Positions 1-64,000 of a DNA stretch of 64,000 nucleotides are shown here, one piece after another. A program made the translations under genes and the position numbers. The DNA comes from Modestobacter sp. L9-4 (lineage in GTDB: Bacteria > Actinomycetota > Actinomycetes > Mycobacteriales > Geodermatophilaceae), in assembly GCF_019112525.1 (NCBI RefSeq), contig NZ_CP077800.1, positions 3,658,001-3,722,000 on the forward strand. Reading direction: 5' to 3'. The notes under the pieces are model-generated. The model had not been told where the DNA came from. It did not search any database and saw only the letters and a program-made list of their open reading frames with translations. Position 1 is the first letter of the stretch. Each line of letters starts with the position of its first letter.

Positions 1-2
1 CC

Positions 3-758
3 CAGGCCCGCGACCTGGTGCCCGGCGACCCGGCCGCCGCCGAGTCGATCGCCGTCGCGCTGCACGAGGTCATCGACGAGTTGGTGGTGCCCGCCGCCAT
101 CTCCTACGTCGACGTCCTGCTGTCCCGCGTCAGCGACGCGAACCGCGACGAGCGCCGCCGGGTGGCCCGCGACCTGCACGACCACACCAGCCACGGCATC
201 GGCGCGGCCATGCAGGGCCTGGACCTGGCGCTGCACCTGCTCGAGACCGGCCAGCCGCTGGACCCCACCCGGCTGCGGGCGACCCGGCAGCTGCTGCTGG
301 AGACCCTCAACGACGTCCGCAGCCTGGCCACCCGGCTGCGCGACATGGTCGGCGTCCGCACGCTGGCCCAGGCGCTGCAGGAGTACCTGGACTTCACCGT
401 GCCCATCGGCCTGGCGGCGACGCTGACCGAGGAGGGCGAGGAGGCGGTCGTGCTGCCCTCGCACGTCAAGGAGGAGTGCTACCTGATCGTGCGCGAGGCC
501 ATCCGCAACTCCCTCGTCCACGCCCGCGGGGCGACCCGGCTGACGGTGACCCTCCGGGTCGCCGAGGCGCTGCTCACCGCGGTGGTGGAGGACGACGGCG
601 CCGGCTTCGACCCGGCGACGGTCGACACCACCCGCACGGTGGGGCTGGCCTCGCTGCGCGAGCGGGCGCAGGGGCTGGGCGGCGTCGCCGCGATCGACGC
701 CGGCCCCGGCGGTGTGCGGCTGACCCTCACCGTGCCGCTCACGGTGGCCCTGTCGTGA
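3..758 (+). CDS. NarL/DegS-type sensor histidine kinase, 5' end outside window
   Basis: C-terminal 251 residues of a two-component sensor kinase; the reading frame is open to the window edge, so the GTG at 18 need not be the start and the sensory part is missing. The dimerisation box (RDLHDHTSH, phospho-acceptor His of DLHD at about residue 54 counted from the GTG) is the HisKA_3 type. It is followed by a HATPase_c domain with the N box (REAIRNSLVHA), G1 box (EDDGAGFD) and G2 box (GLASLRERAQGLGG). Such kinases pair with LuxR-type regulators, and the next gene is one, starting in a GTGA overlap with this stop. The signal sensed cannot be inferred from this fragment. Confidence 0.9.
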   Translation, partial: QARDLVPGDPAAAESIAVALHEVIDELVVPAAISYVDVLLSRVSDANRDERRRVARDLHDHTSHGIGAAMQGLDLALHLLETGQPLDPTRLRATRQLLLETLNDVRSLATRLRDMVGVRTLAQALQEYLDFTVPIGLAATLTEEGEEAVVLPSHVKEECYLIVREAIRNSLVHARGATRLTVTLRVAEALLTAVVEDDGAGFDPATVDTTRTVGLASLRERAQGLGGVAAIDAGPGGVRLTLTVPLTVALS

Positions 759-1414
759 CCAGCTCGGTGCGCCGGCTGAGCGTGGTCCTCGTCGACGACC
801 ACCGGCTCTTCCGCGAGAGCCTGGGGGCGCTGCTCGCCGTGCACGAGGGCATCGAGGTGGTCGCCGAGGGCTCGAACGGCGAGGAGGCCGTGCGGCTGGC
901 CCGCCAGCACCGCCCCGACGTGGTGCTGCTCGACGTCGAGATGCCCGGGCAGTCGGTGCTCACCTCGCTGGTGGAGATCCGCGGGGCGTCGCCGTCGACG
1001 AAGGTCGTCGTCCTCACCATGCACGAGAACACCCCGCTGGCCCGGCAGCTGCTGCTGCGCGGGGCCTCGGCCTACCTGATCAAGACCATCGGGCACCACG
1101 AGCTGGTCGCGGCCATCCGGGCCAGCACCGAGCACGAGCAGGACCTGGTGACGCTGTCGGTGTCCCGCAGCGGGCTGGCCGGGCTCACCTCACCGGTGGC
1201 GCCGATGCTGTCCGACCGGGAGGTGGAGGTGCTCGCCCTGGTCGCCCGGGCCTGCTCCAACCTCGCCATCGCCACCGAGCTGCGGATCAGCGAGGGCACC
1301 GTGAAGCGGCACCTGAGCAACATCAACAGCAAGCTCGGGTCGACGTCCCGGCTGGACGCCGTGCGCCGCGCGACCCGCGCCCGGCTGCTGCCGCCCGGCC
1401 TCCAGGACGACTGA
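755..1414 (+). CDS. NarL/FixJ-family response regulator
   Basis: 219 residues. Receiver domain at about 8-125 with acidic pair D14/D15, phospho-acceptor D60 (LLDVEMP), the conserved Thr of VLTM and Lys of YLIKT. A LuxR-type helix-turn-helix follows (LSDREVEVLALVARACSNLA, then SEGTVKRHLSNI). The GTG at 755 overlaps the kinase stop by four bases, so the pair is translationally coupled and the kinase is the evident partner. It should act as a phosphorylation-dependent DNA-binding regulator; the target genes are not visible here. A longer reading upstream of 755 in this frame is only a shadow of the kinase gene. Confidence 0.93.
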   Translation: MTSSVRRLSVVLVDDHRLFRESLGALLAVHEGIEVVAEGSNGEEAVRLARQHRPDVVLLDVEMPGQSVLTSLVEIRGASPSTKVVVLTMHENTPLARQLLLRGASAYLIKTIGHHELVAAIRASTEHEQDLVTLSVSRSGLAGLTSPVAPMLSDREVEVLALVARACSNLAIATELRISEGTVKRHLSNINSKLGSTSRLDAVRRATRARLLPPGLQDD

Positions 1415-1415
1415 A

Positions 1416-1474
1416 GAAGGACCTCGCTGCCCCCCACCACTCGCGAGCTCGCGGCCGGCCCCTGCAGCGAGGCC
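1416..1474. terminator. Long hairpin between convergent genes
   Basis: CCTCGCTGC (1422-1430) pairs perfectly with GCAGCGAGG (1464-1472), and a palindrome CGCGAGCTCGCG lies in the loop at 1442-1453. It sits between the convergent response regulator and membrane-protein genes, where a bidirectional terminator is expected. It resembles the hairpin at 5793-5848 read on the other strand. Confidence 0.6.
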
Positions 1475-1487
1475 GGAGGGCGAGGAC

Positions 1488-2093
1488 TCAGCGGAGCGGG
1501 TGGCCGAGGGCGTCGGCGACGGCGGAGGGGTCGCGGACCCAGACGGTGAAGGCCCGGGCCGTCTCCCCGTCGTCGGCCAGGTGGGCCACGCTGATCCGCC
1601 GCCGGCCCGGCCACCAGCCGCCCCGGTGGCGCGCCTTCGGCCACCCGGCCGGCGCGGACCCGAGGACGACGTCGGTGACCAGCACGAGCGGGACGACGCC
1701 GAAGGACGACGTCTGGCGCAGCCCGGCGATGTCGGTGGACACCGCCCGGTCGCCCACGGTGAACCGCCCGGTGGACACGACCAGCACCAGCAGGCCTAGC
1801 CCGACCGCCACCGGTGCCTCGTCGGCGACCGCCGCGCCGCCGTCGCGCCAGCCGAGGAACCCCAGCCAGACGGCGACGGCCAGCACGGTCAGCCCGATCA
1901 CCAGCGGGGAGGCCAGGTCGTACTGCCAGTACCGCAGCGGCCGCGGCACCACCGTGACGTGCCGCTTGGGCCCGCGCCCGGCGAGGTAGCCGTAGCTGCC
2001 GGTCTGGGTGCGGTGCTCCTCGCGGGCCCGCGCCGCCTGGACCGCCAGGGGCTCACCGTCGCTGCGTCGGGACCGGGGTGGCATGCCGACCAT
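1488..2093 (-). CDS. Two-helix membrane protein of unknown function
   Basis: 201 residues, family not recognised. A basic N-terminus (MPPRSRRSDG) is followed by two hydrophobic stretches at about 61-81 and 93-111, then a cytoplasm-like tail of about 90 residues rich in Trp and Arg (GWWPGRRR) that ends near VWVRDPSAVADALGHPLR. The tail has the strand-rich, Arg/Trp-rich look of small PH-like or DUF3093-like domains of actinobacterial membrane proteins, but this is only an impression. It lies divergent to era with 62 bp between the starts. The starting ATG could be the one four codons further in (MPPRS); both are in frame and neither has a clear ribosome site. Confidence 0.75.
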   Translation of the reverse strand: MVGMPPRSRRSDGEPLAVQAARAREEHRTQTGSYGYLAGRGPKRHVTVVPRPLRYWQYDLASPLVIGLTVLAVAVWLGFLGWRDGGAAVADEAPVAVGLGLLVLVVSTGRFTVGDRAVSTDIAGLRQTSSFGVVPLVLVTDVVLGSAPAGWPKARHRGGWWPGRRRISVAHLADDGETARAFTVWVRDPSAVADALGHPLR

Positions 2094-2155
2094 GATCGCA
2101 GGGCCGCTCGGGCGGACCGGGGGAACCGTCGGTGCGCAGTGGGAGACTGGACGGC

Positions 2156-3073
2156 GTGACCCCTCCCGAGCAGCCCGTCCACCGCAGCGGGTTCGTCGCC
2201 CTCGTCGGGCGTCCCAACGCCGGGAAGACCACGCTCACCAACGCCCTGGTCGGGGAGAAGGTCGGCATCGTCAGCAACCGGCCGCAGACCACCCGGCACG
2301 CCATCCGCGGCGTCGTCCACCGTCCGGCCGGTCAGCTCGTGCTCGTCGACACCCCCGGTCTGCACAAGCCCAAGAGCCTGCTCGGGCAGCGGCTCAACGA
2401 CGTCGTCCGCGACACCCTCGCCGACGTCGACGTCATCGTGTTCTGCATCCCGGCCGACCAGCCGGTGGGCACCGGTGACGCCTTCATCGCCCGGCAGCTG
2501 AAGAACGTCACGACCCCGGTGGTCCTGGTGGTCACCAAGACCGACGCGGCGGGCAAGAAGGCGATCACCCAGCAGCTGATCGCGGCCAGCGAGCTGGTCG
2601 ACGCGGTGGAGGTCGTCCCGGTCAGCGCCGTGGCCGGCGACCAGGTCGAGCTGCTGGCCGACATCCTGATCAAGATGCTCCCCGAGGGCCCGCCGTTGTA
2701 CCCGGAGGAGCAGACCACCGACGAGGACGTCGAGCGGCAGATCGCCGAGCTGGTGCGCGAGGCGGCGCTGGAGAAGGTCCGTCAGGAGGTCCCGCACTCC
2801 CTGGCCGTCAGCGTCGAGGAGATCATCCGCAAGCCCGACCCCCGCGACGCGAGCGCGGTGTTCACCGAGGTCCACGCGCTGCTGCACGTCGAGCGCGCCA
2901 GCCAGAAGCCGATGCTGCTGGGCAAGGGCGGCAACATCATCAAGGCCATCGGCAGCGAGGCCCGGGTCGGGCTGGAGACGCTGCTCGGCGGCCGGGTGCA
3001 CCTGGACCTGCACGTCACGGTGCTGGGGGAGTGGCAGGACGACCCGAAGAAGCTCAACCGGCTGGGCTACTGA
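2156..3073 (+). CDS. era: GTPase Era
   Basis: 305 residues, the usual Era length. Era binds the 3' end of 16S rRNA during assembly of the 30S subunit. The GTPase domain shows G1 GRPNAGKTT (18-26), G3 DTPGLHKPK and G4 TKTD. The C-terminal KH domain follows with the GKGGNIIKAIG loop and ends in KKLNRLGY. I chose GTG 2156 because GGGAG at 2141-2145 is ten bases upstream and the protein then begins a few residues before the GTPase fold; a GTG at 2132 is in frame but puts that site inside the gene. In related actinobacteria era is followed within a gene or two by recO; here two foreign-looking genes intervene. Confidence 0.97.
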   Translation: MTPPEQPVHRSGFVALVGRPNAGKTTLTNALVGEKVGIVSNRPQTTRHAIRGVVHRPAGQLVLVDTPGLHKPKSLLGQRLNDVVRDTLADVDVIVFCIPADQPVGTGDAFIARQLKNVTTPVVLVVTKTDAAGKKAITQQLIAASELVDAVEVVPVSAVAGDQVELLADILIKMLPEGPPLYPEEQTTDEDVERQIAELVREAALEKVRQEVPHSLAVSVEEIIRKPDPRDASAVFTEVHALLHVERASQKPMLLGKGGNIIKAIGSEARVGLETLLGGRVHLDLHVTVLGEWQDDPKKLNRLGY

Positions 3074-3115
3074 TGGCCACACGATGGAACAACGGTACGT
3101 GCGCTTGATGGCGAC

Positions 3116-3121
3116 TAAGGT
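3116..3121 (+). promoter_or_regulatory. Candidate -10 element for the TIR gene
   Basis: TAAGGT lies six bases before the ATG at 3128, the spacing of leaderless actinobacterial transcripts. No convincing -35 hexamer was found. No ribosome-binding site precedes the ATG, which fits leaderless expression independent of era. Confidence 0.35.
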
Positions 3122-3127
3122 CGACTC

Positions 3128-3880
3128 ATGACTCAGGCGGATCCCCAAGCAGGGCTGTCTGCGCTGGGTCGCGTCTTCTTGAGCTACAGCAGGGTCGATC
3201 AGGACGTGGCATACCGTCTCGTCGAAGTGTTGCGAATTCGTGGGGCCTCGGTTTTTTCGGATAGCTCGATACGTCCTGGCGATGAATGGCAATCCGAACT
3301 CGTCAATGGGATCGAGTCGGCGGACGTGGTGGTCGCACTAGTATCCCGTAAATCTCTGGACTCGGACTGGCAGCGCGTAGAACTATCGCTTGCACTGGAG
3401 CGGGCCTACTCAGACGCTTCATTCCACTTGCTGCCAGTTCTGCTGGACGACGTCGATCCCCCGTACTCCCTCAGCTCCATTCAGTATTTGCGCGTTTCGC
3501 AGGGTGTTGGACCGGACGTCGCTGCCGTCGAGGTGGCCGACGCGCTTCAACGCATGGGTCGTCAGATGGTTCGACAGATGCCGAATTGGCCAGAAGTGCC
3601 TGGTTCGCTCGGCGCAGAGTGGGTTCGCGAGCGCGAGCGGACACTGATTGAGGAATCTCGACTTCGTCGTCGGCTGGGTGCCTACTTGGCTGGAGTTTCG
3701 GCTCTCTTCTTGGCCGTCCTGGTGTGTTCTCTTCTCGTCGTACCACTTGACTCAAGCTTTCTCCAGGCGTTGGTTACTGGCCTCTCTGGAGTCCTCGGCC
3801 TGGTGGTTGGTTCCTATGGGACTCATAGGACCCGACGGCTAGTCGAAAAGGGTTACGACGAGGAGGGAGAGGGGCGTTGA
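3128..3880 (+). CDS. TIR-domain protein with two C-terminal membrane helices
   Basis: 250 residues. An N-terminal TIR domain (about 14-145) opens with VFLSYSRVDQDVAYRL, has the SSIRPGDEW box, and carries WxxxE (W81, E85), the position of the catalytic Glu in NAD-cleaving TIR enzymes. A charged helical linker (about 163-182) leads to two hydrophobic segments at about 183-206 and 210-230 and a basic/acidic tail. In this family TIR domains either hydrolyse NAD+ or make cyclic ADP-ribose signals, mostly in anti-phage immunity; a role here is inference. Base use differs sharply from neighbours: 32 of 60 bases at 3241-3300 are G or C against 46 of 60 at 2941-3000 in era. The next gene starts in its stop codon, so the two form one unit. 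Confidence 0.88.
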   Translation: MTQADPQAGLSALGRVFLSYSRVDQDVAYRLVEVLRIRGASVFSDSSIRPGDEWQSELVNGIESADVVVALVSRKSLDSDWQRVELSLALERAYSDASFHLLPVLLDDVDPPYSLSSIQYLRVSQGVGPDVAAVEVADALQRMGRQMVRQMPNWPEVPGSLGAEWVRERERTLIEESRLRRRLGAYLAGVSALFLAVLVCSLLVVPLDSSFLQALVTGLSGVLGLVVGSYGTHRTRRLVEKGYDEEGEGR

Positions 3881-4230
3881 GTTCGCCTGAGCCTTCTCAG
3901 ACTGCACCCAGGACGGCCCGTGCAGTTGAACTGCAGCGAGCCCTCGAAGAGCTCCGACAGGAGCAGGCCACATTTGAACAGCACAAGAAGCAGGCTGAGC
4001 AGTGGTTCAAACTGCGTCTTGTCATGGGTGGCGTGGCGGCGCTGATGCTGCCGGCTGTCTTTGCTGTCTGCTGCATTTTAATCTTTGATGCGGATCAGGA
4101 TTCCACGATTCGGCAACTGGCTGCGGCCGCACTACTTACCGACGTGTTGGGACTCGCTGTCTCGATTTATAAGGTCCTCCTCTCGTCAGGGTCAGACGTT
4201 CCGCTCGGTCCCGTGACGAAGCTGAAGTGA
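3877..4230 (+). CDS. Coiled-coil, two-helix small membrane protein
   Basis: 117 residues, no family recognised. Residues about 12-45 form a charged amphipathic helix (RALEELRQEQATFEQHKKQ), probably a coiled coil, followed by two membrane segments at about 47-70 and 79-104 and a short tail. The TTG start at 3877 overlaps the TGA of the TIR gene and has a consensus AGGAGG at 3861-3866 ten bases upstream, which settles the start. Both proteins carry two membrane helices, one with a TIR domain and the other with a coiled coil, so a membrane complex is plausible but unproven. Base composition is low like that of the TIR gene, unlike recO beyond it. Confidence 0.8.
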   Translation: MSSPEPSQTAPRTARAVELQRALEELRQEQATFEQHKKQAEQWFKLRLVMGGVAALMLPAVFAVCCILIFDADQDSTIRQLAAAALLTDVLGLAVSIYKVLLSSGSDVPLGPVTKLK

Positions 4231-4291
4231 TTGACATAGACAACTCTTGTTGGATGAGAAATGACCGACCCGTCGCTATCGAGGGGGTAGC

Positions 4292-5038
4292 GTGAGCGGC
4301 ACCCCGCAGGCGCTCTACCGCGACGAGGGCGTGGTGCTGCGCACCCAGAAGCTCGGCGAGGCCGACCGGATCGTCACCGTGCTCACCCGGCGCACCGGCA
4401 AGGTCCGGGCCGTCGCCAAGGGCGTGCGGCGCACCAAGAGCAAGTTCGGTGCCCGGCTCGAGCCGTTCAGCCACGTCGACCTGCAGCTGTACACCGGCCG
4501 CAACCTCGACATCGTCAGCCAGGCGGAGTCGATCCGCTCCTACGGCACCGAGATCGTCTCCGACTACCGGGCCTACACGGCCGGCACCGCGGTGCTCGAG
4601 ACCGCCGACCGGCTGACGGTGGAGGAGAAGGAGCCGTCGCTGCGGATGTTCCTGCTCGTCGTCGGCGCGCTGCGCACGCTGGCCGAGGGGCAGAAGCCGG
4701 CGCCGCTGGTGCTCGACGCCTTCCTGCTGCGGGCGATGTCGGTGGCCGGCTGGGAGCCCGCGCTGGGCGACTGCGCCCGCTGCGGCGAGGCCGGCCCGCA
4801 CCGGCACTTCTCCGTCCCCGCCGGCGGGACGGTCTGCCCGTCCTGCCGGCCCACCGGCTCGGCGATGCCGAGCCCGGTCACCATCGAACTGTTGGAGGCG
4901 CTGTTGTCCGGCGACTGGGTCCAGGCCGAGAACAGCCTGACCGTCAACCGCAAGGAGGGCAGCGGCCTGGTCGCGGCCCTGCTGCAGTGGCACCTGGAGC
5001 GTGGCCTGCGCTCGTTGCCGCTGGTGGACCGCACGTGA
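4292..5038 (+). CDS. recO: DNA repair protein RecO
   Basis: 248 residues. RecO works with RecF and RecR to load RecA on gapped DNA. The N-terminal OB-fold begins [19 protein letters not shown], and the C-terminal part holds a four-Cys zinc cluster (CARC and CPSC). The GTG start at 4292 follows GAGGGGG by a short spacer. A TTGACA at 4231 with a poor -10 is a possible own promoter created or left after insertion of the upstream cassette. The stop overlaps the uppS start as GTGA, an arrangement conserved in actinobacteria. Confidence 0.95.
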
Positions 5039-5790
5039 CCCGCGCACCCCAGCCGCACCCCTCCGGTGCGCGCCCGCCGGCGATCCCGGCCGACAAGGTG
5101 CCGCACCACGTGGCGATCGTGATGGACGGCAACGGCCGCTGGGCCAAGCAGCAGGGTCTGCCGCGCACCGCCGGGCACGCGGCCGGGGAGGCCTCGCTGT
5201 TCGACTGCGTCGAGGGCGCCATCGAGCTCGGGGTGAAGGCGATCAGCGCCTACGCCTTCTCCACCGAGAACTGGAAGCGCAGCCCCGACGAGGTCCGGTT
5301 CCTGATGGGCTTCAACCGTGACGTCATCCGCCGCCGGCGCGACGAGATGCACGAGCTCGGGGTGCGGGTGCGCTGGGCCGGTCGCCGTCCGCGGCTGTGG
5401 GGCAGCGTGATCAAGGAGCTCGAGGTCGCCGAGGAGCTCACCAAGGACAACGACGTCCTGACCCTGACCATGTGCGTGAACTACGGCGGCCGGGCTGAGA
5501 TCGCTGACGCCGCCGCGGCCATCGCCCGCGAGGTCGCCGCCGGGCGGATCAAGCCGGACAAGGTCGACGAGGAGACCGTCGCCCGGTTCCTCGACGAGCC
5601 CGACATGCCCGACGTCGACCTGTTCGTGCGCAGCTCGGGGGAGAACCGCACCAGCAACTTCCTGATCTGGCAGGCGGCCTACGCCGAGCTGGTCTTCCTG
5701 GACACGCTGTGGCCGGACTTCGACCGCCGGCACCTGTGGCAGGCCTGCGAGGAGTACGCCAGCCGCCAGCGGAGGTTCGGCAGCGCCTGA
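5035..5790 (+). CDS. uppS: Isoprenyl transferase (cis-polyprenyl diphosphate synthase)
   Basis: 251 residues. Condenses isopentenyl diphosphate in the cis configuration to make the polyprenyl carrier lipid for cell-wall precursors. The catalytic motif [10 protein letters not shown] is present with D31, N33 and R35; the FSTENWKR and [10 protein letters not shown] substrate motifs are also visible. The GTG at 5035 overlaps the recO stop; a start at 4987 would add a non-conserved segment copied from recO. The mycobacterial gene next to recO makes decaprenyl diphosphate, so that is the likely product; short-chain Z-farnesyl synthesis is the alternative. Confidence 0.95.
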
Positions 5791-5792
5791 AC

Positions 5793-5848
5793 GGCCCCGT
5801 CCCAGAGGCTCGCCCCGAGCGTGCGAGGGGTGAGGTGGGACGGGGTCC
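5793..5848. terminator. Bidirectional terminator hairpin uppS / chemoreceptor
   Basis: GGCCCCGTCCCA (5793-5804) pairs with TGGGACGGGGTCC (5836-5848) with one mismatch, between convergent genes. On the - strand it aligns with the hairpin at 1416-1474: both begin GAAGGACC, share a CTCGC..GCTCG core and end in GGCC, while the stems differ by compensating changes. Confidence 0.75.
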
Positions 5849-5853
5849 TTCGT

Positions 5854-7827
5854 CTAGGGGAGCTCGAAGCGGGAGACCAGGCCGCGCAGTTCGTCGGTGA
5901 TCTGGGCGAGTGCGGCGGCGGTCTCCCGGGTCGACTCGGTGGCCTGCGCGGTGGAGCGGGTCGCGGCGGTGACCGTGCGGACGTCGGCGCTGACGCCCTC
6001 GGTGCCGGTGGCCGCCTGGGCCACGTTGCGGCTCATCTCCGCCGTCGTCGCGCTCTGCTCCTCCACCGCCGAGGCGATGGTCTGCTGGTGGTTGTTGACC
6101 TGCTCGACGATCGAGGCGATCTCGGCGATCGAGGCGGCCGCCCCGGCGGTGTCGGCCTGGATGGCCTCGACCCGGCGGGTGATGTCCTCGGTGGCCTTCT
6201 GCGTCTCCTGCGCCAGCTCCTTGACCTCGTTGGCCACGACGGCGAAGCCCTTGCCCGCCTCGCCGGCGCGGGCGGCCTCGATGGTGGCGTTGAGCGCCAG
6301 CAGGTTGGTCTGCTCCGCGATCGAGGTGATCGCCGCGACGACGTCCCCGATCTGCCGGGACGACTCACCCAGCCGGGCGACCTGCGCGGTGGTCTCCTGC
6401 GCGGCGGCCACCGCGGAGGCGCCCACCCGGGCGGCCTCGGACGTCGAGTGGGCGATCTCCCGGATGGAGACGCCCATCTGCTCGGCACCCGCGGCGACGG
6501 TGCGCACGTTGTCGCTGACCAGCTCGGTGGCGGCCTGGGCGGCACCGGCCACCTCGGTGCCGCGGGTGGCGTCCCGCGCCACGTCGTCGGACAGCCCGCG
6601 CAGCCGGTCCGACGCCGTGGACAGGTCGCCGGTGCGGTCGCGCAGCCCGCCGAGTGCGCCGCCCATGTTCTCCAGCGACCGGTTGAGCGCGACGGCCAGC
6701 GTGCGCAGCTCGTCGGTGCCGGACTCCGGCAGCCGCGGGCGCAGGTCCCCGTCGGCGACCTGCTCGAGCGCGGAGACGGCGTGGTCGAGCGGGCGGGTGA
6801 GGGCGCGGGCCACCAGCAGGGCGATCACCGCGACCACGGCCGCGACGACCACCGCGACCAGCAGCACGGCCTGCAGCAGCGAGGAGGCAGGGGCGACCGC
6901 GTCGCTGAGGTGCTCGCTGAGCACGATGCCCCAGCCGTAGCCGGCGAAGCCCAGCGCGCCCTGGGACGCCGACCAGCCGCGCACCTGCTCCGTGTCCTCG
7001 CCGGTGCCGTCGGGGAGCTCGTCGGTGCCGTGCCCGGACCCACCGGCGGCCACCGCCGCGGCGGCGGGGGAGCCGGCCGCGGCGAGGTCCAGTGACTGCT
7101 CCGCGCCCGGGCCGACCAGGACGACGCCGTCCTTGCGCAGCATCTGCGCGGTGGCGGTGACGCCGCGGGTCTGCAGCCCGGTGACCTGCTCGTCCATGAT
7201 CTGACCGATCACCCGGGGCACCGAGGCCCAGTTGACCCACAGCCGCTGCGCCCGGCCGTCGGGGCCGTAGACGGGGGCGGCGAACACCAACGTGGCGTCG
7301 TCCCGGCCGGTCGCCGCGCTGACCAGCGGGTCGACCTCCGGGTCCTGCACGTAGGTCTGCCCGGGCGGCAGGGCGAGTGCCTGGGCGAACCACGGGCGGG
7401 TGGACAGGTCGGCGCCGAGGTACTGCCCCGGGTCGACCGCCGCGGCGTCCCCGGTCACGCTGTTGCCGCCGACCACGCGGCCGTTGAGGTCGACGACCAG
7501 CAGCAGGTCGTAGATGACGTAGCTCTTGCTGTAGAAGTCCGCGGCCTCGGCGACCGTGGCCGGCGGGGCGGCGGCGTCGGGGTTGAACGCGAAGGCCTGC
7601 ACGTCGCCGTAGCGCTCGAAGAGATTGCGGTCGATCTTGTCGATCGTGGACCGGGCCTCGCTCTGCAGCAGCTCGCCGGAGTTGCGCACCCAGTCGCCCT
7701 CGCTCCGCTGCCAGGCGAAGACGCCCAGGCCGGCGAGGGGGAGGGTGCTGCAGGCGAGCACGACCAGCACCAGCAGGACGCGCAGCGAGCGCAGGTGCAG
7801 GGCGGCCGTCAGGCGGTGGACGGTCAT
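5854..7827 (-). CDS. Methyl-accepting chemotaxis protein with dCache-like sensor
   Basis: 657 residues. TM1 at about 17-38, a periplasmic double-Cache-like region at about 40-312 (with WFAQAL and YVQDPEVDPL typical of Cache sensors), TM2 at about 319-341, a HAMP domain at about 342-395, then the long signalling helix pair. The hairpin tip IAEQTNLLALNATIEAARAG that binds CheA and CheW is intact. The C-terminus ends FELP with no CheR-tethering pentapeptide. No che or flagellar gene lies in the window, so partner and output are unknown. It would sense a small extracellular ligand. The gene is convergent to uppS and single. Confidence 0.93.
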   Translation of the reverse strand: MTVHRLTAALHLRSLRVLLVLVVLACSTLPLAGLGVFAWQRSEGDWVRNSGELLQSEARSTIDKIDRNLFERYGDVQAFAFNPDAAAPPATVAEAADFYSKSYVIYDLLLVVDLNGRVVGGNSVTGDAAAVDPGQYLGADLSTRPWFAQALALPPGQTYVQDPEVDPLVSAATGRDDATLVFAAPVYGPDGRAQRLWVNWASVPRVIGQIMDEQVTGLQTRGVTATAQMLRKDGVVLVGPGAEQSLDLAAAGSPAAAAVAAGGSGHGTDELPDGTGEDTEQVRGWSASQGALGFAGYGWGIVLSEHLSDAVAPASSLLQAVLLVAVVVAAVVAVIALLVARALTRPLDHAVSALEQVADGDLRPRLPESGTDELRTLAVALNRSLENMGGALGGLRDRTGDLSTASDRLRGLSDDVARDATRGTEVAGAAQAATELVSDNVRTVAAGAEQMGVSIREIAHSTSEAARVGASAVAAAQETTAQVARLGESSRQIGDVVAAITSIAEQTNLLALNATIEAARAGEAGKGFAVVANEVKELAQETQKATEDITRRVEAIQADTAGAAASIAEIASIVEQVNNHQQTIASAVEEQSATTAEMSRNVAQAATGTEGVSADVRTVTAATRSTAQATESTRETAAALAQITDELRGLVSRFELP

Positions 7828-7976
7828 CTGTCGGGCCTCTCGGACGGCACGGCGCCCGGCGGGCTGCCGGCGCAGGTGTGCTCCTCACAGATCGGCAGTG
7901 CACGACCGGATCGGCACCAGTACTCCTGCCTGACCTGCGCGTTCTCCGTCCGGAGGTGTTCCGGAACGGGCCCGGG

Positions 7977-8498
7977 TCAGCCCCGCTCGGCGACCTCGAC
8001 TGTCCGGCGGAGCGCCTCGAGGTCGTGGTCCAGCTGCGCCCGCAGCGCCGGCCGGGCGGGGGTGGCGGCCAGCTGCTCGAGCGAGGTCTCGACGGCGCGC
8101 ACGAGCTGCCGGGCCGCGGCGACCCGGGCGTCGTCGCCGTCGGCGGTGTGCAGCCGCAGCTCCCAGGCCCGCACCTCCAGCCGCGCTGCGGTGGCCGTGA
8201 GGACGTCGTCCACGCCCGAGGCCCGGCCCGGCTCCCGGGCCGCGCGCGCGACCTCCACCGACAGCTCGTCGAGGCCCCGGTCGAGGTCGGCGCGGTAGGC
8301 GGCCCACGCGTCGGCGTCGGCCTGCACGCAGCGCTCGTGCACCCGGCGCAGGCGGTCGCGCAGCGGCGCCAGGACCCCGCGGACGGCGCGGGCGCTCGCC
8401 GGGTGGTCGCGGCACAGGCCCGCGGTGACCCGGGCCAGCCGCTGGTCGACGACCGACGGGCGGGTCGTGGGGGCATCGGCCGTGTCGGACGCGGTCAT
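7977..8498 (-). CDS. All-helical protein of unknown function
   Basis: 173 residues, no family recognised. The protein is rich in Ala, Arg, Leu, Glu and Asp with no predicted membrane segment or signal peptide; heptad-like stretches (QLVRAVETSLEQLAATPARP) suggest a helical bundle. It lies 149 bp upstream of the chemoreceptor on the same strand and divergent to glyS. Other frames over this stretch give Arg/Pro-rich products typical of high-GC shadow frames, whereas this one has balanced composition and a normal end, so I take it as the real gene. Confidence 0.6.
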   Translation of the reverse strand: MTASDTADAPTTRPSVVDQRLARVTAGLCRDHPASARAVRGVLAPLRDRLRRVHERCVQADADAWAAYRADLDRGLDELSVEVARAAREPGRASGVDDVLTATAARLEVRAWELRLHTADGDDARVAAARQLVRAVETSLEQLAATPARPALRAQLDHDLEALRRTVEVAERG

Positions 8499-8645
8499 GC
8501 GCCGGACGGTAGGGGCGCAGGCCGGAGGTGCTCCACCGGCCGGGGATGAACACGTGGTGGCCGGTGGGGTCGGCCGGGGAACGGCCCGGCGAGGCCGACT
8601 AACGTCAGGAGCTCACCCGCCGACCGCCAGCCGGATGGAGCCTCC

Positions 8646-10061
<1,416 letters not shown>

Positions 10062-10064
10062 GGC

Positions 10065-10103
10065 GGAGTGGATCCGTCGCGGTCACCGCGACGGATCCAC
10101 TCC
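10065..10103. terminator. Perfect 39-nt palindrome downstream of glyS
   Basis: 19 bases (10065-10083) pair perfectly with 10085-10103 around one central C at 10084, beginning GGAGTGGATCCGTCGCGGT. It starts three bases after the glyS stop, before the dusB promoter. Terminator is the likely role; a loop of one base means the RNA hairpin must open a few pairs. Confidence 0.75.
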
Positions 10104-10147
10104 ACCCGCCCGCTCGGCTGTGGTCCCGGGCACACAGCCCGGGCACC

Positions 10148-10153
10148 TACCCT
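10148..10153 (+). promoter_or_regulatory. Candidate -10 of dusB (leaderless)
   Basis: TACCCT lies seven bases before the GTG at 10161, with no ribosome site in between, the layout of leaderless actinobacterial transcripts. Confidence 0.45.
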
Positions 10154-10160
10154 GGACGAC

Positions 10161-11321
10161 GTGACCACGACCCTCGAGCGGACGACGGCGCTGCCGGCGC
10201 TGCAGCTGGGGAAGCTGACCGTGGACCCGGCGGTGGTGCTCGCGCCGATGGCCGGCATCACCGGGCCGGCGTTCCGCACGCTGTGCCGGGAGTTCGGGGC
10301 TGGCCTCTACGTCTGCGAGATGATCACCACCCGCGCGCTGGTGGAGCGCAACGAGAAGACGCTGCGGATGGTGCGGGCCACCCCCGACGAGGCCGACGCG
10401 TTCTCCGTGCAGCTCTACGGCGTCGACCCGGCCACCGTCGGTCGCGCGGTGGAGATGCTGGTCGACGAGCAGGTGGCCGGCACCCGCCCGGCGCACATCG
10501 ACCTCAACTTCGGCTGCCCGGTGCCCAAGGTGACCCGCAAGGGCGGTGGCTCGGCGCTGCCGTGGCGCCGCGTGCTGTTCGGCAACATCGTCCGGGCCGC
10601 GGTGGCTGCCGCCGGCGACGTCCCGGTGACGGTGAAGACCCGCATCGGCATCGACCCCGAGCACACCACCTACCTCGACGCCGGCCGGATCGCCCAGGAC
10701 GCCGGTGCCGCCGCGATCACCCTGCACGGGCGCACCGCCGACCAGCTCTACAGCGGCACCGCCGACTGGGCGCCCATCGCCAAGCTCGTCGAGACCATCG
10801 ACATCCCGGTGCTCGGCAACGGCGACCTGTGGGAGGCCGACGACGCGCTGCGGATGGTGGCCGAGACCGGCTGCGCCGGCGTGGTCGTGGGCCGCGGGTG
10901 CCTGGGCCGGCCGTGGCTGTTCGCCGACCTGGCCGCAGCCTTCGCCGGGTCGGCGCAGCGCACGCTGCCGAGCTTCCGGCAGGTCGCCGAGGTCATGCAC
11001 CGGCACGCCACGCTGCTGGTCGCCGAGCACGGCGAGGAGCCCTACGGCTGTGCGGACTTCCGCAAGCACGTCGCCTGGTACCTCAAGGGCTTCGCCGTGG
11101 GCTCCGACACCCGCCGCGCGCTGGCCATGGTCAGCAGCCTCGACGAGCTGGCCGGGCTGCTGGCCGGCATCGAGGACCAGCCCTACCCCGAGACCGTGCT
11201 CGGCGAGCCCCGCGGACGGACGACGTCGGCCCGGCCGGTGTCGCTGCCCGAAGGCTGGCTGGCCGACCGCGACGACCCCCGCCCGCCGGCCGGCGCCGAG
11301 CTCCTGGTGGGTGGCGGATGA
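10161..11321 (+). CDS. dusB: tRNA-dihydrouridine synthase
   Basis: 386 residues. FMN enzyme reducing uridines in the tRNA D-loop. TIM-barrel with VVLAPMAGITGPAFR at the N-terminus, catalytic C119 in NFGCP, the VTVKTRIG and TLHGRTADQLYSG motifs and the phosphate-binding GNGDLWEADD and GVVVGRGCLGRPW. The C-terminal about 90 residues form the helical tRNA-binding domain. GTG 10161 was chosen because it is preceded by a -10-like element and the upstream in-frame stretch is the glyS palindrome region. Confidence 0.94.
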   Translation: MTTTLERTTALPALQLGKLTVDPAVVLAPMAGITGPAFRTLCREFGAGLYVCEMITTRALVERNEKTLRMVRATPDEADAFSVQLYGVDPATVGRAVEMLVDEQVAGTRPAHIDLNFGCPVPKVTRKGGGSALPWRRVLFGNIVRAAVAAAGDVPVTVKTRIGIDPEHTTYLDAGRIAQDAGAAAITLHGRTADQLYSGTADWAPIAKLVETIDIPVLGNGDLWEADDALRMVAETGCAGVVVGRGCLGRPWLFADLAAAFAGSAQRTLPSFRQVAEVMHRHATLLVAEHGEEPYGCADFRKHVAWYLKGFAVGSDTRRALAMVSSLDELAGLLAGIEDQPYPETVLGEPRGRTTSARPVSLPEGWLADRDDPRPPAGAELLVGGG

Positions 11322-11403
11322 CCCCCGTCGCGGCCACGACGGTCGAGCGAGCATCGCAGGGAGCGCCAGCGACCGAGGAGCGGAACGAGACCGGAGGCGA
11401 CAC

Positions 11404-11862
11404 GTGAGCGCCGGACCGTTCCTCTACGACGACGGCCCCGCACCCCTGCACACGGGCGCGCCGCGCCAGCGCAACGGCCTGATCATCGGCCTGCTCGGTG
11501 GCACGGTGGTCTTCTCCGTGGCCATGGTCGTCCTGATGACCCTGTGGAGCGGCAACGGCGCCGACCAGTCCCGCCAGGTCGCCACCGTCTTCACCTCCGC
11601 GCTGTCCCAGGGGGACCTCACCACCTCCTACGCGCTGATCTGCGACGACGTGCGGGCCGCGGTGCCCCCCGACCAGCTGGCCGCGCAGTACCTGCACCCC
11701 GGCGTCCCGCAGGTGACCGGGGCGGAGTCCAGCGAGTACGAGGGCTCACCTGCCGAGCTCATCACGGTGCGCTGGGACGACGCGGGCTCGGTCACCACGA
11801 CCGTGCTGACCCTGGTCCCCGAGGGTGGCACCAAGGTCTGCGGGACCACCGCTGCGAGCTGA
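11404..11862 (+). CDS. Membrane-anchored extracytoplasmic protein of unknown function
   Basis: 152 residues. A short cytoplasmic N-terminus (about 1-22), one membrane helix at about 24-46 (GLIIGLLGGTVVFSVAMVVL) and an outer domain of about 100 residues resembling the small NTF2-like (DUF4878-type) domains: QVATVFTSALSQGDLTTSYALICDD followed by strands ending in two Cys (ICDD and KVCG) that could form a disulfide. The GTG at 11404 has GGAGG at 11393-11397. Function unknown; the fold comparison is from memory. Confidence 0.75.
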   Translation: MSAGPFLYDDGPAPLHTGAPRQRNGLIIGLLGGTVVFSVAMVVLMTLWSGNGADQSRQVATVFTSALSQGDLTTSYALICDDVRAAVPPDQLAAQYLHPGVPQVTGAESSEYEGSPAELITVRWDDAGSVTTTVLTLVPEGGTKVCGTTAAS

Positions 11863-11921
11863 CCGGCGGGCCGTCCCCAGCGGCTCCCCGGTCCGTCGTC
11901 GCCGCGTGGTACCCATGACGC

Positions 11922-12551
11922 GTGGCAGCGTTGACGGGGCGGTTGGTCGTGCGGGTGGTGGGTGCGGCGGTGACGTCGGTGCTGCTGCTCACCGGGGCCA
12001 CCGGGCTGGCCATCTGGTGGACGGCGCGGCAGGACGACCGGCCCCCGTCCGACGCGCTCGTGGTGCTCGGCTCCGCGCAGTACAACGGCGTCCCGTCGTC
12101 GATCTTCGAGGCCCGGCTGGAGCACGCGCTGGCGCTGTGGCGTGAGGGTGTCGCGCCGGTGGTGGTGACCGTGGGCGGCCGGGCCGAGGGCGACGAGTAC
12201 AGCGAGGCCGAGGCCGGCCGGCAGTACCTGCTGGACGCCGGCATACCGGCGGACGCGCTGCTCGCCGTCCAGGAGGGCGAGGACACCCTGGAGAGCATGC
12301 GGGCGGTCGCCGGCACCTTCGACGAGCGCGGCTGGCGCACCGCCGTCCTGGTGACCGACCCGTGGCACGCCATGCGCGCGCAGAAGATGGCCGAGGACGC
12401 CGGCATGGTGGCGACCAGCTCGCCGACCCGGCAGGGGCCGGCCGTGCAGACGCGCACCACGCAGCTGAAGTACATCGTGCGGGAGACGGCCGCCTACCTG
12501 CTCTACCGCGCGACCGGCGAGAGCGTCGCCGGGGCGCCGGGCATCGGCTGA
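11922..12551 (+). CDS. YdcF/SanA-like DUF218 protein
   Basis: 209 residues. An N-terminal membrane helix (about 12-33) anchors a DUF218 domain: DALVVLGSAQYNG, a conserved Arg/Glu surface and the TVGGRAEGDEYSEAEAGRQY, GEDTLESM and VTDPWHAMRAQ motifs. Family members act in envelope polysaccharide metabolism or vancomycin resistance, with biochemical activity unclear. Likely outside the membrane. The GTG start gives a normal signal anchor. It stands eleven bases ahead of the next gene, so the two may be co-transcribed. Confidence 0.85.
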   Translation: MAALTGRLVVRVVGAAVTSVLLLTGATGLAIWWTARQDDRPPSDALVVLGSAQYNGVPSSIFEARLEHALALWREGVAPVVVTVGGRAEGDEYSEAEAGRQYLLDAGIPADALLAVQEGEDTLESMRAVAGTFDERGWRTAVLVTDPWHAMRAQKMAEDAGMVATSSPTRQGPAVQTRTTQLKYIVRETAAYLLYRATGESVAGAPGIG

Positions 12552-12562
12552 GGAGGACAGGA

Positions 12563-13039
12563 GTGCTGGAGCTGGGCAGGCGCGGGTCGCACGGCACGCC
12601 GCAGGGCACCTTCCCCGTGCTCGCGGACGGCGTCGCGGTGGCGGTGCTGCGCGCCTCGAACTGGCGGGAGCAGGCCACCGCCGACGTCGGCGGTCGGTCC
12701 TGGGTCTTCGGCCGCGCCGGCAGCCGGGACGTGACGGCCCGGTGGGCGGCCGACCCGGACGGCACCGCCCGCATGCGGGCACACCGTCCCTCCTCCTGGA
12801 GGAACGACTGGACACTGGACCTGGAGGGGGTGGCCGTGCAGATGGCGAACGCGTCGTCGTGGAAGGGCACCAACCGCTACACCCTGGACGGGCGGCAGGT
12901 CGCCGAGAGCGGCACGGTCAGCTTCTGGTCCACCGACCGGACGCTGCAGGCCGACCCGGTCCTCACGCTGGACGCGCAGGTCTTCCTGCTGTGGTTCGAG
13001 CGCGTGCTCAGCCGTCGGCGCTCCGCGGCGGCCGCCTGA
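12563..13039 (+). CDS. Hypothetical beta-rich protein upstream of dnaG
   Basis: 158 residues, no signal peptide or membrane helix. Alternating short strands (AVLRASNWREQATADVG, WTLDLEGVAVQMANAS) and a C-terminal helix with WFERVL recall the tubby C-terminal/LURP-one fold found in many actinobacterial proteins, but I am not certain. The GTG at 12563 has AGGAGG at 12551-12556, which fixes the start. Its TGA overlaps the dnaG ATG by one base, so expression is coupled to primase. Confidence 0.75.
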   Translation: MLELGRRGSHGTPQGTFPVLADGVAVAVLRASNWREQATADVGGRSWVFGRAGSRDVTARWAADPDGTARMRAHRPSSWRNDWTLDLEGVAVQMANASSWKGTNRYTLDGRQVAESGTVSFWSTDRTLQADPVLTLDAQVFLLWFERVLSRRRSAAAA

Positions 13040-14925
13040 TGCCCGGCCGGGGACGCATCCGGGCCGCCGACATCGCCACGGTCCGCGAGCGGTCGAAGAT
13101 CGACGAGATCGTCGGGGAGCACCTGCAGCTCAAGCGCGCCGGCGGCGGCAGCCTCAAGGGGCTCTGCCCGTTCCACGACGAGAAGTCGCCGTCCTTCCAG
13201 GTCACGCCCTCGCGCGGGCTGTACCACTGCTTCGGCTGCGGGGTGGGTGGCGACGTCATCCGCTTCATCCAGGAGATCGACCACCTGTCGTTCTCCGAGG
13301 CCGTCGAGCTGCTCGCCGGGCGTACCGGCGTGCAGCTGCAGTACGAGGACGACGGCGGCCGCGCCACCGCCGGCCCCGACCGCGCGCACGCCGGCCAGCG
13401 CGCCCGACTGGTCGCGGCGAACACCGCGGCCGCGGAGTTCTACGCCGCGCAGCTCATGACGCCCGACGCCGCACCGGCGCGCAGCTTCCTGGCCGACCGC
13501 GGCTTCGACCGGCAGGTCGCGCTGGACTTCAGCTGCGGCTACGCCCCCGGCGGCTGGGACACCCTGACCCGGCACCTGCGCGGGCTGGGCTACACGCAGG
13601 AGGAGCTGGTCACCGGCGGGCTGGCCAAGGAGTCCTCCCGCGGCACGCTCATCGACCGGTTCCACCGCCGGCTGACCTGGCCGATCCGGGACATCACCGG
13701 CGACGTCATCGGCTTCGGTGCCCGCAAGCTGATGGACGACGACCCGGGCCCGAAGTACCTCAACACCCCCGAGACGCCGCTGTACAAGAAGAGCACCGTC
13801 CTCTACGGCGTCGAGCGGGCCAAGCGCGACATCGCCCGCAGCCACCAGGCCGTCGTCGTCGAGGGCTACACCGACGTGATGGCCTGCCACGTGGCCGGCG
13901 TGACCACCGCGGTCGCCTCCTGCGGCACCGCGTTCGGGCCTGAGCACATCAACGTGCTGCGCCGGCTGCTGATGGACCAGGACGAGTTCCGCGGAGAGGT
14001 GATCTACACCTTCGACGGCGACGCGGCCGGCCAGGCGGCGGCGATGAAGTCGTTCAAGGAGGACCAGCGCTTCGTCGCGCAGACCTTCGTCGCGGTCGAG
14101 TCTGAGGGCCGCGACCCCTGCGAGCTGCGCCAGGCGCACGGGGACGCCGCCGTGCGCGACCTCATCGCCCGGCGCACGCCGCTGATCGAGTTCGTGCTGC
14201 GGACGACGCTGGCCGAGTACGACCTGGACACCGTCGAGGGCCGCGTCGCCGCACTGGATAAGACCGCGCCGCTGCTGGCCCAGATCAAGGACCACGCGCT
14301 GCGCCCGGCCTACGCCCGACGCCTGGCCGGTCTGCTCGGCCTGCCCGACGAGTCCGAGGTGGTCGCGAAGGTGCGGCAGCTGTCGGTGACCGACGGGGTG
14401 GGGGAGAAGCGGCCGCCGTCCCGCGGTCGTGCGCCGGCGCGCTCACCAGAGGACGCCGCCCGCGAGGTCGAGCGGGAGGCGGTGAAGGCGGCGCTGCAGT
14501 GTCCCGAGCTCGCCGGGCCCGACTTCGACGCCGTCCCGGCCGAGGCTTACACCGACCCGGATTACGCGGCCGTGGCTGCGGCGGTGTCCGGTGCCGGGGG
14601 GGCAGCCGGGGCGACGACGTCCGGTGCGGCCTGGCTGGACGAGGTGACCGAGCACTGCGACCGCGAGTCGGCGAAGGCGATGCTCACCGCGCTGGCGGTC
14701 GAGCCGATGCACTCGGTGGGGGAGAACGACCCCACCTACGTCAACGCGCTGATGGCCCGGCTGCAGCTGATGGCGACCGAGCGTGAGCTGATCGGGATCA
14801 AGAGCAAGCTGCAGCGCACGAACCCGGTCGAGGACCCCGAGGGCTACACGAAGCTGTTCAAGGCGCTGATCGACCTCGAGGCGCTGGCCCGGTCGCTGCG
14901 CAACCGGGCGGCCGGCGGCCTGTGA
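13039..14925 (+). CDS. dnaG: DNA primase
   Basis: 628 residues. Makes RNA primers at the replication fork together with DnaB helicase. The CHC2 zinc-binding domain has C43, H46, C64 and C67. The TOPRIM core follows with VVVEGYTDVMA (catalytic Glu) and YTFDGDAAGQ (DxD). The C-terminal helicase-interaction region ends LIDLEALARSLR. The ATG at 13039 overlaps the previous stop; an upstream in-frame extension is shadow. The following gene starts within its stop. Confidence 0.97.
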   Translation: MPGRGRIRAADIATVRERSKIDEIVGEHLQLKRAGGGSLKGLCPFHDEKSPSFQVTPSRGLYHCFGCGVGGDVIRFIQEIDHLSFSEAVELLAGRTGVQLQYEDDGGRATAGPDRAHAGQRARLVAANTAAAEFYAAQLMTPDAAPARSFLADRGFDRQVALDFSCGYAPGGWDTLTRHLRGLGYTQEELVTGGLAKESSRGTLIDRFHRRLTWPIRDITGDVIGFGARKLMDDDPGPKYLNTPETPLYKKSTVLYGVERAKRDIARSHQAVVVEGYTDVMACHVAGVTTAVASCGTAFGPEHINVLRRLLMDQDEFRGEVIYTFDGDAAGQAAAMKSFKEDQRFVAQTFVAVESEGRDPCELRQAHGDAAVRDLIARRTPLIEFVLRTTLAEYDLDTVEGRVAALDKTAPLLAQIKDHALRPAYARRLAGLLGLPDESEVVAKVRQLSVTDGVGEKRPPSRGRAPARSPEDAAREVEREAVKAALQCPELAGPDFDAVPAEAYTDPDYAAVAAAVSGAGGAAGATTSGAAWLDEVTEHCDRESAKAMLTALAVEPMHSVGENDPTYVNALMARLQLMATERELIGIKSKLQRTNPVEDPEGYTKLFKALIDLEALARSLRNRAAGGL

Positions 14926-15458
14926 ACCTGCTCGGGCGGCTGCGTGGCGGTCTGGCGCGCCCGCCCGAGCAGGTGCGTGTGCTGCTGGGCTACCCGGACG
15001 AGCGGGTCCTGGCCTGGGGTGAGCTGGTGGCGGGCGGCTGGCTGGTGGCCACGAGCCACGGCCTGCGGTGGGACGGCGACGTCCTGCCCTGGCACCGGAT
15101 CGGCACGGCGCGCTGGGCGGCGGCGGGGGAGGGCGGCACGTTCACCGTCGTCCCGCTGGCCGAGGTGGAGCCGGGCGTGCAGGCGCGGGAGGCGCCGCTG
15201 CGGTTCGTGCTGCGCACCGCCGGGGAGCTGCCGGCGGTGCTGCGCACCCGCGTCGACCAGACGGTGGCGACCAGCCAGCGGCACCCGCTGGCCGGCGGCG
15301 GTTCGGTGCTGCTGGTGGCCCGCCGGCTGCCCGGTCAGGCAGCGCGGGAGTGGACCGTGGTGTTCGACGACGACGCCGACCGCGATGACCCGGCCGCGCG
15401 CCAGGTCGCGCGGGAGCGGCTGGCGGCCGCCGTGGACGCCGACGACCCCAGCCGCTGA
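14922..15458 (+). CDS. Hypothetical protein coupled to dnaG
   Basis: 178 residues with no membrane helix. The centre has PH-like strand repeats (LVATSHGLRWDGDVLPWHRIGTARW) and the C-terminal half ends in a charged helix (DPAARQVARERLAAAV). A similar unannotated protein often follows dnaG in actinobacteria, as I recall. GTG 14922 overlaps the dnaG TGA at 14923-14925. Function unknown. Confidence 0.75.
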   Translation: MNLLGRLRGGLARPPEQVRVLLGYPDERVLAWGELVAGGWLVATSHGLRWDGDVLPWHRIGTARWAAAGEGGTFTVVPLAEVEPGVQAREAPLRFVLRTAGELPAVLRTRVDQTVATSQRHPLAGGGSVLLVARRLPGQAAREWTVVFDDDADRDDPAARQVARERLAAAVDADDPSR

Positions 15459-15465
15459 ACCGGGC

Positions 15466-15675
15466 TCAGTGGCCGGTGTCGGTGCCCATGCGGGTCTTGA
15501 CCGAGTCGACGGCGGCGTCGGCGCGGGCCTGGGCGACACCGGCGGCGGCCTGCAGGCGCGGGTCGTCCTTGGCCGAGGCGTAGAGGCGACGGATCTGCTC
15601 GTAGCGCTCACGTCCGGCCTTGGCGCCGAGGACGTAGCCGGCGCCGAAGCCGGCGAGGAAGGACAGCTTGGCCAC
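15466..15675 (-). CDS. Small YtxH-like glycine-zipper protein
   Basis: 69 residues. An N-terminal glycine-rich helix (LSFLAGFGAGYVLGAKAG) is followed by RERYEQIRRLYASAK, the signature of small actinobacterial membrane-associated YtxH-like proteins, and a helical tail. The GTG at 15675 has AGGAGG seven to eight bases upstream on the - strand, which excludes the longer frame running back over the tRNA promoter. Role unknown, perhaps stress related. Confidence 0.8.
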   Translation of the reverse strand: MAKLSFLAGFGAGYVLGAKAGRERYEQIRRLYASAKDDPRLQAAAGVAQARADAAVDSVKTRMGTDTGH

Positions 15676-15753
15676 GAGGGACCTCCTGGGATCGGGGGAG
15701 CCGTTGACGGTACCGGCCGGTCTCGCAGGCGACCCGCCGAGAACCCCCTGCCC

Positions 15754-15781
15754 CTGAACCCCGCCTTCGGTGTAGTAACCT
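15754..15781 (+). promoter_or_regulatory. Candidate promoter of tRNA-Asn
   Basis: CTGAAC at 15754-15759 and TAACCT at 15776-15781 with 16 bases between. The expected start near 15788 gives a short leader ahead of the tRNA at 15811. GCGGGTCACGGCCCGC just before the tRNA could fold as a processing hairpin. Confidence 0.45.
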
Positions 15782-15810
15782 GGACGAGTCCGCGGGTCAC
15801 GGCCCGCTGA

Positions 15811-15886
15811 TCCCTCGTAGCTCAATTGGCAGAGCATGCGACTGTTAATCGCAGGGTTATAGGTTCAAGTCCTATCGAGGGAGCCA
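15811..15886 (+). tRNA. tRNA-Asn (anticodon GTT)
   Basis: Full cloverleaf: acceptor arms TCCCTCG (15811-15817) and CGAGGGA (15876-15882), discriminator G, encoded CCA at 15884-15886. Anticodon stem TGCGA/TCGCA encloses loop CTGTTAA with anticodon GTT at 15844-15846. The T arm ATAGG-TTCAAGT-CCTAT is canonical. Confidence 0.98.
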
Positions 15887-15889
15887 CCC

Positions 15890-15925
15890 GAGCCCCTGGT
15901 CAGCGTCTCCGCTGGTCAGGGGCTC
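15890..15925 (+). terminator. Hairpin after tRNA-Asn
   Basis: GAGCCCCTGGTCAGC (15890-15904) folds on GCTGGTCAGGGGCTC (15911-15925) with two G-T pairs and a six-base loop, directly after the tRNA CCA. Confidence 0.7.
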
Positions 15926-16011
15926 ATCGTCATTCCGGGCCGATCTGCTGGTGTCCGGTGGAGACGGACAGCACCGTGTCGGCACGGCGCCTGGGCCGTC
16001 GTCGCTGTCCA

Positions 16012-16029
16012 ACGCCTGGTTGCAGGCGT
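16012..16029 (-). terminator. Hairpin downstream of NERD gene
   Basis: ACGCCTG (16012-16018) pairs with CAGGCGT (16023-16029), loop GTTG, about 20 bases past the NERD-gene stop on the - strand. Short stem, so moderate support. Confidence 0.4.
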
Positions 16030-16047
16030 GGGACGGCGCCGACCGTC

Positions 16048-17178
16048 TCAGGTCGCGGGCCGAGTCAGACTCGGCCTCCGGTCCTCCGCGGCAGGAGGGA
16101 AGGCCCAGGCCAGCAGGTCTGCGATCCGCGCCTGGGCCGTGGACTCCAGCAGACCGGGCAGCTCCAGGACCGATCGGACCGACTCCGGTGTGCCCAGCAG
16201 GACGCCCTCGACCAGCTGCACGCCGCTGGGCCTGGCGGGACCGGTCAGGCAGAGCACCGGCCGCACCGGCGCACTGACTCCCAGTCTGGCCAGGGCCGTC
16301 GTGACCTCCTGGGCCTGACGGCGGACGCCGGCGAGCAGCCTCCCTCCGTCACGGCCGCCGATGCGCAGCCGGCCGTTGGTCGTGGACAGCGATCCGGCCA
16401 GGTTCTTGGCATCGACGACGTACACCGCGTCGGCGGCCACGACCAGGTGGTCGATGTTCGCGGCGGACCCCACCCGCAGGCGACGGTCGTGCAGGACCGG
16501 CAGGCCGGTGGCGATGAGTGCTGCCCCGACCGCCTGCTCGCCGCGGACTCCCTTCACCCAGTTGTCCTCGGCGCCCGTGACGCGGACGGGCTCGCGGGCA
16601 GCGGTGCGCCGCAGGGTGGGGGCGGCGTCCCAGGACATCGATCCGCGCGCCGGCCACCGCTCCGGTGCGAGCGCGCGCCGTGACGTCCAGCGGGCGTGGA
16701 GGCTCGCGAGCGGGAGTCCGATGACCGACACCCAGAACACGGCGACCGCCGGCAGACCGATGACGATCGCGACCGCCCGTCCGACGGGACCCGCTGCACT
16801 CAGTGCTGACGTGGCGAAGACGATGACGAGGCTGAGGGCCAGCGACCAGCGCCACCTGCGCACGGTGGGCGGGACTGCCCGCCGCGGCATCGTGGTCATC
16901 TGCACGGGCAGTGGGGCCCCCGCCGGGATCCTGGGCGCCGGCCTCGACCGTGCCGTCTGGACGACGGGCTCGGTCAGCATCCGGCGCATGGCCTCCAGCT
17001 CCGCGGACAGGCCCGGGCGACTGGTCGCGAGAGGACGCGCGCACGTCGTGCAGAGCCACGCCCGTTCGGCCTCCCCGGCAGTGACCCGCCATGCGCGGTC
17101 CCCGCTCGCCAGGACGGTGGGGCACCGGTGACAGTCCGCGTCGAGGGTCATCACGACCGGCGCCAACCCGCTGTACAT
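16048..17178 (-). CDS. NERD-domain (nuclease-related) membrane protein
   Basis: 376 residues from the ATG chosen. Near the N-terminus a zinc-ribbon-like set of two CxxC pairs (CHRC, CTTC) is followed by two hydrophobic segments (about 120-160 in this numbering). The C-terminal half is a NERD domain: GVRGEQAVGAALIATGLPVLHDRRL, ANIDHLVV and VYVVDAKNLAG, the E, D and DxK positions of a restriction-endonuclease-like core. NERD proteins are poorly understood; a role in DNA processing or defence has been suggested. The start is uncertain: ATG 17151 (MTLDAD) and an in-frame ATG 17343 are alternatives and none has a ribosome site. It lies next to tRNA-Asn in opposite orientation. Confidence 0.8.
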   Translation of the reverse strand: MYSGLAPVVMTLDADCHRCPTVLASGDRAWRVTAGEAERAWLCTTCARPLATSRPGLSAELEAMRRMLTEPVVQTARSRPAPRIPAGAPLPVQMTTMPRRAVPPTVRRWRWSLALSLVIVFATSALSAAGPVGRAVAIVIGLPAVAVFWVSVIGLPLASLHARWTSRRALAPERWPARGSMSWDAAPTLRRTAAREPVRVTGAEDNWVKGVRGEQAVGAALIATGLPVLHDRRLRVGSAANIDHLVVAADAVYVVDAKNLAGSLSTTNGRLRIGGRDGGRLLAGVRRQAQEVTTALARLGVSAPVRPVLCLTGPARPSGVQLVEGVLLGTPESVRSVLELPGLLESTAQARIADLLAWAFPPAAEDRRPSLTRPAT

Positions 17179-17407
17179 GAGCGGGAGTCTTCGTGACCCG
17201 CGGGCGACAGCCCAGACCTGAGCCGGGGTGCTGACCCGACGGGGGCAGGCGCCCACTGGACCACGGACGGTGAGCCCGATGATCAGCTGTCCGCGAGGGG
17301 AGAGAGGTCTCGCTCCGGCGTCCACGGTGCGGCTCCACGCCACGGTTGCACCGGCGTGGAGCAGCTCACGACCAGCCTGCTGACCCAGGCGCGCTTACGC
17401 TCGTGGG

Positions 17408-18391
17408 ATGCCGTCCAACCGCAAGTCGCTGGACGACCTCCGCGAGACCGTCGGCCGTCTGGGCGAGCAGCTCCCGCGCCCCGGCATCCGCGGTGTCGAC
17501 GACCTGTTGAACGACCTCTTCGGTGGCCGCCCCGGGCCTGCCCGTCCGCTCGCGGAGATCCAAGCCGACCTCGACGCCCTCATCGGGCTCGAGGCGGTCA
17601 AGGAGCAGGTGCAGGCGCTGGTCGCCTTCCTGCAGGTGCAGGCGCGCCGCAAGGAGGTCGGCCTGCCCGAGGCGGCGACGTCCCAGCACCTGGTGTTCCT
17701 CGGCAACCCGGGCACGGGCAAGACCACGGTCGCCCGGCTGCTGGCCGAGATGTACCGGGCGGTCGGCCTGCTGCAGAAGGGCCACCTGGTGGAGGTGGAC
17801 CGGGCCGGCCTGGTCGGGCAGTACGTCGGGTCGACGGCGATCAAGACCGACCGCGTCATCCGCAAGGCGCTCGACGGCGTCCTGTTCATCGACGAGGCCT
17901 ACTCGCTGTCCCCGGACTCCGACGGCCGGGTGGACTTCGGCCCGGAGGCGATCGAGGTCCTGCTCAAGCGGATGGAGGACCACCGGCACCGCCTGGTGGT
18001 CATCGTGGCCGGCTACCCCCAGCTGATGGAGGCGTTCCTGGCCTCCAATCCCGGTCTCCGCTCGCGCTTCGCCCGGGAGATCGAGTTCCCCGACTACTCG
18101 ACCGCCGAGCTCGAGGCCATCTTCACCGGCGTCGTCCTCCAGCACGAGTACGTCCTGGAGCACGGTGCCGCGGCGACGCTGCGCCGCACGCTCGGTGGCC
18201 TGACGTCGGACCAGGAGTCCGGCAACGCGCGCTTCGCCCGCACCCTGTTCGAGCAGTCGCTCAACCGGCAGGCCCTCCGGCTGACCCGCGAGGGCCGGAG
18301 CGTCGACGACCTGGACCGGGACGACGTCTCGACCCTCGCCGCGAGCGACATCGCCGAGGCCGCCCGTGCGCTGGGCGACCAGCCCAGCTGA
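17408..18391 (+). CDS. CbxX/CfqX-type AAA ATPase
   Basis: 327 residues. A single AAA domain with Walker [10 protein letters not shown] (99-106), Walker [11 protein letters not shown] (D162, E163) and a pore-loop region [12 protein letters not shown]. The family includes Rubisco activase CbbX and the N-terminal-domain-free relatives of EccA of type VII secretion. No Rubisco or ESX gene lies nearby, so the substrate is unknown. The first about 50 residues are a helical lead-in. It is divergent to the NERD gene; a -10-like TTACGCT lies just before the ATG, again suggesting little or no leader. Confidence 0.88.
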
Positions 18392-18472
18392 GGACGTCGA
18401 GAGCGGGAGCCGCCCGCGGTGGTGGACGATGACCGATCGTCCGGCGTTCCCGTCCACCTCCAGGAGCCAGCT

Positions 18473-19198
18473 GTGTCCGACGACCGGGGCCGACGGCGGT
18501 GGTACGCCGACTACCTGAGCCACCCGCGGCACGGTCCGCTGCCGGCGCTGCTGCTCGTGCTCACCGTCTTCACCGGCCTGGTCGACGCGGTCAGCATCCT
18601 GTCGCTGGGCCGGGTCTTCGTGGCGAACATGACCGGCAACGTCGTCTTCATCGGCTTCGCCCTCGGTGGGGCGCCGGGCTTCTCCCTCCAGGCGTCGGTG
18701 ATCGCGCTGGTGGGCTTCCTCTCCGGCGCCGCGGTCGGCGGCACGCTCGTCGCCCGACACCGGGGCCACCGTGGCGTCCTGCTGCGCAACGCGGTCGCGG
18801 CGGAACTGGTCCTGCTGGTCGCCGGCGCGGTCGTCCTGGCCGTCGGCGACCAGCCGTACGGGGCGGTGCCGGTGGACGTCGTCGTCGCCTGCGCTGCCGT
18901 CGCACTCGGGCTGCAGAACGCGGTGGTGCGCGCGCTGGCGGTCCCGGACCTGACCACGACGGTGCTCACCATGACGCTCACCGGCATCGCCGCCGACGTC
19001 CGCACGAAGGACTGGCGCACCGCCCTGCGGCGACTCGCCGCCGTGGTCGCGATGCTCGGCGGCGCGCTGGTCGGGACGTTGCTGGTGCTCGGTCCCGGTC
19101 CGGCGACCGCCCTCGCGGTGGCGTGCGGCCTGGTGGCCGTCGTCCTGGTCGGGGCGACGCGGGCGGCTCGGGGCACGGCGGGTTGGCACGCCCCGTGA
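18473..19198 (+). CDS. YoaK/DUF1275 membrane protein
   Basis: 241 residues with six or so membrane helices. The DUF1275 motifs VFTGLVDAVSILSLGRVFVANMTGN and GLQNAVVRALAVPDLTTTVLT are clear. Function of the family is not established; transport is assumed. GTG 18473 is favoured over GTG 18419 because AGGAG at 18462-18466 is six bases upstream. Between the ATPase and this start lies GACGAT-N5-ATCGTC (18425-18441), a possible operator. Confidence 0.85.
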   Translation: MSDDRGRRRWYADYLSHPRHGPLPALLLVLTVFTGLVDAVSILSLGRVFVANMTGNVVFIGFALGGAPGFSLQASVIALVGFLSGAAVGGTLVARHRGHRGVLLRNAVAAELVLLVAGAVVLAVGDQPYGAVPVDVVVACAAVALGLQNAVVRALAVPDLTTTVLTMTLTGIAADVRTKDWRTALRRLAAVVAMLGGALVGTLLVLGPGPATALAVACGLVAVVLVGATRAARGTAGWHAP

Positions 19199-19213
19199 CC
19201 CGAGCCGCCCTGC

Positions 19214-20623
19214 TCAGGCGCGGGGCCGCAGCAGCTGGGTGAGCGGCGTGACCACGAGCATCACCGCGGCCAGGATGAACGCCGTCCAGCGGAACGCGTG
19301 CTCGGCGCCCAGCCCGAAGTAGATCGAGCCCACCACCGCCGAGCCGAAGCCGAGCGACGCCTGCATGACGGTGAGCAGCAGTCCGCCGCCGAGGCCGGCG
19401 AGGTGGCCGTGCACCTGGCTGAGGATGACGCCCATCAGCGGCGACCACAGCAGGGCGACACCGACGCCGACCACGACCATCGGTGCCGCCACCCGCCACA
19501 TCGAGTAGACCTCCGTCGCGCCGAACCCGTCGACGACCAGCCCGATCCAGGCGAGTCCGGCGGCGGTCAGCACGCCGCCGGCGGCGAGCACGCTCACCCC
19601 GAAGCGCTGCATCAGCCGGCTCGTGGCCATCGACGCGGCGAAGAAGCCCATCGACATCGGCAGCAGGCTCAGGCCGATCCGCAGCGGCGACAGCCCGTGG
19701 GTGCCGGCCAGGAACGCGTAGACGAACATGAAGCCGCCGAAGGTGATGAACACCGGTGCCGCGACCAGCAGGCCGATCCGCACCGTGCGGAAGGCGAACA
19801 GCTCCGGCGGCAGCAGGGGCAGACTGCCCCGGCGCTGCAGCCGCACCTGCCACCACACCAGCGCGGCCAGGGCCACCGGCGCGGCGACCAGGCAGATCCA
19901 GGTCCACAGCGGCCAGCCGGTGGCGCGCCCCTCGGTCAGCGGGAAGATCAGCAGGGTCATCGCCGCACCCAGCAGGGCGGCGCCGGTCCAGTCCAGCGCC
20001 GTCCGGGTGGGGGCCTTGGTCTCGGGCAGGTAGCGGGCGACGCCGATCATCACCAGCAGCGCGACCGGGGTGTTGATCCAGAACACCGAGCGCCAGCCCA
20101 GGTCGGAGCCGGCCAGGCTCCCACCGACCAGGAACGCCAGCGAGCTGGAGAGCCCGGCGGTGGCGGCGAACAGGCCCAGTGCCCGGGCGCGGTGGTGGCC
20201 CTCGGAGTTGGCGTGGATGCTCGCCAGCACCTGCGGGGACAGCGCAGCGGCCGACAGGCCCTGCAGGAACCGGGCGGCGACGAGCTGGCCGGGGTCCTGC
20301 GCCACGGCGCAGAGCAGGCTGGTCACGGCGAACGTGGCCAAGCCGATCAGCAGCATCCGCTTCCGGCCGAACGAGTCGCCCAGTCGGCCACCGATCACGA
20401 CCAGCGCGGCGTAGACCACGCCGTAGGCGGCCACCACCAGCTGCAGCGTGCCGGCCGAGGCGCCGAGCTCGACGCCGATCTGGCGCAGCGCGACGTTGAC
20501 GCTGAACACCGACATGACCGGGACGACGGCGGCGGCCAGCGTGGCGAGGAGGGCGATCGGGTGCATCCGGCGGGGCTCCGCAGCCGGTGGCGCGACCGTC
20601 GGGAGGGAGGTGTCCTGACTCAT
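19214..20623 (-). CDS. MFS drug:proton antiporter, DHA2 family
   Basis: 469 residues with about 14 hydrophobic segments. The MFS motif GGRLGDSFGRKRML lies between helices 2 and 3, and the motif-C-like stretch around SSSLAFLVGGSLAGS in helix 5 marks an exporter. Proteins of this group expel drugs or metabolites. It is divergent to an XRE regulator across 103 bp, a typical regulator-efflux pair. The substrate cannot be read from sequence. Confidence 0.9.
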   Translation of the reverse strand: MSQDTSLPTVAPPAAEPRRMHPIALLATLAAAVVPVMSVFSVNVALRQIGVELGASAGTLQLVVAAYGVVYAALVVIGGRLGDSFGRKRMLLIGLATFAVTSLLCAVAQDPGQLVAARFLQGLSAAALSPQVLASIHANSEGHHRARALGLFAATAGLSSSLAFLVGGSLAGSDLGWRSVFWINTPVALLVMIGVARYLPETKAPTRTALDWTGAALLGAAMTLLIFPLTEGRATGWPLWTWICLVAAPVALAALVWWQVRLQRRGSLPLLPPELFAFRTVRIGLLVAAPVFITFGGFMFVYAFLAGTHGLSPLRIGLSLLPMSMGFFAASMATSRLMQRFGVSVLAAGGVLTAAGLAWIGLVVDGFGATEVYSMWRVAAPMVVVGVGVALLWSPLMGVILSQVHGHLAGLGGGLLLTVMQASLGFGSAVVGSIYFGLGAEHAFRWTAFILAAVMLVVTPLTQLLRPRA

Positions 20624-20726
20624 GCGGGTCAGCGTGGGGCCGCGCGGATGCTGGTGGTGAGAGCCTGTCGATCCTGGTACTGCCAGACCCCTGGCTGACC
20701 GGCTGTGCAGCCGCGATCATCACCCC

Positions 20727-21581
20727 GTGACGGTCTCCAGGCGCACCGAGCTCGCCGACTTCCTGCGCACCCGCCGGGAGCGGGTGACCCCGGACGACGT
20801 CGGGCTGCCCAGCGGTGGACGGCGGCGCACGCCGGGCCTGCGCCGGGAGGAGGTCGCCCTCCTCGCCGGGGTCGGCGTCACCTGGTACACGTGGCTGGAG
20901 CAGGGCCGGGACATCAACGTCTCGGTGCAGGTGCTCGAGGCGATCGCCCGCACGCTGCGGATGGACACCCAGGAGCGCTGGCACCTCTTCCAGCTCGCCG
21001 GGGTCACCGTCGTCGCGCCGGCCGCGAAGAACTGCGAGGTCGTGGGGGAGGCGGCCCAGGCGGTCCTGGACCAGCTGGACCCCTTCCCGACGGTGGTGCT
21101 CTCCCCGCGGTACGAGATCCTCGGCTACAACCGCGCCTTCAACGCGCTCGGCGGCGACCTCGACTCGATCGACCCGGGCCAGCGCAACCAGCTCTGGTTG
21201 TTCTTCACCCACCCCTACTGGCGCGACGTCTGCCTCAACCGCCGTCCGGAGGCGGGGGCACACCTGGTCGCCAACCTCCGCGCGGGGCTCGCCGCGCACC
21301 TCGACGACCCGCTGTGGACCGAGCTGGTCCGCCGGCTGCGCGAGGCGTCGCCGGAGTTCGAGACGCTGTGGCGCCGCCACGACGTCATGGACCGCGGGAT
21401 GCCGGCCAAGGACTTCCGCTCACCCGTCGGCGACCTGCACCTGGAGCTGCAGCGGTTCCAGGCCGGGGAGCTGTCCGGTGGCGCGCGGATGATGGTCTAC
21501 ACGCCCCGGGACGAGGTCACCCGGGCTCGACTCCACCAGCTGGTCGCCCACGACGTGGGCCAGCGACTGCACGCGGTCTAG
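20727..21581 (+). CDS. XRE-family regulator with MmyB-like ligand domain
   Basis: 284 residues. The N-terminal helix-turn-helix (RRTPGLRREEVALLAGVGVT, WYTWLEQGR) is followed by an MmyB-like PAS-related domain of about 170 residues (FPTVVLSPRYEILGYNRAFN, WLFFTHPYWRD). Relatives regulate oxidoreductase or transporter genes on fatty-acid-like ligands. It is divergent to the MFS gene and probably controls it. CTGG-N5-CCAG at 20674-20686 in the shared region is a weak operator candidate. Confidence 0.92.
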   Translation: MTVSRRTELADFLRTRRERVTPDDVGLPSGGRRRTPGLRREEVALLAGVGVTWYTWLEQGRDINVSVQVLEAIARTLRMDTQERWHLFQLAGVTVVAPAAKNCEVVGEAAQAVLDQLDPFPTVVLSPRYEILGYNRAFNALGGDLDSIDPGQRNQLWLFFTHPYWRDVCLNRRPEAGAHLVANLRAGLAAHLDDPLWTELVRRLREASPEFETLWRRHDVMDRGMPAKDFRSPVGDLHLELQRFQAGELSGGARMMVYTPRDEVTRARLHQLVAHDVGQRLHAV

Positions 21582-21675
21582 CTGTCCTGCGGGCAGGCGG
21601 CGGGTCGGCGGTCGCTCCGGCGACGCCGACCACGACCGGTCGCACACGACCCCACCTCCAGCGAGAAGAGCCCTG

Positions 21676-22080
21676 ATGCCCGCGTTCCCCTGGACTCCCC
21701 ACGGCCCGCTCGACCCCTCCCGCGAGTACCTGGTGCTGGCCACGCGCTTCACCGTGACGCACCACCGCCACCTCCCTGGGGTGCTGCGTGCGACGCAGGA
21801 GCTGTGGCAGGGGATCGGGGCCTCGGCCGGCCTGGCCGGCCACACCGCCCGGGCCGACCTCGTCCGGGCGACGCTGTCGACCCTGTCGGTGTGGGGTGAC
21901 GCCGACGCCCTGCGCGCCTTCGTCCGCGGCCCGGCACACACGTCGGTGGTGGACGCCACCCGGCACCGGATGAGCGCCAGCACCTTCGCCAGCTGGAGCG
22001 AGCTGGGAGCCGCGCTCCCGCCGGTCTGGGCCACAGCGGACCGGGCCCTGGCCGAGGCCTCGCAGCAGCAGGGCCCCTGA
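21676..22080 (+). CDS. DUF3291 / monooxygenase-like small protein
   Basis: 134 residues. The pattern VLATRFTVTHHRHLPGVLRAT, then LSVWGDADALRAFVRGPAHT resembles DUF3291 and antibiotic-biosynthesis-monooxygenase-like dimeric ferredoxin folds, where a Trp and a His line the pocket. No cofactor motif is seen. The ATG at 21676 follows GAGAAGAG at a short distance. Downstream of the XRE gene on the same strand with 94 bp between, so it may or may not be co-transcribed. Confidence 0.65.
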   Translation: MPAFPWTPHGPLDPSREYLVLATRFTVTHHRHLPGVLRATQELWQGIGASAGLAGHTARADLVRATLSTLSVWGDADALRAFVRGPAHTSVVDATRHRMSASTFASWSELGAALPPVWATADRALAEASQQQGP

Positions 22081-22265
22081 CCCAGGGACGGCGCGGCCGC
22101 GGCCCGGCCCCGCGCGTGGTCAGCGCTCCGACCTCCGAGCCGGCGACGACGCCCCCGTGAGATGCACCGGCTGCGCGGCGCAGCCACAGTTCGTGGGCGG
22201 GCACTCGCCGTCCACTGCGGGGAGCGAGCAGACTCCTCCCTCACCCGGTCGATGAGGAGAGCGTC

Positions 22266-22667
22266 ATGCCGTTCGTGGAGGTCCGCTTCGAGGTGACCGG
22301 CTGGGAACCGGACCCCTCACCCCTGGAGCTCGGCGACGCCGGCCCCGTGGCCTTCGGCCGGGCCACGCTGCGCAAGAAGTTCACCGGCGCGCTCGCCGGC
22401 ACGAGCGTCGTGTCGATGACCTCGGCCGGGGTGGGCGAGGCGCCGGTCGGCTACTCGGCTCTCGAGCTGGTCACCGGCGCGCTCGACGGGCGTGCCGGCA
22501 CCTTCGTCCTGCAGCACAGCGGCGTGGTCGACGACGGCGCTCCCTCGCCGTCAGGGGTGGTGCTCCCCGGCACGGGGACCGGTCAGCTGTCCGGACTGCG
22601 CGGCACGTTGACGATCGAGCACGACGAGTCCGGCCCCGTCCTGCACCTGGACTACCGGCTGCCCTGA
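22266..22667 (+). CDS. DUF3224 protein
   Basis: 133 residues forming a beta-barrel-like DUF3224 domain: FGRATLRKKFTGALAGTSVVSM, GYSALELVTGALDGRAGTFVLQHSG and GTGTGQLSGLRGTLTI are the family's repeated strand motifs. The family is related to allene-oxide-cyclase-like barrels and has no assigned reaction. ATG 22266 follows GATGAGGAG. Isolated gene. Confidence 0.85.
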   Translation: MPFVEVRFEVTGWEPDPSPLELGDAGPVAFGRATLRKKFTGALAGTSVVSMTSAGVGEAPVGYSALELVTGALDGRAGTFVLQHSGVVDDGAPSPSGVVLPGTGTGQLSGLRGTLTIEHDESGPVLHLDYRLP

Positions 22668-22764
22668 CCGAGGGCGCACCTCGTGGCACCCGTGGAGGTC
22701 CCCGGCCCGCCACCATCGCTCCAGGCGGTCCGGCCCCAGCGCCAGGACGCGGCGCGCGAGCGGG

Positions 22765-23634
22765 TCAGGTACGGCGGCGCTTGCGGCGGTACATCGACTG
22801 GTCGGCCATCGCCAGGACGTGGTCCGGGTCGTCGCCGGGACGGCCGTGGGCGCCACCGATGCTGACGCTGAAGGGCAGCGAGGCGGTCGCACCCTGCAGG
22901 GGGAGACCCATCCCGGCCCGGGCCCGGTCGACCAGTGCCGCCAGCTCCGACGCGGCGACGTCCGGCACCAGCACGACGAACTCGTCGCCGCCGAAGCGCG
23001 CGACCAGGTCGTCGGGTCCGGCGAGCTCGAGCAGCCGGGAGGCGACCTCCACGAGCAGCTGGTCACCCCGGGCGTGGCCGTGTTGGTCGTTGACCGCCTT
23101 GAAGTGGTCGATGTCGCAGAACAGCAGGGCGCAGCCGGGCCCGATGCCCGGGGCCAGCTGCTTTTGCAGGGCGTCGAACAGGACGCCGCGGTTCCAAGTG
23201 CCGGTGAGGGCGTCGGTGGTGGCCCGGCGCTGCACGAGGGCCTCGCGCTGGCGCTGCTCGGTGACGTCGATGGCCACCACGGCGATGCCGTGCGGCCGGC
23301 CGGTCTCGTCGGTGACCACGCTGTTCTGCATGGACACCCGCCGCCGGACGCCGTCACCGCGGAACCAGGTGCCCTCGTCGAGGAAGGACGCCCCGCCGAT
23401 CAGCGCCGCGCCCACGGCCTGCCGCGCCCGCGGGATGTCCTCCGGGGTCACGTAGACCTCCCAGAACAGGCGGCCGAGCAGCTCGCTCTCCGGCTGGCCG
23501 GTGAAGGCCTGCATGGCGGGGTTGGCGAGCAGGATCCGGCCGTCCTCACCGATCAGCATGACCAGGGCGGTCGTCGCGTCGACGATGGCGCGCGTCAGCT
23601 CCCCGGTCGGCGTCACGGTTGCTCCCATGCCCAT
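22765..23634 (-). CDS. PAS-GGDEF diguanylate cyclase
   Basis: 289 residues, no membrane helix. A PAS domain at about 10-130 (DGRILLANPAMQAFTGQPESELLG) with PAC-like end leads into a GGDEF domain with an intact active site (ARFGGDEFVVLV) and FCDIDHFKAVND metal motif. It should make cyclic di-GMP from two GTP in response to the PAS signal. The allosteric RxxD inhibitory site five residues before GGDEF is replaced by GPDD, so product feedback there is not expected. Cytoplasmic. The first ATG is taken; the third codon is also ATG. Confidence 0.93.
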   Translation of the reverse strand: MGMGATVTPTGELTRAIVDATTALVMLIGEDGRILLANPAMQAFTGQPESELLGRLFWEVYVTPEDIPRARQAVGAALIGGASFLDEGTWFRGDGVRRRVSMQNSVVTDETGRPHGIAVVAIDVTEQRQREALVQRRATTDALTGTWNRGVLFDALQKQLAPGIGPGCALLFCDIDHFKAVNDQHGHARGDQLLVEVASRLLELAGPDDLVARFGGDEFVVLVPDVAASELAALVDRARAGMGLPLQGATASLPFSVSIGGAHGRPGDDPDHVLAMADQSMYRRKRRRT

Positions 23635-23827
23635 CCATCGGCGTGGAAGCGGCCGAACCGGTCTCGTTCGCGCGTCCGGTCACCCGGCCGGGTGACCGCG
23701 TCGCATCGACCGGTCCGGCTCTCCGGCCGGCGGCACGGGGTCCCGGGCAGCGCAGGTCACCGGGGTGGCGCCCGGTCGCGGGCGGCCGACCACGACGACG
23801 ACCGCCACGACGGCCCTGCGCGAGGGG

Positions 23828-23870
23828 TCCGGCCGGCTCGTGGTGCGGGTGGCACCACGAGCCGGCCGGA
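23828..23870 (-). terminator. Strong terminator downstream of VOC gene
   Basis: 19 perfect base pairs (23828-23846 with 23852-23870) around a five-base loop, starting TCCGGCCGGCTCGTGGTGC, five bases past the stop of the - strand gene ending at 23876. Confidence 0.85.
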
Positions 23871-23875
23871 CGGAC

Positions 23876-24331
23876 TCAGACGCCGGCGCCCTGCGCGGCC
23901 GGCTCGGCGTCGGGCTGCGCTGCGGCCGGGTCCGTCCACATGACCTGCCAGCCGTGGCCGTCCAGGTCGAAGAAGCTGCGCGAGACCATGAAGCCGAGGT
24001 CCTCGAGGGGGTCCGCCTCGACGGCGCCGGCCGCGAGCGCGGTGTCGACGACCCGGTCGACGTCCTCCCGGGCCGGGACGTCGAAGGAGTACAGCGCCAG
24101 CGCGTGCGTCCTCGGGTCTGCCATCGGCAGCTTCGAGTGTTGCGCGAAGGTCTCGTGACTCCCCAGCATCACGCTGGCCTGCTCGCCGACCTGCATGCAG
24201 GCGGCGCCCTCGCCGGAGAACCTCTCGTCGAAGGTGAAGCCGAGCGCGGTGAAGAACGCCCGGCTGCGCGCGACGTCGGCCACGGGCAGGGTCACGAAGA
24301 ACATGCGCCCGGGATGGGCGGGGGTGGTCAC
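23876..24331 (-). CDS. VOC-family (glyoxalase/bleomycin-resistance-like) protein
   Basis: 151 residues. One VOC module: MFFVTLPVADVARSRAFFTALGFTF at the N-terminus and SRSFFDLDGHGWQVMW near the end, with a metal-ligand type His/Glu set only partly obvious. Members include glyoxalases, antibiotic-binding proteins and dioxygenases, so the function is open. Divergent to the next gene; the 216 bp between starts shows no clear site. Confidence 0.85.
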   Translation of the reverse strand: MTTPAHPGRMFFVTLPVADVARSRAFFTALGFTFDERFSGEGAACMQVGEQASVMLGSHETFAQHSKLPMADPRTHALALYSFDVPAREDVDRVVDTALAAGAVEADPLEDLGFMVSRSFFDLDGHGWQVMWTDPAAAQPDAEPAAQGAGV

Positions 24332-24547
24332 GGTGGGTCTCCCGTCAGCGGTGCGAGTGGGTACGTCGGGGTGGACCCTCCCGGACGACGGAACTCATCG
24401 GTGACCGCCGGGGTCCCGGAACGGACGGCCGCCGCGCGCACAGCCGGCGCCCAGCGCGCGCACCGGGCGGCGACCCGCGCCAGGACGGCGTCCTGGCGTT
24501 CCGCTGCGCCGCGTGATCGACTCCGCGGCGACCGGACGGGGGCGGGG

Positions 24548-25318
24548 ATGACGACACAGGACTGGTGGCCCGGTGCGGCCGACCACGAGGACGACAGCGC
24601 GCCGCCGTCCCGGTGGACCCGGTGGCTGGGCGTCGGCGCGGGCACCGTCGCGGTGGTGGTCGCACTGACCGCCGTCCTGATCGGCGTGCACCACCTCACC
24701 CAGGCACCCGAGGCCGCAGCCGCGCCGCCGCCCCCAGTGCGGACCGTGGACGCCGCCCCGCCGCCCCCGGTGAGCACGACGGTGGTCCACGTGGGGCTGA
24801 CCGACCCGGGCCCGCCCGGCAGCCCGGCGCTCGCCGACCTGGTCGTCGACACGAAGCCGCTGGAGGGCACCGTGGCGCCGGACCGGGTCCCGCACTTCGA
24901 CACCTGCCAGGCCGACGGGTCCGTGCTGCAGTACCTGCCCGTGGTGATCGAGGCGCCGGTGGCCGCGGTGCACGGCACCTTCACCGTCGAGCCCACGGCG
25001 GGCACGCCCCCGCTCCCGGGTCGGCTCGGCTTCTTCTTCCAGGCGGGCCGGGCCAGCACGCCGTGCCCTGGGGGCGTGTGGTCGCCCTCGGACAGCTTCC
25101 AGGCCGGGAACTACGAACAGCCCCGCATCACCGGGTACGTCGTGCTGGACCAGGCGTTCTCCGCAGCGACCCCCAAGGGGCGCAGCGACGTGTTCCGCAC
25201 CCTGCAGCTGCGGGTCTCCGGTCTCCAGGTCGGCAAGCGGCCGGTCACCCTCGGGCCGCTCACCGTCGGTTCACTCTGCCCGGGGACGACGGACCAGCTG
25301 TGCGTCCCGCTGGGCTGA
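24548..25318 (+). CDS. Single-pass membrane protein with extracytoplasmic domain
   Basis: 256 residues. Cytoplasmic N-terminus of about 25, one membrane helix (VGAGTVAVVVALTAVLIGVHHL), a Pro-rich linker (two PPPPV runs) and an outer beta-rich domain of about 170 residues with four Cys that may pair. No family recognised. ATG 24548 follows GGGGCGGGG; a longer upstream frame is shadow of the intergenic region. Function unknown. Confidence 0.75.
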   Translation: MTTQDWWPGAADHEDDSAPPSRWTRWLGVGAGTVAVVVALTAVLIGVHHLTQAPEAAAAPPPPVRTVDAAPPPPVSTTVVHVGLTDPGPPGSPALADLVVDTKPLEGTVAPDRVPHFDTCQADGSVLQYLPVVIEAPVAAVHGTFTVEPTAGTPPLPGRLGFFFQAGRASTPCPGGVWSPSDSFQAGNYEQPRITGYVVLDQAFSAATPKGRSDVFRTLQLRVSGLQVGKRPVTLGPLTVGSLCPGTTDQLCVPLG

Positions 25319-25373
25319 TCCCGCGGAACGGCCCGGGTGCTGCCGGCGCGAGGGCGGAGGTCAGGCTGGGGCC

Positions 25374-27815
25374 GTGATCGACGAGCGGGCTGACTCCTCC
25401 GTCCGGGTCCGCGGGGCCCGGGAGCACAACCTGCGCAACGTCGACGTCGACGTCCCGCGCGACGCCCTGGTGGTCTTCACCGGCGTCTCCGGCTCGGGGA
25501 AGTCCTCGCTCGCCTTCGGCACCATCTACGCGGAGGCGCAGCGCCGGTACTTCGAGTCCGTCGCCCCCTACGCCCGCAGGCTCATCCAGCAGGTCGGCGC
25601 CCCGGTCGTCGACGAGATCACCGGCCTGCCGCCCGCGGTCGCGCTGCAGCAGAGCCGCGGGGTGCCCAGCAGCCGCTCCACCGTCGGCACCGTCACGACG
25701 CTGTCGAACTCGCTGCGGATGCTGCTCTCCCGCGCGGGCAGCTACCCGCCGGGCGCCGAGCGGCTGGACTCCGACGCCTTCTCGCCCAACACCGCCGCCG
25801 GCGCCTGCCCGGAGTGCTCGGGCCTGGGCCGGGTGCACGTGGTCACCGAGGACACCCTGGTGCCCGACCCCTCGCTCAGCATCCGGGACGGCGCGATCGC
25901 CGCCTGGCCCGGCGCCTGGTACGGCAAGAGCCTGCGTGACATCCTCGTGGAGCTCGGCCACGACGTCGACCGGCCGTGGCGGGACATGCCGCAGGCCGAG
26001 CGCGACTGGATCCTGTTCACCGACGAGCAGCCCGAGGTCACCGTGCACCCGGTGCGCGGCGTCGACCAGGTGCAGCGCGACTACCAGGGCCGCTACACCG
26101 GCGCCCGCGCCTACGTGCTGCACACCCTCGCCAACACCAAGAGCCCGACGATGCGCCAGCGGGCGCTGCGGTTCGTGCGCACCTCGCCCTGCCCGGTCTG
26201 CGGCGGGCGCCGGCTGCGGCCGGAGTCCCTGGCCGTCACCTTCGCCGGGCGGGACGTCGCCGAGCTCGCCGCCCAGCCGCTGACCGCGCTGGCCGAGACC
26301 CTCCGGGCATCGGGGGCCGAGGGCGAGGTCGCCGTCCGGATCACCACCGACCTCGTCGCCCGCATCGAGGTGCTCACCCGGCTGGGCCTGGGCTACCTCA
26401 GCCTCGACCGGACGACGCCCACGCTGTCGCCGGGGGAGCTGCAGCGGCTGCGGATCGCCACCCAGCTGCGGTCGGGTCTGTTCGGCGTCGTCTACGTCCT
26501 CGACGAACCGTCCGCGGGGCTGCACCCGGCCGACGCCGAGCCGCTGCTCGACGTCCTGGACGCCCTCGTCGCGGCCGGCAACTCGCTGTTCGTCATCGAG
26601 CACGACATGGCGCTGGCCCGCCGCGCCGACTGGATCGTCGACGTCGGCCCGCTCGCGGGGGAGCGGGGCGGGAGGGTGCTCTACAGCGGCCCGGTCGCCG
26701 GGCTCGCCGAGGTCGAGGAGTCGGTGACCCGGCCGCACCTCTTCGACACCGAGCGGCCCGCCGTCCGGACCCGGCGGGAGCCCACCGGCTGGATCAGGCT
26801 GCTCGGCGTCGACCGGCACAACCTGCGCGGCGTGGACGCGGACTTCCCGCTCGGCGTCTTCACCGCGGTCACCGGCGTCTCCGGGTCGGGGAAGTCGACG
26901 CTGGTCAGCCAGGTGCTCGCCGACGTCGTCGCCCAGCACGTCGGACCCCAGCCCGACCCCGAGTCCGACGACGACGCCCCGGACGACGACGCGGTCGCCC
27001 CGGTGCGCGCCGAGGGGCTGGACGCCGTCGACCGGCTGGTGCGGGTGGACCAGAAGCCGATCGGGCGCACCCCGCGGTCGAACCTGGCCACCTACACCGG
27101 CCTGTTCGACGCCGTCCGCAAGCTCTTCGCCGCCACCGACGAGGCCCGGGCACGCGGCTACGGCGCCGGCCGGTTCTCCTTCAACGTGGCGGAGGGGCGC
27201 TGCCCCACCTGCCAGGGCGAGGGCGTCGTCGCCGTCGAGCTGCTCTTCCTGCCCGGCACCTCCGCGCCCTGCCCGACCTGCCACGGCGCGCGCTACAACG
27301 CCGAGACGCTGGAGGTCACCCACCGCGGCAGGAACATCGCCGAGGTGCTCGACCTGACCGTCGAGGCTGCCACCGGGTTCCTCGCCGACCTGCCGTCGGT
27401 GGTGATGAGCCTGCGCACGCTGCAGGAGGTGGGGCTGGGCTACCTGCGCCTGGGGCAGCCGGCGACCGAGCTGTCCGGCGGGGAGGCGCAGCGGGTCAAG
27501 CTGGCCAGCGAGCTGCAGCGCGCCCGGCGCGGGCACACCCTCTACCTGCTCGACGAGCCGACCACCGGGCTGCACCCCGCGGACGTGGCGCTCCTGATGC
27601 GCCAGCTCCACCAGCTCGTCGACGCCGGCAACACCGTCGTGGTGGTCGAGCACGACATGGACGTCGTCGCGGGTGCGGACCGGGTGCTCGACCTCGGACC
27701 AGGGGCCGGGGACGCCGGTGGGCGGATCGTCGTGGCCGGCACGCCCGAGCAGGTGGCTGAGGCGCCGGAGAGCCGGACGGCCGGCTACCTGGCAGGACGG
27801 CTGCCCGGGCGCTGA
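25374..27815 (+). CDS. UvrA-like ABC ATPase (short, UvrA2 type)
   Basis: 813 residues, shorter than the roughly 950 of UvrA. Two ABC cassettes: Walker [10 protein letters not shown] and GVSGSGKST, signature LSPGE in the first and LSGGE in the second, Walker B VLDEPSAG and LLDEPTTG. Zinc-type CxxC motifs are CPEC, CPVC, CPTC and CPTC. The size fits loss of the UvrB-binding region, as in UvrA2 proteins and self-resistance proteins of antibiotic producers, so an accessory or drug-resistance role is more likely than core excision repair. GTG start. The IclR gene ends seven bases away on the other strand. Confidence 0.88.
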
Positions 27816-27822
27816 GGCCGGC

Positions 27823-28623
27823 TCAGCGCACGCCGGCCCGGCGCAGTGCGGACTCCAGGCCGACGGCGGTGCGCTCCAGCACCGCCGACACCCGGCCGAG
27901 CTCCTCGTCGGTGGCCAGCGCCAGGGGCAGCGAGCAGCTGATCGAGTCGGTGGCCGGGATCCGGTAGCCGACTGCGCGGGCGACGCAGCAGATGCCCTCG
28001 GAGTTCTGCTCCCGCTCCACCGCGACGCCCGCAGTGCGCGCCCGGCCGACCGCGGCGGTCAGCTCGGCCCGGTCCACCACCGAGTGCGGCGTCAGCGGGG
28101 TGAGCTCCGCGGGCACGACCCGGTCGATCTCGGCCTCCGTGCGGTCGGCCAGCAGTGCCAGGCCCAGTGCGGTGAGGTGTGCGGGCAGCACCCGGCCGAC
28201 CCGGGACACCAGCCGCGCCGGGGCGGTCGCCTCGCGGGTGGCCAGGTACAGCACGTTCGACCCGTCGAGCCGGCCGTAGTGGGAGGTGTAGCCGACCTCG
28301 GTGCGCAGCGACTCGATCGCCTCGATGCCCAGCGGCAGCGCCGGGTCGCGGTCGAGGTAGGCGGTGCCGCAGATCAGCGCCCGCGGGCCGATGCCGAACC
28401 CGGCGCCGGCCTGCTCCACCCAGCCGGCCTGGGTCAGCGTGCGCAGCAGCACGTGCAGGCTGGACTTCGGGATCCCGCTGCTGACGGCGAGCTCGGCCAG
28501 GGTGGGCCGGTGCTCGGACGCGGCCAGCATCTCCAGCAGCCGCACCGAGCGCTCGGCCGACTTCACCATCTGCGGCCCGGCAGCAGCGTCCTCCGTCGGG
28601 GCGGTCGTCGGCGCGGTCTCCAT
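27823..28623 (-). CDS. IclR-family regulator
   Basis: 266 residues. Winged helix-turn-helix at about 20-80 (RPTLAELAVSSGIPKSSLHVLLRTL) and a C-terminal effector domain (GYTSHYGRLDGSNVLYLATRE, ALGLALLAD, ISCSLPLA). Such regulators bind small acids or sugars. ATG 28623 was chosen because conserved sequence begins there. It is divergent to the VOC-aldo/keto reductase-GH1 operon, and a perfect 18-bp palindrome between them is the likely operator, so it probably controls that operon and itself. Confidence 0.9.
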   Translation of the reverse strand: METAPTTAPTEDAAAGPQMVKSAERSVRLLEMLAASEHRPTLAELAVSSGIPKSSLHVLLRTLTQAGWVEQAGAGFGIGPRALICGTAYLDRDPALPLGIEAIESLRTEVGYTSHYGRLDGSNVLYLATREATAPARLVSRVGRVLPAHLTALGLALLADRTEAEIDRVVPAELTPLTPHSVVDRAELTAAVGRARTAGVAVEREQNSEGICCVARAVGYRIPATDSISCSLPLALATDEELGRVSAVLERTAVGLESALRRAGVR

Positions 28624-28652
28624 CGCCCCAGGATGGCAGGCCGTCCGTCGTC

Positions 28653-28670
28653 CGTCCACGTACGTGGACG
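28653..28670. promoter_or_regulatory. Perfect 18-bp palindrome, candidate IclR operator
   Basis: CGTCCACGTACGTGGACG, a perfect palindrome, lies in the intergenic region between the iclR-type gene and the divergent operon, 15 bases upstream of the -35 box at 28685. Confidence 0.65.
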
Positions 28671-28684
28671 CGTCCAGCCGGTGC

Positions 28685-28714
28685 TTGACAGTTCCGTGAC
28701 CTGGCTCATAGCGT
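28685..28714 (+). promoter_or_regulatory. Promoter of the 28.8-34.5 kb operon
   Basis: TTGACA (28685-28690), 18-base spacer, TAGCGT (28709-28714). Same layout as the promoters at 43220 and 50224. Leader of roughly 90 bases before the GTG at 28809. Confidence 0.65.
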
Positions 28715-28808
28715 CGGCGGTGCGGACGGGCCCGCTCCTCGCGCACCCGCACCGTGCCCCGGCCGCACCGTCGCGACCGGGGACGAGGCCCGGAGAGGAC
28801 GCACCGAC

Positions 28809-29618
28809 GTGCAGCCACACCCCATCCAGTTCGTCGACCTGACCGTCCGCGACCTGGCCCGCTCGGTCGACTTCTACCGCACCCACCTGGACCTGGTGCC
28901 CCTCGAGACGGCCGAGCCCGGGCAGGCGTGGCTCTCCGCCGGGCCCGGCGTCCTGCGGCTGACCGAGGCCGGCTCGGCGGGGGTCGACAGCGGCTGGTCG
29001 CCCGACGACACCTCGCGCGGCTTCCGGCACGTCGGGTTCAAGGTCGGTGACCTCGACGAGCGGGCCGCCCGCCTCGACGACGCCGGGGTGCGGTTCCACA
29101 AGCGCCCCAAGGACGTCCCGGGCGGGGTGCACATCACCTTCTTCTTCGACCCGGACGGCACGCTGCTCGAGTTCGTCCAGGGCCGGCTGCAGTACGACCG
29201 GGTCGTCGACCAGGGGCTGGTGGACGCCGAGCACGCCCGGCCCACGCCGACCACCCCACGGTTCGACCACGTGGCGATCACCGTCGCCGACCCCGCCCGC
29301 TCGGTGCAGCTCTACCGCGACCAGCTCGGCTTCGGCGTCGCCGGGCAGCTGGTCCGCGCCGACGACCCCCGCGGCTTCGAGATCACCTACCTGCACGCCG
29401 GCGACAGCGTCCTGGAGCTCTTCGCCTACGGCATCGACACCACCGCCGGCCCGGACACCACCCAGCCCGGCCTGCTCGGCTTCGGGTCGATCGGGCTCAC
29501 CGACGACGACCCGGCCGGACTCACGTCCCGGCTCGTCACCGCCGGTGCGGCAGCCGTGGGCACAGACCGCGTCGTCGACGCCGACGGGCTCGTCGTCTCC
29601 CTGCAGGCCGACCGGTGA
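28809..29618 (+). CDS. Two-module VOC-family protein
   Basis: 269 residues with two VOC modules (about 6-125 and 148-265). The first starts IQFVDLTVRDLARSVDFYRTHLDLVP and ends ITFFFDPDGTLLEFVQ with an Glu ligand position; the second has FDHVAITVADPARSVQLYRDQLGFG and SVLELFAYG. Two-module VOC proteins are often dioxygenases or isomerases. First gene of an operon for sugar use, so action on an oxidised sugar is a guess. GTG start with GGAGAGGAC about nine bases upstream; the stop overlaps the next start (GTGA). Confidence 0.85.
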   Translation: MQPHPIQFVDLTVRDLARSVDFYRTHLDLVPLETAEPGQAWLSAGPGVLRLTEAGSAGVDSGWSPDDTSRGFRHVGFKVGDLDERAARLDDAGVRFHKRPKDVPGGVHITFFFDPDGTLLEFVQGRLQYDRVVDQGLVDAEHARPTPTTPRFDHVAITVADPARSVQLYRDQLGFGVAGQLVRADDPRGFEITYLHAGDSVLELFAYGIDTTAGPDTTQPGLLGFGSIGLTDDDPAGLTSRLVTAGAAAVGTDRVVDADGLVVSLQADR

Positions 29619-30568
29619 CCGACCTGCCCGCCGACTGGCTGCGCCCGCTGGGCAGCACCGGGCTCACCGTCTCGGCCCTCTGCGCCGGTGGCGGTCCGCT
29701 GGGCAGCATGCCGGGCAACTTCGGCTACGAGGTGCCGGCCCAGCAGGGCGTCGACACCGTGCTGCGCGTGCTCGAGGGGCCGATCCGCTTCCTGGACACC
29801 TCCAACAACTACAGCGGCGGCGACAGCGAGCGCCGGATCGGGGCGGCGCTCGCCCAGGCCGGTGGTCTGCCCGAGGGCTTCGTGCTGGCCACCAAGATCG
29901 ACCGCGGGCCGGGCAACGACTTCTCCGCCGCCCGGGTCCGCCGCTCGATCGCCGAGAGCCTCGAGCGCCTCGGGCTGGACCGCATCGAGCTCCTGTTCCT
30001 GCACGACCCCGAGCACATCAGCTTCGAGGAGGGCATGGCCGAGGGCGGGCCCGTGCGGGAGCTCGTGCGGCTGCGCGAGGAGGGACTGGCCGCCCACATC
30101 GGCGTGGCCGGCGGGCCGGTCGACCTGATGCGCCGCTACGTGGAGACCGGGCTGTTCGAGGCGCTGATCACCCACAACCGGTTCACCCTCGTCGACCGCT
30201 CGGCCGACGAGCTGCTCACCGTCGCCGCCGACCGCGGCCTGGGCGTGCTCAACGCCGCGGTCTACGGCGGCGGCATCCTCGCCCGGGGCGCCGCGGCGAC
30301 CACCCGGTACGCCTACAAGGAGGCGCCCGCCGAGGTGGTGGACGCCGTCCGCGCGATCGAGGCCGCCTGCGCCCGGCACGGCGTGCCGCTGGCCACCGCG
30401 GCCGTGCAGTTCTCCACCCGCGACCCCCGGGTCACCTCCACCGTCGTCGGCTTCTCCCGGCCCGAGCGGGTCGCCGACGTCGTCGAGCAGGCGAGCCAGC
30501 CGGTGCCCGACGAGCTGTGGGCCGAGATCGACGCCCTGGTGCCCAGCAGCACCCACTGGCTGTACTGA
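29615..30568 (+). CDS. Aldo/keto reductase (aldose-dehydrogenase-like)
   Basis: 317 residues of the AKR TIM barrel. Active-site positions are visible as FLDTSNNYSGGDSERRIG (Asp, Tyr), TKID (Lys) and LHDPEH (His). The closest families are L-fucose and D-threo-aldose dehydrogenases and related bacterial aldose oxidoreductases, which convert sugars to lactones with NAD(P). It is clearly paralogous to the gene at 36560-37522, sharing HDPE, GVAGGPVD and ITHNR blocks. Second gene of the + operon, coupled by a four-base overlap to the VOC gene. Confidence 0.9.
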   Translation: MTDLPADWLRPLGSTGLTVSALCAGGGPLGSMPGNFGYEVPAQQGVDTVLRVLEGPIRFLDTSNNYSGGDSERRIGAALAQAGGLPEGFVLATKIDRGPGNDFSAARVRRSIAESLERLGLDRIELLFLHDPEHISFEEGMAEGGPVRELVRLREEGLAAHIGVAGGPVDLMRRYVETGLFEALITHNRFTLVDRSADELLTVAADRGLGVLNAAVYGGGILARGAAATTRYAYKEAPAEVVDAVRAIEAACARHGVPLATAAVQFSTRDPRVTSTVVGFSRPERVADVVEQASQPVPDELWAEIDALVPSSTHWLY

Positions 30569-30583
30569 GTCGAGGAGACCGAC

Positions 30584-31972
30584 GTGAGCGAGCCCCTGAC
30601 CTTCCCCGCCGGCTTCCGCTGGGGCACGGCGACCGCCAGCTACCAGATCGAGGGCGCCGTCGGCGAGGGCGGCCGCGGGGTGTCCATCTGGGACACCTTC
30701 GCCGCCACCCCCGGCACGATCACCGACGGGTCGTCGGGCGCGGTCGCCGACGACCACTACCACCGCTACGCCGAGGACGTCGGCCTGATGGCCGAGCTCG
30801 GCACCGGCACCTACCGCTTCTCCTTCGCCTGGCCGCGGCTGCAGCCCACCGGCAGCGGCGCGCTGAACCCCGAGGGCGTCGCGTTCTACGACCGGCTGCT
30901 CGACGAGCTGCACGGCCGGGGCATCGCGCCGTGGGCCACGCTCTACCACTGGGACCTGCCGCAGACCCTCGAGGACGCCGGTGGCTGGCCGGCCCGCGAC
31001 ACCGCCGCCCGGTTCGCCGACTACGCCGTGGCCGTGCACGCCCGCTTCGCCGACCGGGTCCCGGACTGGACGACGCACAACGAGCCCTGGTGCTCGGCCT
31101 TCCGCGGGTACGCCGGCGGCCAGCACGCCCCCGGCCGCCGCGAGCCCGGTGCCGCGGTGCACGCCGCCCACCACCTGATGCTGGGTCACGGGATGGCGGT
31201 GCAGGCGATGCGCGCGGCCCGCCCGGACCTGCGCTACGGCATCACGCTCAACCTCTACCCGACCGACCCGGCCACCGACTCGGCCGCCGACGCCGACGCC
31301 GCGCGGCGGGTCGACGGCATCTGCAACCGGCTCTTCCTCGACCCGCTGCTGCGCGGCGCCTACCCCGCCGACGTCCTCGACGACGTGGCGCCGGCGGCCG
31401 GACGGGACTTCGTGCAGGCCGGGGACGAGGAGCTGATCGCCCAGCCGCTGGACGTGCTGGGCGTCAACTACTACAGCCGGCACGTGGTGCGGGCCCGCAC
31501 CGGCCCGGACGACGAGGGCCGCGGCGACACCGGCTGGGTGGGTGCCGAGCAGGTGGTGAAGGTGGGCACCGGCCGCCCGCGGACGCACATGGGCTGGGAG
31601 ATCGACCCCGACGGGCTGGTCGACGTCCTGGGGTACGTCTCCACGAGGTACGACGCCCCGCCGCTGTACGTCACCGAGAACGGTGCGGCCTTCGACGACG
31701 TGGTGAGCGAGGACGGCGCCGTGCACGACCCCGAGCGCACCGCCTACCTGGACGGCCACTTCCGCGCCGCTCTGCGCGCCATCGCCTGCGGGGTGGACCT
31801 GCGCGGCTACTTCGTCTGGTCGCTGCTGGACAACTTCGAGTGGGCGTTCGGGTACACCCGCCGCTTCGGCCTCGTGCACGTCGACTACGACACCCAGCGG
31901 CGCACCGTGAAGGACAGCGGCCGCGGGTACGCCCGGGTCACCGCCGCCAACGCCGTGCCGGCGGACCGATGA
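30584..31972 (+). CDS. Family GH1 beta-glucosidase
   Basis: 462 residues, full length for GH1. Retaining beta-glycosidase with acid/base E167 in THNEPW and nucleophile E365 in YVTENG; FRWGTATASYQIEG at the N-terminus and the aglycone-side WSLLDNFEWAFGY are canonical. No signal peptide, so it should hydrolyse imported beta-glucosides or short oligosaccharides in the cytoplasm, consistent with the oligosaccharide-type ABC transporter at 43-49 kb. GTG 30584 is preceded by GAGGAG. Its stop overlaps the next ATG (ATGA). Confidence 0.95.
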   Translation: MSEPLTFPAGFRWGTATASYQIEGAVGEGGRGVSIWDTFAATPGTITDGSSGAVADDHYHRYAEDVGLMAELGTGTYRFSFAWPRLQPTGSGALNPEGVAFYDRLLDELHGRGIAPWATLYHWDLPQTLEDAGGWPARDTAARFADYAVAVHARFADRVPDWTTHNEPWCSAFRGYAGGQHAPGRREPGAAVHAAHHLMLGHGMAVQAMRAARPDLRYGITLNLYPTDPATDSAADADAARRVDGICNRLFLDPLLRGAYPADVLDDVAPAAGRDFVQAGDEELIAQPLDVLGVNYYSRHVVRARTGPDDEGRGDTGWVGAEQVVKVGTGRPRTHMGWEIDPDGLVDVLGYVSTRYDAPPLYVTENGAAFDDVVSEDGAVHDPERTAYLDGHFRAALRAIACGVDLRGYFVWSLLDNFEWAFGYTRRFGLVHVDYDTQRRTVKDSGRGYARVTAANAVPADR

Positions 31973-33174
31973 GGATCACCGGGCTCAGGTGCGCGCTGCT
32001 GGGGGCCAACCCCACGGTGCGGATCACCACCGACGAGGGCATCGACGGCTTCGGCCAGGTCGAGGCCTACAAGCCGTGGCTCAAGCCGATCGTGCTGCAC
32101 TACGAGCCCTACATCCTGGGGCAGGACCCCACCGACGTGGAGCGGGTCATGCTGCGCATCCGGCGGATGGGCGCGGCCAAGCCGTGGGGGAGCGCGGTCA
32201 GCGCCATCGAGATGGCGCTGTGGGACCTGGCCGGCAAGGCCGCCGGACTCCCCGTGTACAAGCTGCTGGGCGGCAAGGTGCGCGACCGGGTGCGGGTCTA
32301 CAACGGCGGTGTCCGCGCGCCGATGACCGGCTACGACCCGGAGGACTACGCGGCCGCGGCGGCGTACATGAAGGCCGCGCCCGAGGGCTTCACCATCGTC
32401 AAGGAGGGCATCGGCTTCCACGGGCCGATGGCCGCCTCCACCCCCGGCTTCTTCTACGGCGACCCGCGCACCGGGCCGCCGCACCCCGACGCCGGCGTGC
32501 TCACCGAGCGGGGGATGGCGCACGCCGTGGCCTGCGTCGAGGCGGTCAAGGAGGTGCTCGGCGACGGCATCGGCCTGGCGCTGGACTGCGGACCGGGGTG
32601 GAGCGTGGCCGACGCCGTCCGCTTCGCCCGGAAGGTGGAGCACCTGGACCTGATGTGGCTGGAGGACCTGCTGACCGGTGACTACACGCCCTACACCGAC
32701 GCCGGCACCTACCGGGACGTCACGATGAGCACCACGGTCCCGATCCACACCGGCGAGCAGCTGTACCTGCGGCAGAACTTCATGGAGCTCATCGAGCGCC
32801 GCGCGGTGCGGGTGATCGGGCCCGACCCCGCCGACGTCGGCGGGCTGGCCGAGCTCAAGTGGATCGCCGAGCACGCCGACCTGCACGGCATCTCGATCGC
32901 CCCGCACGGCGTCTGGGACGGGCTGATCGGCCTGGCCGCGCACGTGCAGGTCGGGGCGACCCTGCCGTCGAACTTCATCGCCTTCGAGTACCCGGTGGCC
33001 AGCCCGTCCTGGTGGTACGACGTGGTCGAGGGGCTGCCCGACCCGATCGTGGTCGACGGCCACATCGAGGTGTGGGACCGACCGGGCCTGGGGGTCACGA
33101 TCAACGCGGAGGCAGCACGGGAGCACCTCGCCGAGGACGACCGCGACTTCTTCGACACCCCGGTGACCCGGTGA
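31969..33174 (+). CDS. Enolase-superfamily sugar-acid dehydratase (mandelate racemase type)
   Basis: 401 residues. Capping domain at about 1-115 and a barrel with metal ligands D206, E232 (WLED) and E263 (TGEQ), plus H313 (APHG) as the likely acid/base and K145 near the active site. The family dehydrates aldonates such as galactonate or mannonate to 2-keto-3-deoxy acids, or racemises acids. Substrate unresolved. Coupled to GH1 upstream and the FucI-like gene downstream by four-base overlaps. A very long in-frame extension upstream of 31969 is shadow of the preceding genes. Confidence 0.88.
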   Translation: MRITGLRCALLGANPTVRITTDEGIDGFGQVEAYKPWLKPIVLHYEPYILGQDPTDVERVMLRIRRMGAAKPWGSAVSAIEMALWDLAGKAAGLPVYKLLGGKVRDRVRVYNGGVRAPMTGYDPEDYAAAAAYMKAAPEGFTIVKEGIGFHGPMAASTPGFFYGDPRTGPPHPDAGVLTERGMAHAVACVEAVKEVLGDGIGLALDCGPGWSVADAVRFARKVEHLDLMWLEDLLTGDYTPYTDAGTYRDVTMSTTVPIHTGEQLYLRQNFMELIERRAVRVIGPDPADVGGLAELKWIAEHADLHGISIAPHGVWDGLIGLAAHVQVGATLPSNFIAFEYPVASPSWWYDVVEGLPDPIVVDGHIEVWDRPGLGVTINAEAAREHLAEDDRDFFDTPVTR

Positions 33175-34496
33175 CCCCGGCCCTGCTCCCGGTCCACCTG
33201 GACGACGAGCCGGCCGAGGCCTACTGGACGCAGCTGCGGCACCTGCAGCGGCTGGCCGGCGACGCGGTGACCTGGCTGCCGGGGCAGCACGTGCGGGACG
33301 CCGTTCCCGCCGACGCCGCGGCGGTGGTGGTGCCGGACATGAACGGCCGGGCCTACCGGATGGTCGAGGAGTTCCGCCGCATCCCGGTGCCCGTCCTGCT
33401 GGTGACGTCGGAGTTCGGCACCGTCTCCATGTGGGACTGGGAGATCCGCGACTTCCTGCGCCGCCGCGGCGTCGACACGGTCGCCCCCACGTCGCTGGAG
33501 GAGTTCACCGACGTCTGCCGCGCGCTGCAGACCAAGGAGAACTTGGCCAGCGGGGTGATGCTGGCCTACCAGGACGACCTGGGCGCGGGGAAGCAGCCGG
33601 ACATCTTCAAGCGGTTCTTCTGGTGGGAGGACAGCTGCGTCGAGGCGCTCACCGACACCTTCGGCGTCACCGTCGAGCGGCGCAGCTACCGCGAGCTCGC
33701 CGCGCGGGCCGCGGCCGTGTCCCCGGCCCGGGTGGCCGAGCACGTGGCGCGGCTGGGCAGCTCGGTGCCGATGGTCGGGGTGAGCACGCCGGCGCGGGAC
33801 GCGGCGCTGCAGCTCTACGTCGCGCTGTCCGACGAGCTGGACGAGACCCCGGGTGTGATCGCGGCCGGGATCAACTGCCTCAACGAGTCGGCGACGTCGA
33901 ACACCACCCCGTGCCTGGCCTGGAACCTGCTGTTCGAGGAGCGCGGCCTGATGTGGGGGTGCGAGGCCGACCTGACCTCGATGATCACCCAGTACCTCAC
34001 CTACGAGTCGCTGCGCGTGCCGGTGATGATGAGCAACCTCTACCCGTTCCTGATGGGCGGGGCGGCGCTGCAGCACGAGCGGATCCCGTACTTCCCCGAC
34101 GTCGCCGACCCCCAGGACTGCGTGCTGGCTGCGCACTGCGGCTTCTTCGGGGTGGTGCCGCAGTCGTTCGCCACGGAGTGGACGGTGCGCCCGCGGGTGC
34201 TGGAGATCGTCGACCCGAACGCCCACGCCCTCGACGCCCGCTTCGCCACCGGGGCCACCACCATCCTCAAGCTGGCGTCGACGATGGACACCGTGACCCT
34301 GGCCAGTGCCCGGCTGGACGACTACGCGCAGTACTCCGACTCCGACTGCCTCAACGGCGCCGTGCTGCGGGTCGCCGACGGACCGCGCTTCGTCGAGCGG
34401 CTGCCCTCGCACCACGCGGTGCTGGCCACCGGCGACCTGACCCGCCGCTTCGAGGTGGTCGCCGCGGTGCTCGGGCTGGCCGTCGAGCGGATCTGA
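33171..34496 (+). CDS. FucI-like sugar isomerase family protein
   Basis: 441 residues. The sequence matches the layout of the L-fucose/L-arabinose isomerase-like family: VVVPDMNGRAYRMVEEF, SEFGTVSMWDWEIRDFLRRRG near 80-100, a central NESATSNTTPCLAWNLLFEE, the acidic metal position in GCEADLTSMITQYLT and a late His in AAHCGF. It may isomerise or otherwise act on a rare sugar; the family is mostly uncharacterised. Last gene of the operon, with a terminator after it. GTG 33171 overlaps the previous stop. Confidence 0.6.
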   Translation: MTPALLPVHLDDEPAEAYWTQLRHLQRLAGDAVTWLPGQHVRDAVPADAAAVVVPDMNGRAYRMVEEFRRIPVPVLLVTSEFGTVSMWDWEIRDFLRRRGVDTVAPTSLEEFTDVCRALQTKENLASGVMLAYQDDLGAGKQPDIFKRFFWWEDSCVEALTDTFGVTVERRSYRELAARAAAVSPARVAEHVARLGSSVPMVGVSTPARDAALQLYVALSDELDETPGVIAAGINCLNESATSNTTPCLAWNLLFEERGLMWGCEADLTSMITQYLTYESLRVPVMMSNLYPFLMGGAALQHERIPYFPDVADPQDCVLAAHCGFFGVVPQSFATEWTVRPRVLEIVDPNAHALDARFATGATTILKLASTMDTVTLASARLDDYAQYSDSDCLNGAVLRVADGPRFVERLPSHHAVLATGDLTRRFEVVAAVLGLAVERI

Positions 34497-34500
34497 ATCC

Positions 34501-34528
34501 GGCCGCCCCGGGGACGCCCGGGGCGGCC
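34501..34528. terminator. Bidirectional terminator between the two catabolic operons
   Basis: 12 perfect pairs, GGCCGCCCCGGG (34501-34512) with CCCGGGGCGGCC (34517-34528), loop GACG, between convergent operons. Confidence 0.85.
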
Positions 34529-34533
34529 GCCCC

Positions 34534-35484
34534 TCAACGCTGGACGGCGTCGTCCCCGCGGCCCAGCGCGGCCAGCTCGCGGCGGGTGGGGGAGCCCTCC
34601 CAGTCGCCCTCGACGGTGCAGGCCAGGGCGCCGCAGCCGACGGCGGTGCGCAGCCGGTCGGCCGGGGCGAGCCCGGCCAGCCGCTCGGCCAGCCAGCCGG
34701 CGACGAAGGCGTCGCCGGCGCCGACGGTGTCGACGACCTGCACGGGCACGGCGGGGGAGCTGAGGAGCTCACCGTCCACCAGCGCGCAGGCACCCTCGGC
34801 ACCGAGCTTGAGCACCACCTCGGCCGGGCCGCGGGCGGTCATCCGCTCCAGCTGCGCGCGCGGCTCACCCTCGCCCACGAGCGGGGCGAACTCGTGCGGA
34901 GACCCGAAGACGACGTCGACGTCGGGCAGCAGCTCGCCCAGCGTCGCCGCGTACTCCTCGACGCCCCACAGCCGGCTCCGGTAGTTGAGGTCCAGCGACA
35001 CCGCGACGCCGGCGGCCCGCGCCCAGTCCACGGCCGTGCGGGCGGTGTCGCGGGCCTGCGCGGACAGGCTGAAGGTGATGCCGCTGACGTGCAGCACGCC
35101 GGCCCCCTCGACCAGGCCGCGGTCCAGGTCGGCGACGTCGAGGGCGGAGCCGGCGCTGCCGGTGCGGTGGTACCAGACCCGGGAGGCCTCGGCGCTGCGC
35201 CGCTCCTTGACCATCAGCCCGGTGGGCCGCTGCGGGTCGACGGTGGCCTGCACGTGCACCTGCTCGGCCCGCAGGTCGCGCAGCACCAGCTCACCCAGCT
35301 CGTCGTCGCCCACCCGCCCGGTCCACGCCGTCGCGGTGCCCAGCCGGCTGGCCGCGATCGCCACGTTGGACTCGCTGCCACCGGTGCCCAGCAGCAGCTC
35401 GCGCTGGTGCCGCAGCAGCCCGGGGCGGCTGCTGGCCACCAGCGCCATCGTCTCGCCCAGGCAGACCAGGGCGGGCGGGGTCAC
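34534..35484 (-). CDS. kdgK: PfkB-family carbohydrate kinase, KDG-kinase-like
   Basis: 316 residues. N-terminal LVCLGETMALV and the ATP-binding signature DTVGAGDAFVAG with catalytic Asp are typical of 2-keto-3-deoxygluconate kinases; SLDLNYRSRLW matches the substrate-side loop of that group. It would phosphorylate KDG to KDPG, the substrate of the aldolase at 55.9 kb. Last gene of the - operon, GTG start overlapping the oxidoreductase stop. The longer frame upstream is shadow. Other PfkB sugar kinases are the alternative. Confidence 0.85.
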   Translation of the reverse strand: MTPPALVCLGETMALVASSRPGLLRHQRELLLGTGGSESNVAIAASRLGTATAWTGRVGDDELGELVLRDLRAEQVHVQATVDPQRPTGLMVKERRSAEASRVWYHRTGSAGSALDVADLDRGLVEGAGVLHVSGITFSLSAQARDTARTAVDWARAAGVAVSLDLNYRSRLWGVEEYAATLGELLPDVDVVFGSPHEFAPLVGEGEPRAQLERMTARGPAEVVLKLGAEGACALVDGELLSSPAVPVQVVDTVGAGDAFVAGWLAERLAGLAPADRLRTAVGCGALACTVEGDWEGSPTRRELAALGRGDDAVQR

Positions 35485-36563
35485 CGCGCCCACGGCGGGA
35501 GGGGCGTGTCGACCGGTGCGCCGGTGGCCAGCGACCGGTGCACGGCCAGCGACACCAGGTGGTCGTGGCAGGCGTCGGCGAGGGGGTAGGGCCCTGGCCC
35601 CTCGTCCCGGGCCCACCCGGCCGCGTCGACCATCACCGAGGCGATGGCGATCTCCTCGTCCATCAGCCGCAGGCCCAGGAACGGGTTGCGCCAGAGCACC
35701 TCCATGCCCAGCGACAGGTGCTCGGTGTCGGCGCCGTCGAGGTTGAGGTCGTGCCCCAGCTGGGAGCGGGCGATCGTGGCGGTCACCACGGTGCGCTCGG
35801 CGACGAGCCCGACCACCGTGTCGTCGACGATCTCCCCGGAGCTGCCGCGGACCACCATGCGGCGCCGGCGCAGCCGGTTGTGCCACTGGTTGTCGGTGAA
35901 GTCGTAGAGCCCGGAGGCCCCGTCGCCGAAGTCGATCGTGGCCAGCACCGTGGCGGCCTCCTTCGGCTCCGGGTCGTCGGTCCAGCCCGAGCGGCGCAGC
36001 GGGTCGACCAGCGGCGCGGTGAGCGAGGTGGCCGACACCCGGGTGGGGCCGAGGCCGACGCCCAGGTGCCGGCGCATGAGCGCGACCGCGTGGTAGTCGT
36101 GGGTGGAGGAGACCTGCACCGAGGTGGGTCGGCCGATGTGCCCGCGGCGCACCACCTCCTGGCGCGCGGCGTGCGTGGGCATCGACGGGTACTGCTCGGC
36201 GACGTGCACCAGGTCGCGGGCGCCGAGCGACGACCACAGCGCGGCCAGCGCGGCCTCGTCGCTGGCCGGCGGGGTCTCGGTGAGCACGTGCACCCCGCGC
36301 CCGACGAGGTCGGCCAGCACGTGCGGGTTCTCGGTGCGGGGCACGCTGCTCACCACCAGCTCCGGGTGCTGCGCGTCGACGAGCTCCGCCGCGGACCCGT
36401 AGGCGGGCACGCCCCACTGCCGGCCCAGCCGCTCGACCGTCTCCGGCGTGCGGGCCGCGGCCCCGACGAGGGTGAACCGGTCCGGGAGCAGCCCGGCCAG
36501 CCGGGTGAAGAACTCCGCGCGCCAGCCGCCGCCGACGACGGCCAGCCGCACCGGCGCGGTCAT
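35481..36563 (-). CDS. Gfo/Idh/MocA-family oxidoreductase
   Basis: 360 residues. N-terminal Rossmann fold VRLAVVGGGWRAEFFTRLAG with a GxGxxx nucleotide loop; the family's EKP motif reads ETP here (VLTETPPASDE), a change at the catalytic Lys position. The C-terminal sheet domain begins near GRPTSVQVSSTHDY. Such enzymes oxidise sugars or inositols with NAD(P). The lost Lys suggests altered chemistry, as in some members that only bind or isomerise. ATG 36563 overlaps the previous gene stop. Confidence 0.87.
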   Translation of the reverse strand: MTAPVRLAVVGGGWRAEFFTRLAGLLPDRFTLVGAAARTPETVERLGRQWGVPAYGSAAELVDAQHPELVVSSVPRTENPHVLADLVGRGVHVLTETPPASDEAALAALWSSLGARDLVHVAEQYPSMPTHAARQEVVRRGHIGRPTSVQVSSTHDYHAVALMRRHLGVGLGPTRVSATSLTAPLVDPLRRSGWTDDPEPKEAATVLATIDFGDGASGLYDFTDNQWHNRLRRRRMVVRGSSGEIVDDTVVGLVAERTVVTATIARSQLGHDLNLDGADTEHLSLGMEVLWRNPFLGLRLMDEEIAIASVMVDAAGWARDEGPGPYPLADACHDHLVSLAVHRSLATGAPVDTPLPPWAR

Positions 36564-37522
36564 CCCAGCCACGTGCGGGACGGCGGGGTGAGCGCGTCCA
36601 GCTCGGCCCACAGCGCCCCGGGCACCGGGACGGCGGCCAGGTCCAGGGTCTGCGCGAGCCGCTCGGGCCGGGTGATGCCGACGATCGTCGAGGTGATCCG
36701 CGGCTCGCGCGTGGAGGCCTGCAGGGCCGCCGCGGCCAGCGGGACGCCGGCCCGGTCGCAGGCCTCCTGCATGGCCAGCACGCTGTCCCGGACGGCGTCG
36801 CTGACGTCGCGGTAGGCGTAGCGCGGCGCGGCCGCCGGGCCCTTGACCAGGATGCCGCCGCCGAACGGGGCACCGTTGACCACCGCCACCCCGGCCGCGG
36901 CGCAGTCGGCCAGCAGCGGCTCGGCGGAGCGGTCCAGCAGGGTCCACCGGTTGTGCGTGATGACGACCTCGAACAGCCCGGTGTCGACGAAGCGGCGCAG
37001 CATGTCCACCGGCCCGCCGGCCACGCCGAGGTGGCCGATCCGGCCCTCCTCGCGCAGCGCGACCAGCGCCTCGACCGGCCCGCCGGGGGCCATCGCCGCC
37101 TCGAAGCCGATCTTCTCCGGGTCGTGCAGGTGCACCACCGGCAGGTCGGTCAGCCCTAGCCGCTCGCTGCTCTCGGCCAGCGAGGCCCGCACGCGCGCGC
37201 CGGAGAAGTCGTCGCTGCCGGGCGCCGGGTCGACCTTGGTGCTGAGCAGGAAGCCCGGCGGCAGGCCGCCGATCTCCCGCAGCGCCGCGCCGATGCGCTG
37301 CTCGCTGGCCCCGGCGCCGTAGCTGTTGGAGGTGTCGATGAACCGGATCGGGCCGGCGAACACCGCCCGCAGCGTCTCCAGTGCCTGGTCGTCGGCGACC
37401 TCGTAGCCGTAGATGCGCGGGATGCTGCCGATGGCGCTGGTGCCGATGCACAGCGGCGGCACCGACAGCCCGGTGCGGCCCAGCGGGCGGGGGGTGAGCA
37501 CCTGGTCCTCTGCCCGGGTCAT
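36560..37522 (-). CDS. Aldo/keto reductase, paralogue of 29615-30568
   Basis: 320 residues. Same family and block order as the reductase in the facing operon: FIDTSNSYGAGASEQRIG, TKVD, LHDPEKI, GVAGGPVD and ITHNRWTLLDRSA. Likely an NAD(P) aldose dehydrogenase. A copy in each of two adjacent operons suggests duplication with different substrates. ATG 37522, coupled by ATGA overlaps at both ends. Confidence 0.88.
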   Translation of the reverse strand: MTRAEDQVLTPRPLGRTGLSVPPLCIGTSAIGSIPRIYGYEVADDQALETLRAVFAGPIRFIDTSNSYGAGASEQRIGAALREIGGLPPGFLLSTKVDPAPGSDDFSGARVRASLAESSERLGLTDLPVVHLHDPEKIGFEAAMAPGGPVEALVALREEGRIGHLGVAGGPVDMLRRFVDTGLFEVVITHNRWTLLDRSAEPLLADCAAAGVAVVNGAPFGGGILVKGPAAAPRYAYRDVSDAVRDSVLAMQEACDRAGVPLAAAALQASTREPRITSTIVGITRPERLAQTLDLAAVPVPGALWAELDALTPPSRTWLG

Positions 37523-38475
37523 CGGGTCCCTCCTCCGGTCGGTGCGTCGCTGGTCGTTGCGGTGCCGGGCCGGACGACGTTCTCCAGCGGCCGGCCGTCG
37601 AGCCACCGGCACACCTGGTCGGCGACCAGCTGCCCGGCGCGGTCCCGCCAGCCGACGGCGCCGCCGCCGACGTGCGGGGTGAGCACGAGCCCCGGCGCCG
37701 CCCACAGCGGGTGGTCGGCCGGCAGCGGCTCGGGGTCGGTCACGTCCAGCACCGCCCGCAGGCGCCCGGACACCAGCTCGGCGAGCAGGGCGGCGGTGTC
37801 CACGATCGGCCCGCGGGCCACGTTGACCACCACCGCGGAGCCGGGCAGCCGGGCCAGCAGCGCGGCGTCGACGAGCCCGCGGGTCGCGTCGTCCAGCGGG
37901 ACGGCGAGGACGAGCGCGTCGGCGGTCGCGCACAGCTCCGGCAGGTCGGCGACCGCGGCCACGCCGTCGCGGGCGGTGCGGCCGCACAGCGTGGTGCGGG
38001 CACCGAACACCTGCAGCGCCGCCGCGACGGTGCGGGCGATGTCACCGGCGCCCACGACGACCACGTGCCGGCCCCAGGCGGTCTCGGCCTGCACCGGTTC
38101 CCAGCGGTGCGCCCGCTGCTGCTCGGCCAGCGCGGGCAGCGCGTGCCAGTGCGACAGCAGCCCGGTGACGGCCAGCTCGGCGGTCGAGGACCCGTGAACG
38201 CCGCGGCCGTTGCAGATGGTCAGCCCCGGCGGCGCGAGCGGCAGCCACGCCTCGGTGCCGGCCGAGAGCACCTGCAGCACGGCGGCCGCCGGCAGCCGGG
38301 TGAACTGCTCGGCCGTCCAGCCCGCCTTCGGGTACGGCGGGACGACGACCGACACCCGGTCCAGCCCGGGCGGCGGCTCCGCGTGACCGTCCCAGACGAC
38401 GACCTCTGCCTCGGGGGCGACGGCGCGCAGCCGGTCGGCGAACCCGGCGTCGGGCACGCAGACGGTGGTGGTCAC
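37519..38475 (-). CDS. D-isomer-specific 2-hydroxyacid dehydrogenase
   Basis: 318 residues. NAD-binding loop VVVVGAGDIARTVA, catalytic Arg in VNVARGPIVD, Glu in TDPEPLP and His in LTPHVGG are all present. It would reduce 2-keto acids such as glyoxylate or hydroxypyruvate, or oxidise the matching hydroxyacid. Within a sugar-acid operon it may handle a glycolate or keto-acid product. The ATG at 38475 has a seven-base gap from the aldehyde dehydrogenase stop at 38482. Confidence 0.9.
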   Translation of the reverse strand: MTTTVCVPDAGFADRLRAVAPEAEVVVWDGHAEPPPGLDRVSVVVPPYPKAGWTAEQFTRLPAAAVLQVLSAGTEAWLPLAPPGLTICNGRGVHGSSTAELAVTGLLSHWHALPALAEQQRAHRWEPVQAETAWGRHVVVVGAGDIARTVAAALQVFGARTTLCGRTARDGVAAVADLPELCATADALVLAVPLDDATRGLVDAALLARLPGSAVVVNVARGPIVDTAALLAELVSGRLRAVLDVTDPEPLPADHPLWAAPGLVLTPHVGGGAVGWRDRAGQLVADQVCRWLDGRPLENVVRPGTATTSDAPTGGGTR

Positions 38476-38481
38476 CCGCCC

Positions 38482-39996
38482 TCAGCCCAGCGTCGGCGTG
38501 CCGTCGATGCGGCGGGGGAGACCCGGGGTGCGGGGCTCGTCGCGCAGCTCGTCGGGCAACAGGTCCGCCGGCACGTCCTGCAGGCTCACCGGGCGCAGCC
38601 ACCGCCGGATCGAGGTGGTGCCCACGCTGGTGTGCAGCGGGTTGGTGGTGGCCGGGTAGGGGCCGCCGTGGTGCATCGCCCAGGACACCGCGACACCGGT
38701 GGGGAAGGCGTTCCAGACCACCCGGCCCACGCTGCCCATGGCGTGCTGCAGGACCTGGGCGGCCAGCGGGTGGTCCTCCTCGTCGGCGTGCACGGTGGCG
38801 GTGAGCGCGGGGCCGAACCGGCGGAGCGCGGCCAGCGCCTCGGCCTCCGAGCCGTACTCGACCAGCACCAGCACCGGGCCGAAGCACTCGTCGGTGAGCG
38901 GGGCCCGCACGGCGTCGACGTCGGCGCGCAGCAGCAGCGGCTCGCCCCACCAGCCCTGCCCGGGCCGCTGCCCGCCGCGGGCCAGCACCTCGACGCCGGG
39001 CAGCGAGGTGAGCCGCTCGGTGCCCTCGGCGAAGGAGTCGGCGGTGCGTTCGCTGAGCATCACGCCGGCTGCGGCGTCGGCCACGTAGCTGATCAGCGCG
39101 CGGCGGATCTCCTCGCCGTCCGGCCCGGCCGGGATGAGCGCCACGCCGGGCTTGGTGCAGAACTGGCCGACACCGAGGGTGAAGGAGGCGGCCAGCCCGG
39201 CGCCGATCTCCGCGCCGCGGTTGCGGGCGGCCCCGGGGGCGACGAGCAGGGTGTTGAGCGCGCCGAGCTCGCCGTAGAACGGGATGGGGGAGGGGCGGGC
39301 GGCAGCGAGGTCGGCCAGCATCCGGCCGATCTCCAGCGACCCGGTGAACCCCACGGCGGTGACCGCCGGGTGCTGCACCAGCGCCGAGGCGGCCTCCCGG
39401 CCGTAGACCAGGGCCACCACGTCGCCCTGCACCCCGGCGGCGCGGGCGCCCTCCAGGAGCACGTCGCGACAGAGCACCGAGGTGGCCGGGTGGGCACCGT
39501 GCACCTTGGCGATGACGGGGCAGCCGGCCGCCAGCGCGGATGCGGTGTCGCCGCCGGGCACGGAGAAGGCGAAGGGGAAGTTGCTGGCCCCGAACACCGC
39601 CACCGGCCCGAGCGGCAGCAGCATCCGCCGCAGGTCCGGCCGCGGGCCCATCGGCGTCGGGCCGGCGTGGTCGATGGTGGCCTCGAGGTAGCCGCCGTCC
39701 TCCAGGACCTCGGCGAAGAGGTCGAGCTGGTAGGCGGTGCGGGTCAGCTCACCGTTGAGCCGCTGCGGGCCGAGCCCGGTCTCCCGGTCGGCCACCGCGA
39801 CGAGCTCCTCGCGGTGCGCCTCCAGGGCGGCCGACATCGCCCGCAGCACGGTGGCCCGCCCGGCGCGGCCCAGCGCGGACAGCTCGGCGGCCGCCTCCAG
39901 GGCGCGCGCGCAGAGCTGCTCGAGGTCGTCGGTGGTGGTCGAGACGTCGAGCTCCTCGACGGTCGTACCGGTGCGTGGGTCGATGCTCGCGATCAT
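38482..39996 (-). CDS. Aldehyde dehydrogenase, 2-oxoglutarate-semialdehyde type
   Basis: 504 residues. Catalytic C280 (GQFCTKPG) and general base E243 (YGELGALN) are present. The stretch FGASNFPFAFSVPGGDTASALAAGCPVIAK is that of the ketoglutarate-semialdehyde (2,5-dioxopentanoate) dehydrogenases of the oxidative pentose and sugar-acid routes. With the FAH-family gene just upstream this gives the last two steps of a Weimberg-like pathway to 2-oxoglutarate. ATG 39996 has GAGGAGG upstream and overlaps the previous stop by four bases. Confidence 0.88.
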   Translation of the reverse strand: MIASIDPRTGTTVEELDVSTTTDDLEQLCARALEAAAELSALGRAGRATVLRAMSAALEAHREELVAVADRETGLGPQRLNGELTRTAYQLDLFAEVLEDGGYLEATIDHAGPTPMGPRPDLRRMLLPLGPVAVFGASNFPFAFSVPGGDTASALAAGCPVIAKVHGAHPATSVLCRDVLLEGARAAGVQGDVVALVYGREAASALVQHPAVTAVGFTGSLEIGRMLADLAAARPSPIPFYGELGALNTLLVAPGAARNRGAEIGAGLAASFTLGVGQFCTKPGVALIPAGPDGEEIRRALISYVADAAAGVMLSERTADSFAEGTERLTSLPGVEVLARGGQRPGQGWWGEPLLLRADVDAVRAPLTDECFGPVLVLVEYGSEAEALAALRRFGPALTATVHADEEDHPLAAQVLQHAMGSVGRVVWNAFPTGVAVSWAMHHGGPYPATTNPLHTSVGTTSIRRWLRPVSLQDVPADLLPDELRDEPRTPGLPRRIDGTPTLG

Positions 39997-40886
39997 GCTG
40001 GGGCCTCCTCGACCAGTCCGCGGACGACCGGGTTGGTCAGCGTGCCGACCCGGTCGATGTCGATGTGCACCGTGTCGCCGGGGGTCAGCGTGAACGGCGG
40101 GGGCGGCACCAGGCAGGTGCCGGTGGACAGGACGACGCCGTCGGGGTGGACGTCGCCGCGCATCAGGAACCCGACCAGGTCGTCGAGCCTGCGGTGCAGG
40201 GTGGCGGTGCTGGCCGTGCCCGACCACTCCGGCCGGCCGTCCCGGGTGATGGTCAGCGCGATGGCCAGGTCGTAGGGGTCGGGCACCGCCCACACCGGGG
40301 TGATCCACGGGCCGACCGCGCAGCCGCCGCTGTAGACCTTGGCCTGCGGCAGGTAGAGCGGGTTCTCGCCCTCGATGCTGCGGGAGGACACGTCGTTGCA
40401 CACGGTGTAGCCGACGACCTCGCCGAAGCGGTTGACCACCAGCGCGAGCTCGGGCTCGGGGACGTCGACGGTGGAGTCGGCGCGCACCCCGACCGTCTGC
40501 CCCGGCCCGCGCACCCGCCAGCCCACGGACTTGAAGAACAGCTCGGGCCGGTCGGCGTCGTAGACCAGCTCGTAGACGTCGGCGGCCTGCTCGCTCTCCT
40601 CGACGCGGGCCTCGCGGGAGGTCTCGTAGGTGACCCCGGCGGCCCACACCTCGGTGCGGCCGTCGACGGGGGCGAGCAGCTCGACGTCGGCCAGCGGGAC
40701 CGGCTCGCCGTCGGGTGGGGTGGCCAGCCGGTCGCGCAGCTCGTCGAGCCGCAGCGACCACAGCTGGGCCAGCGAGGAGACGCCGGGCAGCGCGGTGACG
40801 GCGCCGTCGGCGTGCACACCGACGACGGGGTCCGGGCTGCCGGCCCGGCGGAACCGGACCAGCTGCCGGGGGGAGGGGGAGGTCAC
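39993..40886 (-). CDS. FAH-family 2-keto-3-deoxy sugar-acid dehydratase (predicted)
   Basis: 297 residues of the fumarylacetoacetate hydrolase fold. Metal-site region: EPELALVVNRFGEVVGYTVCNDVSSRSIEG, with ENPLYLPQAKVYSG following. In sugar-acid operons such proteins (XylX and archaeal KdaD types) dehydrate 2-keto-3-deoxy-pentonates to 2-oxoglutarate semialdehyde; the neighbouring aldehyde dehydrogenase supports that role. Lyase or hydrolase activity is the alternative. GTG 40886 begins six bases after the dehydratase stop. Confidence 0.82.
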   Translation of the reverse strand: MTSPSPRQLVRFRRAGSPDPVVGVHADGAVTALPGVSSLAQLWSLRLDELRDRLATPPDGEPVPLADVELLAPVDGRTEVWAAGVTYETSREARVEESEQAADVYELVYDADRPELFFKSVGWRVRGPGQTVGVRADSTVDVPEPELALVVNRFGEVVGYTVCNDVSSRSIEGENPLYLPQAKVYSGGCAVGPWITPVWAVPDPYDLAIALTITRDGRPEWSGTASTATLHRRLDDLVGFLMRGDVHPDGVVLSTGTCLVPPPPFTLTPGDTVHIDIDRVGTLTNPVVRGLVEEAPA

Positions 40887-40891
40887 GGGCG

Positions 40892-42049
40892 TCAGCTCCC
40901 GAAGTCGTGGGCGAGGTGGGCGCGCATGCGCTCGGTGTCGAAGCCGAGGCCCAGGCCCGGCCGGGTGGGCAGCCGCAGCCGGCCGCCGGTGTTCTCCAGC
41001 GGCGCGTCGAGGAACTCCTCGTAGCGGCTGAGGTCGGTGTCGCTGGACTCCAGCCGGTAGAAGTTCGGCGTGGTGACCATGACGTGGGCGCCGGCGACGA
41101 GGTTGACCGGGCCGCTGGCGTCGTGCGGGGAGACCGGCACGTACCAGGCCTCGGCCATGGTGGCGATCTTCTTCAGCTCGCTGATGCCGCCGGTCCAGGT
41201 CACGTCGGGCATGACGAAGTCGGTGAGCCGCTCGCTGAGCACCGGAGCGAAGTCCCACCGGGTGTGCAGCCGTTCCCCGACCGAGATCGGGAGGGGCACG
41301 CGCTCGCGCACCTGGCGCAGGGCGTCCCGGCTCTCCGGCGGCACGGGCTCCTCGAACCAGTGGACGTCGGTGGTGTCGGCGAGGGCGTTCCCCAGCCGGA
41401 TCGCGGTCGGGACGTCGAAGCGGCCGTGCGCGTCGACCAGCAGCTCGACGTCGGGCCCGGCCGCCTCGTGGATCAGCGCGGTCAGCGCCAGGGCACCCCG
41501 CTCGCCGTCCCGGTCCAGCCGGCCGTCGAGGTAGGCGTCGTTGTCGGCGGGCTGGTCGGCCGCGTGCGGGAACGGGTCGAACTTGATCGCGGTGTGCCCG
41601 GAGTCGACGATGCGGCGGATCTCGGCGACCACGCCGTCCTCGTCGACGAAGCGGCTCTGGTCGGGGTGGGTGTAGAGCAGCAGGTCCTCCCGGACCGGCC
41701 CGCCGAGCAGCTCGTACACCGGCTGGTCGAGCGCCTTGCCGCGCAGGTCCCACAGCGCGATGTCGATGGCGCTGACCACGGTGCAGGCCAGGCCGCGGCT
41801 GCCGCTGTAGGTGAAGGAGCGGAACGTCTTGTGCCACAGCGCCTCGATGCGGGCGGCGTCCTCGCCGACGAGCAGGTCGTTGAGCTGGTGCAGCAGCGCC
41901 CCGGTCGCCCGGTTGGCCGCCCGCGTGGTGGTGGTGATCTCGCCCCACCCGGACAGGCCCTCGTCGGTGCGGACCTCGACGAAGAGGAACTCGCCCCAGT
42001 AGGAGGCCGACGACCGCACCAGCCAGGGCACGATGCGGCTGATCTTCAC
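40892..42049 (-). CDS. Enolase-superfamily sugar-acid dehydratase, second copy
   Basis: 385 residues. Metal ligands D206, E233 (WFEEP) and E259 (VGERLH), acid/base H309 (SPHD), and K156 (IKFDPF), with H208 next to the first ligand. This arrangement is that of galactonate/gluconate-type dehydratases of the mandelate racemase subgroup. It would feed the FAH or kinase steps downstream in the same operon. GTG 42049 overlaps the RraA-like stop. The extremely long in-frame extension to 45250 is shadow of the transporter region. Confidence 0.9.
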   Translation of the reverse strand: MKISRIVPWLVRSSASYWGEFLFVEVRTDEGLSGWGEITTTTRAANRATGALLHQLNDLLVGEDAARIEALWHKTFRSFTYSGSRGLACTVVSAIDIALWDLRGKALDQPVYELLGGPVREDLLLYTHPDQSRFVDEDGVVAEIRRIVDSGHTAIKFDPFPHAADQPADNDAYLDGRLDRDGERGALALTALIHEAAGPDVELLVDAHGRFDVPTAIRLGNALADTTDVHWFEEPVPPESRDALRQVRERVPLPISVGERLHTRWDFAPVLSERLTDFVMPDVTWTGGISELKKIATMAEAWYVPVSPHDASGPVNLVAGAHVMVTTPNFYRLESSDTDLSRYEEFLDAPLENTGGRLRLPTRPGLGLGFDTERMRAHLAHDFGS

Positions 42050-42891
42050 GGCTGCAGCCCCCGGGCCCCCTGCGGCACCGGCACCGAGGTGTCGTCGGTG
42101 ATCGGCTGGTGCGCGACGTGCCCGTTGCCGTCGAGCCGGGCGGCGGCGTTGCGGCCGGCGCCGTCCTGCTCGGCACGCCACTGCTCGTACTCGGGGCGGG
42201 CGGCGTCGCTGAGCGGGTAGTAGCGGCGCAGGTCGCCGCCCTCGGCCAGCCGGATCCGGGAGAACTCCTCCCACTCGGCGTGCTGGCCGGCCTCCTCGAG
42301 CAGCCGGGGGGCCAGCGCGATCGGCACGACGACCGCGCCGTCGTCGTCGGCGATGATGATGTCGCCGGGCACGACCACGGTGTTCCCGCAGGCGACCGGC
42401 ACGTTGACCGCCGTGGGGAAGATGTCGGTCTGGGAGTGGAAGTTCGGGGTGGTGCCCCGCAGCCACATGCCCAGGCCCAGGGTGCTGGCGGAGGGGAAGT
42501 CGCGGATGCAGCCGTCGATGACCACGCCGACCCCGCCGCGGCCGGCGAAGTAGGTCAGCATCATCTCGCCGAAGACCCCGCTGGTCATCGAGCCGCGGGC
42601 GTCGACGACGACGATGTCGCCGGGCTGGGTGTGGTACAGCACGTGCCGGTGCAGCTGCTTCTCCGGCTCGGCGTACTCGTCGACCTGGTAGAGGTCCTCG
42701 CGCTTGGGCATGAACTGCAGGGTCAGCGCGGGCCCGGCGACGCTGATGCCCGGCGTCCGGGACACCGGGCCGCTGATGTGCGCCGAGCGGATGCCCAGGC
42801 GGTTGAGCTCGCTGCTGGCCGTGGCGCTCCCGATCAGCGACAGGCCGTGCACCAGCGCCGGGTCCGGGCGGACGATGTCCGGAGTCTCCAC
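42046..42891 (-). CDS. RraA-like / HMG-aldolase-fold protein
   Basis: 281 residues. Core motif GVVIDGCIRDFPS and the downstream WLRGTTPN, with VVVPGDIIIADDDGAVVVP, mark the RraA/4-hydroxy-4-methyl-2-oxoglutarate aldolase fold. Homologues without RNase-inhibitor role occur in sugar-acid operons and may be aldolases or decarboxylases. The last about 60 residues beyond the fold are extra. First gene of the eight-gene - operon. Confidence 0.85.
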   Translation of the reverse strand: METPDIVRPDPALVHGLSLIGSATASSELNRLGIRSAHISGPVSRTPGISVAGPALTLQFMPKREDLYQVDEYAEPEKQLHRHVLYHTQPGDIVVVDARGSMTSGVFGEMMLTYFAGRGGVGVVIDGCIRDFPSASTLGLGMWLRGTTPNFHSQTDIFPTAVNVPVACGNTVVVPGDIIIADDDGAVVVPIALAPRLLEEAGQHAEWEEFSRIRLAEGGDLRRYYPLSDAARPEYEQWRAEQDGAGRNAAARLDGNGHVAHQPITDDTSVPVPQGARGLQP

Positions 42892-43017
42892 AGTGGGTCC
42901 CTCTCGTTCCTGCGACGCCGCCCCGGCCGCGGTGAGCGCGCTCGGACCCGGTCGTCACCCGGTGGGTCGGCCGGTCCACGGGGGTGACGCCCCAGTGACC
43001 CCGGTCTCTTTTCGGCG

Positions 43018-43023
43018 ACACTA
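43018..43023 (-). promoter_or_regulatory. Candidate -10 for the RraA-like operon
   Basis: TAGTGT on the - strand; the -35 (TTCCAC at N17) is weak. It sits just downstream of the CGAAA repeat cluster at 43049-43071, so a bound repressor there would overlap the -35 region. Confidence 0.4.
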
Positions 43024-43048
43024 GCCCCCGGACCGGTTCGGTGGAAGA

Positions 43049-43071
43049 CCGAAATTTCGAACCTGTTTCGG
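43049..43071. promoter_or_regulatory. CGAAA/TTTCG repeat cluster, candidate LacI operator
   Basis: CCGAAATTTCGAAC followed by CTGTTTCGG: inverted CCGAAA...TTTCGG arms, with an inner GAAATTTC palindrome. Related to the TCGAAAC repeats at 43271-43298 and 50204-50258. Confidence 0.5.
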
Positions 43072-43219
43072 TCCCGGTGGTCCGGTGCCCGGACCGGTCG
43101 ACCGCGCGGCTCCAGCTCGACGGCATCGGCGCAGGTGGAGGCGGGAACGCCGCCGTACCGGGCGTCCTCCTGCCCCGCGAGCTGCGAAAACGCGCTGTCG
43201 AACGCCGGGCGCGCGGCTC

Positions 43220-43249
43220 TTGACGGGTGATCGTCGACAGGTCTAGCTT
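43220..43249 (+). promoter_or_regulatory. Promoter of the ABC transporter operon
   Basis: TTGACG (43220-43225), 18-base spacer, TAGCTT (43244-43249), 145 bases before the solute-binding-protein start. Confidence 0.65.
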
Positions 43250-43270
43250 CCGTCGAAAGTGATCCACGTC

Positions 43271-43298
43271 TCGAAACATCGAAACAACAGAGTTTCGA
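43271..43298. promoter_or_regulatory. Triple TCGAAAC repeat, candidate LacI operator
   Basis: TCGAAAC at 43271-43277 and 43279-43285 in direct order, then GTTTCGA at 43292-43298 inverted. It lies about 20 bases downstream of the predicted transcription start, a blocking position. Confidence 0.6.
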
Positions 43299-43393
43299 CG
43301 TCCGGCAGCCGGTCGCGGACCAGTCCGCAGGCGCCGTGCGGGACGCAGCCCACTCGCTCCGACCGTCCGAGTCCTCCAGAGAAGGGCAAGCCC

Positions 43394-44995
43394 GTGAAGC
43401 GCCAGTATCCCGTCGTCGCGGTACTCGCAGCGTCCACGTTGGTCGTCACCGCCTGTGGCGGTGGCAACGGGGGCGGAGACGCCGCCGTGTCCCCCGACGA
43501 CTACCAGACCGGGGGCACGTTCACCCTCGCGCTGGGCAGCGACCCGGGCAGCGTGAACCCCTACAAGAGCACCGGCGGGCTCAACCGCCAGATCTACGCC
43601 TTCGCCTACGACACGCTCGTCGGGCGGGGCGCCGACGGCAACGCGGTGCCCCAGGTCGCCAGCAAGTGGGACGTCACGCCCACCTCGGTGACCTACACGA
43701 TCAAGGACGGCGTCACCTGCGCCGACGGCACCCCGGTCACGCCCAGCCTGATCGCCGCGGACTTCAACCGGATCAAGGAGAAGGACACGCTGTCGCCGTG
43801 GGTCGCGCTGTCGGTCCCGGTGGACTACAGCGTCGAGGCCGACGACACCGCGAAGACCTTCACGATCACCTCGGAGACGCCCTTCGGGTCGCTGCTGCAG
43901 GGTGCGGGCGCGGTGCCCATCGTCTGCCCCTCCGGCACCGACGACCCCGACTCGATCGAGCACGCCTCGGCCGGCTCGGGCCCGTACACGATCACCGAGT
44001 ACGTGGCCGGTGACCACTACACGATGGCCGTGCGGCCCGACTACACCTGGGGCCCCGACGGCGCCGCGACGTCTGCGCCCGGCACCCCGGCGACCGTGCG
44101 GGTCAACTTCGCCGCCAACGAGTCGACGATGGCCAACCAGCTGGTCGGCAACCAGATCAACGCCGCCCAGATCACCGGCCCCGACCGGGCCCGGCTGGAC
44201 AAGTCCAAGGGCATCCAGCGCTTCGACGTCCCGGTGATCGTCGGCGAGGTCAACTACAACCACGCCGCCGGCCGGGTGTTCGCCGACCAGGACGTGCGCG
44301 TCGCGGCGACCGCTGCGCTGAACCTGGCCGACCTGGTCCCGGTCAGCACCGCCAACCAGGGCGAGCCGGCGAAGAACCTCATCGCCGAGGTCCCGGTGCA
44401 GTGCCCCGGTGACGAGACGACCGGGTCGCTGCCGGACTTCGACGTCGAGGCGGCCAAGTCCGGGCTGGAGGCGGCCGGCTGGACCGCCGGACCCGACGGC
44501 ATGCGGTCCAAGGACGGCCAGCCGCTCAAGGTGAAGATCATCTACCAGACCGGCGCACCGCAGACCGCCTCGGCCGTGGAGCTCATCGGTCAGCAGTTCG
44601 CCGCCGCCGGCATCGGCACCGACCTGGTCGGGCTCACCAACGCCGCGTTCTTGCAGACGCTCTACGAGACCGCGGACTTCGACATCTTCTACAGCGCCAT
44701 CAACGTCGAGTTCCCCTACATGGCCACCACCTTCTTCGGTGGGGCCACCCCGGCCGACGGCGGCCGCAACTCCGGTGCGATCGCGAACAAGGAGTTCGAG
44801 GACCTCTCGGCGCAGGCCAAGGCGGCTCCGGCCGAGGAGGCGTGCGACCTGTTCACCCAGGCGCACAAGGCGCTGTTCGAGGCCGCCGACGTCGTCCCGA
44901 TCTCCAACGGCAACCGGCCCTTCTACACGTCGAAGGCGACGCTGCAGACCATCGGCCTGTTCGCCGTCCCGACCAGCATCCGGCTGCTCAAGTAG
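43394..44995 (+). CDS. Solute-binding lipoprotein of a peptide/oligosaccharide ABC transporter
   Basis: 533 residues, family 5 (DppA/OppA-like) binding protein. Signal peptide with lipobox VTAC (Cys at about residue 21), then a Gly-rich tether GGGNGGG. Family blocks YDTLVGRGADGNAVPQVASKW and GSGPYTITEY are present. Family 5 proteins bind peptides, nickel or, in many actinobacteria, oligosaccharides; the neighbouring glycosidases and sugar-acid enzymes make a glycoside the likelier ligand. GTG 43394 follows AGAAGGGC. Confidence 0.9.
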   Translation: MKRQYPVVAVLAASTLVVTACGGGNGGGDAAVSPDDYQTGGTFTLALGSDPGSVNPYKSTGGLNRQIYAFAYDTLVGRGADGNAVPQVASKWDVTPTSVTYTIKDGVTCADGTPVTPSLIAADFNRIKEKDTLSPWVALSVPVDYSVEADDTAKTFTITSETPFGSLLQGAGAVPIVCPSGTDDPDSIEHASAGSGPYTITEYVAGDHYTMAVRPDYTWGPDGAATSAPGTPATVRVNFAANESTMANQLVGNQINAAQITGPDRARLDKSKGIQRFDVPVIVGEVNYNHAAGRVFADQDVRVAATAALNLADLVPVSTANQGEPAKNLIAEVPVQCPGDETTGSLPDFDVEAAKSGLEAAGWTAGPDGMRSKDGQPLKVKIIYQTGAPQTASAVELIGQQFAAAGIGTDLVGLTNAAFLQTLYETADFDIFYSAINVEFPYMATTFFGGATPADGGRNSGAIANKEFEDLSAQAKAAPAEEACDLFTQAHKALFEAADVVPISNGNRPFYTSKATLQTIGLFAVPTSIRLLK

Positions 44996-45023
44996 TGCCG
45001 ACGGGGTCGAGAGAGGCGGCGCA

Positions 45024-46061
45024 GTGAGCACCACCCAGGTCGTCGAGGGGGCCGTCGCGGCCTCCTCGGCCCCCGTCCCGCCGGCGGGCGAGCACGCCCG
45101 CCGGCGGGACGGCGGACGATGGACCTCCTTCATCGTCCGCCGGCTCGTCCGGCTCGTGCTCTCCCTGCTGGTGCTGGTCACGGCGACGTTCGTGATGGTC
45201 CACCTGATCCCGGGTGACCCGGTCGCCGGCGCCCTGGGTGCCGAGGCCACCCCGCAGCTGATCGAGCAGCGGCGGCAGGAGCTCGGGCTGGACCAGCCGC
45301 TCCTGCAGCAGTACCTGACCTACCTCGGGCACCTGGTGACCGGTGACTTCGGCAGGTCGATCGTCACCGCCTCGCCGGTGTCGGACCTGATCACCCAGCG
45401 GTTCCCCAACACGCTCAAGCTGGCGCTGCCGGCGTTCGTGCTGGTCATCCTGCTGGCGCTGCCGATCGGGCTGGCCACCGCGGTGCGCACCCGGGGCGGT
45501 CGCGGGCGCACCACCCGCAGCGTGTTCGTCGGCGTGACCGGGCTGCTCAACTCCGTGCCCGACTACGTGCTGGCCACCCTGCTCAGCGTGCTGTTCGTGG
45601 TGGGCGTCCAGCTCTTCCCGGCCGCCGGTGACGAGGGGCTGGGCTCCTACGTGCTGCCGGTGACCGCACTCGTCGTGGGTCCCGCCGCGTCGCTGGCCCG
45701 GATCGTGCGGGTCGAGGCGCTGAAGGTCCTCGACGCGGAGTACGTGCGGGCGGCGAAGTCCCGCCGGCTGCCGGTGCGGCTGCGCTACTGGCGGCACGTG
45801 CTGCCGAACATGCTCACCGCCTCGCTGACCTTCGGGACGCTCATCCTGTCCGGCCTGGTCGCCGGCACGGTGCTCGTCGAGAACGTCTTCGGCTGGCCGG
45901 GTGTCGGCACGGTCATCTCCCAGGCCGTGATCCAGAAGGACTACCCGACGGTGCAGGGCGTGCTGCTCGTGCTGGGTGCCGCCGTCCTGCTGCTCAACAT
46001 GATCGTCGACGTCCTGCTGGGCGTCCTGGACCCCCGATCGCGAGTGGGTGAGCAGTCATGA
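45024..46061 (+). CDS. ABC transporter permease, DppB type
   Basis: 345 residues. Six membrane helices; N-terminal VRRLVRLVLSLLVLVTATFVMVHLIPGDP is the DppB signature, and the EAA loop reads EYVRAAKSRRLPVRLRYWRHVLPN. It forms the pore with the next protein. GTG 45024 after GAGAGGCGG. Its stop overlaps the next ATG. Confidence 0.93.
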   Translation: MSTTQVVEGAVAASSAPVPPAGEHARRRDGGRWTSFIVRRLVRLVLSLLVLVTATFVMVHLIPGDPVAGALGAEATPQLIEQRRQELGLDQPLLQQYLTYLGHLVTGDFGRSIVTASPVSDLITQRFPNTLKLALPAFVLVILLALPIGLATAVRTRGGRGRTTRSVFVGVTGLLNSVPDYVLATLLSVLFVVGVQLFPAAGDEGLGSYVLPVTALVVGPAASLARIVRVEALKVLDAEYVRAAKSRRLPVRLRYWRHVLPNMLTASLTFGTLILSGLVAGTVLVENVFGWPGVGTVISQAVIQKDYPTVQGVLLVLGAAVLLLNMIVDVLLGVLDPRSRVGEQS

Positions 46062-48034
46062 GCACCACGACCACGACCCCGACGGCCCGGACGGCCCCGA
46101 CGGGCGCGCCGGACTCCCCGCGCAGGCCGAGCCGGGCGAGGCGGCTGCTCGCCGGTGGCCTCCCGCTGCTGCTCCTGCTGCTGCTGGTCTTCCTCTGCAT
46201 CGCAGCCCCCAGCATCTGGGGCGACCGGGCCGAGGTCAGCAACGTCGCCGACGCCGGTCAGGGCATGAGCGGGGCGCACTGGGCCGGCACCGACGACCTC
46301 GGCCGGGACATCATCGCCCGCACCCTGGTCGCCACCCGCGCCTCGCTGGTGCTCGCGGTGCTGGCCACCCTGCTCGGTGCGGTGGTCGGCATCGCCCTCG
46401 GGCTGCTGTCCGGCGTCTCGCGCCGGCTCGGCCGCGTGCTGAGCGCGGTCATCAACCTGCTGATCGCCTTCCCCGCCCTGCTGCTGGCGATCTTCTTCGC
46501 GGTGCTGTTCGGCATCGGGTCGGTCGGCAGCGTGCTGGCGGTGGGCGCGGCCTTCACCCCGGGCTTCGCCCGGATCACCCAGACGCTCACCGCCTCGGCG
46601 GTCAACCGGGAGTACGTCGAGGCGGCGAAGGTGCTGGGCAAGAGCCCGGCCTACGTCCTGCTCCGGCACGTGCTCCCCAACATCGCCGAGCCGGTGATCC
46701 TCTACACGACCATCCACATCGGGACGGCGATCCTGTCGCTGTCCGGGCTGAGCTTCCTCGGCCTGGGGGTCCAGCCGCCGGCCTACGACTGGGGCCGGCT
46801 GCTCAGCGACGGGCTGACCCGCGTCTACATCTCCCCGGGTGCCGCGCTGGCCCCGGCGATCGCGATCGTGCTGGCCGGCCTCACCTTCAACATGCTGGGC
46901 GAGCGGCTGTCCGACGCGATCGGCGGCCGCGGCGGTGCCCCGCTCCGCACGGGCACCACGCCGCTGGAGGCCGTCTCGGTCACCGACGTCCCCGGCGACG
47001 ACGACCGCACGGGTGACCGGCTGCTCGACGTACGGCACCTGCGGGTCCGCTACCCCGGGAAGCGCGGGGTCTCCATGCCGGTGCGCGACGTGTCCTTCTC
47101 GCTGTCGGCGGGGGAGACGGTGGGCATCGTCGGGGAGTCCGGGTCGGGCAAGTCCATGACCACCGCGGCCGTCGCCCAGCTGGTCGAGGCGCCCGGCAGC
47201 GTGGAGGCCGACGAGCTGACGTTCGTCGACGTCGACCTGCTGCACCCCGACGCGGCCAGCGACGCCGTGCTCGGCCGCACCATGTCCATGGTCTTCCAGG
47301 ACCCGGGGGAGTCGCTCAACCCGGCGATCAAGATCGGCACCCACCTGATGGAACCCGCAGTCCTGCACCTGGACATGCCGAAGAAGACCGCCCGGGCCAA
47401 GGCCCTGGAGGCGTTGCGGGCGGTGGCCATCACCGACCCCGAGCGCCGCTTCCGCCAGCACCAGCACGAGCTGTCGGGCGGGATGAAGCAGCGGGTGAGC
47501 ATCGCCATCGGCCTGATGGGGGAGCCGCGGCTGCTCATCGCTGACGAGCCGACGACCGCCCTGGACGTCACCGTGCAGCGGCAGATCCTGCGGCTGATCT
47601 CCGGGATCAGCCACCGCACCGGCGGCAGCCTGCTGTTCATCTCCCACGACATCGCGGTGGTCAGCGAGATCTGCGACCGCATCCTGGTGATGTACGCCGG
47701 GTTCGTGGTGGAGGAGGCGCCGACGGCCACGCTGCTGAGCTCCCCGGCGCACCCGTACACGGCGATGCTGCTGGCGGCCAGCCCGCACATGGGCATCGAC
47801 AAGAAGGCGCCGCTGCCGGCGCTGGACGGCCGGATGCCCTCGGCCGAGGCGCAGCTGCCCGGCTGCTACTTCGCCGACCGGTGCCCGCGCAGCACCGACA
47901 CCTGCCTCACGTCGCGGCCACCGCTGGCCTCGGCCGACCGGGGGGAGGGGCACCGGGTCGCCTGCTGGCACCCGGTCCCCGAGACCGACGTCCCCGCCGG
48001 CGCCACCCGGATCCCGGTCGAGGTGCTCCGGTGA
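46058..48034 (+). CDS. Fused ABC permease-ATPase (DppC-DppD type)
   Basis: 658 residues joining two usually separate subunits. Residues about 1-310 are a DppC-like permease (GTDDLGRDIIARTLVATRASLVL, EAA loop EYVEAAKVLGKSPAYVLLRHVLPN); from about 325 an ABC ATPase follows with Walker A GESGSGKS, signature LSGGMKQR, Walker B LLIADEPTTALD and the family's C-terminal Cys motif (CYFADRCPR). Such fusions are known in actinobacteria. It pairs with the separate ATPase next door, giving an asymmetric transporter with one fused and one free ATPase. Confidence 0.93.
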   Translation: MSTTTTTPTARTAPTGAPDSPRRPSRARRLLAGGLPLLLLLLLVFLCIAAPSIWGDRAEVSNVADAGQGMSGAHWAGTDDLGRDIIARTLVATRASLVLAVLATLLGAVVGIALGLLSGVSRRLGRVLSAVINLLIAFPALLLAIFFAVLFGIGSVGSVLAVGAAFTPGFARITQTLTASAVNREYVEAAKVLGKSPAYVLLRHVLPNIAEPVILYTTIHIGTAILSLSGLSFLGLGVQPPAYDWGRLLSDGLTRVYISPGAALAPAIAIVLAGLTFNMLGERLSDAIGGRGGAPLRTGTTPLEAVSVTDVPGDDDRTGDRLLDVRHLRVRYPGKRGVSMPVRDVSFSLSAGETVGIVGESGSGKSMTTAAVAQLVEAPGSVEADELTFVDVDLLHPDAASDAVLGRTMSMVFQDPGESLNPAIKIGTHLMEPAVLHLDMPKKTARAKALEALRAVAITDPERRFRQHQHELSGGMKQRVSIAIGLMGEPRLLIADEPTTALDVTVQRQILRLISGISHRTGGSLLFISHDIAVVSEICDRILVMYAGFVVEEAPTATLLSSPAHPYTAMLLAASPHMGIDKKAPLPALDGRMPSAEAQLPGCYFADRCPRSTDTCLTSRPPLASADRGEGHRVACWHPVPETDVPAGATRIPVEVLR

Positions 48035-49011
48035 CCGCCGCCCTGGCGGTCGAGGGGCTGACCGTGCGGTACGGCGCGGCCACCGTGGTCCGCGACGTGT
48101 CCTTCGAGGTCCCGCGCGGGTCGGTGCTCGGCCTGGTCGGTGAGTCCGGCTCGGGCAAGAGCACCACCGCGCGGGCGATCGTGGGCCTGGCGCCGTCCAC
48201 CGGCGCCATCCGGATAGGCGACGTCGACATCAGCCGGATGTCCGCGCGCCAGGCGCGGGCGGCCCGGCGCAAGGTGCAGATGGTCTTCCAGGACCCGCGG
48301 AGCTCGCTGGACCCGCGGTTCACCGTGGGGCAGTCGGTCGCCGAGGGGCTGACCGGCACCACCCGCGGCGCCGCCCGGTCCCCGCGGGTGCGCGAGCTGC
48401 TGGAACTGGTGTCGCTGGACCCCGGGCTGGTGGACTCGCGCCCGAACCAGCTCTCCGGCGGGCAGCGGCAGCGGGTGGCCATCGCGCGGGCGCTGGCCGC
48501 CGAGCCCGAGCTGCTCATCGCCGACGAGGTCACCGCCTCCCTCGACGTGTCGGTGCAGGCGGTGGTGCTCAACCTGCTCCGCCGGCTGCAGGACGAGCTG
48601 GACCTGACCATGCTGTTCATCAGCCACAACCTGGCCGTCGTGCGCTACATGTGCGACGACCTCGCGGTGCTGTTCAACGGCCAGGTCGTCGAGCAGGGCC
48701 GGGTCGAGCAGGTCATCGACCACCCCGAGCACCCCTACACCCGCTCCCTGATCGGGGCGATCCCGGAGATGGGGCAGCGCCGGCTGCTGTCCGAGGACGA
48801 CGTCGAGGCCTCGGTGACCGCGGGGCCGGCGTCCGGGCCGGGCTGCGACTACCGGCTGCGGTGCCCGCTGGGGCCGGCCGCGCAGGCCGGCCGCGAGGTC
48901 TGCGAGACCACCGACCCGCAGGCGGCCGCGCAGCAGCGGGCGCACGCGGCGGCCTGCCACTTCGCGGCGTCCCGGCTGGTCGACGCGGCACCGGTGACGT
49001 CGGGGAGCTGA
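48031..49011 (+). CDS. ABC transporter ATPase, DppF type
   Basis: 326 residues. Walker A GESGSGKST, Q-loop MVFQDPRSSLDPR, signature LSGGQRQR, Walker B LLIADEVTASLD, and a C-terminal Cys pattern (CDYRLRC, CETTDP, CHF) like the oligopeptide family's. Second ATPase of the transporter. GTG 48031 overlaps the fusion's stop. A strong terminator follows. Confidence 0.93.
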   Translation: MTAALAVEGLTVRYGAATVVRDVSFEVPRGSVLGLVGESGSGKSTTARAIVGLAPSTGAIRIGDVDISRMSARQARAARRKVQMVFQDPRSSLDPRFTVGQSVAEGLTGTTRGAARSPRVRELLELVSLDPGLVDSRPNQLSGGQRQRVAIARALAAEPELLIADEVTASLDVSVQAVVLNLLRRLQDELDLTMLFISHNLAVVRYMCDDLAVLFNGQVVEQGRVEQVIDHPEHPYTRSLIGAIPEMGQRRLLSEDDVEASVTAGPASGPGCDYRLRCPLGPAAQAGREVCETTDPQAAAQQRAHAAACHFAASRLVDAAPVTSGS

Positions 49012-49016
49012 CGGAC

Positions 49017-49050
49017 GGCCCGGCCCGGGGCGCTGTACCCGGGCCGGGCC
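49017..49050. terminator. Terminator between transporter operon and lacI-type gene
   Basis: 13 perfect pairs (49017-49029 with 49038-49050), GGCCCGGCCCGGG, loop of eight bases, between convergent genes. Confidence 0.85.
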
Positions 49051-49054
49051 CCGC

Positions 49055-50095
49055 TCAGCTGCGCGGTGCGGCGGTGCTCTCCCGGACCACCAGCGTGGTG
49101 GGCAGCTCGGTGCGGCCCTCGGGGAGCGTGCCGCCGTCGCGGACGCTCAGCAGTGCGCGGATGGCGAGGGCGGCCACCTCGCGGATCGGCTGGCGGACCG
49201 TGGTCAGGCCCGGCAGCACCCACTGCGACATCGGGACGTCGTCGAAGCCCACGACGCTGAGGTCCTCGGGCACGCTGCGGCCGCGCTGCCGGGCCGCGGC
49301 GTAGACGCCCATCGCCTGCTCGTCGTTCGCGGCGAAGATCGCCGTGGGCGGGTCGGCGAGGTCCAGCAGGGCGAGCGCGGCGGTGACGGCCGAGGCGTAG
49401 TGGAAGTCGCCGTGCTGGACCAGCGCCGGGTCGGTCTCGATGCCGGCGCGGGCCAGCGCCGTGGAGTGCCCGGCGAGCCGGGCCTGGCTGCACAGGTAGC
49501 GCATCGGGCCGGTGATCGTGCCGATCCGGGTGTGCCCGAGCTCGAGGAGGTGGGCGGTGGCGGTGAGGCCGCCGCCCCAGTTGCCGGCGCCGAAGGACGG
49601 CAGGTGGGCGTCGAAGTCGCCGACCGGGTCGACCAGCACGGTCGGCGTGCCCATCTCCGCGGCACGCTGGGACTCGGCGGGGGAGAGGTCGGAGAAGGCC
49701 AGGATCGCCCCGATGGAGCTGCGCTCCTCGGCACCGTCGAGCCAGGCGCTGATCCCGGCGCTGCCGAGCTGCACCTCCGAGACCACCAGCGAGACCTGCG
49801 CGGCGGTGGCGATCGCACCCACGCCGCGGATCATCTCGGCGGCCCAGGGGGAGCCGGCGTCGTTGAAGACCAGGTCGACCAGCGCGCGCTTCTGCTGCCG
49901 GCGGACCGGGGGCCGGGTGCGCCGGGTGGTGTCCTTGACGTAGCCGTGCTCGGCGACGGTCGCCTTGACCAGGGCCCGGGTGCCGGGGGCGACGTCGGCC
50001 CGGTCGTTGAGGACCTTCGACACCGTCGCCGGCGACACCCCGGTCACCCGGGCGATGTCGGCGACGGTGACCCGTCCGGCACTCGTCTCGGTCAC
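49055..50095 (-). CDS. LacI-family transcriptional repressor
   Basis: 346 residues. N-terminal helix-turn-helix RVTVADIARVTGVSPATVSKVLNDR, hinge and periplasmic-binding-like effector domain (GFDDVPMSQWVLPGLTTVRQP near the end). GTG 50095 has AGAGGAG upstream on the - strand. It lies between transporter operon and dehydrogenase run, both of which carry TCGAAAC repeats at their promoters, so it is the best candidate regulator of both, released by a sugar or sugar acid. Confidence 0.93.
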   Translation of the reverse strand: MTETSAGRVTVADIARVTGVSPATVSKVLNDRADVAPGTRALVKATVAEHGYVKDTTRRTRPPVRRQQKRALVDLVFNDAGSPWAAEMIRGVGAIATAAQVSLVVSEVQLGSAGISAWLDGAEERSSIGAILAFSDLSPAESQRAAEMGTPTVLVDPVGDFDAHLPSFGAGNWGGGLTATAHLLELGHTRIGTITGPMRYLCSQARLAGHSTALARAGIETDPALVQHGDFHYASAVTAALALLDLADPPTAIFAANDEQAMGVYAAARQRGRSVPEDLSVVGFDDVPMSQWVLPGLTTVRQPIREVAALAIRALLSVRDGGTLPEGRTELPTTLVVRESTAAPRS

Positions 50096-50203
50096 GTGTC
50101 TCCTCTGCGGCGGGCGGGAGCCCAGTCTGCGACCCCGGGACCGACCGCGCGCGGAACGCGGCGGCCGGATCCGGACGGTCCCGGTGCTGATCGAACGGTC
50201 CCA

Positions 50204-50258
50204 TCGAAACACATCTCGAAACATTGACGACAGATCCGTTCGATCAATAGTGTTTCGA
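50204..50258. promoter_or_regulatory. TCGAAACA repeats, candidate LacI operators
   Basis: TCGAAACA at 50204-50211 and 50216-50223 (period 12) and inverted TGTTTCGA at 50251-50258. The first pair lies just upstream of the -35 box and the inverted copy overlaps the -10. Confidence 0.6.
50224..50253 (+). promoter_or_regulatory. Promoter of the dehydrogenase-aldolase run
   Basis: TTGACG (50224-50229), 18-base spacer, TAGTGT (50248-50253). Start near 50260 gives a leader of about 110 bases that holds two competing hairpins. Confidence 0.6.
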
Positions 50259-50310
50259 CATCTCGGGGCACTGCCCCGTTCGGCCCGGCAATGACGGCGA
50301 GCCAGCTCCA

Positions 50311-50356
50311 CCCACCCCGGCGGCACCACCGCGCCGGGGTGGGCGGTGGTGCCGCC
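50311..50356 (+). promoter_or_regulatory. Two mutually exclusive hairpins in the leader
   Basis: Hairpin A: CCCACCCCGGC (50311-50321) with GCCGGGGTGGG (50333-50343), 11 perfect pairs. Hairpin B: GGCGGCACCACCGC (50319-50332) with GCGGTGGTGCCGCC (50343-50356), 14 perfect pairs. They share bases and cannot coexist. B ends a few bases before the AGAGGCGA ribosome site of the ATG at 50373. Confidence 0.6.
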
Positions 50357-50372
50357 TGGAAGAGGCGAGTCC

Positions 50373-51488
50373 ATGCGCACCAGAGCCGCCGTCCTCCCGG
50401 CAGTCGGGAGCCCCCTGCAGGTCGAGGACGTCGACCTCGCCGATCCCGGCCCCACCGAGGTGCTGGTGCGGATCGAGGCCGCCGGGGTCTGCCACAGCGA
50501 CTGGCACTACATGACCGGCGACCTCCCCTCCGCCCTCCCGGTCGTCCCCGGGCACGAGGGCGCCGGGGTGGTGGAGCGGGTCGGTGACCAGGTCACCCGG
50601 GTGCGCCCCGGCGACGCGGTCTGCCTGATGTGGCGGCCCCGGTGCGGGCACTGCGAGTTCTGCGTGACCGGCCGGCCGCAGCTGTGCCAGGCCGGCGCGG
50701 TGCACGCGGCCACCGGCGGGCTGCAGGACGGCACCAGCCGGCTGCGCCGCGCCGACGGCGGCGAGCTGTTCCACCTGCTGGGCGTCTCCTGCTTCGCCCA
50801 GCACGCGGTGGTCTCCGAGCGCGCCGTCGTCCCGGTGCCGGCCGACGTGCCGGCCGAGGTCGCCGCGATCACCGGCTGCGCGGTCATCACCGGGGTGGGC
50901 GCGGTGCTCAACGTCATCGGCGCCTGCGCCGGCCAGGGCGTCGTGGTCTTCGGCGCCGGGGGCGTGGGCCTGTCGGCCGTGATGGGCGCCGCGCTCTCGG
51001 GTGCCTCGCCCATCGTGGTGGTCGACGTCGTGCCCGAGCGGCTGGCCGCGGCCCGCCGGCTCGGCGCCACGCACACCGTGGACCCCCGCACGGAGTCCCT
51101 CGCCGACCTGGTCGAGGAGATCCGGCCCGGCGGGCTGGAGTGGGCCGTGGAGGCGATCGGCCGGCCCGACACCCTCACCGCGGCCGTCGACGTGCTGCGG
51201 CCGGGCGGGACGCTGGTCGCGGTCGGGCTGGCGGCGAAGGGCCGCACCTTCGAGGTGCCGGTCAACGTCCTGGTGCAGCGGGAGAAGCGGGTCGTCGGCA
51301 GCCTCTACGGCTCGGCCAACCCGCTCATCGACGTCCCGAAGCTGCTGGAGCTGTACCGGTCGGGCCGGCTGCCGGTCGACGAGCTGATCGGCGCCCGGTA
51401 CCCGCTGACCGGCGTCAACGAGGCGTTCGCCGGCCTCACCGGTGCCGGCGTGGGCCGCGGGGTCCTGCTGCCGGGGTGGGCCGGGTGA
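50373..51488 (+). CDS. Zinc-dependent alcohol dehydrogenase
   Basis: 371 residues of the medium-chain family. Catalytic zinc residues C40 and H61 (with E62), structural zinc loop CGHCEFCVTGRPQLC, and NAD-binding VVVFGAGGVGLSAV with Asp after the second strand (VDVV), indicating NAD. It would oxidise a sugar or alcohol. First gene of the + run controlled by the promoter at 50224. ATG 50373 with AGAGG upstream. Confidence 0.93.
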   Translation: MRTRAAVLPAVGSPLQVEDVDLADPGPTEVLVRIEAAGVCHSDWHYMTGDLPSALPVVPGHEGAGVVERVGDQVTRVRPGDAVCLMWRPRCGHCEFCVTGRPQLCQAGAVHAATGGLQDGTSRLRRADGGELFHLLGVSCFAQHAVVSERAVVPVPADVPAEVAAITGCAVITGVGAVLNVIGACAGQGVVVFGAGGVGLSAVMGAALSGASPIVVVDVVPERLAAARRLGATHTVDPRTESLADLVEEIRPGGLEWAVEAIGRPDTLTAAVDVLRPGGTLVAVGLAAKGRTFEVPVNVLVQREKRVVGSLYGSANPLIDVPKLLELYRSGRLPVDELIGARYPLTGVNEAFAGLTGAGVGRGVLLPGWAG

Positions 51489-52255
51489 CCGGGCCCGGGT
51501 ACGCCAGCTACCCCAGCCTGCGCGGCAAGGTCGTGTTCCTCAGCGGCGGGGCCACCGGGCTGGGCGCGGACTTCGTCACCCAGCTCGCCGCCCAGGGGGC
51601 CGCGGTCGGGTTCGTCGACGTCGACGTCCCGGGCGGTGAGGCGCTCGCCGCGCAGCTGGCCGGCGCCGCCGTGCCCCCGGTCTTCCTGCCCGCCGACGTC
51701 CGCGACGTCGGCGCGCTGCGGGCGGCGATCGCCGAGGTCGCCGACCGGCTGGGCCCGATCACCGTGCTGGTCAACAACGCGGCCAACGACGAGCGGCACG
51801 ACCTGGCCACCGTGGAGCCCGACTACTGGGACGCCAACCTGGCGGTGAACCTGCGGCACCACTTCTTCGCCGCCCAGGCCGTCGTCCCGGGCATGCGCGC
51901 GGCCGGTGGGGGCTCGATCGTCAACCTCGGCTCGGTCACCACGCGGGCCCAGCTGGTCGGCATGCCCGGCTACATCACCGCCAAGGCCGGCATCGAGGGG
52001 CTCACCCACACCCTGGCCCGCGAGCTCGGCCGCGACCGGATCCGGGTGAACTGCCTGCTGCCCGGCTGGGTGATGACCGAGCGGCAGCTGCGCGGGCGCC
52101 TGGGCCCGGCGGCCGAACGCATGATCGAGGACAACCAGTGCCTGCCCGACCGGCTCGTCCCCCCGGACGTGACCCGGATGTTGCTGTGGCTCGCCGCCGA
52201 CGACAGCTCGGCCGTCACCGCACAGAACCTGCACGTCAACGGAGGCTGGCTGTGA
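51485..52255 (+). CDS. SDR-family dehydrogenase
   Basis: 256 residues. Nucleotide motif GGATGLG (21-27), NNAA at 97-100, catalytic S150, Y163 and K167, and VDVDV preceding the adenine site suggesting NAD. Aldose or sugar-alcohol oxidation to lactone is the likely job, next to the lactonase and aldonate dehydratase. GTG 51485 overlaps the previous stop. Confidence 0.92.
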   Translation: MTGPGYASYPSLRGKVVFLSGGATGLGADFVTQLAAQGAAVGFVDVDVPGGEALAAQLAGAAVPPVFLPADVRDVGALRAAIAEVADRLGPITVLVNNAANDERHDLATVEPDYWDANLAVNLRHHFFAAQAVVPGMRAAGGGSIVNLGSVTTRAQLVGMPGYITAKAGIEGLTHTLARELGRDRIRVNCLLPGWVMTERQLRGRLGPAAERMIEDNQCLPDRLVPPDVTRMLLWLAADDSSAVTAQNLHVNGGWL

Positions 52256-52269
52256 GCGAGGAGCACACG

Positions 52270-54006
52270 ATGGACCGCACGGACGGAACGGGACGCCGCA
52301 GTCAGGAGTGGTTCGGCGCCGAGGGGCGCTCGGGGATGCTCTACCGGTCCTGGATGCGCAACCAGGGGTACGGCGCGGAGGTCTTCGACGGCCGCCCGGT
52401 CATCGGCATCGCCTCGACGTGGTCGGAGCTCTCCCCGTGCAACGCGCACCTGGACGAGGTGGCCGAGGCGGTCAAGCGCGGGGTGTGGCAGGCCGGTGGG
52501 TTCCCGCTGGTGTTCCCGGTGATGTCCACCGGGGAGACCCTCATGCGGCCCACGGCGATGCTCTACCGCAACCTCCTGGCGATGGTCGGCGAGGAGCTGA
52601 TCCGGGCCAACCCGCTGGACGGCGTCGTGCTGCTGTCCGGCTGCGACAAGACCACCCCGGGCCTGCTGATGGCCGCCGCCAGCGTCGACCTGCCGGCGAT
52701 CATGGTCACCGGCGGCCCGATGCTCAACGGCAAGTACCGCGGCCAGGACGTCGGCTCGGGCACCCACGTGTGGAAGTTCGAGGCCGAGGTCAAGGCCGGC
52801 CGGATGACCGTCGACGAGTGCCACGTCGCCGAGGGCTGCATGGCCCGCTCCAAGGGCCACTGCATGACCATGGGCACCGCCTCCACGATGGCCTGCATGG
52901 CCGAGGCGCTGGGCATGCAGCTGCCCGGGTCGGCGACCTGGCCGGCCGTCGACGCCCGCCGCTTCGAGGTCGCCCAGCAGGCCGGCCGGCAGATCGTCGA
53001 GCTCGTCGAGCGCGACGTCCGGCCCAGCCAGGTCATGACCCGCGGTGCGTTCGAGAACGCCATCCGCACCAACGCCGCGATCGGTGGCTCGACCAACGCG
53101 ATCCTGCACCTGCTGGCCATCGCCGGCCGGCTGGGCGTCGAGCTCACCCTGCAGGACTTCGACGAGCTGCCGCTCCCGGTCCCCACGCTGCTGGACCTGA
53201 TGCCCTCGGGCCGGTTCCTGATGGAGGACTTCTGCTACGCCGGTGGCCTGCCGGTGGTGCTGCGCCGGCTGGACGAGGCGGGGCTGCTCGCCCGCGACGC
53301 CCTCACGGTCACCGGCGAGAGCATCGGGGCCAACGTCGCCGACGCCGAGTGCTGGAACGACGAGGTCATCCGCACCATGGACGCCCCGCTGCAGCCGGCC
53401 GGCACCGGGACCGCGGTGCTGCGCGGCAACCTCTGCCCGGCCGGGGCGGTGCTCAAGCAGTCCGCGGCCTCGCCGGAGCTGCTGGTGCACACCGGCCGCG
53501 CGGTCGTCTTCGACTCCCCGGAGGCCTACCACGCGGTCGTCGACGACGAGGACCTCGACATCAGCGCCGACGACGTCATCGTCGTCCGGGGTGCCGGACC
53601 GCGCGGCTACCCGGGCATGCCGGAGGTGGCCAACGTGCCGCTGCCGGCGCGGCTGCTGCGCGCCGGGGTGACCGACATGGTGCGGATCAGCGACGGGCGG
53701 ATGAGCGGCACCGGCTTCGGCACCGTCGTCCTGCACGTGTCGCCGGAGGCCGCCGTCGGCGGGCCGCTGGCCCTGGTGCAGACCGGCGACCGGATCACCC
53801 TCGACGTCCCGGCCCGGCGGCTGGACGTCGACGTCCCCGACGAGGAGCTGGAACGCCGCGCTGCCGTGCTGGTGCCCGCGGTGGTGGACGACCGGTCGGG
53901 CTACCGCTGGCTCTACCGCCAGCACGTGCTGCAGGCCGAGCAGGGCGCGGACTTCGACTTCCTCGTCGGCGGCCGCGGCAGCGCCGTCCCGCGCGACTCC
54001 CACTGA
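52270..54006 (+). CDS. IlvD/EDD-family aldonate dehydratase (xylonate-dehydratase-like)
   Basis: 578 residues. Fe-S ligands C57 (SPCNAH), C125 (SGCDKTTPG) and C198 (GHCMTMGTAS) are all present; K127 is the likely carbamylated metal ligand. The spacing 57-125-198 equals that of Caulobacter XylD (60-128-201 as I recall), pointing to pentonate or hexonate dehydration rather than branched-chain amino-acid synthesis. ATG 52270 is preferred over GTG 52252 because GAGGAG (52258-52263) is six bases upstream; GTG 52252 overlaps the previous stop and is the alternative. Confidence 0.9.
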   Translation: MDRTDGTGRRSQEWFGAEGRSGMLYRSWMRNQGYGAEVFDGRPVIGIASTWSELSPCNAHLDEVAEAVKRGVWQAGGFPLVFPVMSTGETLMRPTAMLYRNLLAMVGEELIRANPLDGVVLLSGCDKTTPGLLMAAASVDLPAIMVTGGPMLNGKYRGQDVGSGTHVWKFEAEVKAGRMTVDECHVAEGCMARSKGHCMTMGTASTMACMAEALGMQLPGSATWPAVDARRFEVAQQAGRQIVELVERDVRPSQVMTRGAFENAIRTNAAIGGSTNAILHLLAIAGRLGVELTLQDFDELPLPVPTLLDLMPSGRFLMEDFCYAGGLPVVLRRLDEAGLLARDALTVTGESIGANVADAECWNDEVIRTMDAPLQPAGTGTAVLRGNLCPAGAVLKQSAASPELLVHTGRAVVFDSPEAYHAVVDDEDLDISADDVIVVRGAGPRGYPGMPEVANVPLPARLLRAGVTDMVRISDGRMSGTGFGTVVLHVSPEAAVGGPLALVQTGDRITLDVPARRLDVDVPDEELERRAAVLVPAVVDDRSGYRWLYRQHVLQAEQGADFDFLVGGRGSAVPRDSH

Positions 54007-54022
54007 CCGGACGGCGGCCGAC

Positions 54023-55036
54023 ATGACGAGCGTGCTGTACATCGGGGGGACCGGGGCGATCAGCGCCTCGTGCGTCGCGGAGTCCGTGCGGCTGGGGGAC
54101 GAGGTGACGGTGCTCAACCGCGGCCGCACCGCACTCCGGCAGCTGCCGCCCGGCGTGACCACGGTGACCGCGGACGTCGCCGAGCCCGGCGCGCTGGAGG
54201 GCGTGCTGGCCGGCGGGTTCGACGTGGTGGTGGACTTCCTCTGTTTCACCGCCGAGGACGCCGCCCGCGCGGTCGCAGCCTGCCGGGGGCGGGTGCGGCA
54301 GTACGTCTTCATCAGCTCCGCGTCGGTCTACGACCGGTCCCGCGCGCGGCTGCCGGTGGTGGAGTCCTCGCCGCGCTGGCGGGAGGCGCCGGGCTACACC
54401 GGGGCGAAGATGGCCGCCGAGGACGTCTTCGCCGCCGCCCGGGCCGAGGGCTTTCCGGTCACCGTCGTGCGGCCCTCGCACACCTACGACGACGCGAAGC
54501 CGCCGCTGCCCGGCGGCTGGACCGACGTCGACCGGCTGCTGTCCGGGGAGGAGGTCGTCGTCCCCGGTGACGGCACCTCGCTGTGGACGCTGACCCACGC
54601 GAGCGACTTCGCGGTGGGGCTGGCCGGGCTGCTCGGCGACCCGCGCACGCTGGGGGAGACCTACCACGTCACCTCCGAGGAGGTGCTGCCCTGGGACGAG
54701 GTCTACCGGACCCTCGCCGACCTGGCCGGGGTGGTGCCGCGGCTGGTGCACGTGCCCGCCGACCTGCTGCCCGTCGCCGCCCCGGACTGGCGCTGGTCGG
54801 CGCTGATCGTGGGCGACCTGCGCTACAGCACCGTGGTCGACAACAGCAAGGTGCGCCGTGCGGTGCCGGCCTTCGCGCCGGTGGTCACCTGGGCCGCGGG
54901 CGCCGCCCGGCTGCTGGCCTGGCGCGCGGAGCACCCCGCGGAGTGCCGGCGCGACCCGGCCACCGACGCCGTGCTCGACCGGCTCGTCACCGGCGTGCAC
55001 CGCAGTGCCGACCTGCTCCGGTCGCTGGTCCCGTGA
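54023..55036 (+). CDS. NAD-dependent epimerase/dehydratase-like protein
   Basis: 337 residues, extended SDR. Rossmann loop VLYIGGTGAISAS; the catalytic Tyr-Lys pair reads YTGAKMAAE, with ISSASVYD at the Ser position. Related to epimerase/dehydratases and the CSP41-like group (NRGR at the cofactor end). Substrate unknown, presumably a sugar or sugar acid given its neighbours. The stop overlaps the lactonase GTG. Confidence 0.85.
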   Translation: MTSVLYIGGTGAISASCVAESVRLGDEVTVLNRGRTALRQLPPGVTTVTADVAEPGALEGVLAGGFDVVVDFLCFTAEDAARAVAACRGRVRQYVFISSASVYDRSRARLPVVESSPRWREAPGYTGAKMAAEDVFAAARAEGFPVTVVRPSHTYDDAKPPLPGGWTDVDRLLSGEEVVVPGDGTSLWTLTHASDFAVGLAGLLGDPRTLGETYHVTSEEVLPWDEVYRTLADLAGVVPRLVHVPADLLPVAAPDWRWSALIVGDLRYSTVVDNSKVRRAVPAFAPVVTWAAGAARLLAWRAEHPAECRRDPATDAVLDRLVTGVHRSADLLRSLVP

Positions 55037-55929
55037 GCGGCCGGGGACAGGTGGCGCTGACCAGCCCCTGGCTGCACGTGCGCCCGCACCACGGCGAGGG
55101 CGTCGTGTGGGACCAGCGGCACGACGCGCTGCTGTTCGTCGACGTCACGCCGGGGCGGGTGTGGGAGTTCCGCCCGGCCACCGGTGCGCTGAGCTCCTTC
55201 GACCTGCCCGGGACCGTCGGGGCGGTGCACCCGGTGGCCGACGACCGCTCCCTGGTCGTGGCCGACGGCGAGGGCATCGCGCTGGTCCGCGACGGCCGGG
55301 TCGCCGAGCGGCTGGCCGCACCGCTGGCCGGGCAGCCGGACCGCCGGATGAACGACGCCAACGTCGACCCCGCCGGCCGCTACCTGGCCGGCAGCATGGC
55401 CCTGGACCAGCGCCCCGGCGGCGGCGCGCTGTTCTCGCTGGGCGGGGACGGCGCGCTGCGCACCGTCATCGCCGACGCGGCGATCAGCAACGGGCTGGAC
55501 TGGAGCCCGGACGGCCGGCGCTGCTACTACGTCGACAGCCCCACGCGCCGGGTCGACGTGTTCGACTACGACGTCGCCGACGGCTCGCTGACCGGCCGGC
55601 GCTGCTTCGCCGACGTCTCCGACGTGCCCGGCATCCCCGACGGGCTCACGGTGGACGCCGACGGCGGTGTCTGGGTGGCCTTCTTCGGCGGCTCGCGCGT
55701 CGTCCGGTTCACCCCCGACGGCGTCCCGGAGCTCACCGTCGACCTGCCGGTCGCGCTGGTCACCTCGTGCTGCTTCGGTGGCCCGGACCTCGGTGACCTG
55801 TTCATCTCCACGTCGACCGAGGGGATGGACGCCGCCGAGGTGGCGGCCCAGCCGGGCGCCGGCGGGGTGTTCCACCTGCGCCCCGGACAGCACGGCCGGC
55901 CGGCGACCCCGTTCCGTCCCGCGGCATGA
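55033..55929 (+). CDS. SMP-30/gluconolactonase-family lactonase
   Basis: 298 residues, six-bladed propeller. Metal-site motifs: HHGEGVVWD (Glu), MNDANVDPAGR (Asn, Asp), ISNGLDWSPDG (Asn), and IPDGLTVDADGGVW (Asp). It would open the lactone made by the dehydrogenases to give the aldonate for the IlvD/EDD enzyme. GTG 55033, coupled at both ends to its neighbours by four-base overlaps. Confidence 0.92.
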   Translation: MSGRGQVALTSPWLHVRPHHGEGVVWDQRHDALLFVDVTPGRVWEFRPATGALSSFDLPGTVGAVHPVADDRSLVVADGEGIALVRDGRVAERLAAPLAGQPDRRMNDANVDPAGRYLAGSMALDQRPGGGALFSLGGDGALRTVIADAAISNGLDWSPDGRRCYYVDSPTRRVDVFDYDVADGSLTGRRCFADVSDVPGIPDGLTVDADGGVWVAFFGGSRVVRFTPDGVPELTVDLPVALVTSCCFGGPDLGDLFISTSTEGMDAAEVAAQPGAGGVFHLRPGQHGRPATPFRPAA

Positions 55930-56570
55930 CCGTCACCGTGGCCGAGGTGTCCGCCACCGGGGTCATCGCGGTGCTCCGGGCGCCCTCGGCGGAGGCCGCC
56001 GTCCGCGCAGCCGATGCGCTCGTCGCCGGTGGCGTGACCGGCATCGAGGTCACCTACTCCACCCCGGACGCCGAGCGGGCGATCGCCGAGGTCGCCGACC
56101 GGCACGGGGACGCCGTCCTGCTGGGGGCGGGCACGCTGACCCGGCCGGAGCAGGCCGCGCGGGCCGTGGCCGCCGGTGCCCGGTTCCTGGTCAGCCCCGG
56201 CACCGAGCCCGGGCTGGCCCGGGCCATGACGGCCACCGGCGCCCTCGTGATGCTGGGTGCGCTCACCCCCACGGAGGTCATGGCGGCCACCGCGCTCGGC
56301 GCCGACGTGGTGAAGGTCTTCCCCGCCTCGCTCGGTGGGGCCGGGTACCTCCGGGCGCTGCGCGGGCCGTTCCCCGACGTCCCGCTGATGCCCACCGGGG
56401 GCGTGACCGCGGACAACGTGGGGGAGTGGCTGGCCGCCGGCGCCGTGGCGGTCGGGGTGGGCAGCGAGCTGTGCAGCCCGGCGGCGATGGCGGCCGGGGA
56501 GTGGGCCGCGGTCGAGCGCAGCGCCCGGCTGTTCAGCGCCGCCCTGAGCGGCGCCCGCACCGGCGCCTGA
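55926..56570 (+). CDS. eda: KDPG/KHG aldolase
   Basis: 214 residues, normal length. Schiff-base K130 (VVKVFPAS), E41 (IEVTYSTPD) and phosphate-binding TGGVTADNV and GVGSEL are intact. Cleaves 2-keto-3-deoxy-6-phosphogluconate (or the galacto form) to pyruvate and glyceraldehyde-3-phosphate. It needs a KDG kinase, found at 34534-35484 in the other operon, which ties the two halves of the island into one pathway. ATG 55926 overlaps the lactonase stop. Confidence 0.95.
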   Translation: MTVTVAEVSATGVIAVLRAPSAEAAVRAADALVAGGVTGIEVTYSTPDAERAIAEVADRHGDAVLLGAGTLTRPEQAARAVAAGARFLVSPGTEPGLARAMTATGALVMLGALTPTEVMAATALGADVVKVFPASLGGAGYLRALRGPFPDVPLMPTGGVTADNVGEWLAAGAVAVGVGSELCSPAAMAAGEWAAVERSARLFSAALSGARTGA

Positions 56571-56598
56571 GCAGCCTGCGGGGCACTACCGTCCCGGC

Positions 56599-57375
56599 AT
56601 GGAGACCCGGATCGGTGCCGTCACGGTCCACTCCGTCGAGCACGGCAGCGGGCCGCCACTGGTGACCCTGCACGGCGCCGGCGTCGACCACCGGGACGTC
56701 GAGGCCGCGCTCGAGCCGCTGCTGCAGGACTCCGGGCTGCGCCGCATCCACGTCGACCTGCCCGGCATGGGGCGCACGACGGCCGAGGGACTGACCGGCA
56801 ACGACGACGTGGTCACCGTCCTCGGTGCGTTCCTCGAGCGGATGGCCGGCGGGCCGGTGCTGCTGCTCGGCCACTCCTACGGCGGGTACCTCGCCCGCGG
56901 CCTGGTCGCCCGGCGACCGCACCTGGTGCGCGGCCTGGCGCTGGTGTGCCCTGCGGCCGAGCGCACCGGTGAGGTCCCCGACCCGCAGGTGGTCCGGCAG
57001 GACGACGACGCGTACGACGAGCTGGACGCCGACCAGCGCGCGGGCTTCGACGACTACTTCGTGGTGCGCACCCGGACGACCGCCCGCCGGCACCGCGACT
57101 CGGTCGTGCCGGGCATGGCCGTCCAGGACGAGGTGGCGCTGGAGCGCGTCCTCGCCCGCTGGCCGGTCGACGTCGGCACCGGCAGCGAGGTGCCGACGCT
57201 GCTGCTGGCCGGCCGGCAGGACTCCGTCGTCGGGTCAGCCGACACCGTCGCGCTGCTCGGGCGGCACCCCCGCGCGACGCTCGCCGTGGTCGACGGCGCC
57301 GGCCACGCGCTGCTGCACGAGCGGCCCGAGGTCGCCGGCCCGCTCCTCGCTGACTGGGTCGCCCGGGCCGGCTGA
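56599..57375 (+). CDS. Alpha/beta hydrolase
   Basis: 258 residues. Nucleophile S93 in GHSYGGY, oxyanion HGAGVD at about 25-30, acid in the region before AGRQDSVV and catalytic His in GAGHALLHERPE. Substrate unknown; esters and lactones are both possible. It follows the aldolase by 28 bases and may be the last gene of that run. No signal peptide. Confidence 0.88.
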   Translation: METRIGAVTVHSVEHGSGPPLVTLHGAGVDHRDVEAALEPLLQDSGLRRIHVDLPGMGRTTAEGLTGNDDVVTVLGAFLERMAGGPVLLLGHSYGGYLARGLVARRPHLVRGLALVCPAAERTGEVPDPQVVRQDDDAYDELDADQRAGFDDYFVVRTRTTARRHRDSVVPGMAVQDEVALERVLARWPVDVGTGSEVPTLLLAGRQDSVVGSADTVALLGRHPRATLAVVDGAGHALLHERPEVAGPLLADWVARAG

Positions 57376-57394
57376 CCGACCCGGGCGCCGTCGG

Positions 57395-59026
57395 TCAGTC
57401 CTCGCTGATCCAGGCGGCGGTGTTCGCGGGCAGGGCGACGGTGCCCGGCGACTGGCGCACCGAGGTCGAGGATGCGAGCAGCACCGTGCCCGTCGTCCGC
57501 ACCAGCACGGTCTCGGTGCCCATGTTGACCACGCAGCGCACCTGCTCGCCGTCCCCGGCGCAGTGCACGGTGAGGACGTCGCCGGTGGTCTCGACCGTCG
57601 CCTCGCCGGAGCCGAGCGCCGGGTGGGCCTCCCGCAGCGCCAGCGCCCGGCGGTAGAGGGTGAGCATCGAGCCGCCGTCGCGGGTCTGGGCGGAGACGGC
57701 GTAGCCGCTCCAGTCGGCCGGGATCGGCAGCCACGGGTCGGCGGCGCCCTCGGGGGAGAAGCCGACGCCGTCGGTGTCGTTCCACGGCATCGGGATGCGG
57801 CAGCCGTCGCGCCCGGCGCGGGCGCCCCCGCTGCGGAAGAAGATCGGGTCGGTCTTGGCCTCGTCGGGGACGACGGCCTGCGGCAGGCCGAGCTCGTCAC
57901 CGGCGTAGAGGTAGGCAGAGCCGGGCAGCGCCAGCATCAGCAGCGCCGCGGCGCGGGCCCGGGCGGTGCCGAGCGCGCCACCGCCGAAGCGGGTGACCTG
58001 GCGGTCCTTGTCGTGGTTGCCGAGCACCCAGGAGACCGGGGCGCCGACGGAGCCGAACGCGTCCAGGGCGCTGCGCACGCCGTCGGCGAAGGCCTCGGTG
58101 TCCCAGCCGGACTTCAGCAGCCGGAAGCAGAACGACTGGTGCATCTCGTCGGGGCGCGAGTACAGCGCCACCTCCTGCGGGTCGGCCAGGCAGACCTCCC
58201 CGACGATCATCGTGTCCGGGTACTCGTCGCAGATCTCCCGCCACCGGCGCCACACGTCGTGCACCTCGGGCTGGTTCCAGGTCATCGCCTGTTCCGGCCC
58301 GTGGCCGAACAGGGTGGGGGAGTACGTCCCGGGGTTGTCCCGCAGCTCGGCGTCCTTGAACAGCCCGTACGCCACGTCGACGCGGAAGCCGCTGACCCCG
58401 CGGTCGAGCCAGAAGCGCAGCGTCTTCTCGAAGTCCGCGGCGACGGCGGGGTCGCGCCAGTTCAGGTCGGGCTGCTCGGGGGCGAACAGGTGCAGGTACC
58501 AGCGGCCGTCCGGGGTGCGTGACCAGGCGGGCCCGCCGAAGAGCGACTGCCAGTTGTTCGGCGGCTCCTCCGACGCGGGGGCGAAGTGGTAGCGGGAGGC
58601 CTCGGGGGAGTCCGCGTCGGCGAGCGCGGCCTGGAACCACGGGTGCTGGTCGGAGGTGTGGTTCGGGACGACGTCCAGCACGACCTTCAGGCCCAGCTGT
58701 CGGGCGTCGGCGACCAGCGCCTCCAGGTCGGCGACGTCGCCGTAGTCGGGGTCGACGGCCCGGTAGTCGGCGATGTCGTAGCCACCGTCGGCGCCGCCGG
58801 AGGGGTAGTGCGGGTTGATCCACAGCGCGTCGACACCCAGCCAGGACAGGTAGGGCAGCCGTGAGCGCAGCCCGGCGAGGTCACCGATGCCGTCGCCGTT
58901 GCTGTCGGCGAAGGACCGCAGGTAGACCTGGTAGACGACCGCCGACCGCCACCAGGGCGAGAGGGACGGGTGGGCCGCGACCTGCTGCTCGGTCGAGGTC
59001 CGCATCGTTGCGAGCCGACGTGACAT
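57395..59026 (-). CDS. GH13 alpha-glucosidase
   Basis: 543 residues. Nucleophile D217 (GFRVDVAY), acid/base E277 (IVGEVCL) and D339 (GNHDKDR) are conserved; the N-terminal VVYQVYLRSFADSNGDG and DVVPNHTSDQHPWF are typical of oligo-1,6-glucosidase, trehalulose and alpha-glucosidase subfamilies. Cytoplasmic. Convergent to the hydrolase with a 19-bp gap. The start may be the second Met (MRTSTE, residue 8). Confidence 0.93.
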   Translation of the reverse strand: MSRRLATMRTSTEQQVAAHPSLSPWWRSAVVYQVYLRSFADSNGDGIGDLAGLRSRLPYLSWLGVDALWINPHYPSGGADGGYDIADYRAVDPDYGDVADLEALVADARQLGLKVVLDVVPNHTSDQHPWFQAALADADSPEASRYHFAPASEEPPNNWQSLFGGPAWSRTPDGRWYLHLFAPEQPDLNWRDPAVAADFEKTLRFWLDRGVSGFRVDVAYGLFKDAELRDNPGTYSPTLFGHGPEQAMTWNQPEVHDVWRRWREICDEYPDTMIVGEVCLADPQEVALYSRPDEMHQSFCFRLLKSGWDTEAFADGVRSALDAFGSVGAPVSWVLGNHDKDRQVTRFGGGALGTARARAAALLMLALPGSAYLYAGDELGLPQAVVPDEAKTDPIFFRSGGARAGRDGCRIPMPWNDTDGVGFSPEGAADPWLPIPADWSGYAVSAQTRDGGSMLTLYRRALALREAHPALGSGEATVETTGDVLTVHCAGDGEQVRCVVNMGTETVLVRTTGTVLLASSTSVRQSPGTVALPANTAAWISED

Positions 59027-59136
59027 GTCGCCATCATCGGCAGCCGCCCGGCGCGCTGTGTGCTGCAGGTCTCACCAATGACCGAGCCCGCGTCGGCAGA
59101 AGTAGCCAACGACTGCGCACGGACCCCTTGCGCCGG

Positions 59137-59153
59137 ATACCCCCGGGGGGTAC
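59137..59153. promoter_or_regulatory. CsoR-like operator candidate
   Basis: ATACCCCCGGGGGGTAC: TACCCCC directly followed by GGGGGGTA, the G/C-tract palindrome type bound by CsoR-family metal or sulfur sensors. Thirty bases before the ATG at 59183. Confidence 0.5.
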
Positions 59154-59182
59154 ACAGACGTCGTCCGTCCCGAGGAGGCGTC

Positions 59183-59659
59183 ATGCACGACAGCACGGTC
59201 CACCCGGTCCACGGCTCCACGCCGTCCGTCAGCTGGGCCATGGCGGCCCAGGCCACCCTGCACTGCCTCACCGGCTGCGCGATCGGTGAGGTGCTCGGCA
59301 TGGCGATCGGGACGGCGGTGGGCCTGCCCGCCGCCGGCACCGTCGTCCTGTCGATCGTGCTGGCCTTCGTCTTCGGCTACGCGCTGACGATGCGCGGTGT
59401 GCTCCGCGCCGGCCTGCCCCTGCGGGCGGCGCTGGGCGTGGCACTGGCCGCCGACACGGTGTCCATCACGGTCATGGAGGTCATCGACAACACGGTCATG
59501 GTCGCCGTCCCCGGGGCGATGGACGCCGGCCTGGGCAGCGCGCTGTTCTGGCTGTCCCTCGCCGGGGCGCTGGCGCTGGCGTTCGTGCTCACCGTGCCGG
59601 TCAACCGCTGGCTGATGAGCCGCGGCCGGGGCCACGCGGTGGTGCACCAGCTGCACTGA
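59183..59659 (+). CDS. DUF4396 membrane protein
   Basis: 158 residues. Four or five membrane helices, His at both ends (HDSTVHPVH and GHAVVHQLH), Cys-rich CLTGC and EVLGMAIGTAVGLPAAG, the DUF4396 pattern. Function unknown; Met- and His-rich termini and the CsoR-like box suggest metal, perhaps copper. ATG 59183 has GAGGAGG at 59171-59177, settling the start against longer frames. Confidence 0.82.
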   Translation: MHDSTVHPVHGSTPSVSWAMAAQATLHCLTGCAIGEVLGMAIGTAVGLPAAGTVVLSIVLAFVFGYALTMRGVLRAGLPLRAALGVALAADTVSITVMEVIDNTVMVAVPGAMDAGLGSALFWLSLAGALALAFVLTVPVNRWLMSRGRGHAVVHQLH

Positions 59660-59679
59660 CCCCGGGGGGAGTCCGCCGG

Positions 59680-60765
59680 TCAGCCCCGTGGCGGCAGCTC
59701 CACGGTCACCGCGAGCCCGCCGGTCGGCTGGGCGGTGGCCTCGATGTGTCCGGCGTGCGCCTGGGTGATCGACCGGGCGATGGTGAGTCCGAGCCCGGCA
59801 CCGCCGCTGTGGTCCAGCCGGTCGCCGCGGGCCCGCCGGAAGGGCTCGAACAACCGCGGCACGGACTCGGCGGGCACCAGCGGGCCGGTGTTGGTCACCT
59901 GCAGCACCGGCTGCCCGGGCGTCACGCGCAGACACACCTCGCCGCCCGGGACGTTGTACTTGATGCCGTTGTGGACCAGGTTGGCGATCAGCCGTTCCAG
60001 CAGCGCCGCCTCCCCGGCCACGACCACCGGCTCCAGGGCGGTCTGCAGCCGGACGCCGGCCGCCCCGGCCAGCTGCTGGTAGACCGAGGCGACGTCGGCG
60101 GCGATGGCGTCCAGCCGCTGGGGACTGCGGGTCACGACGGCCTGGTCGGTCTCGGCCAGCACCAGCAGGCCCTCGATGAGCGCCTCGTTGCGCTCGTTGG
60201 TGGTCAGCAGCTGCCGGGTGAGCAGCTGCACCTGGTCCGGTGTCGGGTCCCCGGACAGGCCGACCTCGATCAGGGTGCGCTGCAGGGCGAGCGGGGTGCG
60301 CAGCTCGTGCGAGGCGTTGGCGGCGAACCGGCGCTGGGCGTCGTAGCCCTCCGCGACCCGGTCCAGCATCGCGTCGATGCCCCCGGCGAGCTGGCCGAAC
60401 TGGCCGCGGCGGGCGGGCACGTCGGTGCGCTCGGCGAGGTTCTGCGGCCCGAACCGCTGCACGGTGACGCTCAGCCGACGCAGTGGCCGCCCGCTCCACA
60501 CGGTCAGCCCGACCACCGCTGCCAGGACCAGTGCACTGACGAGGACCAGCAGGACGACGGCCTCGAGGGGGTCGTAGTCCGAGGGCGCGCACCCGCTGGC
60601 GCCGACGTCCCGCCAGTCGTCCGAGCAGCGCAGGAACAGGGAGTCGTAGAAGACGGCGCGCCGGATGTTGGCCAGGTGCTGGTACGCCCACGGCACGAAG
60701 AGGCCGCCGAGCAGCAGGCAGGTCAGCAGGCCGAGGGAGGTCCGGGCACGCAGGGGCAGCCGCAC
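59680..60765 (-). CDS. Sensor histidine kinase (HAMP, HisKA)
   Basis: 361 residues. TM1 about 12-30, a short extracytoplasmic loop with two Cys (RCSDD, SGCAPSD) that could form a disulfide, TM2 about 69-90, HAMP, then the phospho-acceptor H153 (NASHELRTPLA). The N box (NLVHNGIKYNV) and GAGLGLTIARSI are intact. GTG 60765 is two bases from the regulator stop, so the pair is co-expressed. Signal unknown. Confidence 0.92.
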   Translation of the reverse strand: MRLPLRARTSLGLLTCLLLGGLFVPWAYQHLANIRRAVFYDSLFLRCSDDWRDVGASGCAPSDYDPLEAVVLLVLVSALVLAAVVGLTVWSGRPLRRLSVTVQRFGPQNLAERTDVPARRGQFGQLAGGIDAMLDRVAEGYDAQRRFAANASHELRTPLALQRTLIEVGLSGDPTPDQVQLLTRQLLTTNERNEALIEGLLVLAETDQAVVTRSPQRLDAIAADVASVYQQLAGAAGVRLQTALEPVVVAGEAALLERLIANLVHNGIKYNVPGGEVCLRVTPGQPVLQVTNTGPLVPAESVPRLFEPFRRARGDRLDHSGGAGLGLTIARSITQAHAGHIEATAQPTGGLAVTVELPPRG

Positions 60766-60767
60766 GG

Positions 60768-61430
60768 TCAGCTGCCCCCCAGCCGGTAGCCGACCCGGGG
60801 CACGGTGTGCAGCACCGGCGGGTCACCGAGCTTGCGGCGCAGGGTCATCACCGCGACCCGGACGGTGTTGGTAAAGGGGTCGGTGTGGGAGTCCCAGGCC
60901 TGCTCCAGCAGCTGCTCGGCGGTGACGATCTGGCCCTCGGCGCGCATCAGCACGGTGAGCACCGCGAACTCCTTGGGGGTCAGCGACAGCAGCCGGCCGT
61001 CCCGGGAGGCGGTGTGCCGCGGGACGTCGAGGACGATGCCGTGCTGGTCGAGCACCGGCGGGGTGGCCGCACCCGAGCGCCGTCCCAGCGCCTGCACCCG
61101 GGCGGCCAGCTCGGCGAAGGCGAAGGGCTTGGTGAGGTAGTCATCGGCCCCCAGGCTGAGGCCGTCCACCCGGTCCCGGATGCCACCGGCCGCGGTGAGC
61201 ATCAGCACCCGCACGCCGTCCCGGCTGGCCACCATGTGCCGGCACACCTCGTCACCGGTGCGCCCGGGCATGTCCCGGTCGAGCACCGCGACGTCGTAGC
61301 GGTGCACCGACACCAGCTCCAGCGCCGCCTCGCCGTCGTAGCAGACGTCGACGGCGATCGACAGCCGGCGCAGCCCCTCGGCCACGGTCTCGGCGAGCAA
61401 CCGCTCGTCATCGGCCACCAGCACGCGCAT
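60768..61430 (-). CDS. OmpR/PhoB-family response regulator
   Basis: 220 residues. Receiver with D7/D8, phospho-acceptor D51 (VLDRDMPG), Thr in LMLTAA and Lys in YLTKPF, then a winged-helix DNA-binding domain (LTPKEFAVLTVLMRAEGQIV, TNTVRVAVMTLRRKLG). First gene of the pair. Upstream lie two tandem copies of CGGCATAAGGG, a plausible self-binding site. An upstream extension of the frame to 61823 is not supported. Confidence 0.93.
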   Translation of the reverse strand: MRVLVADDERLLAETVAEGLRRLSIAVDVCYDGEAALELVSVHRYDVAVLDRDMPGRTGDEVCRHMVASRDGVRVLMLTAAGGIRDRVDGLSLGADDYLTKPFAFAELAARVQALGRRSGAATPPVLDQHGIVLDVPRHTASRDGRLLSLTPKEFAVLTVLMRAEGQIVTAEQLLEQAWDSHTDPFTNTVRVAVMTLRRKLGDPPVLHTVPRVGYRLGGS

Positions 61431-61488
61431 CAGGTCCCCTCCCGGCGCTGCCCACATCGGCAGCGCGCATCCCCAGGATGCCCAGCCG

Positions 61489-61510
61489 CGGCATAAGGGC
61501 GGCATAAGGG
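61489..61510. repeat. Tandem 11-bp direct repeat, candidate OmpR-type box
   Basis: CGGCATAAGGG twice without spacer (61489-61499 and 61500-61510), 59 bases upstream of the regulator ATG. An 11-bp period is the usual spacing of half-sites for this regulator family. Confidence 0.65.
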
Positions 61511-61554
61511 GACGCCGACGTCCGCCAGGGGCGGCGCCCCGAGAGCTGCTCCGC

Positions 61555-61716
61555 ATGGCCCCGCCCCCGTGCTGCGCGCTCCCGCCCCGGCGCCCACCGC
61601 CGCACGACGAACCACCCACCGGCACGGTCGGCCGGTCCGGCACCCCGGAGGGCACCACCTGGGCCGCGGCGGAGACCGCCCTGACCGACACAGCCGAGCA
61701 GGTCGTCGAGGGCTGA
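61555..61716 (+). CDS. Possible small protein (53 residues)
   Basis: ATG at 61555, GAGAG a short distance upstream, TGA at 61714-61716 directly before a terminator hairpin. N-terminal half is Pro-rich with two Cys (MAPPPCCALPPRRPPPHDE), C-terminal half helical and acidic (AAAETALTDTAEQVVEG). The Pro-rich part looks like chance high-GC frame, so this may not be a gene. Confidence 0.2.
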   Translation: MAPPPCCALPPRRPPPHDEPPTGTVGRSGTPEGTTWAAAETALTDTAEQVVEG

Positions 61717-61749
61717 CCGCCGGTCCCCGCACGCGGCGGGGACCGGCGG
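61717..61749. terminator. Terminator downstream of acetamidase-type gene
   Basis: CCGCCGGTCCCCGC (61717-61730) pairs with GCGGGGACCGGCGG (61736-61749), 14 perfect pairs, loop ACGCG, three bases past the - strand stop at 61753. Confidence 0.85.
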
Positions 61750-61752
61750 CGA

Positions 61753-62778
61753 TCAGCGCTGGGCGAGGTAGGCCGCGCCGGTCTCCCGGAGCCGGGCGTG
61801 CACGCCGTCGAAGGCGGCCGCACCCGGCAGGTACCGCTTGGCCAGCTTCGCCACCATCGTGTAGTTGGTGTCCACGACGTTGGCCACCGGCGCCAGCCCG
61901 GCCTGGCTGACCAGCTGGTAGGCGTCCAGGAGGTCCCAGCCGGCGAGCTCGGCGGTCCAGCCGACCAGGTCCCGCTGGCTGACCCGGTAGGCGTCCTCGA
62001 GCGGTCGCACCGAGCCGGTCGACATCAGGAACTCGTCGCTCTCCAGCCGCGGCCACGCCGGGGCGCCGCCCTTGACCAGGTCGACCACGACCACCGTGCG
62101 CATGGCCGCCTCGACCGCGGTGCCGCACACCTCGCCCTCACCCTGCCGGCAGTGCCCGTCGCCCAGCGACAGCTGCGCCCCGGGGACGTTGACCCCCAGG
62201 TAGACCGTCGTCCCGGCGCGCAGCTCGGGGGTGTCCATGTTGCCCCCGTGCGCCGCGGGCGTGATCGACATGAAGGCCTGCCCCGCGGCCGGGGCGACGC
62301 CGAGCGTGCCGTGCATCGGGTCCAGCGGCAGCTCGACCTCCGGTCCGCCGCGGCGCGGCCGGAACAGGCAGGTGCCCCGCTCGCGGTCGACCTCGTAGAC
62401 CCACACGACCTCCTCGAGCGGGTCGTGCAGCATCGCGGTCTCGTGGGTGGCGGTCAGCGCCCCGAAGTGCGGGAACGTCGTGGACACCGCCCAGTCGCGG
62501 GCCGGGGCGATGTCGATGACGTGCACGGCGAGGGTGTCGCCGGGCTCGGCGCCCTCGACGTGCACCGGTCCGGTGACCGGGTTCAGGTGCGCCAGGTCGC
62601 ACACCCGGCTGGGCAGGTCCTCGGCCGTGCGCACCCGGCCGCCGAAGCAGTCCTCGGTGGTGAGCTCGACGACGGTGCCGGGCTGCACCCGGACCAGCGG
62701 CTCGGCGCCGCCGCCGAAGACGTAGCGGTACTGCTCCGGCGTCGGGTGCAGCCCGACGACCTCGAGGTCGGCGCTCAC
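61753..62778 (-). CDS. Acetamidase/formamidase-family amidase
   Basis: 341 residues. Family motifs HFGALTATHETA, HGGNMDTPELRAG and LSLGDGHCRQGEGEVCG, the last two forming the metal and substrate site in this family. Hydrolyses formamide, acetamide or related small amides to ammonia and acid. GTG 62778 overlaps the permease stop by four bases, so it is expressed with an amino-acid/amine transporter that may import its substrate. Confidence 0.92.
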   Translation of the reverse strand: MSADLEVVGLHPTPEQYRYVFGGGAEPLVRVQPGTVVELTTEDCFGGRVRTAEDLPSRVCDLAHLNPVTGPVHVEGAEPGDTLAVHVIDIAPARDWAVSTTFPHFGALTATHETAMLHDPLEEVVWVYEVDRERGTCLFRPRRGGPEVELPLDPMHGTLGVAPAAGQAFMSITPAAHGGNMDTPELRAGTTVYLGVNVPGAQLSLGDGHCRQGEGEVCGTAVEAAMRTVVVVDLVKGGAPAWPRLESDEFLMSTGSVRPLEDAYRVSQRDLVGWTAELAGWDLLDAYQLVSQAGLAPVANVVDTNYTMVAKLAKRYLPGAAAFDGVHARLRETGAAYLAQR

Positions 62779-64000
62779 TTCACCGTCTCCTCGGCCAGCA
62801 CGGGCTTGCGGCCGGTGGCGAGCAGGTAGACCAGCACCAGCACGCCGAGGCCGAGCCAGGCGAAGCCCAGCCGCTGGGCCGCCACGTTGGCGTTGACCAC
62901 GACGTAGCTCAGGATCGCGAACCCGATGACCGGCACGATGAGGTGCCGCCACCAGTCGCGGCTGCCGTTGCGGACGACGAAGTGCACGACGACCGCCACG
63001 TGCAGCACCAGGAAGGCCGACAGGGCGCCGAAGTTGACCAGCGTCGACAGCGTCCCGATGCCGTAGTCGTCGCGGGTGGTCATGTACAGGCCGAGCACCA
63101 GGCTGACCGCGGCGACCAGCAGCGTGGCGTTGACCGGCACCCGGCGCGTGGGGTGGACCTTGCGCAGGAAGGCAGGCAGCTGCCGGTCGCGGGCCATGGC
63201 GAACAGCAGCCGGGAGGTGGCGGCCTGGGCGACGAGGGAGTTGGCGAAGCCCCAGGCGATCGCGGTCGCCACCGCGGTGACGATGTAGAGCCAGTGCCCG
63301 CTGGCGGCCTCGGCGGCGTCGTAGAAGGACGTGCCCGCGGCGTCGCCGTCGGCGATCAGGGTCGCGGGGGCGGGCACCAGCAGGGCGGCGATCCAGGTCT
63401 GGACGATGAACAGCGTCCCGGCCAGTGCGAGCGCGGCGATCATCGACTTGCCGATCGAGCGGGCGGACTCCCGGTTCTCCTCGGCCAGGGTGGAGATGCC
63501 GTCGAAGCCCAGGAAGCTCAGCACGGCGATCGAGACGGCGCCGAACACCAGGCTGACGTCGAAGGTGTCGCTGTCGTAGATCGGGGAGAACGCGTCGGCG
63601 CCGTTGCCGTTGCTGCTCAGCAGCGCGATCAGGCCGATGACCACGAACAGCGCCAGCACGACCAGCTCACCGATCAGCATGATCTTGTTGGTGCGGGCGG
63701 TGAACTCGATGCCGAGGAAGTTGACGACGGTGTTGAGGACGACGAAGGCGACCACCCACACCGCGACGGGGATGCCGCTGACGATCGCGTTCATGGCGAC
63801 GCCGGCGATCAGGTAGAGCAGGCCGGGGATGAGCACGTAGTCCAGCAGGATCATCCAGCCGGCCAGGAAGCCGACCGGCTGGGCGATGCCGCGCCCGGCG
63901 TAGGTGTAGACCGAGCCGGCCATCGGGAAGGCCCGCGACATCTGCGAGTAGGACGCCGCGGTGAACGCCATGGCCAGTCCACCGATGAGGTAGACGAGCG
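62775..64000 (-). CDS. APC-family amino acid permease, 5' end outside window
   Basis: C-terminal 408 or so residues; the frame is open through the window edge, with LVYLIGGLAM before the first visible internal ATG (63971). Visible: GSVYTYAGRGIAQPVGFLAGW, the APC helix-3 region, and GFDGISTLAEENRESARSIGKSM in the helix 6-7 loop, then about six more membrane helices. Imports amino acids or amines by proton symport. Linked to the amidase. Confidence 0.92.
   Translation of the reverse strand, partial: LVYLIGGLAMAFTAASYSQMSRAFPMAGSVYTYAGRGIAQPVGFLAGWMILLDYVLIPGLLYLIAGVAMNAIVSGIPVAVWVVAFVVLNTVVNFLGIEFTARTNKIMLIGELVVLALFVVIGLIALLSSNGNGADAFSPIYDSDTFDVSLVFGAVSIAVLSFLGFDGISTLAEENRESARSIGKSMIAALALAGTLFIVQTWIAALLVPAPATLIADGDAAGTSFYDAAEAASGHWLYIVTAVATAIAWGFANSLVAQAATSRLLFAMARDRQLPAFLRKVHPTRRVPVNATLLVAAVSLVLGLYMTTRDDYGIGTLSTLVNFGALSAFLVLHVAVVVHFVVRNGSRDWWRHLIVPVIGFAILSYVVVNANVAAQRLGFAWLGLGVLVLVYLLATGRKPVLAEETVK

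Follow-up and report, generated by a model that had tools for sequence, protein, structure and literature searches.

Evidence for a conserved pair of a membrane TIR gene and a small two-helix gene, a candidate immune module between era and recO in Modestobacter

What occupies the unusually wide gap between the core genes era and recO in Modestobacter sp. L9-4, and what might its two genes do together? Bacteria, plants and animals all employ TIR domains as enzymes of immunity, and in the known bacterial systems the TIR protein is mostly soluble. In the window, by which we mean the whole stretch of 64,000 nucleotides analysed here, the segment 3074–4291 spans the entire distance from the era stop codon (3073) to the recO start codon (4292), boundaries that the original prediction had placed correctly, and carries two ORFs on the plus strand (Table 1). 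Its G+C content is 58.0%; the window as a whole reaches 73.7%, and the flanking genes era and recO reach 70.5% and 73.0%, respectively. The spacing of the two flanking genes was compared across 23 genomes of the genus, the window's own included, with G020 left out for its incomplete locus. In the 21 relatives readable at both genes, 17–113 nt separate the era stop from a fixed RecO motif, as against 1239 nt in the window. The 1.2-kb segment is an insert that is absent from these 21 relatives. No direct repeat of 7–12 bp is common to both insert edges, and a promoter scan of the locus with the sigma-70 consensus found none.

Table 1. Features of the era–recO locus, in window coordinates, and of the long partner genes, in coordinates of the named loci
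Feature	Position	Strand	Basis or remark
era GTPase gene	2132..3073	+	Left flank, core gene; ORF and sequence
Inserted accessory segment	3074..4291	+	58.0% G+C; era–recO spacing
TIR-2TM gene, 250 aa	3128..3880	+	Pfam TIR_2, AlphaFold2, Foldseek
TIR domain, residues 16–126	3173..3505	+	Pfam TIR_2, E 4.8e-25
WxxxE motif, W81 to E85	3368..3382	+	Sequence; pair alignment
Membrane hairpin of the TIR protein, hydrophobic segments 187–205 and 210–228	3686..3811	+	Hydropathy, AlphaFold2 helices
Purine-rich stretch inside the TIR gene, probable ribosome-binding site of the small gene	3857..3876	+	Sequence
Small charged-helix and 2TM gene, 117 aa, TTG start	3877..4230	+	22 distinct loci, AlphaFold2
TTGA start/stop overlap of TIR and small gene, 4 bp	3877..3880	+	Sequence
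Second membrane helix of the small protein, residues 76–103	4102..4185	+	AlphaFold2, alignment
C-terminal L-x-P-V-T motif of the small protein	4204..4218	+	Alignment
recO gene	4292..5038	+	Right flank, core gene
Genes of about 1345 aa	L058:955-4992; L060:946-4995; L061:1021-5061		Each followed by a small 2TM gene

The upstream gene encodes a TIR protein with a membrane hairpin at its C-terminal end. The AlphaFold2 model (9 sequences, mean pLDDT 78) comprises a TIR fold followed by long helices at residues 159–204 and 210–249, and all 50 Foldseek matches listed for it are TIR-containing chains, plant RUN1, SARM1, SPARTA TIR-APAZ and AbTir among them. The model aligns with AbTir (7uxu), an NADase, at a TM-score of 0.76 by target length. 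The original prediction had described a TIR protein with intact W81/E85 and two C-terminal membrane helices; the same residues are read here in a protein matched by TIR_2 at 4.8e-25, and the helices are borne out by hydropathy (187–205 and 210–228) and by the AlphaFold2 model, with a very short outer loop in the hairpin. Across the 11 gene pairs described below, in a TIR-2TM alignment that is shallow, the catalytic Glu of WxxxE is present in all 11 and the Trp in 8. Immune NAD cleavage is known for the TIR enzyme family. The fold and the catalytic Glu are consistent with an NAD-cleaving TIR, and the protein would be expected to share this activity.

The downstream gene begins within the TIR gene. 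The overlap noted in the original prediction is a 4-bp TTGA, and a purine-rich stretch lies just upstream of it within the TIR gene. For the 117-residue product the AlphaFold2 model (21 sequences, mean pLDDT 81.9) gives a helix at residues 10–70, a short turn and a second helix at 76–103, and hydropathy places hydrophobic segments at 52–70 and 84–102, in agreement with the two membrane helices that had been proposed. A coiled coil had been proposed as well: what the AlphaFold2 model has there is a short helix, rich in charged residues, that runs without a break into the first membrane helix (helix 10–70). The heptad-like stripe is weak, with L19, A22, L26 and F33 only, and a coiled coil is no more than plausible. 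In the second membrane helix, D89 is D or E in 21 of the 22 small proteins and G92 is kept in 21, while P112 is found in all 22; these three positions lie outside the patterns used in our scan, whereas the conservation of E24, L26–Q28, F33 and W43 was partly selected by them. The acidic residue within the membrane helix hints at a role in a pore or in packing.

Over the 11 pairs, the mean pairwise identity of the small protein is 43% for residues 10–105 and 40% for residues 47–105, which lie outside the scan patterns. The TIR domain averages 31%, and the TIR protein after residue 126 averages 17%. By these alignments, the small proteins form a separate family that is conserved more strongly than the TIR partner. 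The pairwise identities of the two proteins correlate at 0.35 (11 pairs), a value that says little about joint divergence. Fold searches with the small-protein model returned only common helical arrangements (best Foldseek E 0.31 against the PDB and 0.31 against viral structures; best VIA-align Z 7.2). The membrane half of the TIR protein and the small protein are alike in layout, and hhalign places 94 columns of the two in register with a probability of 60–62%, compared with 4% and 9% for reversed controls; the TIR profile also weakly matches the small proteins of Chloroflexota (best 8.2e-4). Common descent of the two is not supported, the hhalign score being equalled in 4 of 60 local column shuffles.

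The two genes recur together well beyond this genome. Small-gene loci were collected from a species-genome collection (19 loci), from viral contigs (1), from the window and from genome G277, giving 22 distinct loci, with L064 being the locus of genome G1066; the species-genome scan was built on an alignment of the small proteins of the window, G277 and G1066, and its patterns required one particular segment of the small protein to be present. A TIR-2TM gene lies directly upstream in 11 of the 22 (the window, L033, L046, L049, L053, L055, L056, L057, L059, L064 and L065), and in all 11 pairs the genes overlap by 1–14 bp, the start codon having been picked among candidates at some loci. According to the listed taxonomy, with the window and G277 assigned by kinship, the paired loci belong to Actinomycetota, Pseudomonadota, Planctomycetota, Thermodesulfobacteriota, Myxococcota and Gemmatimonadota, and one lies on a phage contig. 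Because homologues keep the same arrangement, sequence comparison shows both ORFs to be genuine genes; chance or a local accident is ruled out by the 22 small-gene loci and the 11 pairs.

Within each lineage, by comparison, the small gene is rare. Among 196 relatives from genus to order, the own genome included, it is present only in the window's genome. With the small protein as query, 396 phylum genomes gave four matches at E 0.01: the window's own gene, one in G277 (1.6e-11) and two weak matches at 0.0019 and 0.0095. In G277 a TIR-2TM gene lies directly upstream of the small gene with a 4-bp overlap. The 186 genomes of G277's family hold one strong match and four others at 0.001–0.007. The class-wide search (394 genomes) added G1066 (2.4e-17), likewise paired, and a weak match (3.1e-4) in an unrelated long frame; in the order of G1066 the small gene occurs in 1 of 35 genomes. 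All three strong matches of these whole-genome searches that started from the small gene thus carry the TIR gene, and no such pair was seen at the four weak small-gene matches inspected (L034, L035, L037 and L043) out of seven, L038–L040 having been left out.

Searches that started from the TIR gene lead to a similar picture. With the TIR-2TM profile, scored for seven candidates per genome in the 394 genomes of the class, the full-length matches among those listed (reaching position 239–243 of 244) were in G000, G277 and G1066, the three genomes with the small gene, which are rows of the profile and match by construction. Every other match listed for this profile ended by position 141, inside the TIR part. 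Whether the small gene is missing beside most homologues of the TIR gene was the point on which the original prediction had staked the pair, and the answer depends on which homologues are counted: it is present at three of the four full-length TIR-2TM relatives among the matches listed, which speaks for the pair, and beside none of 56 other TIR loci checked, each over about 3.3 kb. For full-length relatives the prediction of adjacency therefore stands. The fourth, L004 (G098, minus strand), which is one of the 56, is a TIR-2TM homologue aligned over profile positions 1–232 (E 2.8e-30) with no small gene nearby; it has roughly 80 aa extra after the hairpin and may represent a single-gene version of the module.

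Signs of mobility come from the surroundings of some copies. Searches of 50,697 phage and 72,556 plasmid records did not recover the small gene, the TIR protein has no plasmid match at 1e-5, and searches of the phage records with TIR proteins gave partial TIR-domain matches only, in 3 records, with one search giving none. Among viral contigs, a two-row alignment and the window TIR protein were without match, and a third scan returned one locus, L065. There the pair sits between tail genes: a large gene with an M15 peptidase domain precedes it, and one with tail-tip and gp53-like tail-fibre domains follows; the full TIR frame of L065 is without an ATG, GTG or TTG start. Near the G277 pair, at distances of up to about 2 kb, lie genes for an integrase-domain protein and for a phage capsid. 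Genes for pSAM2-type RepSA and FtsK-like proteins are typical of actinomycete integrative elements, and both lie within about 7 kb of the pair in G1066 (Frankia). Several pairs lie among apparent core genes, with no other defence gene noticed when the neighbours were viewed by eye. Taken together, the sequence comparisons support a genuine two-gene module that is conserved and frequently located in mobile surroundings.

The small gene is also found with other partners. At three alphaproteobacterial loci (L058, L060 and L061), a gene of 1345–1349 aa, with 41–55% mutual identity, lies upstream and overlaps the small gene by 4 bp in each, an alternative start in L060 giving 1 bp. Pfam and PADLOC scans covered the proteins of L058 and L060, with L061 left out. 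Pfam matched HTH_3 in both, and Mrr_cat and HEAT_2 in L058; the nSTAND and AAA_16 matches in the two lie below the curated cut-offs, nSTAND_NTPase5 reaching 33.6 bits against 34 in L058. PADLOC 2023 matches were weak and fell mostly in the HTH region. The domain matches suggest an HTH-nuclease-STAND-like protein, of which the STAND-like part rests on these Pfam scores below cut-off, and the long gene and its small neighbour are possibly a separate defence system. In the small-protein tree, in which 14 of 19 inner branches are open, the three proteins with a STAND-like partner are grouped (support 98/99) and species order is not followed.

A different version, which looks chromosomal and not defensive, occurs in Chloroflexota, where the small protein carries a C-terminal extension at six loci (L047, L048, L050, L051, L052 and L063). 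A DnaJ-like_C11_C (DNAJC11-type) match was found in 3 of 18 scanned small proteins, a set that held three of the six Chloroflexota. At five Anaerolineae loci a 397-aa gene follows downstream, and in four of them a gene that is methyltransferase-like by eye precedes. At L054 and L062 the small gene has no recognised partner, and the TIR profile found nothing there; an Eco57I-type methylase is encoded some 1.5 kb from L054. The homologue at L062:4986-5315, from a Nocardia MAG, is near long genes that look phage-structural by eye, and one of these long neighbours, scanned against Pfam, gave no match. The small protein is thus not TIR-specific, as it is found with a STAND-like partner, with a DNAJC11-C-like extension or without a recognisable partner.

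Is the pair a known system? Defence profiles were searched, as the original prediction had proposed, and no searched profile library names it. In Pfam, PADLOC 2023, PHROGs and NCBIfam 2026 the small protein has weak, scattered matches. The PADLOC '2TM Effector' profiles match the window protein at 0.012 and, among 18 members, reach 0.0018 at best, in three of them; CARF_m9-CARF_TM matches two of the 18 (0.046 at best) and tm_4 one (0.0049). Pfam DUF2721 gives the window protein 20.5 bits against a cut-off of 28.3 and is matched in 2 of 18 members, and nine further Pfam families each appear in one of the 18. PHROG 1544 matches 1 of 21 members (8.1e-4), as do, in NCBIfam, ZorA_4 (0.0015), EssB (0.0021), SLATT_1 (0.0062) and MAG1210 (0.0073). 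On the TIR side, the matches of the PADLOC ThsB profiles are confined to the TIR part (best 5.2e-9) and are surpassed by SAVED_TIR at 1e-12, and NCBIfam ThcB4 gives the window TIR protein 46.7 bits against a cut-off of 220.

The TIR protein of Thoeris is soluble, and the Thoeris II effector has two membrane helices. In Thoeris II, the macrodomain of a membrane-disrupting effector binds His-ADPR, and through it the TIR product acts on the effector (PMC12948488). As may be the case for the window pair, a TIR gene works there with a membrane effector; the Thoeris II effector, however, contains a macrodomain, and none was found in the window small protein. No SIR2-SLOG or macrodomain match was given by Pfam for this protein and 17 relatives, and none was seen by eye among the ORFs of window positions 1–12000. 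Pairs of TIR proteins with 2TM SLATT proteins, also in phages, were predicted by Aravind and colleagues (PMC9503650, PMC7159879) and resemble the window pair in setting a TIR gene beside a small 2TM protein. SLATT membership was rejected: no Pfam SLATT match was obtained at 0.01 in 18 members, and hhalign against four SLATT_1 proteins gave probabilities of 0.9% and 0.7%. The SLATT_1 proteins examined extend well beyond their TM hairpin, whereas in the window small protein the last helix is followed by 14 residues.

A set of TIR and transmembrane genes from phage AC1 goes by the name Rst_2TM_1TM_TIR in DefenseFinder. Three such genes of this P2-like phage protected E. coli C (Rousset et al. 2022; PMC9122126), and the name Rst_2TM appears once in PMC11291487. 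By description, the phage-borne AC1 set is like the window pair in that a TIR protein adjoins transmembrane proteins; it differs in having three genes where the window module has two, again by description and not by sequence. TIR proteins of four pairs gave no match in any phage record named P2-like. The S-2TM-beta effectors CBASS Cap15 and Panoptes OptE also belong to two-gene operons in which a 2TM protein acts on the membrane (PMC12657218). They contain a beta-barrel nucleotide-binding domain, whereas the small-protein model is all-helical, and the window pair, flanked by era and recO, has no nucleotidyltransferase or mCpol beside it. No description of the pair was found in the passages and abstracts covered, PMC8195603 and PMC7075850 included, in a literature set without preprints and with few subscription journals. 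The module is therefore a variant of a known theme of TIR plus membrane protein, represented by Thoeris II, TIR-SLATT and, compared by description only, AC1.

We lean, somewhat beyond even, towards a two-gene TIR immune module that is embedded in the membrane, has been transferred horizontally and most likely acts in abortive-infection defence against phages. The rarity of the pair, its absence from the phage and plasmid records, its position among apparent core genes at several loci and the lack of a small gene at L004 weigh against this. This reading of a cell-stopping module follows from the scattered occurrence, the mobile surroundings of some pairs, the short overlapping genes, the TIR family and the 2TM partner shared with a nuclease-STAND-like protein; the defence role, the cleavage of NAD and the assignment of the cell-stopping protein are inferred. 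In the proposed mechanism, both proteins would be made from one message and assemble together as hairpins in the inner membrane, with both ends in the cytoplasm (judged by eye from the charges) and almost nothing outside. Since there is no outer domain for sensing, the phage-induced trigger would probably lie in the membrane or cytoplasm, where it would cluster the complex. Clustered TIR domains would pair, E85 would cleave NAD+, and the cell would be stopped by NAD loss or by the opening of the small hairpin. We favour a role of the small protein as a membrane-perturbing or gating partner over that of a dedicated TIR inhibitor, because it is better conserved, keeps an acidic residue within its second membrane helix and is reused behind an unrelated STAND-like gene. 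The small hairpin is best read as an exchangeable membrane partner of a membrane TIR immune module. A bolder version, in which it is an interchangeable effector attached through the same kind of gene overlap to at least two unrelated front ends, membrane TIR and HTH-nuclease-STAND-like, and in which it forms with the TIR protein a mixed complex gated by TIR clustering with the acidic residue lining a pore, seems to us rather doubtful.

Two alternatives divide the labour within the pair differently. The TIR protein might be the sole killer, by NAD depletion, with the small protein silencing or scaffolding it in the manner of an antitoxin; translational coupling with the small gene in second place and the like layout of the two membrane halves suit such a regulator. 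Yet conservation is higher in the small protein than in the TIR protein, even outside the scan patterns, a STAND-like protein serves as its partner at other loci, and L054 and L062 have no recognised partner gene; we regard this role as possible but unlikely. The Trp of WxxxE in AbTir is needed to make cyclic ADPR. This bears on a Thoeris-like scheme, in which the small 2TM protein, as effector, is opened by a soluble signal that the TIR protein derives from NAD. The WxxxE motif of the window TIR protein fits it, and the combination of TIR with a membrane protein has been either established or predicted elsewhere (PMC12948488, PMC9503650, PMC9122126). However, the motif Trp is missing in 3 of 11 TIR proteins, the 18 small proteins scanned hold no convincing ligand-binding domain, and a diffusible signal would need no membrane anchor such as this TIR protein has; we hold this scheme to be a little less likely still.

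That the pair has no part in defence appears improbable. It could be an accessory of phages or other elements, as in superinfection exclusion, or a device for membrane-stress or envelope signalling, and both the L065 pair between phage tail genes and the Chloroflexota DNAJC11-C-like version, with one gene setting in five Anaerolineae loci, point that way. A scattered occurrence (1 of 196 relatives, 1 of 35 genomes in the order of G1066 and one strong match in the 186 of the family of G277) fits conflict systems better, as does the swap with a nuclease-STAND-like gene. If the preferred immune reading is true, a membrane TIR protein with a tiny hairpin partner would be among the simplest TIR immune modules, and one membrane partner common to TIR and STAND-like front ends would mean that bacterial immunity reuses a part across sensors.

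The system is genetically small, with two short genes, one catalytic residue and one acidic membrane-helix residue. Two of the pairs are followed immediately by genes (L056:5430-6191 and L059:5446-6366) whose proteins match PF05014 (nucleoside 2-deoxyribosyltransferase) below the cut-off.
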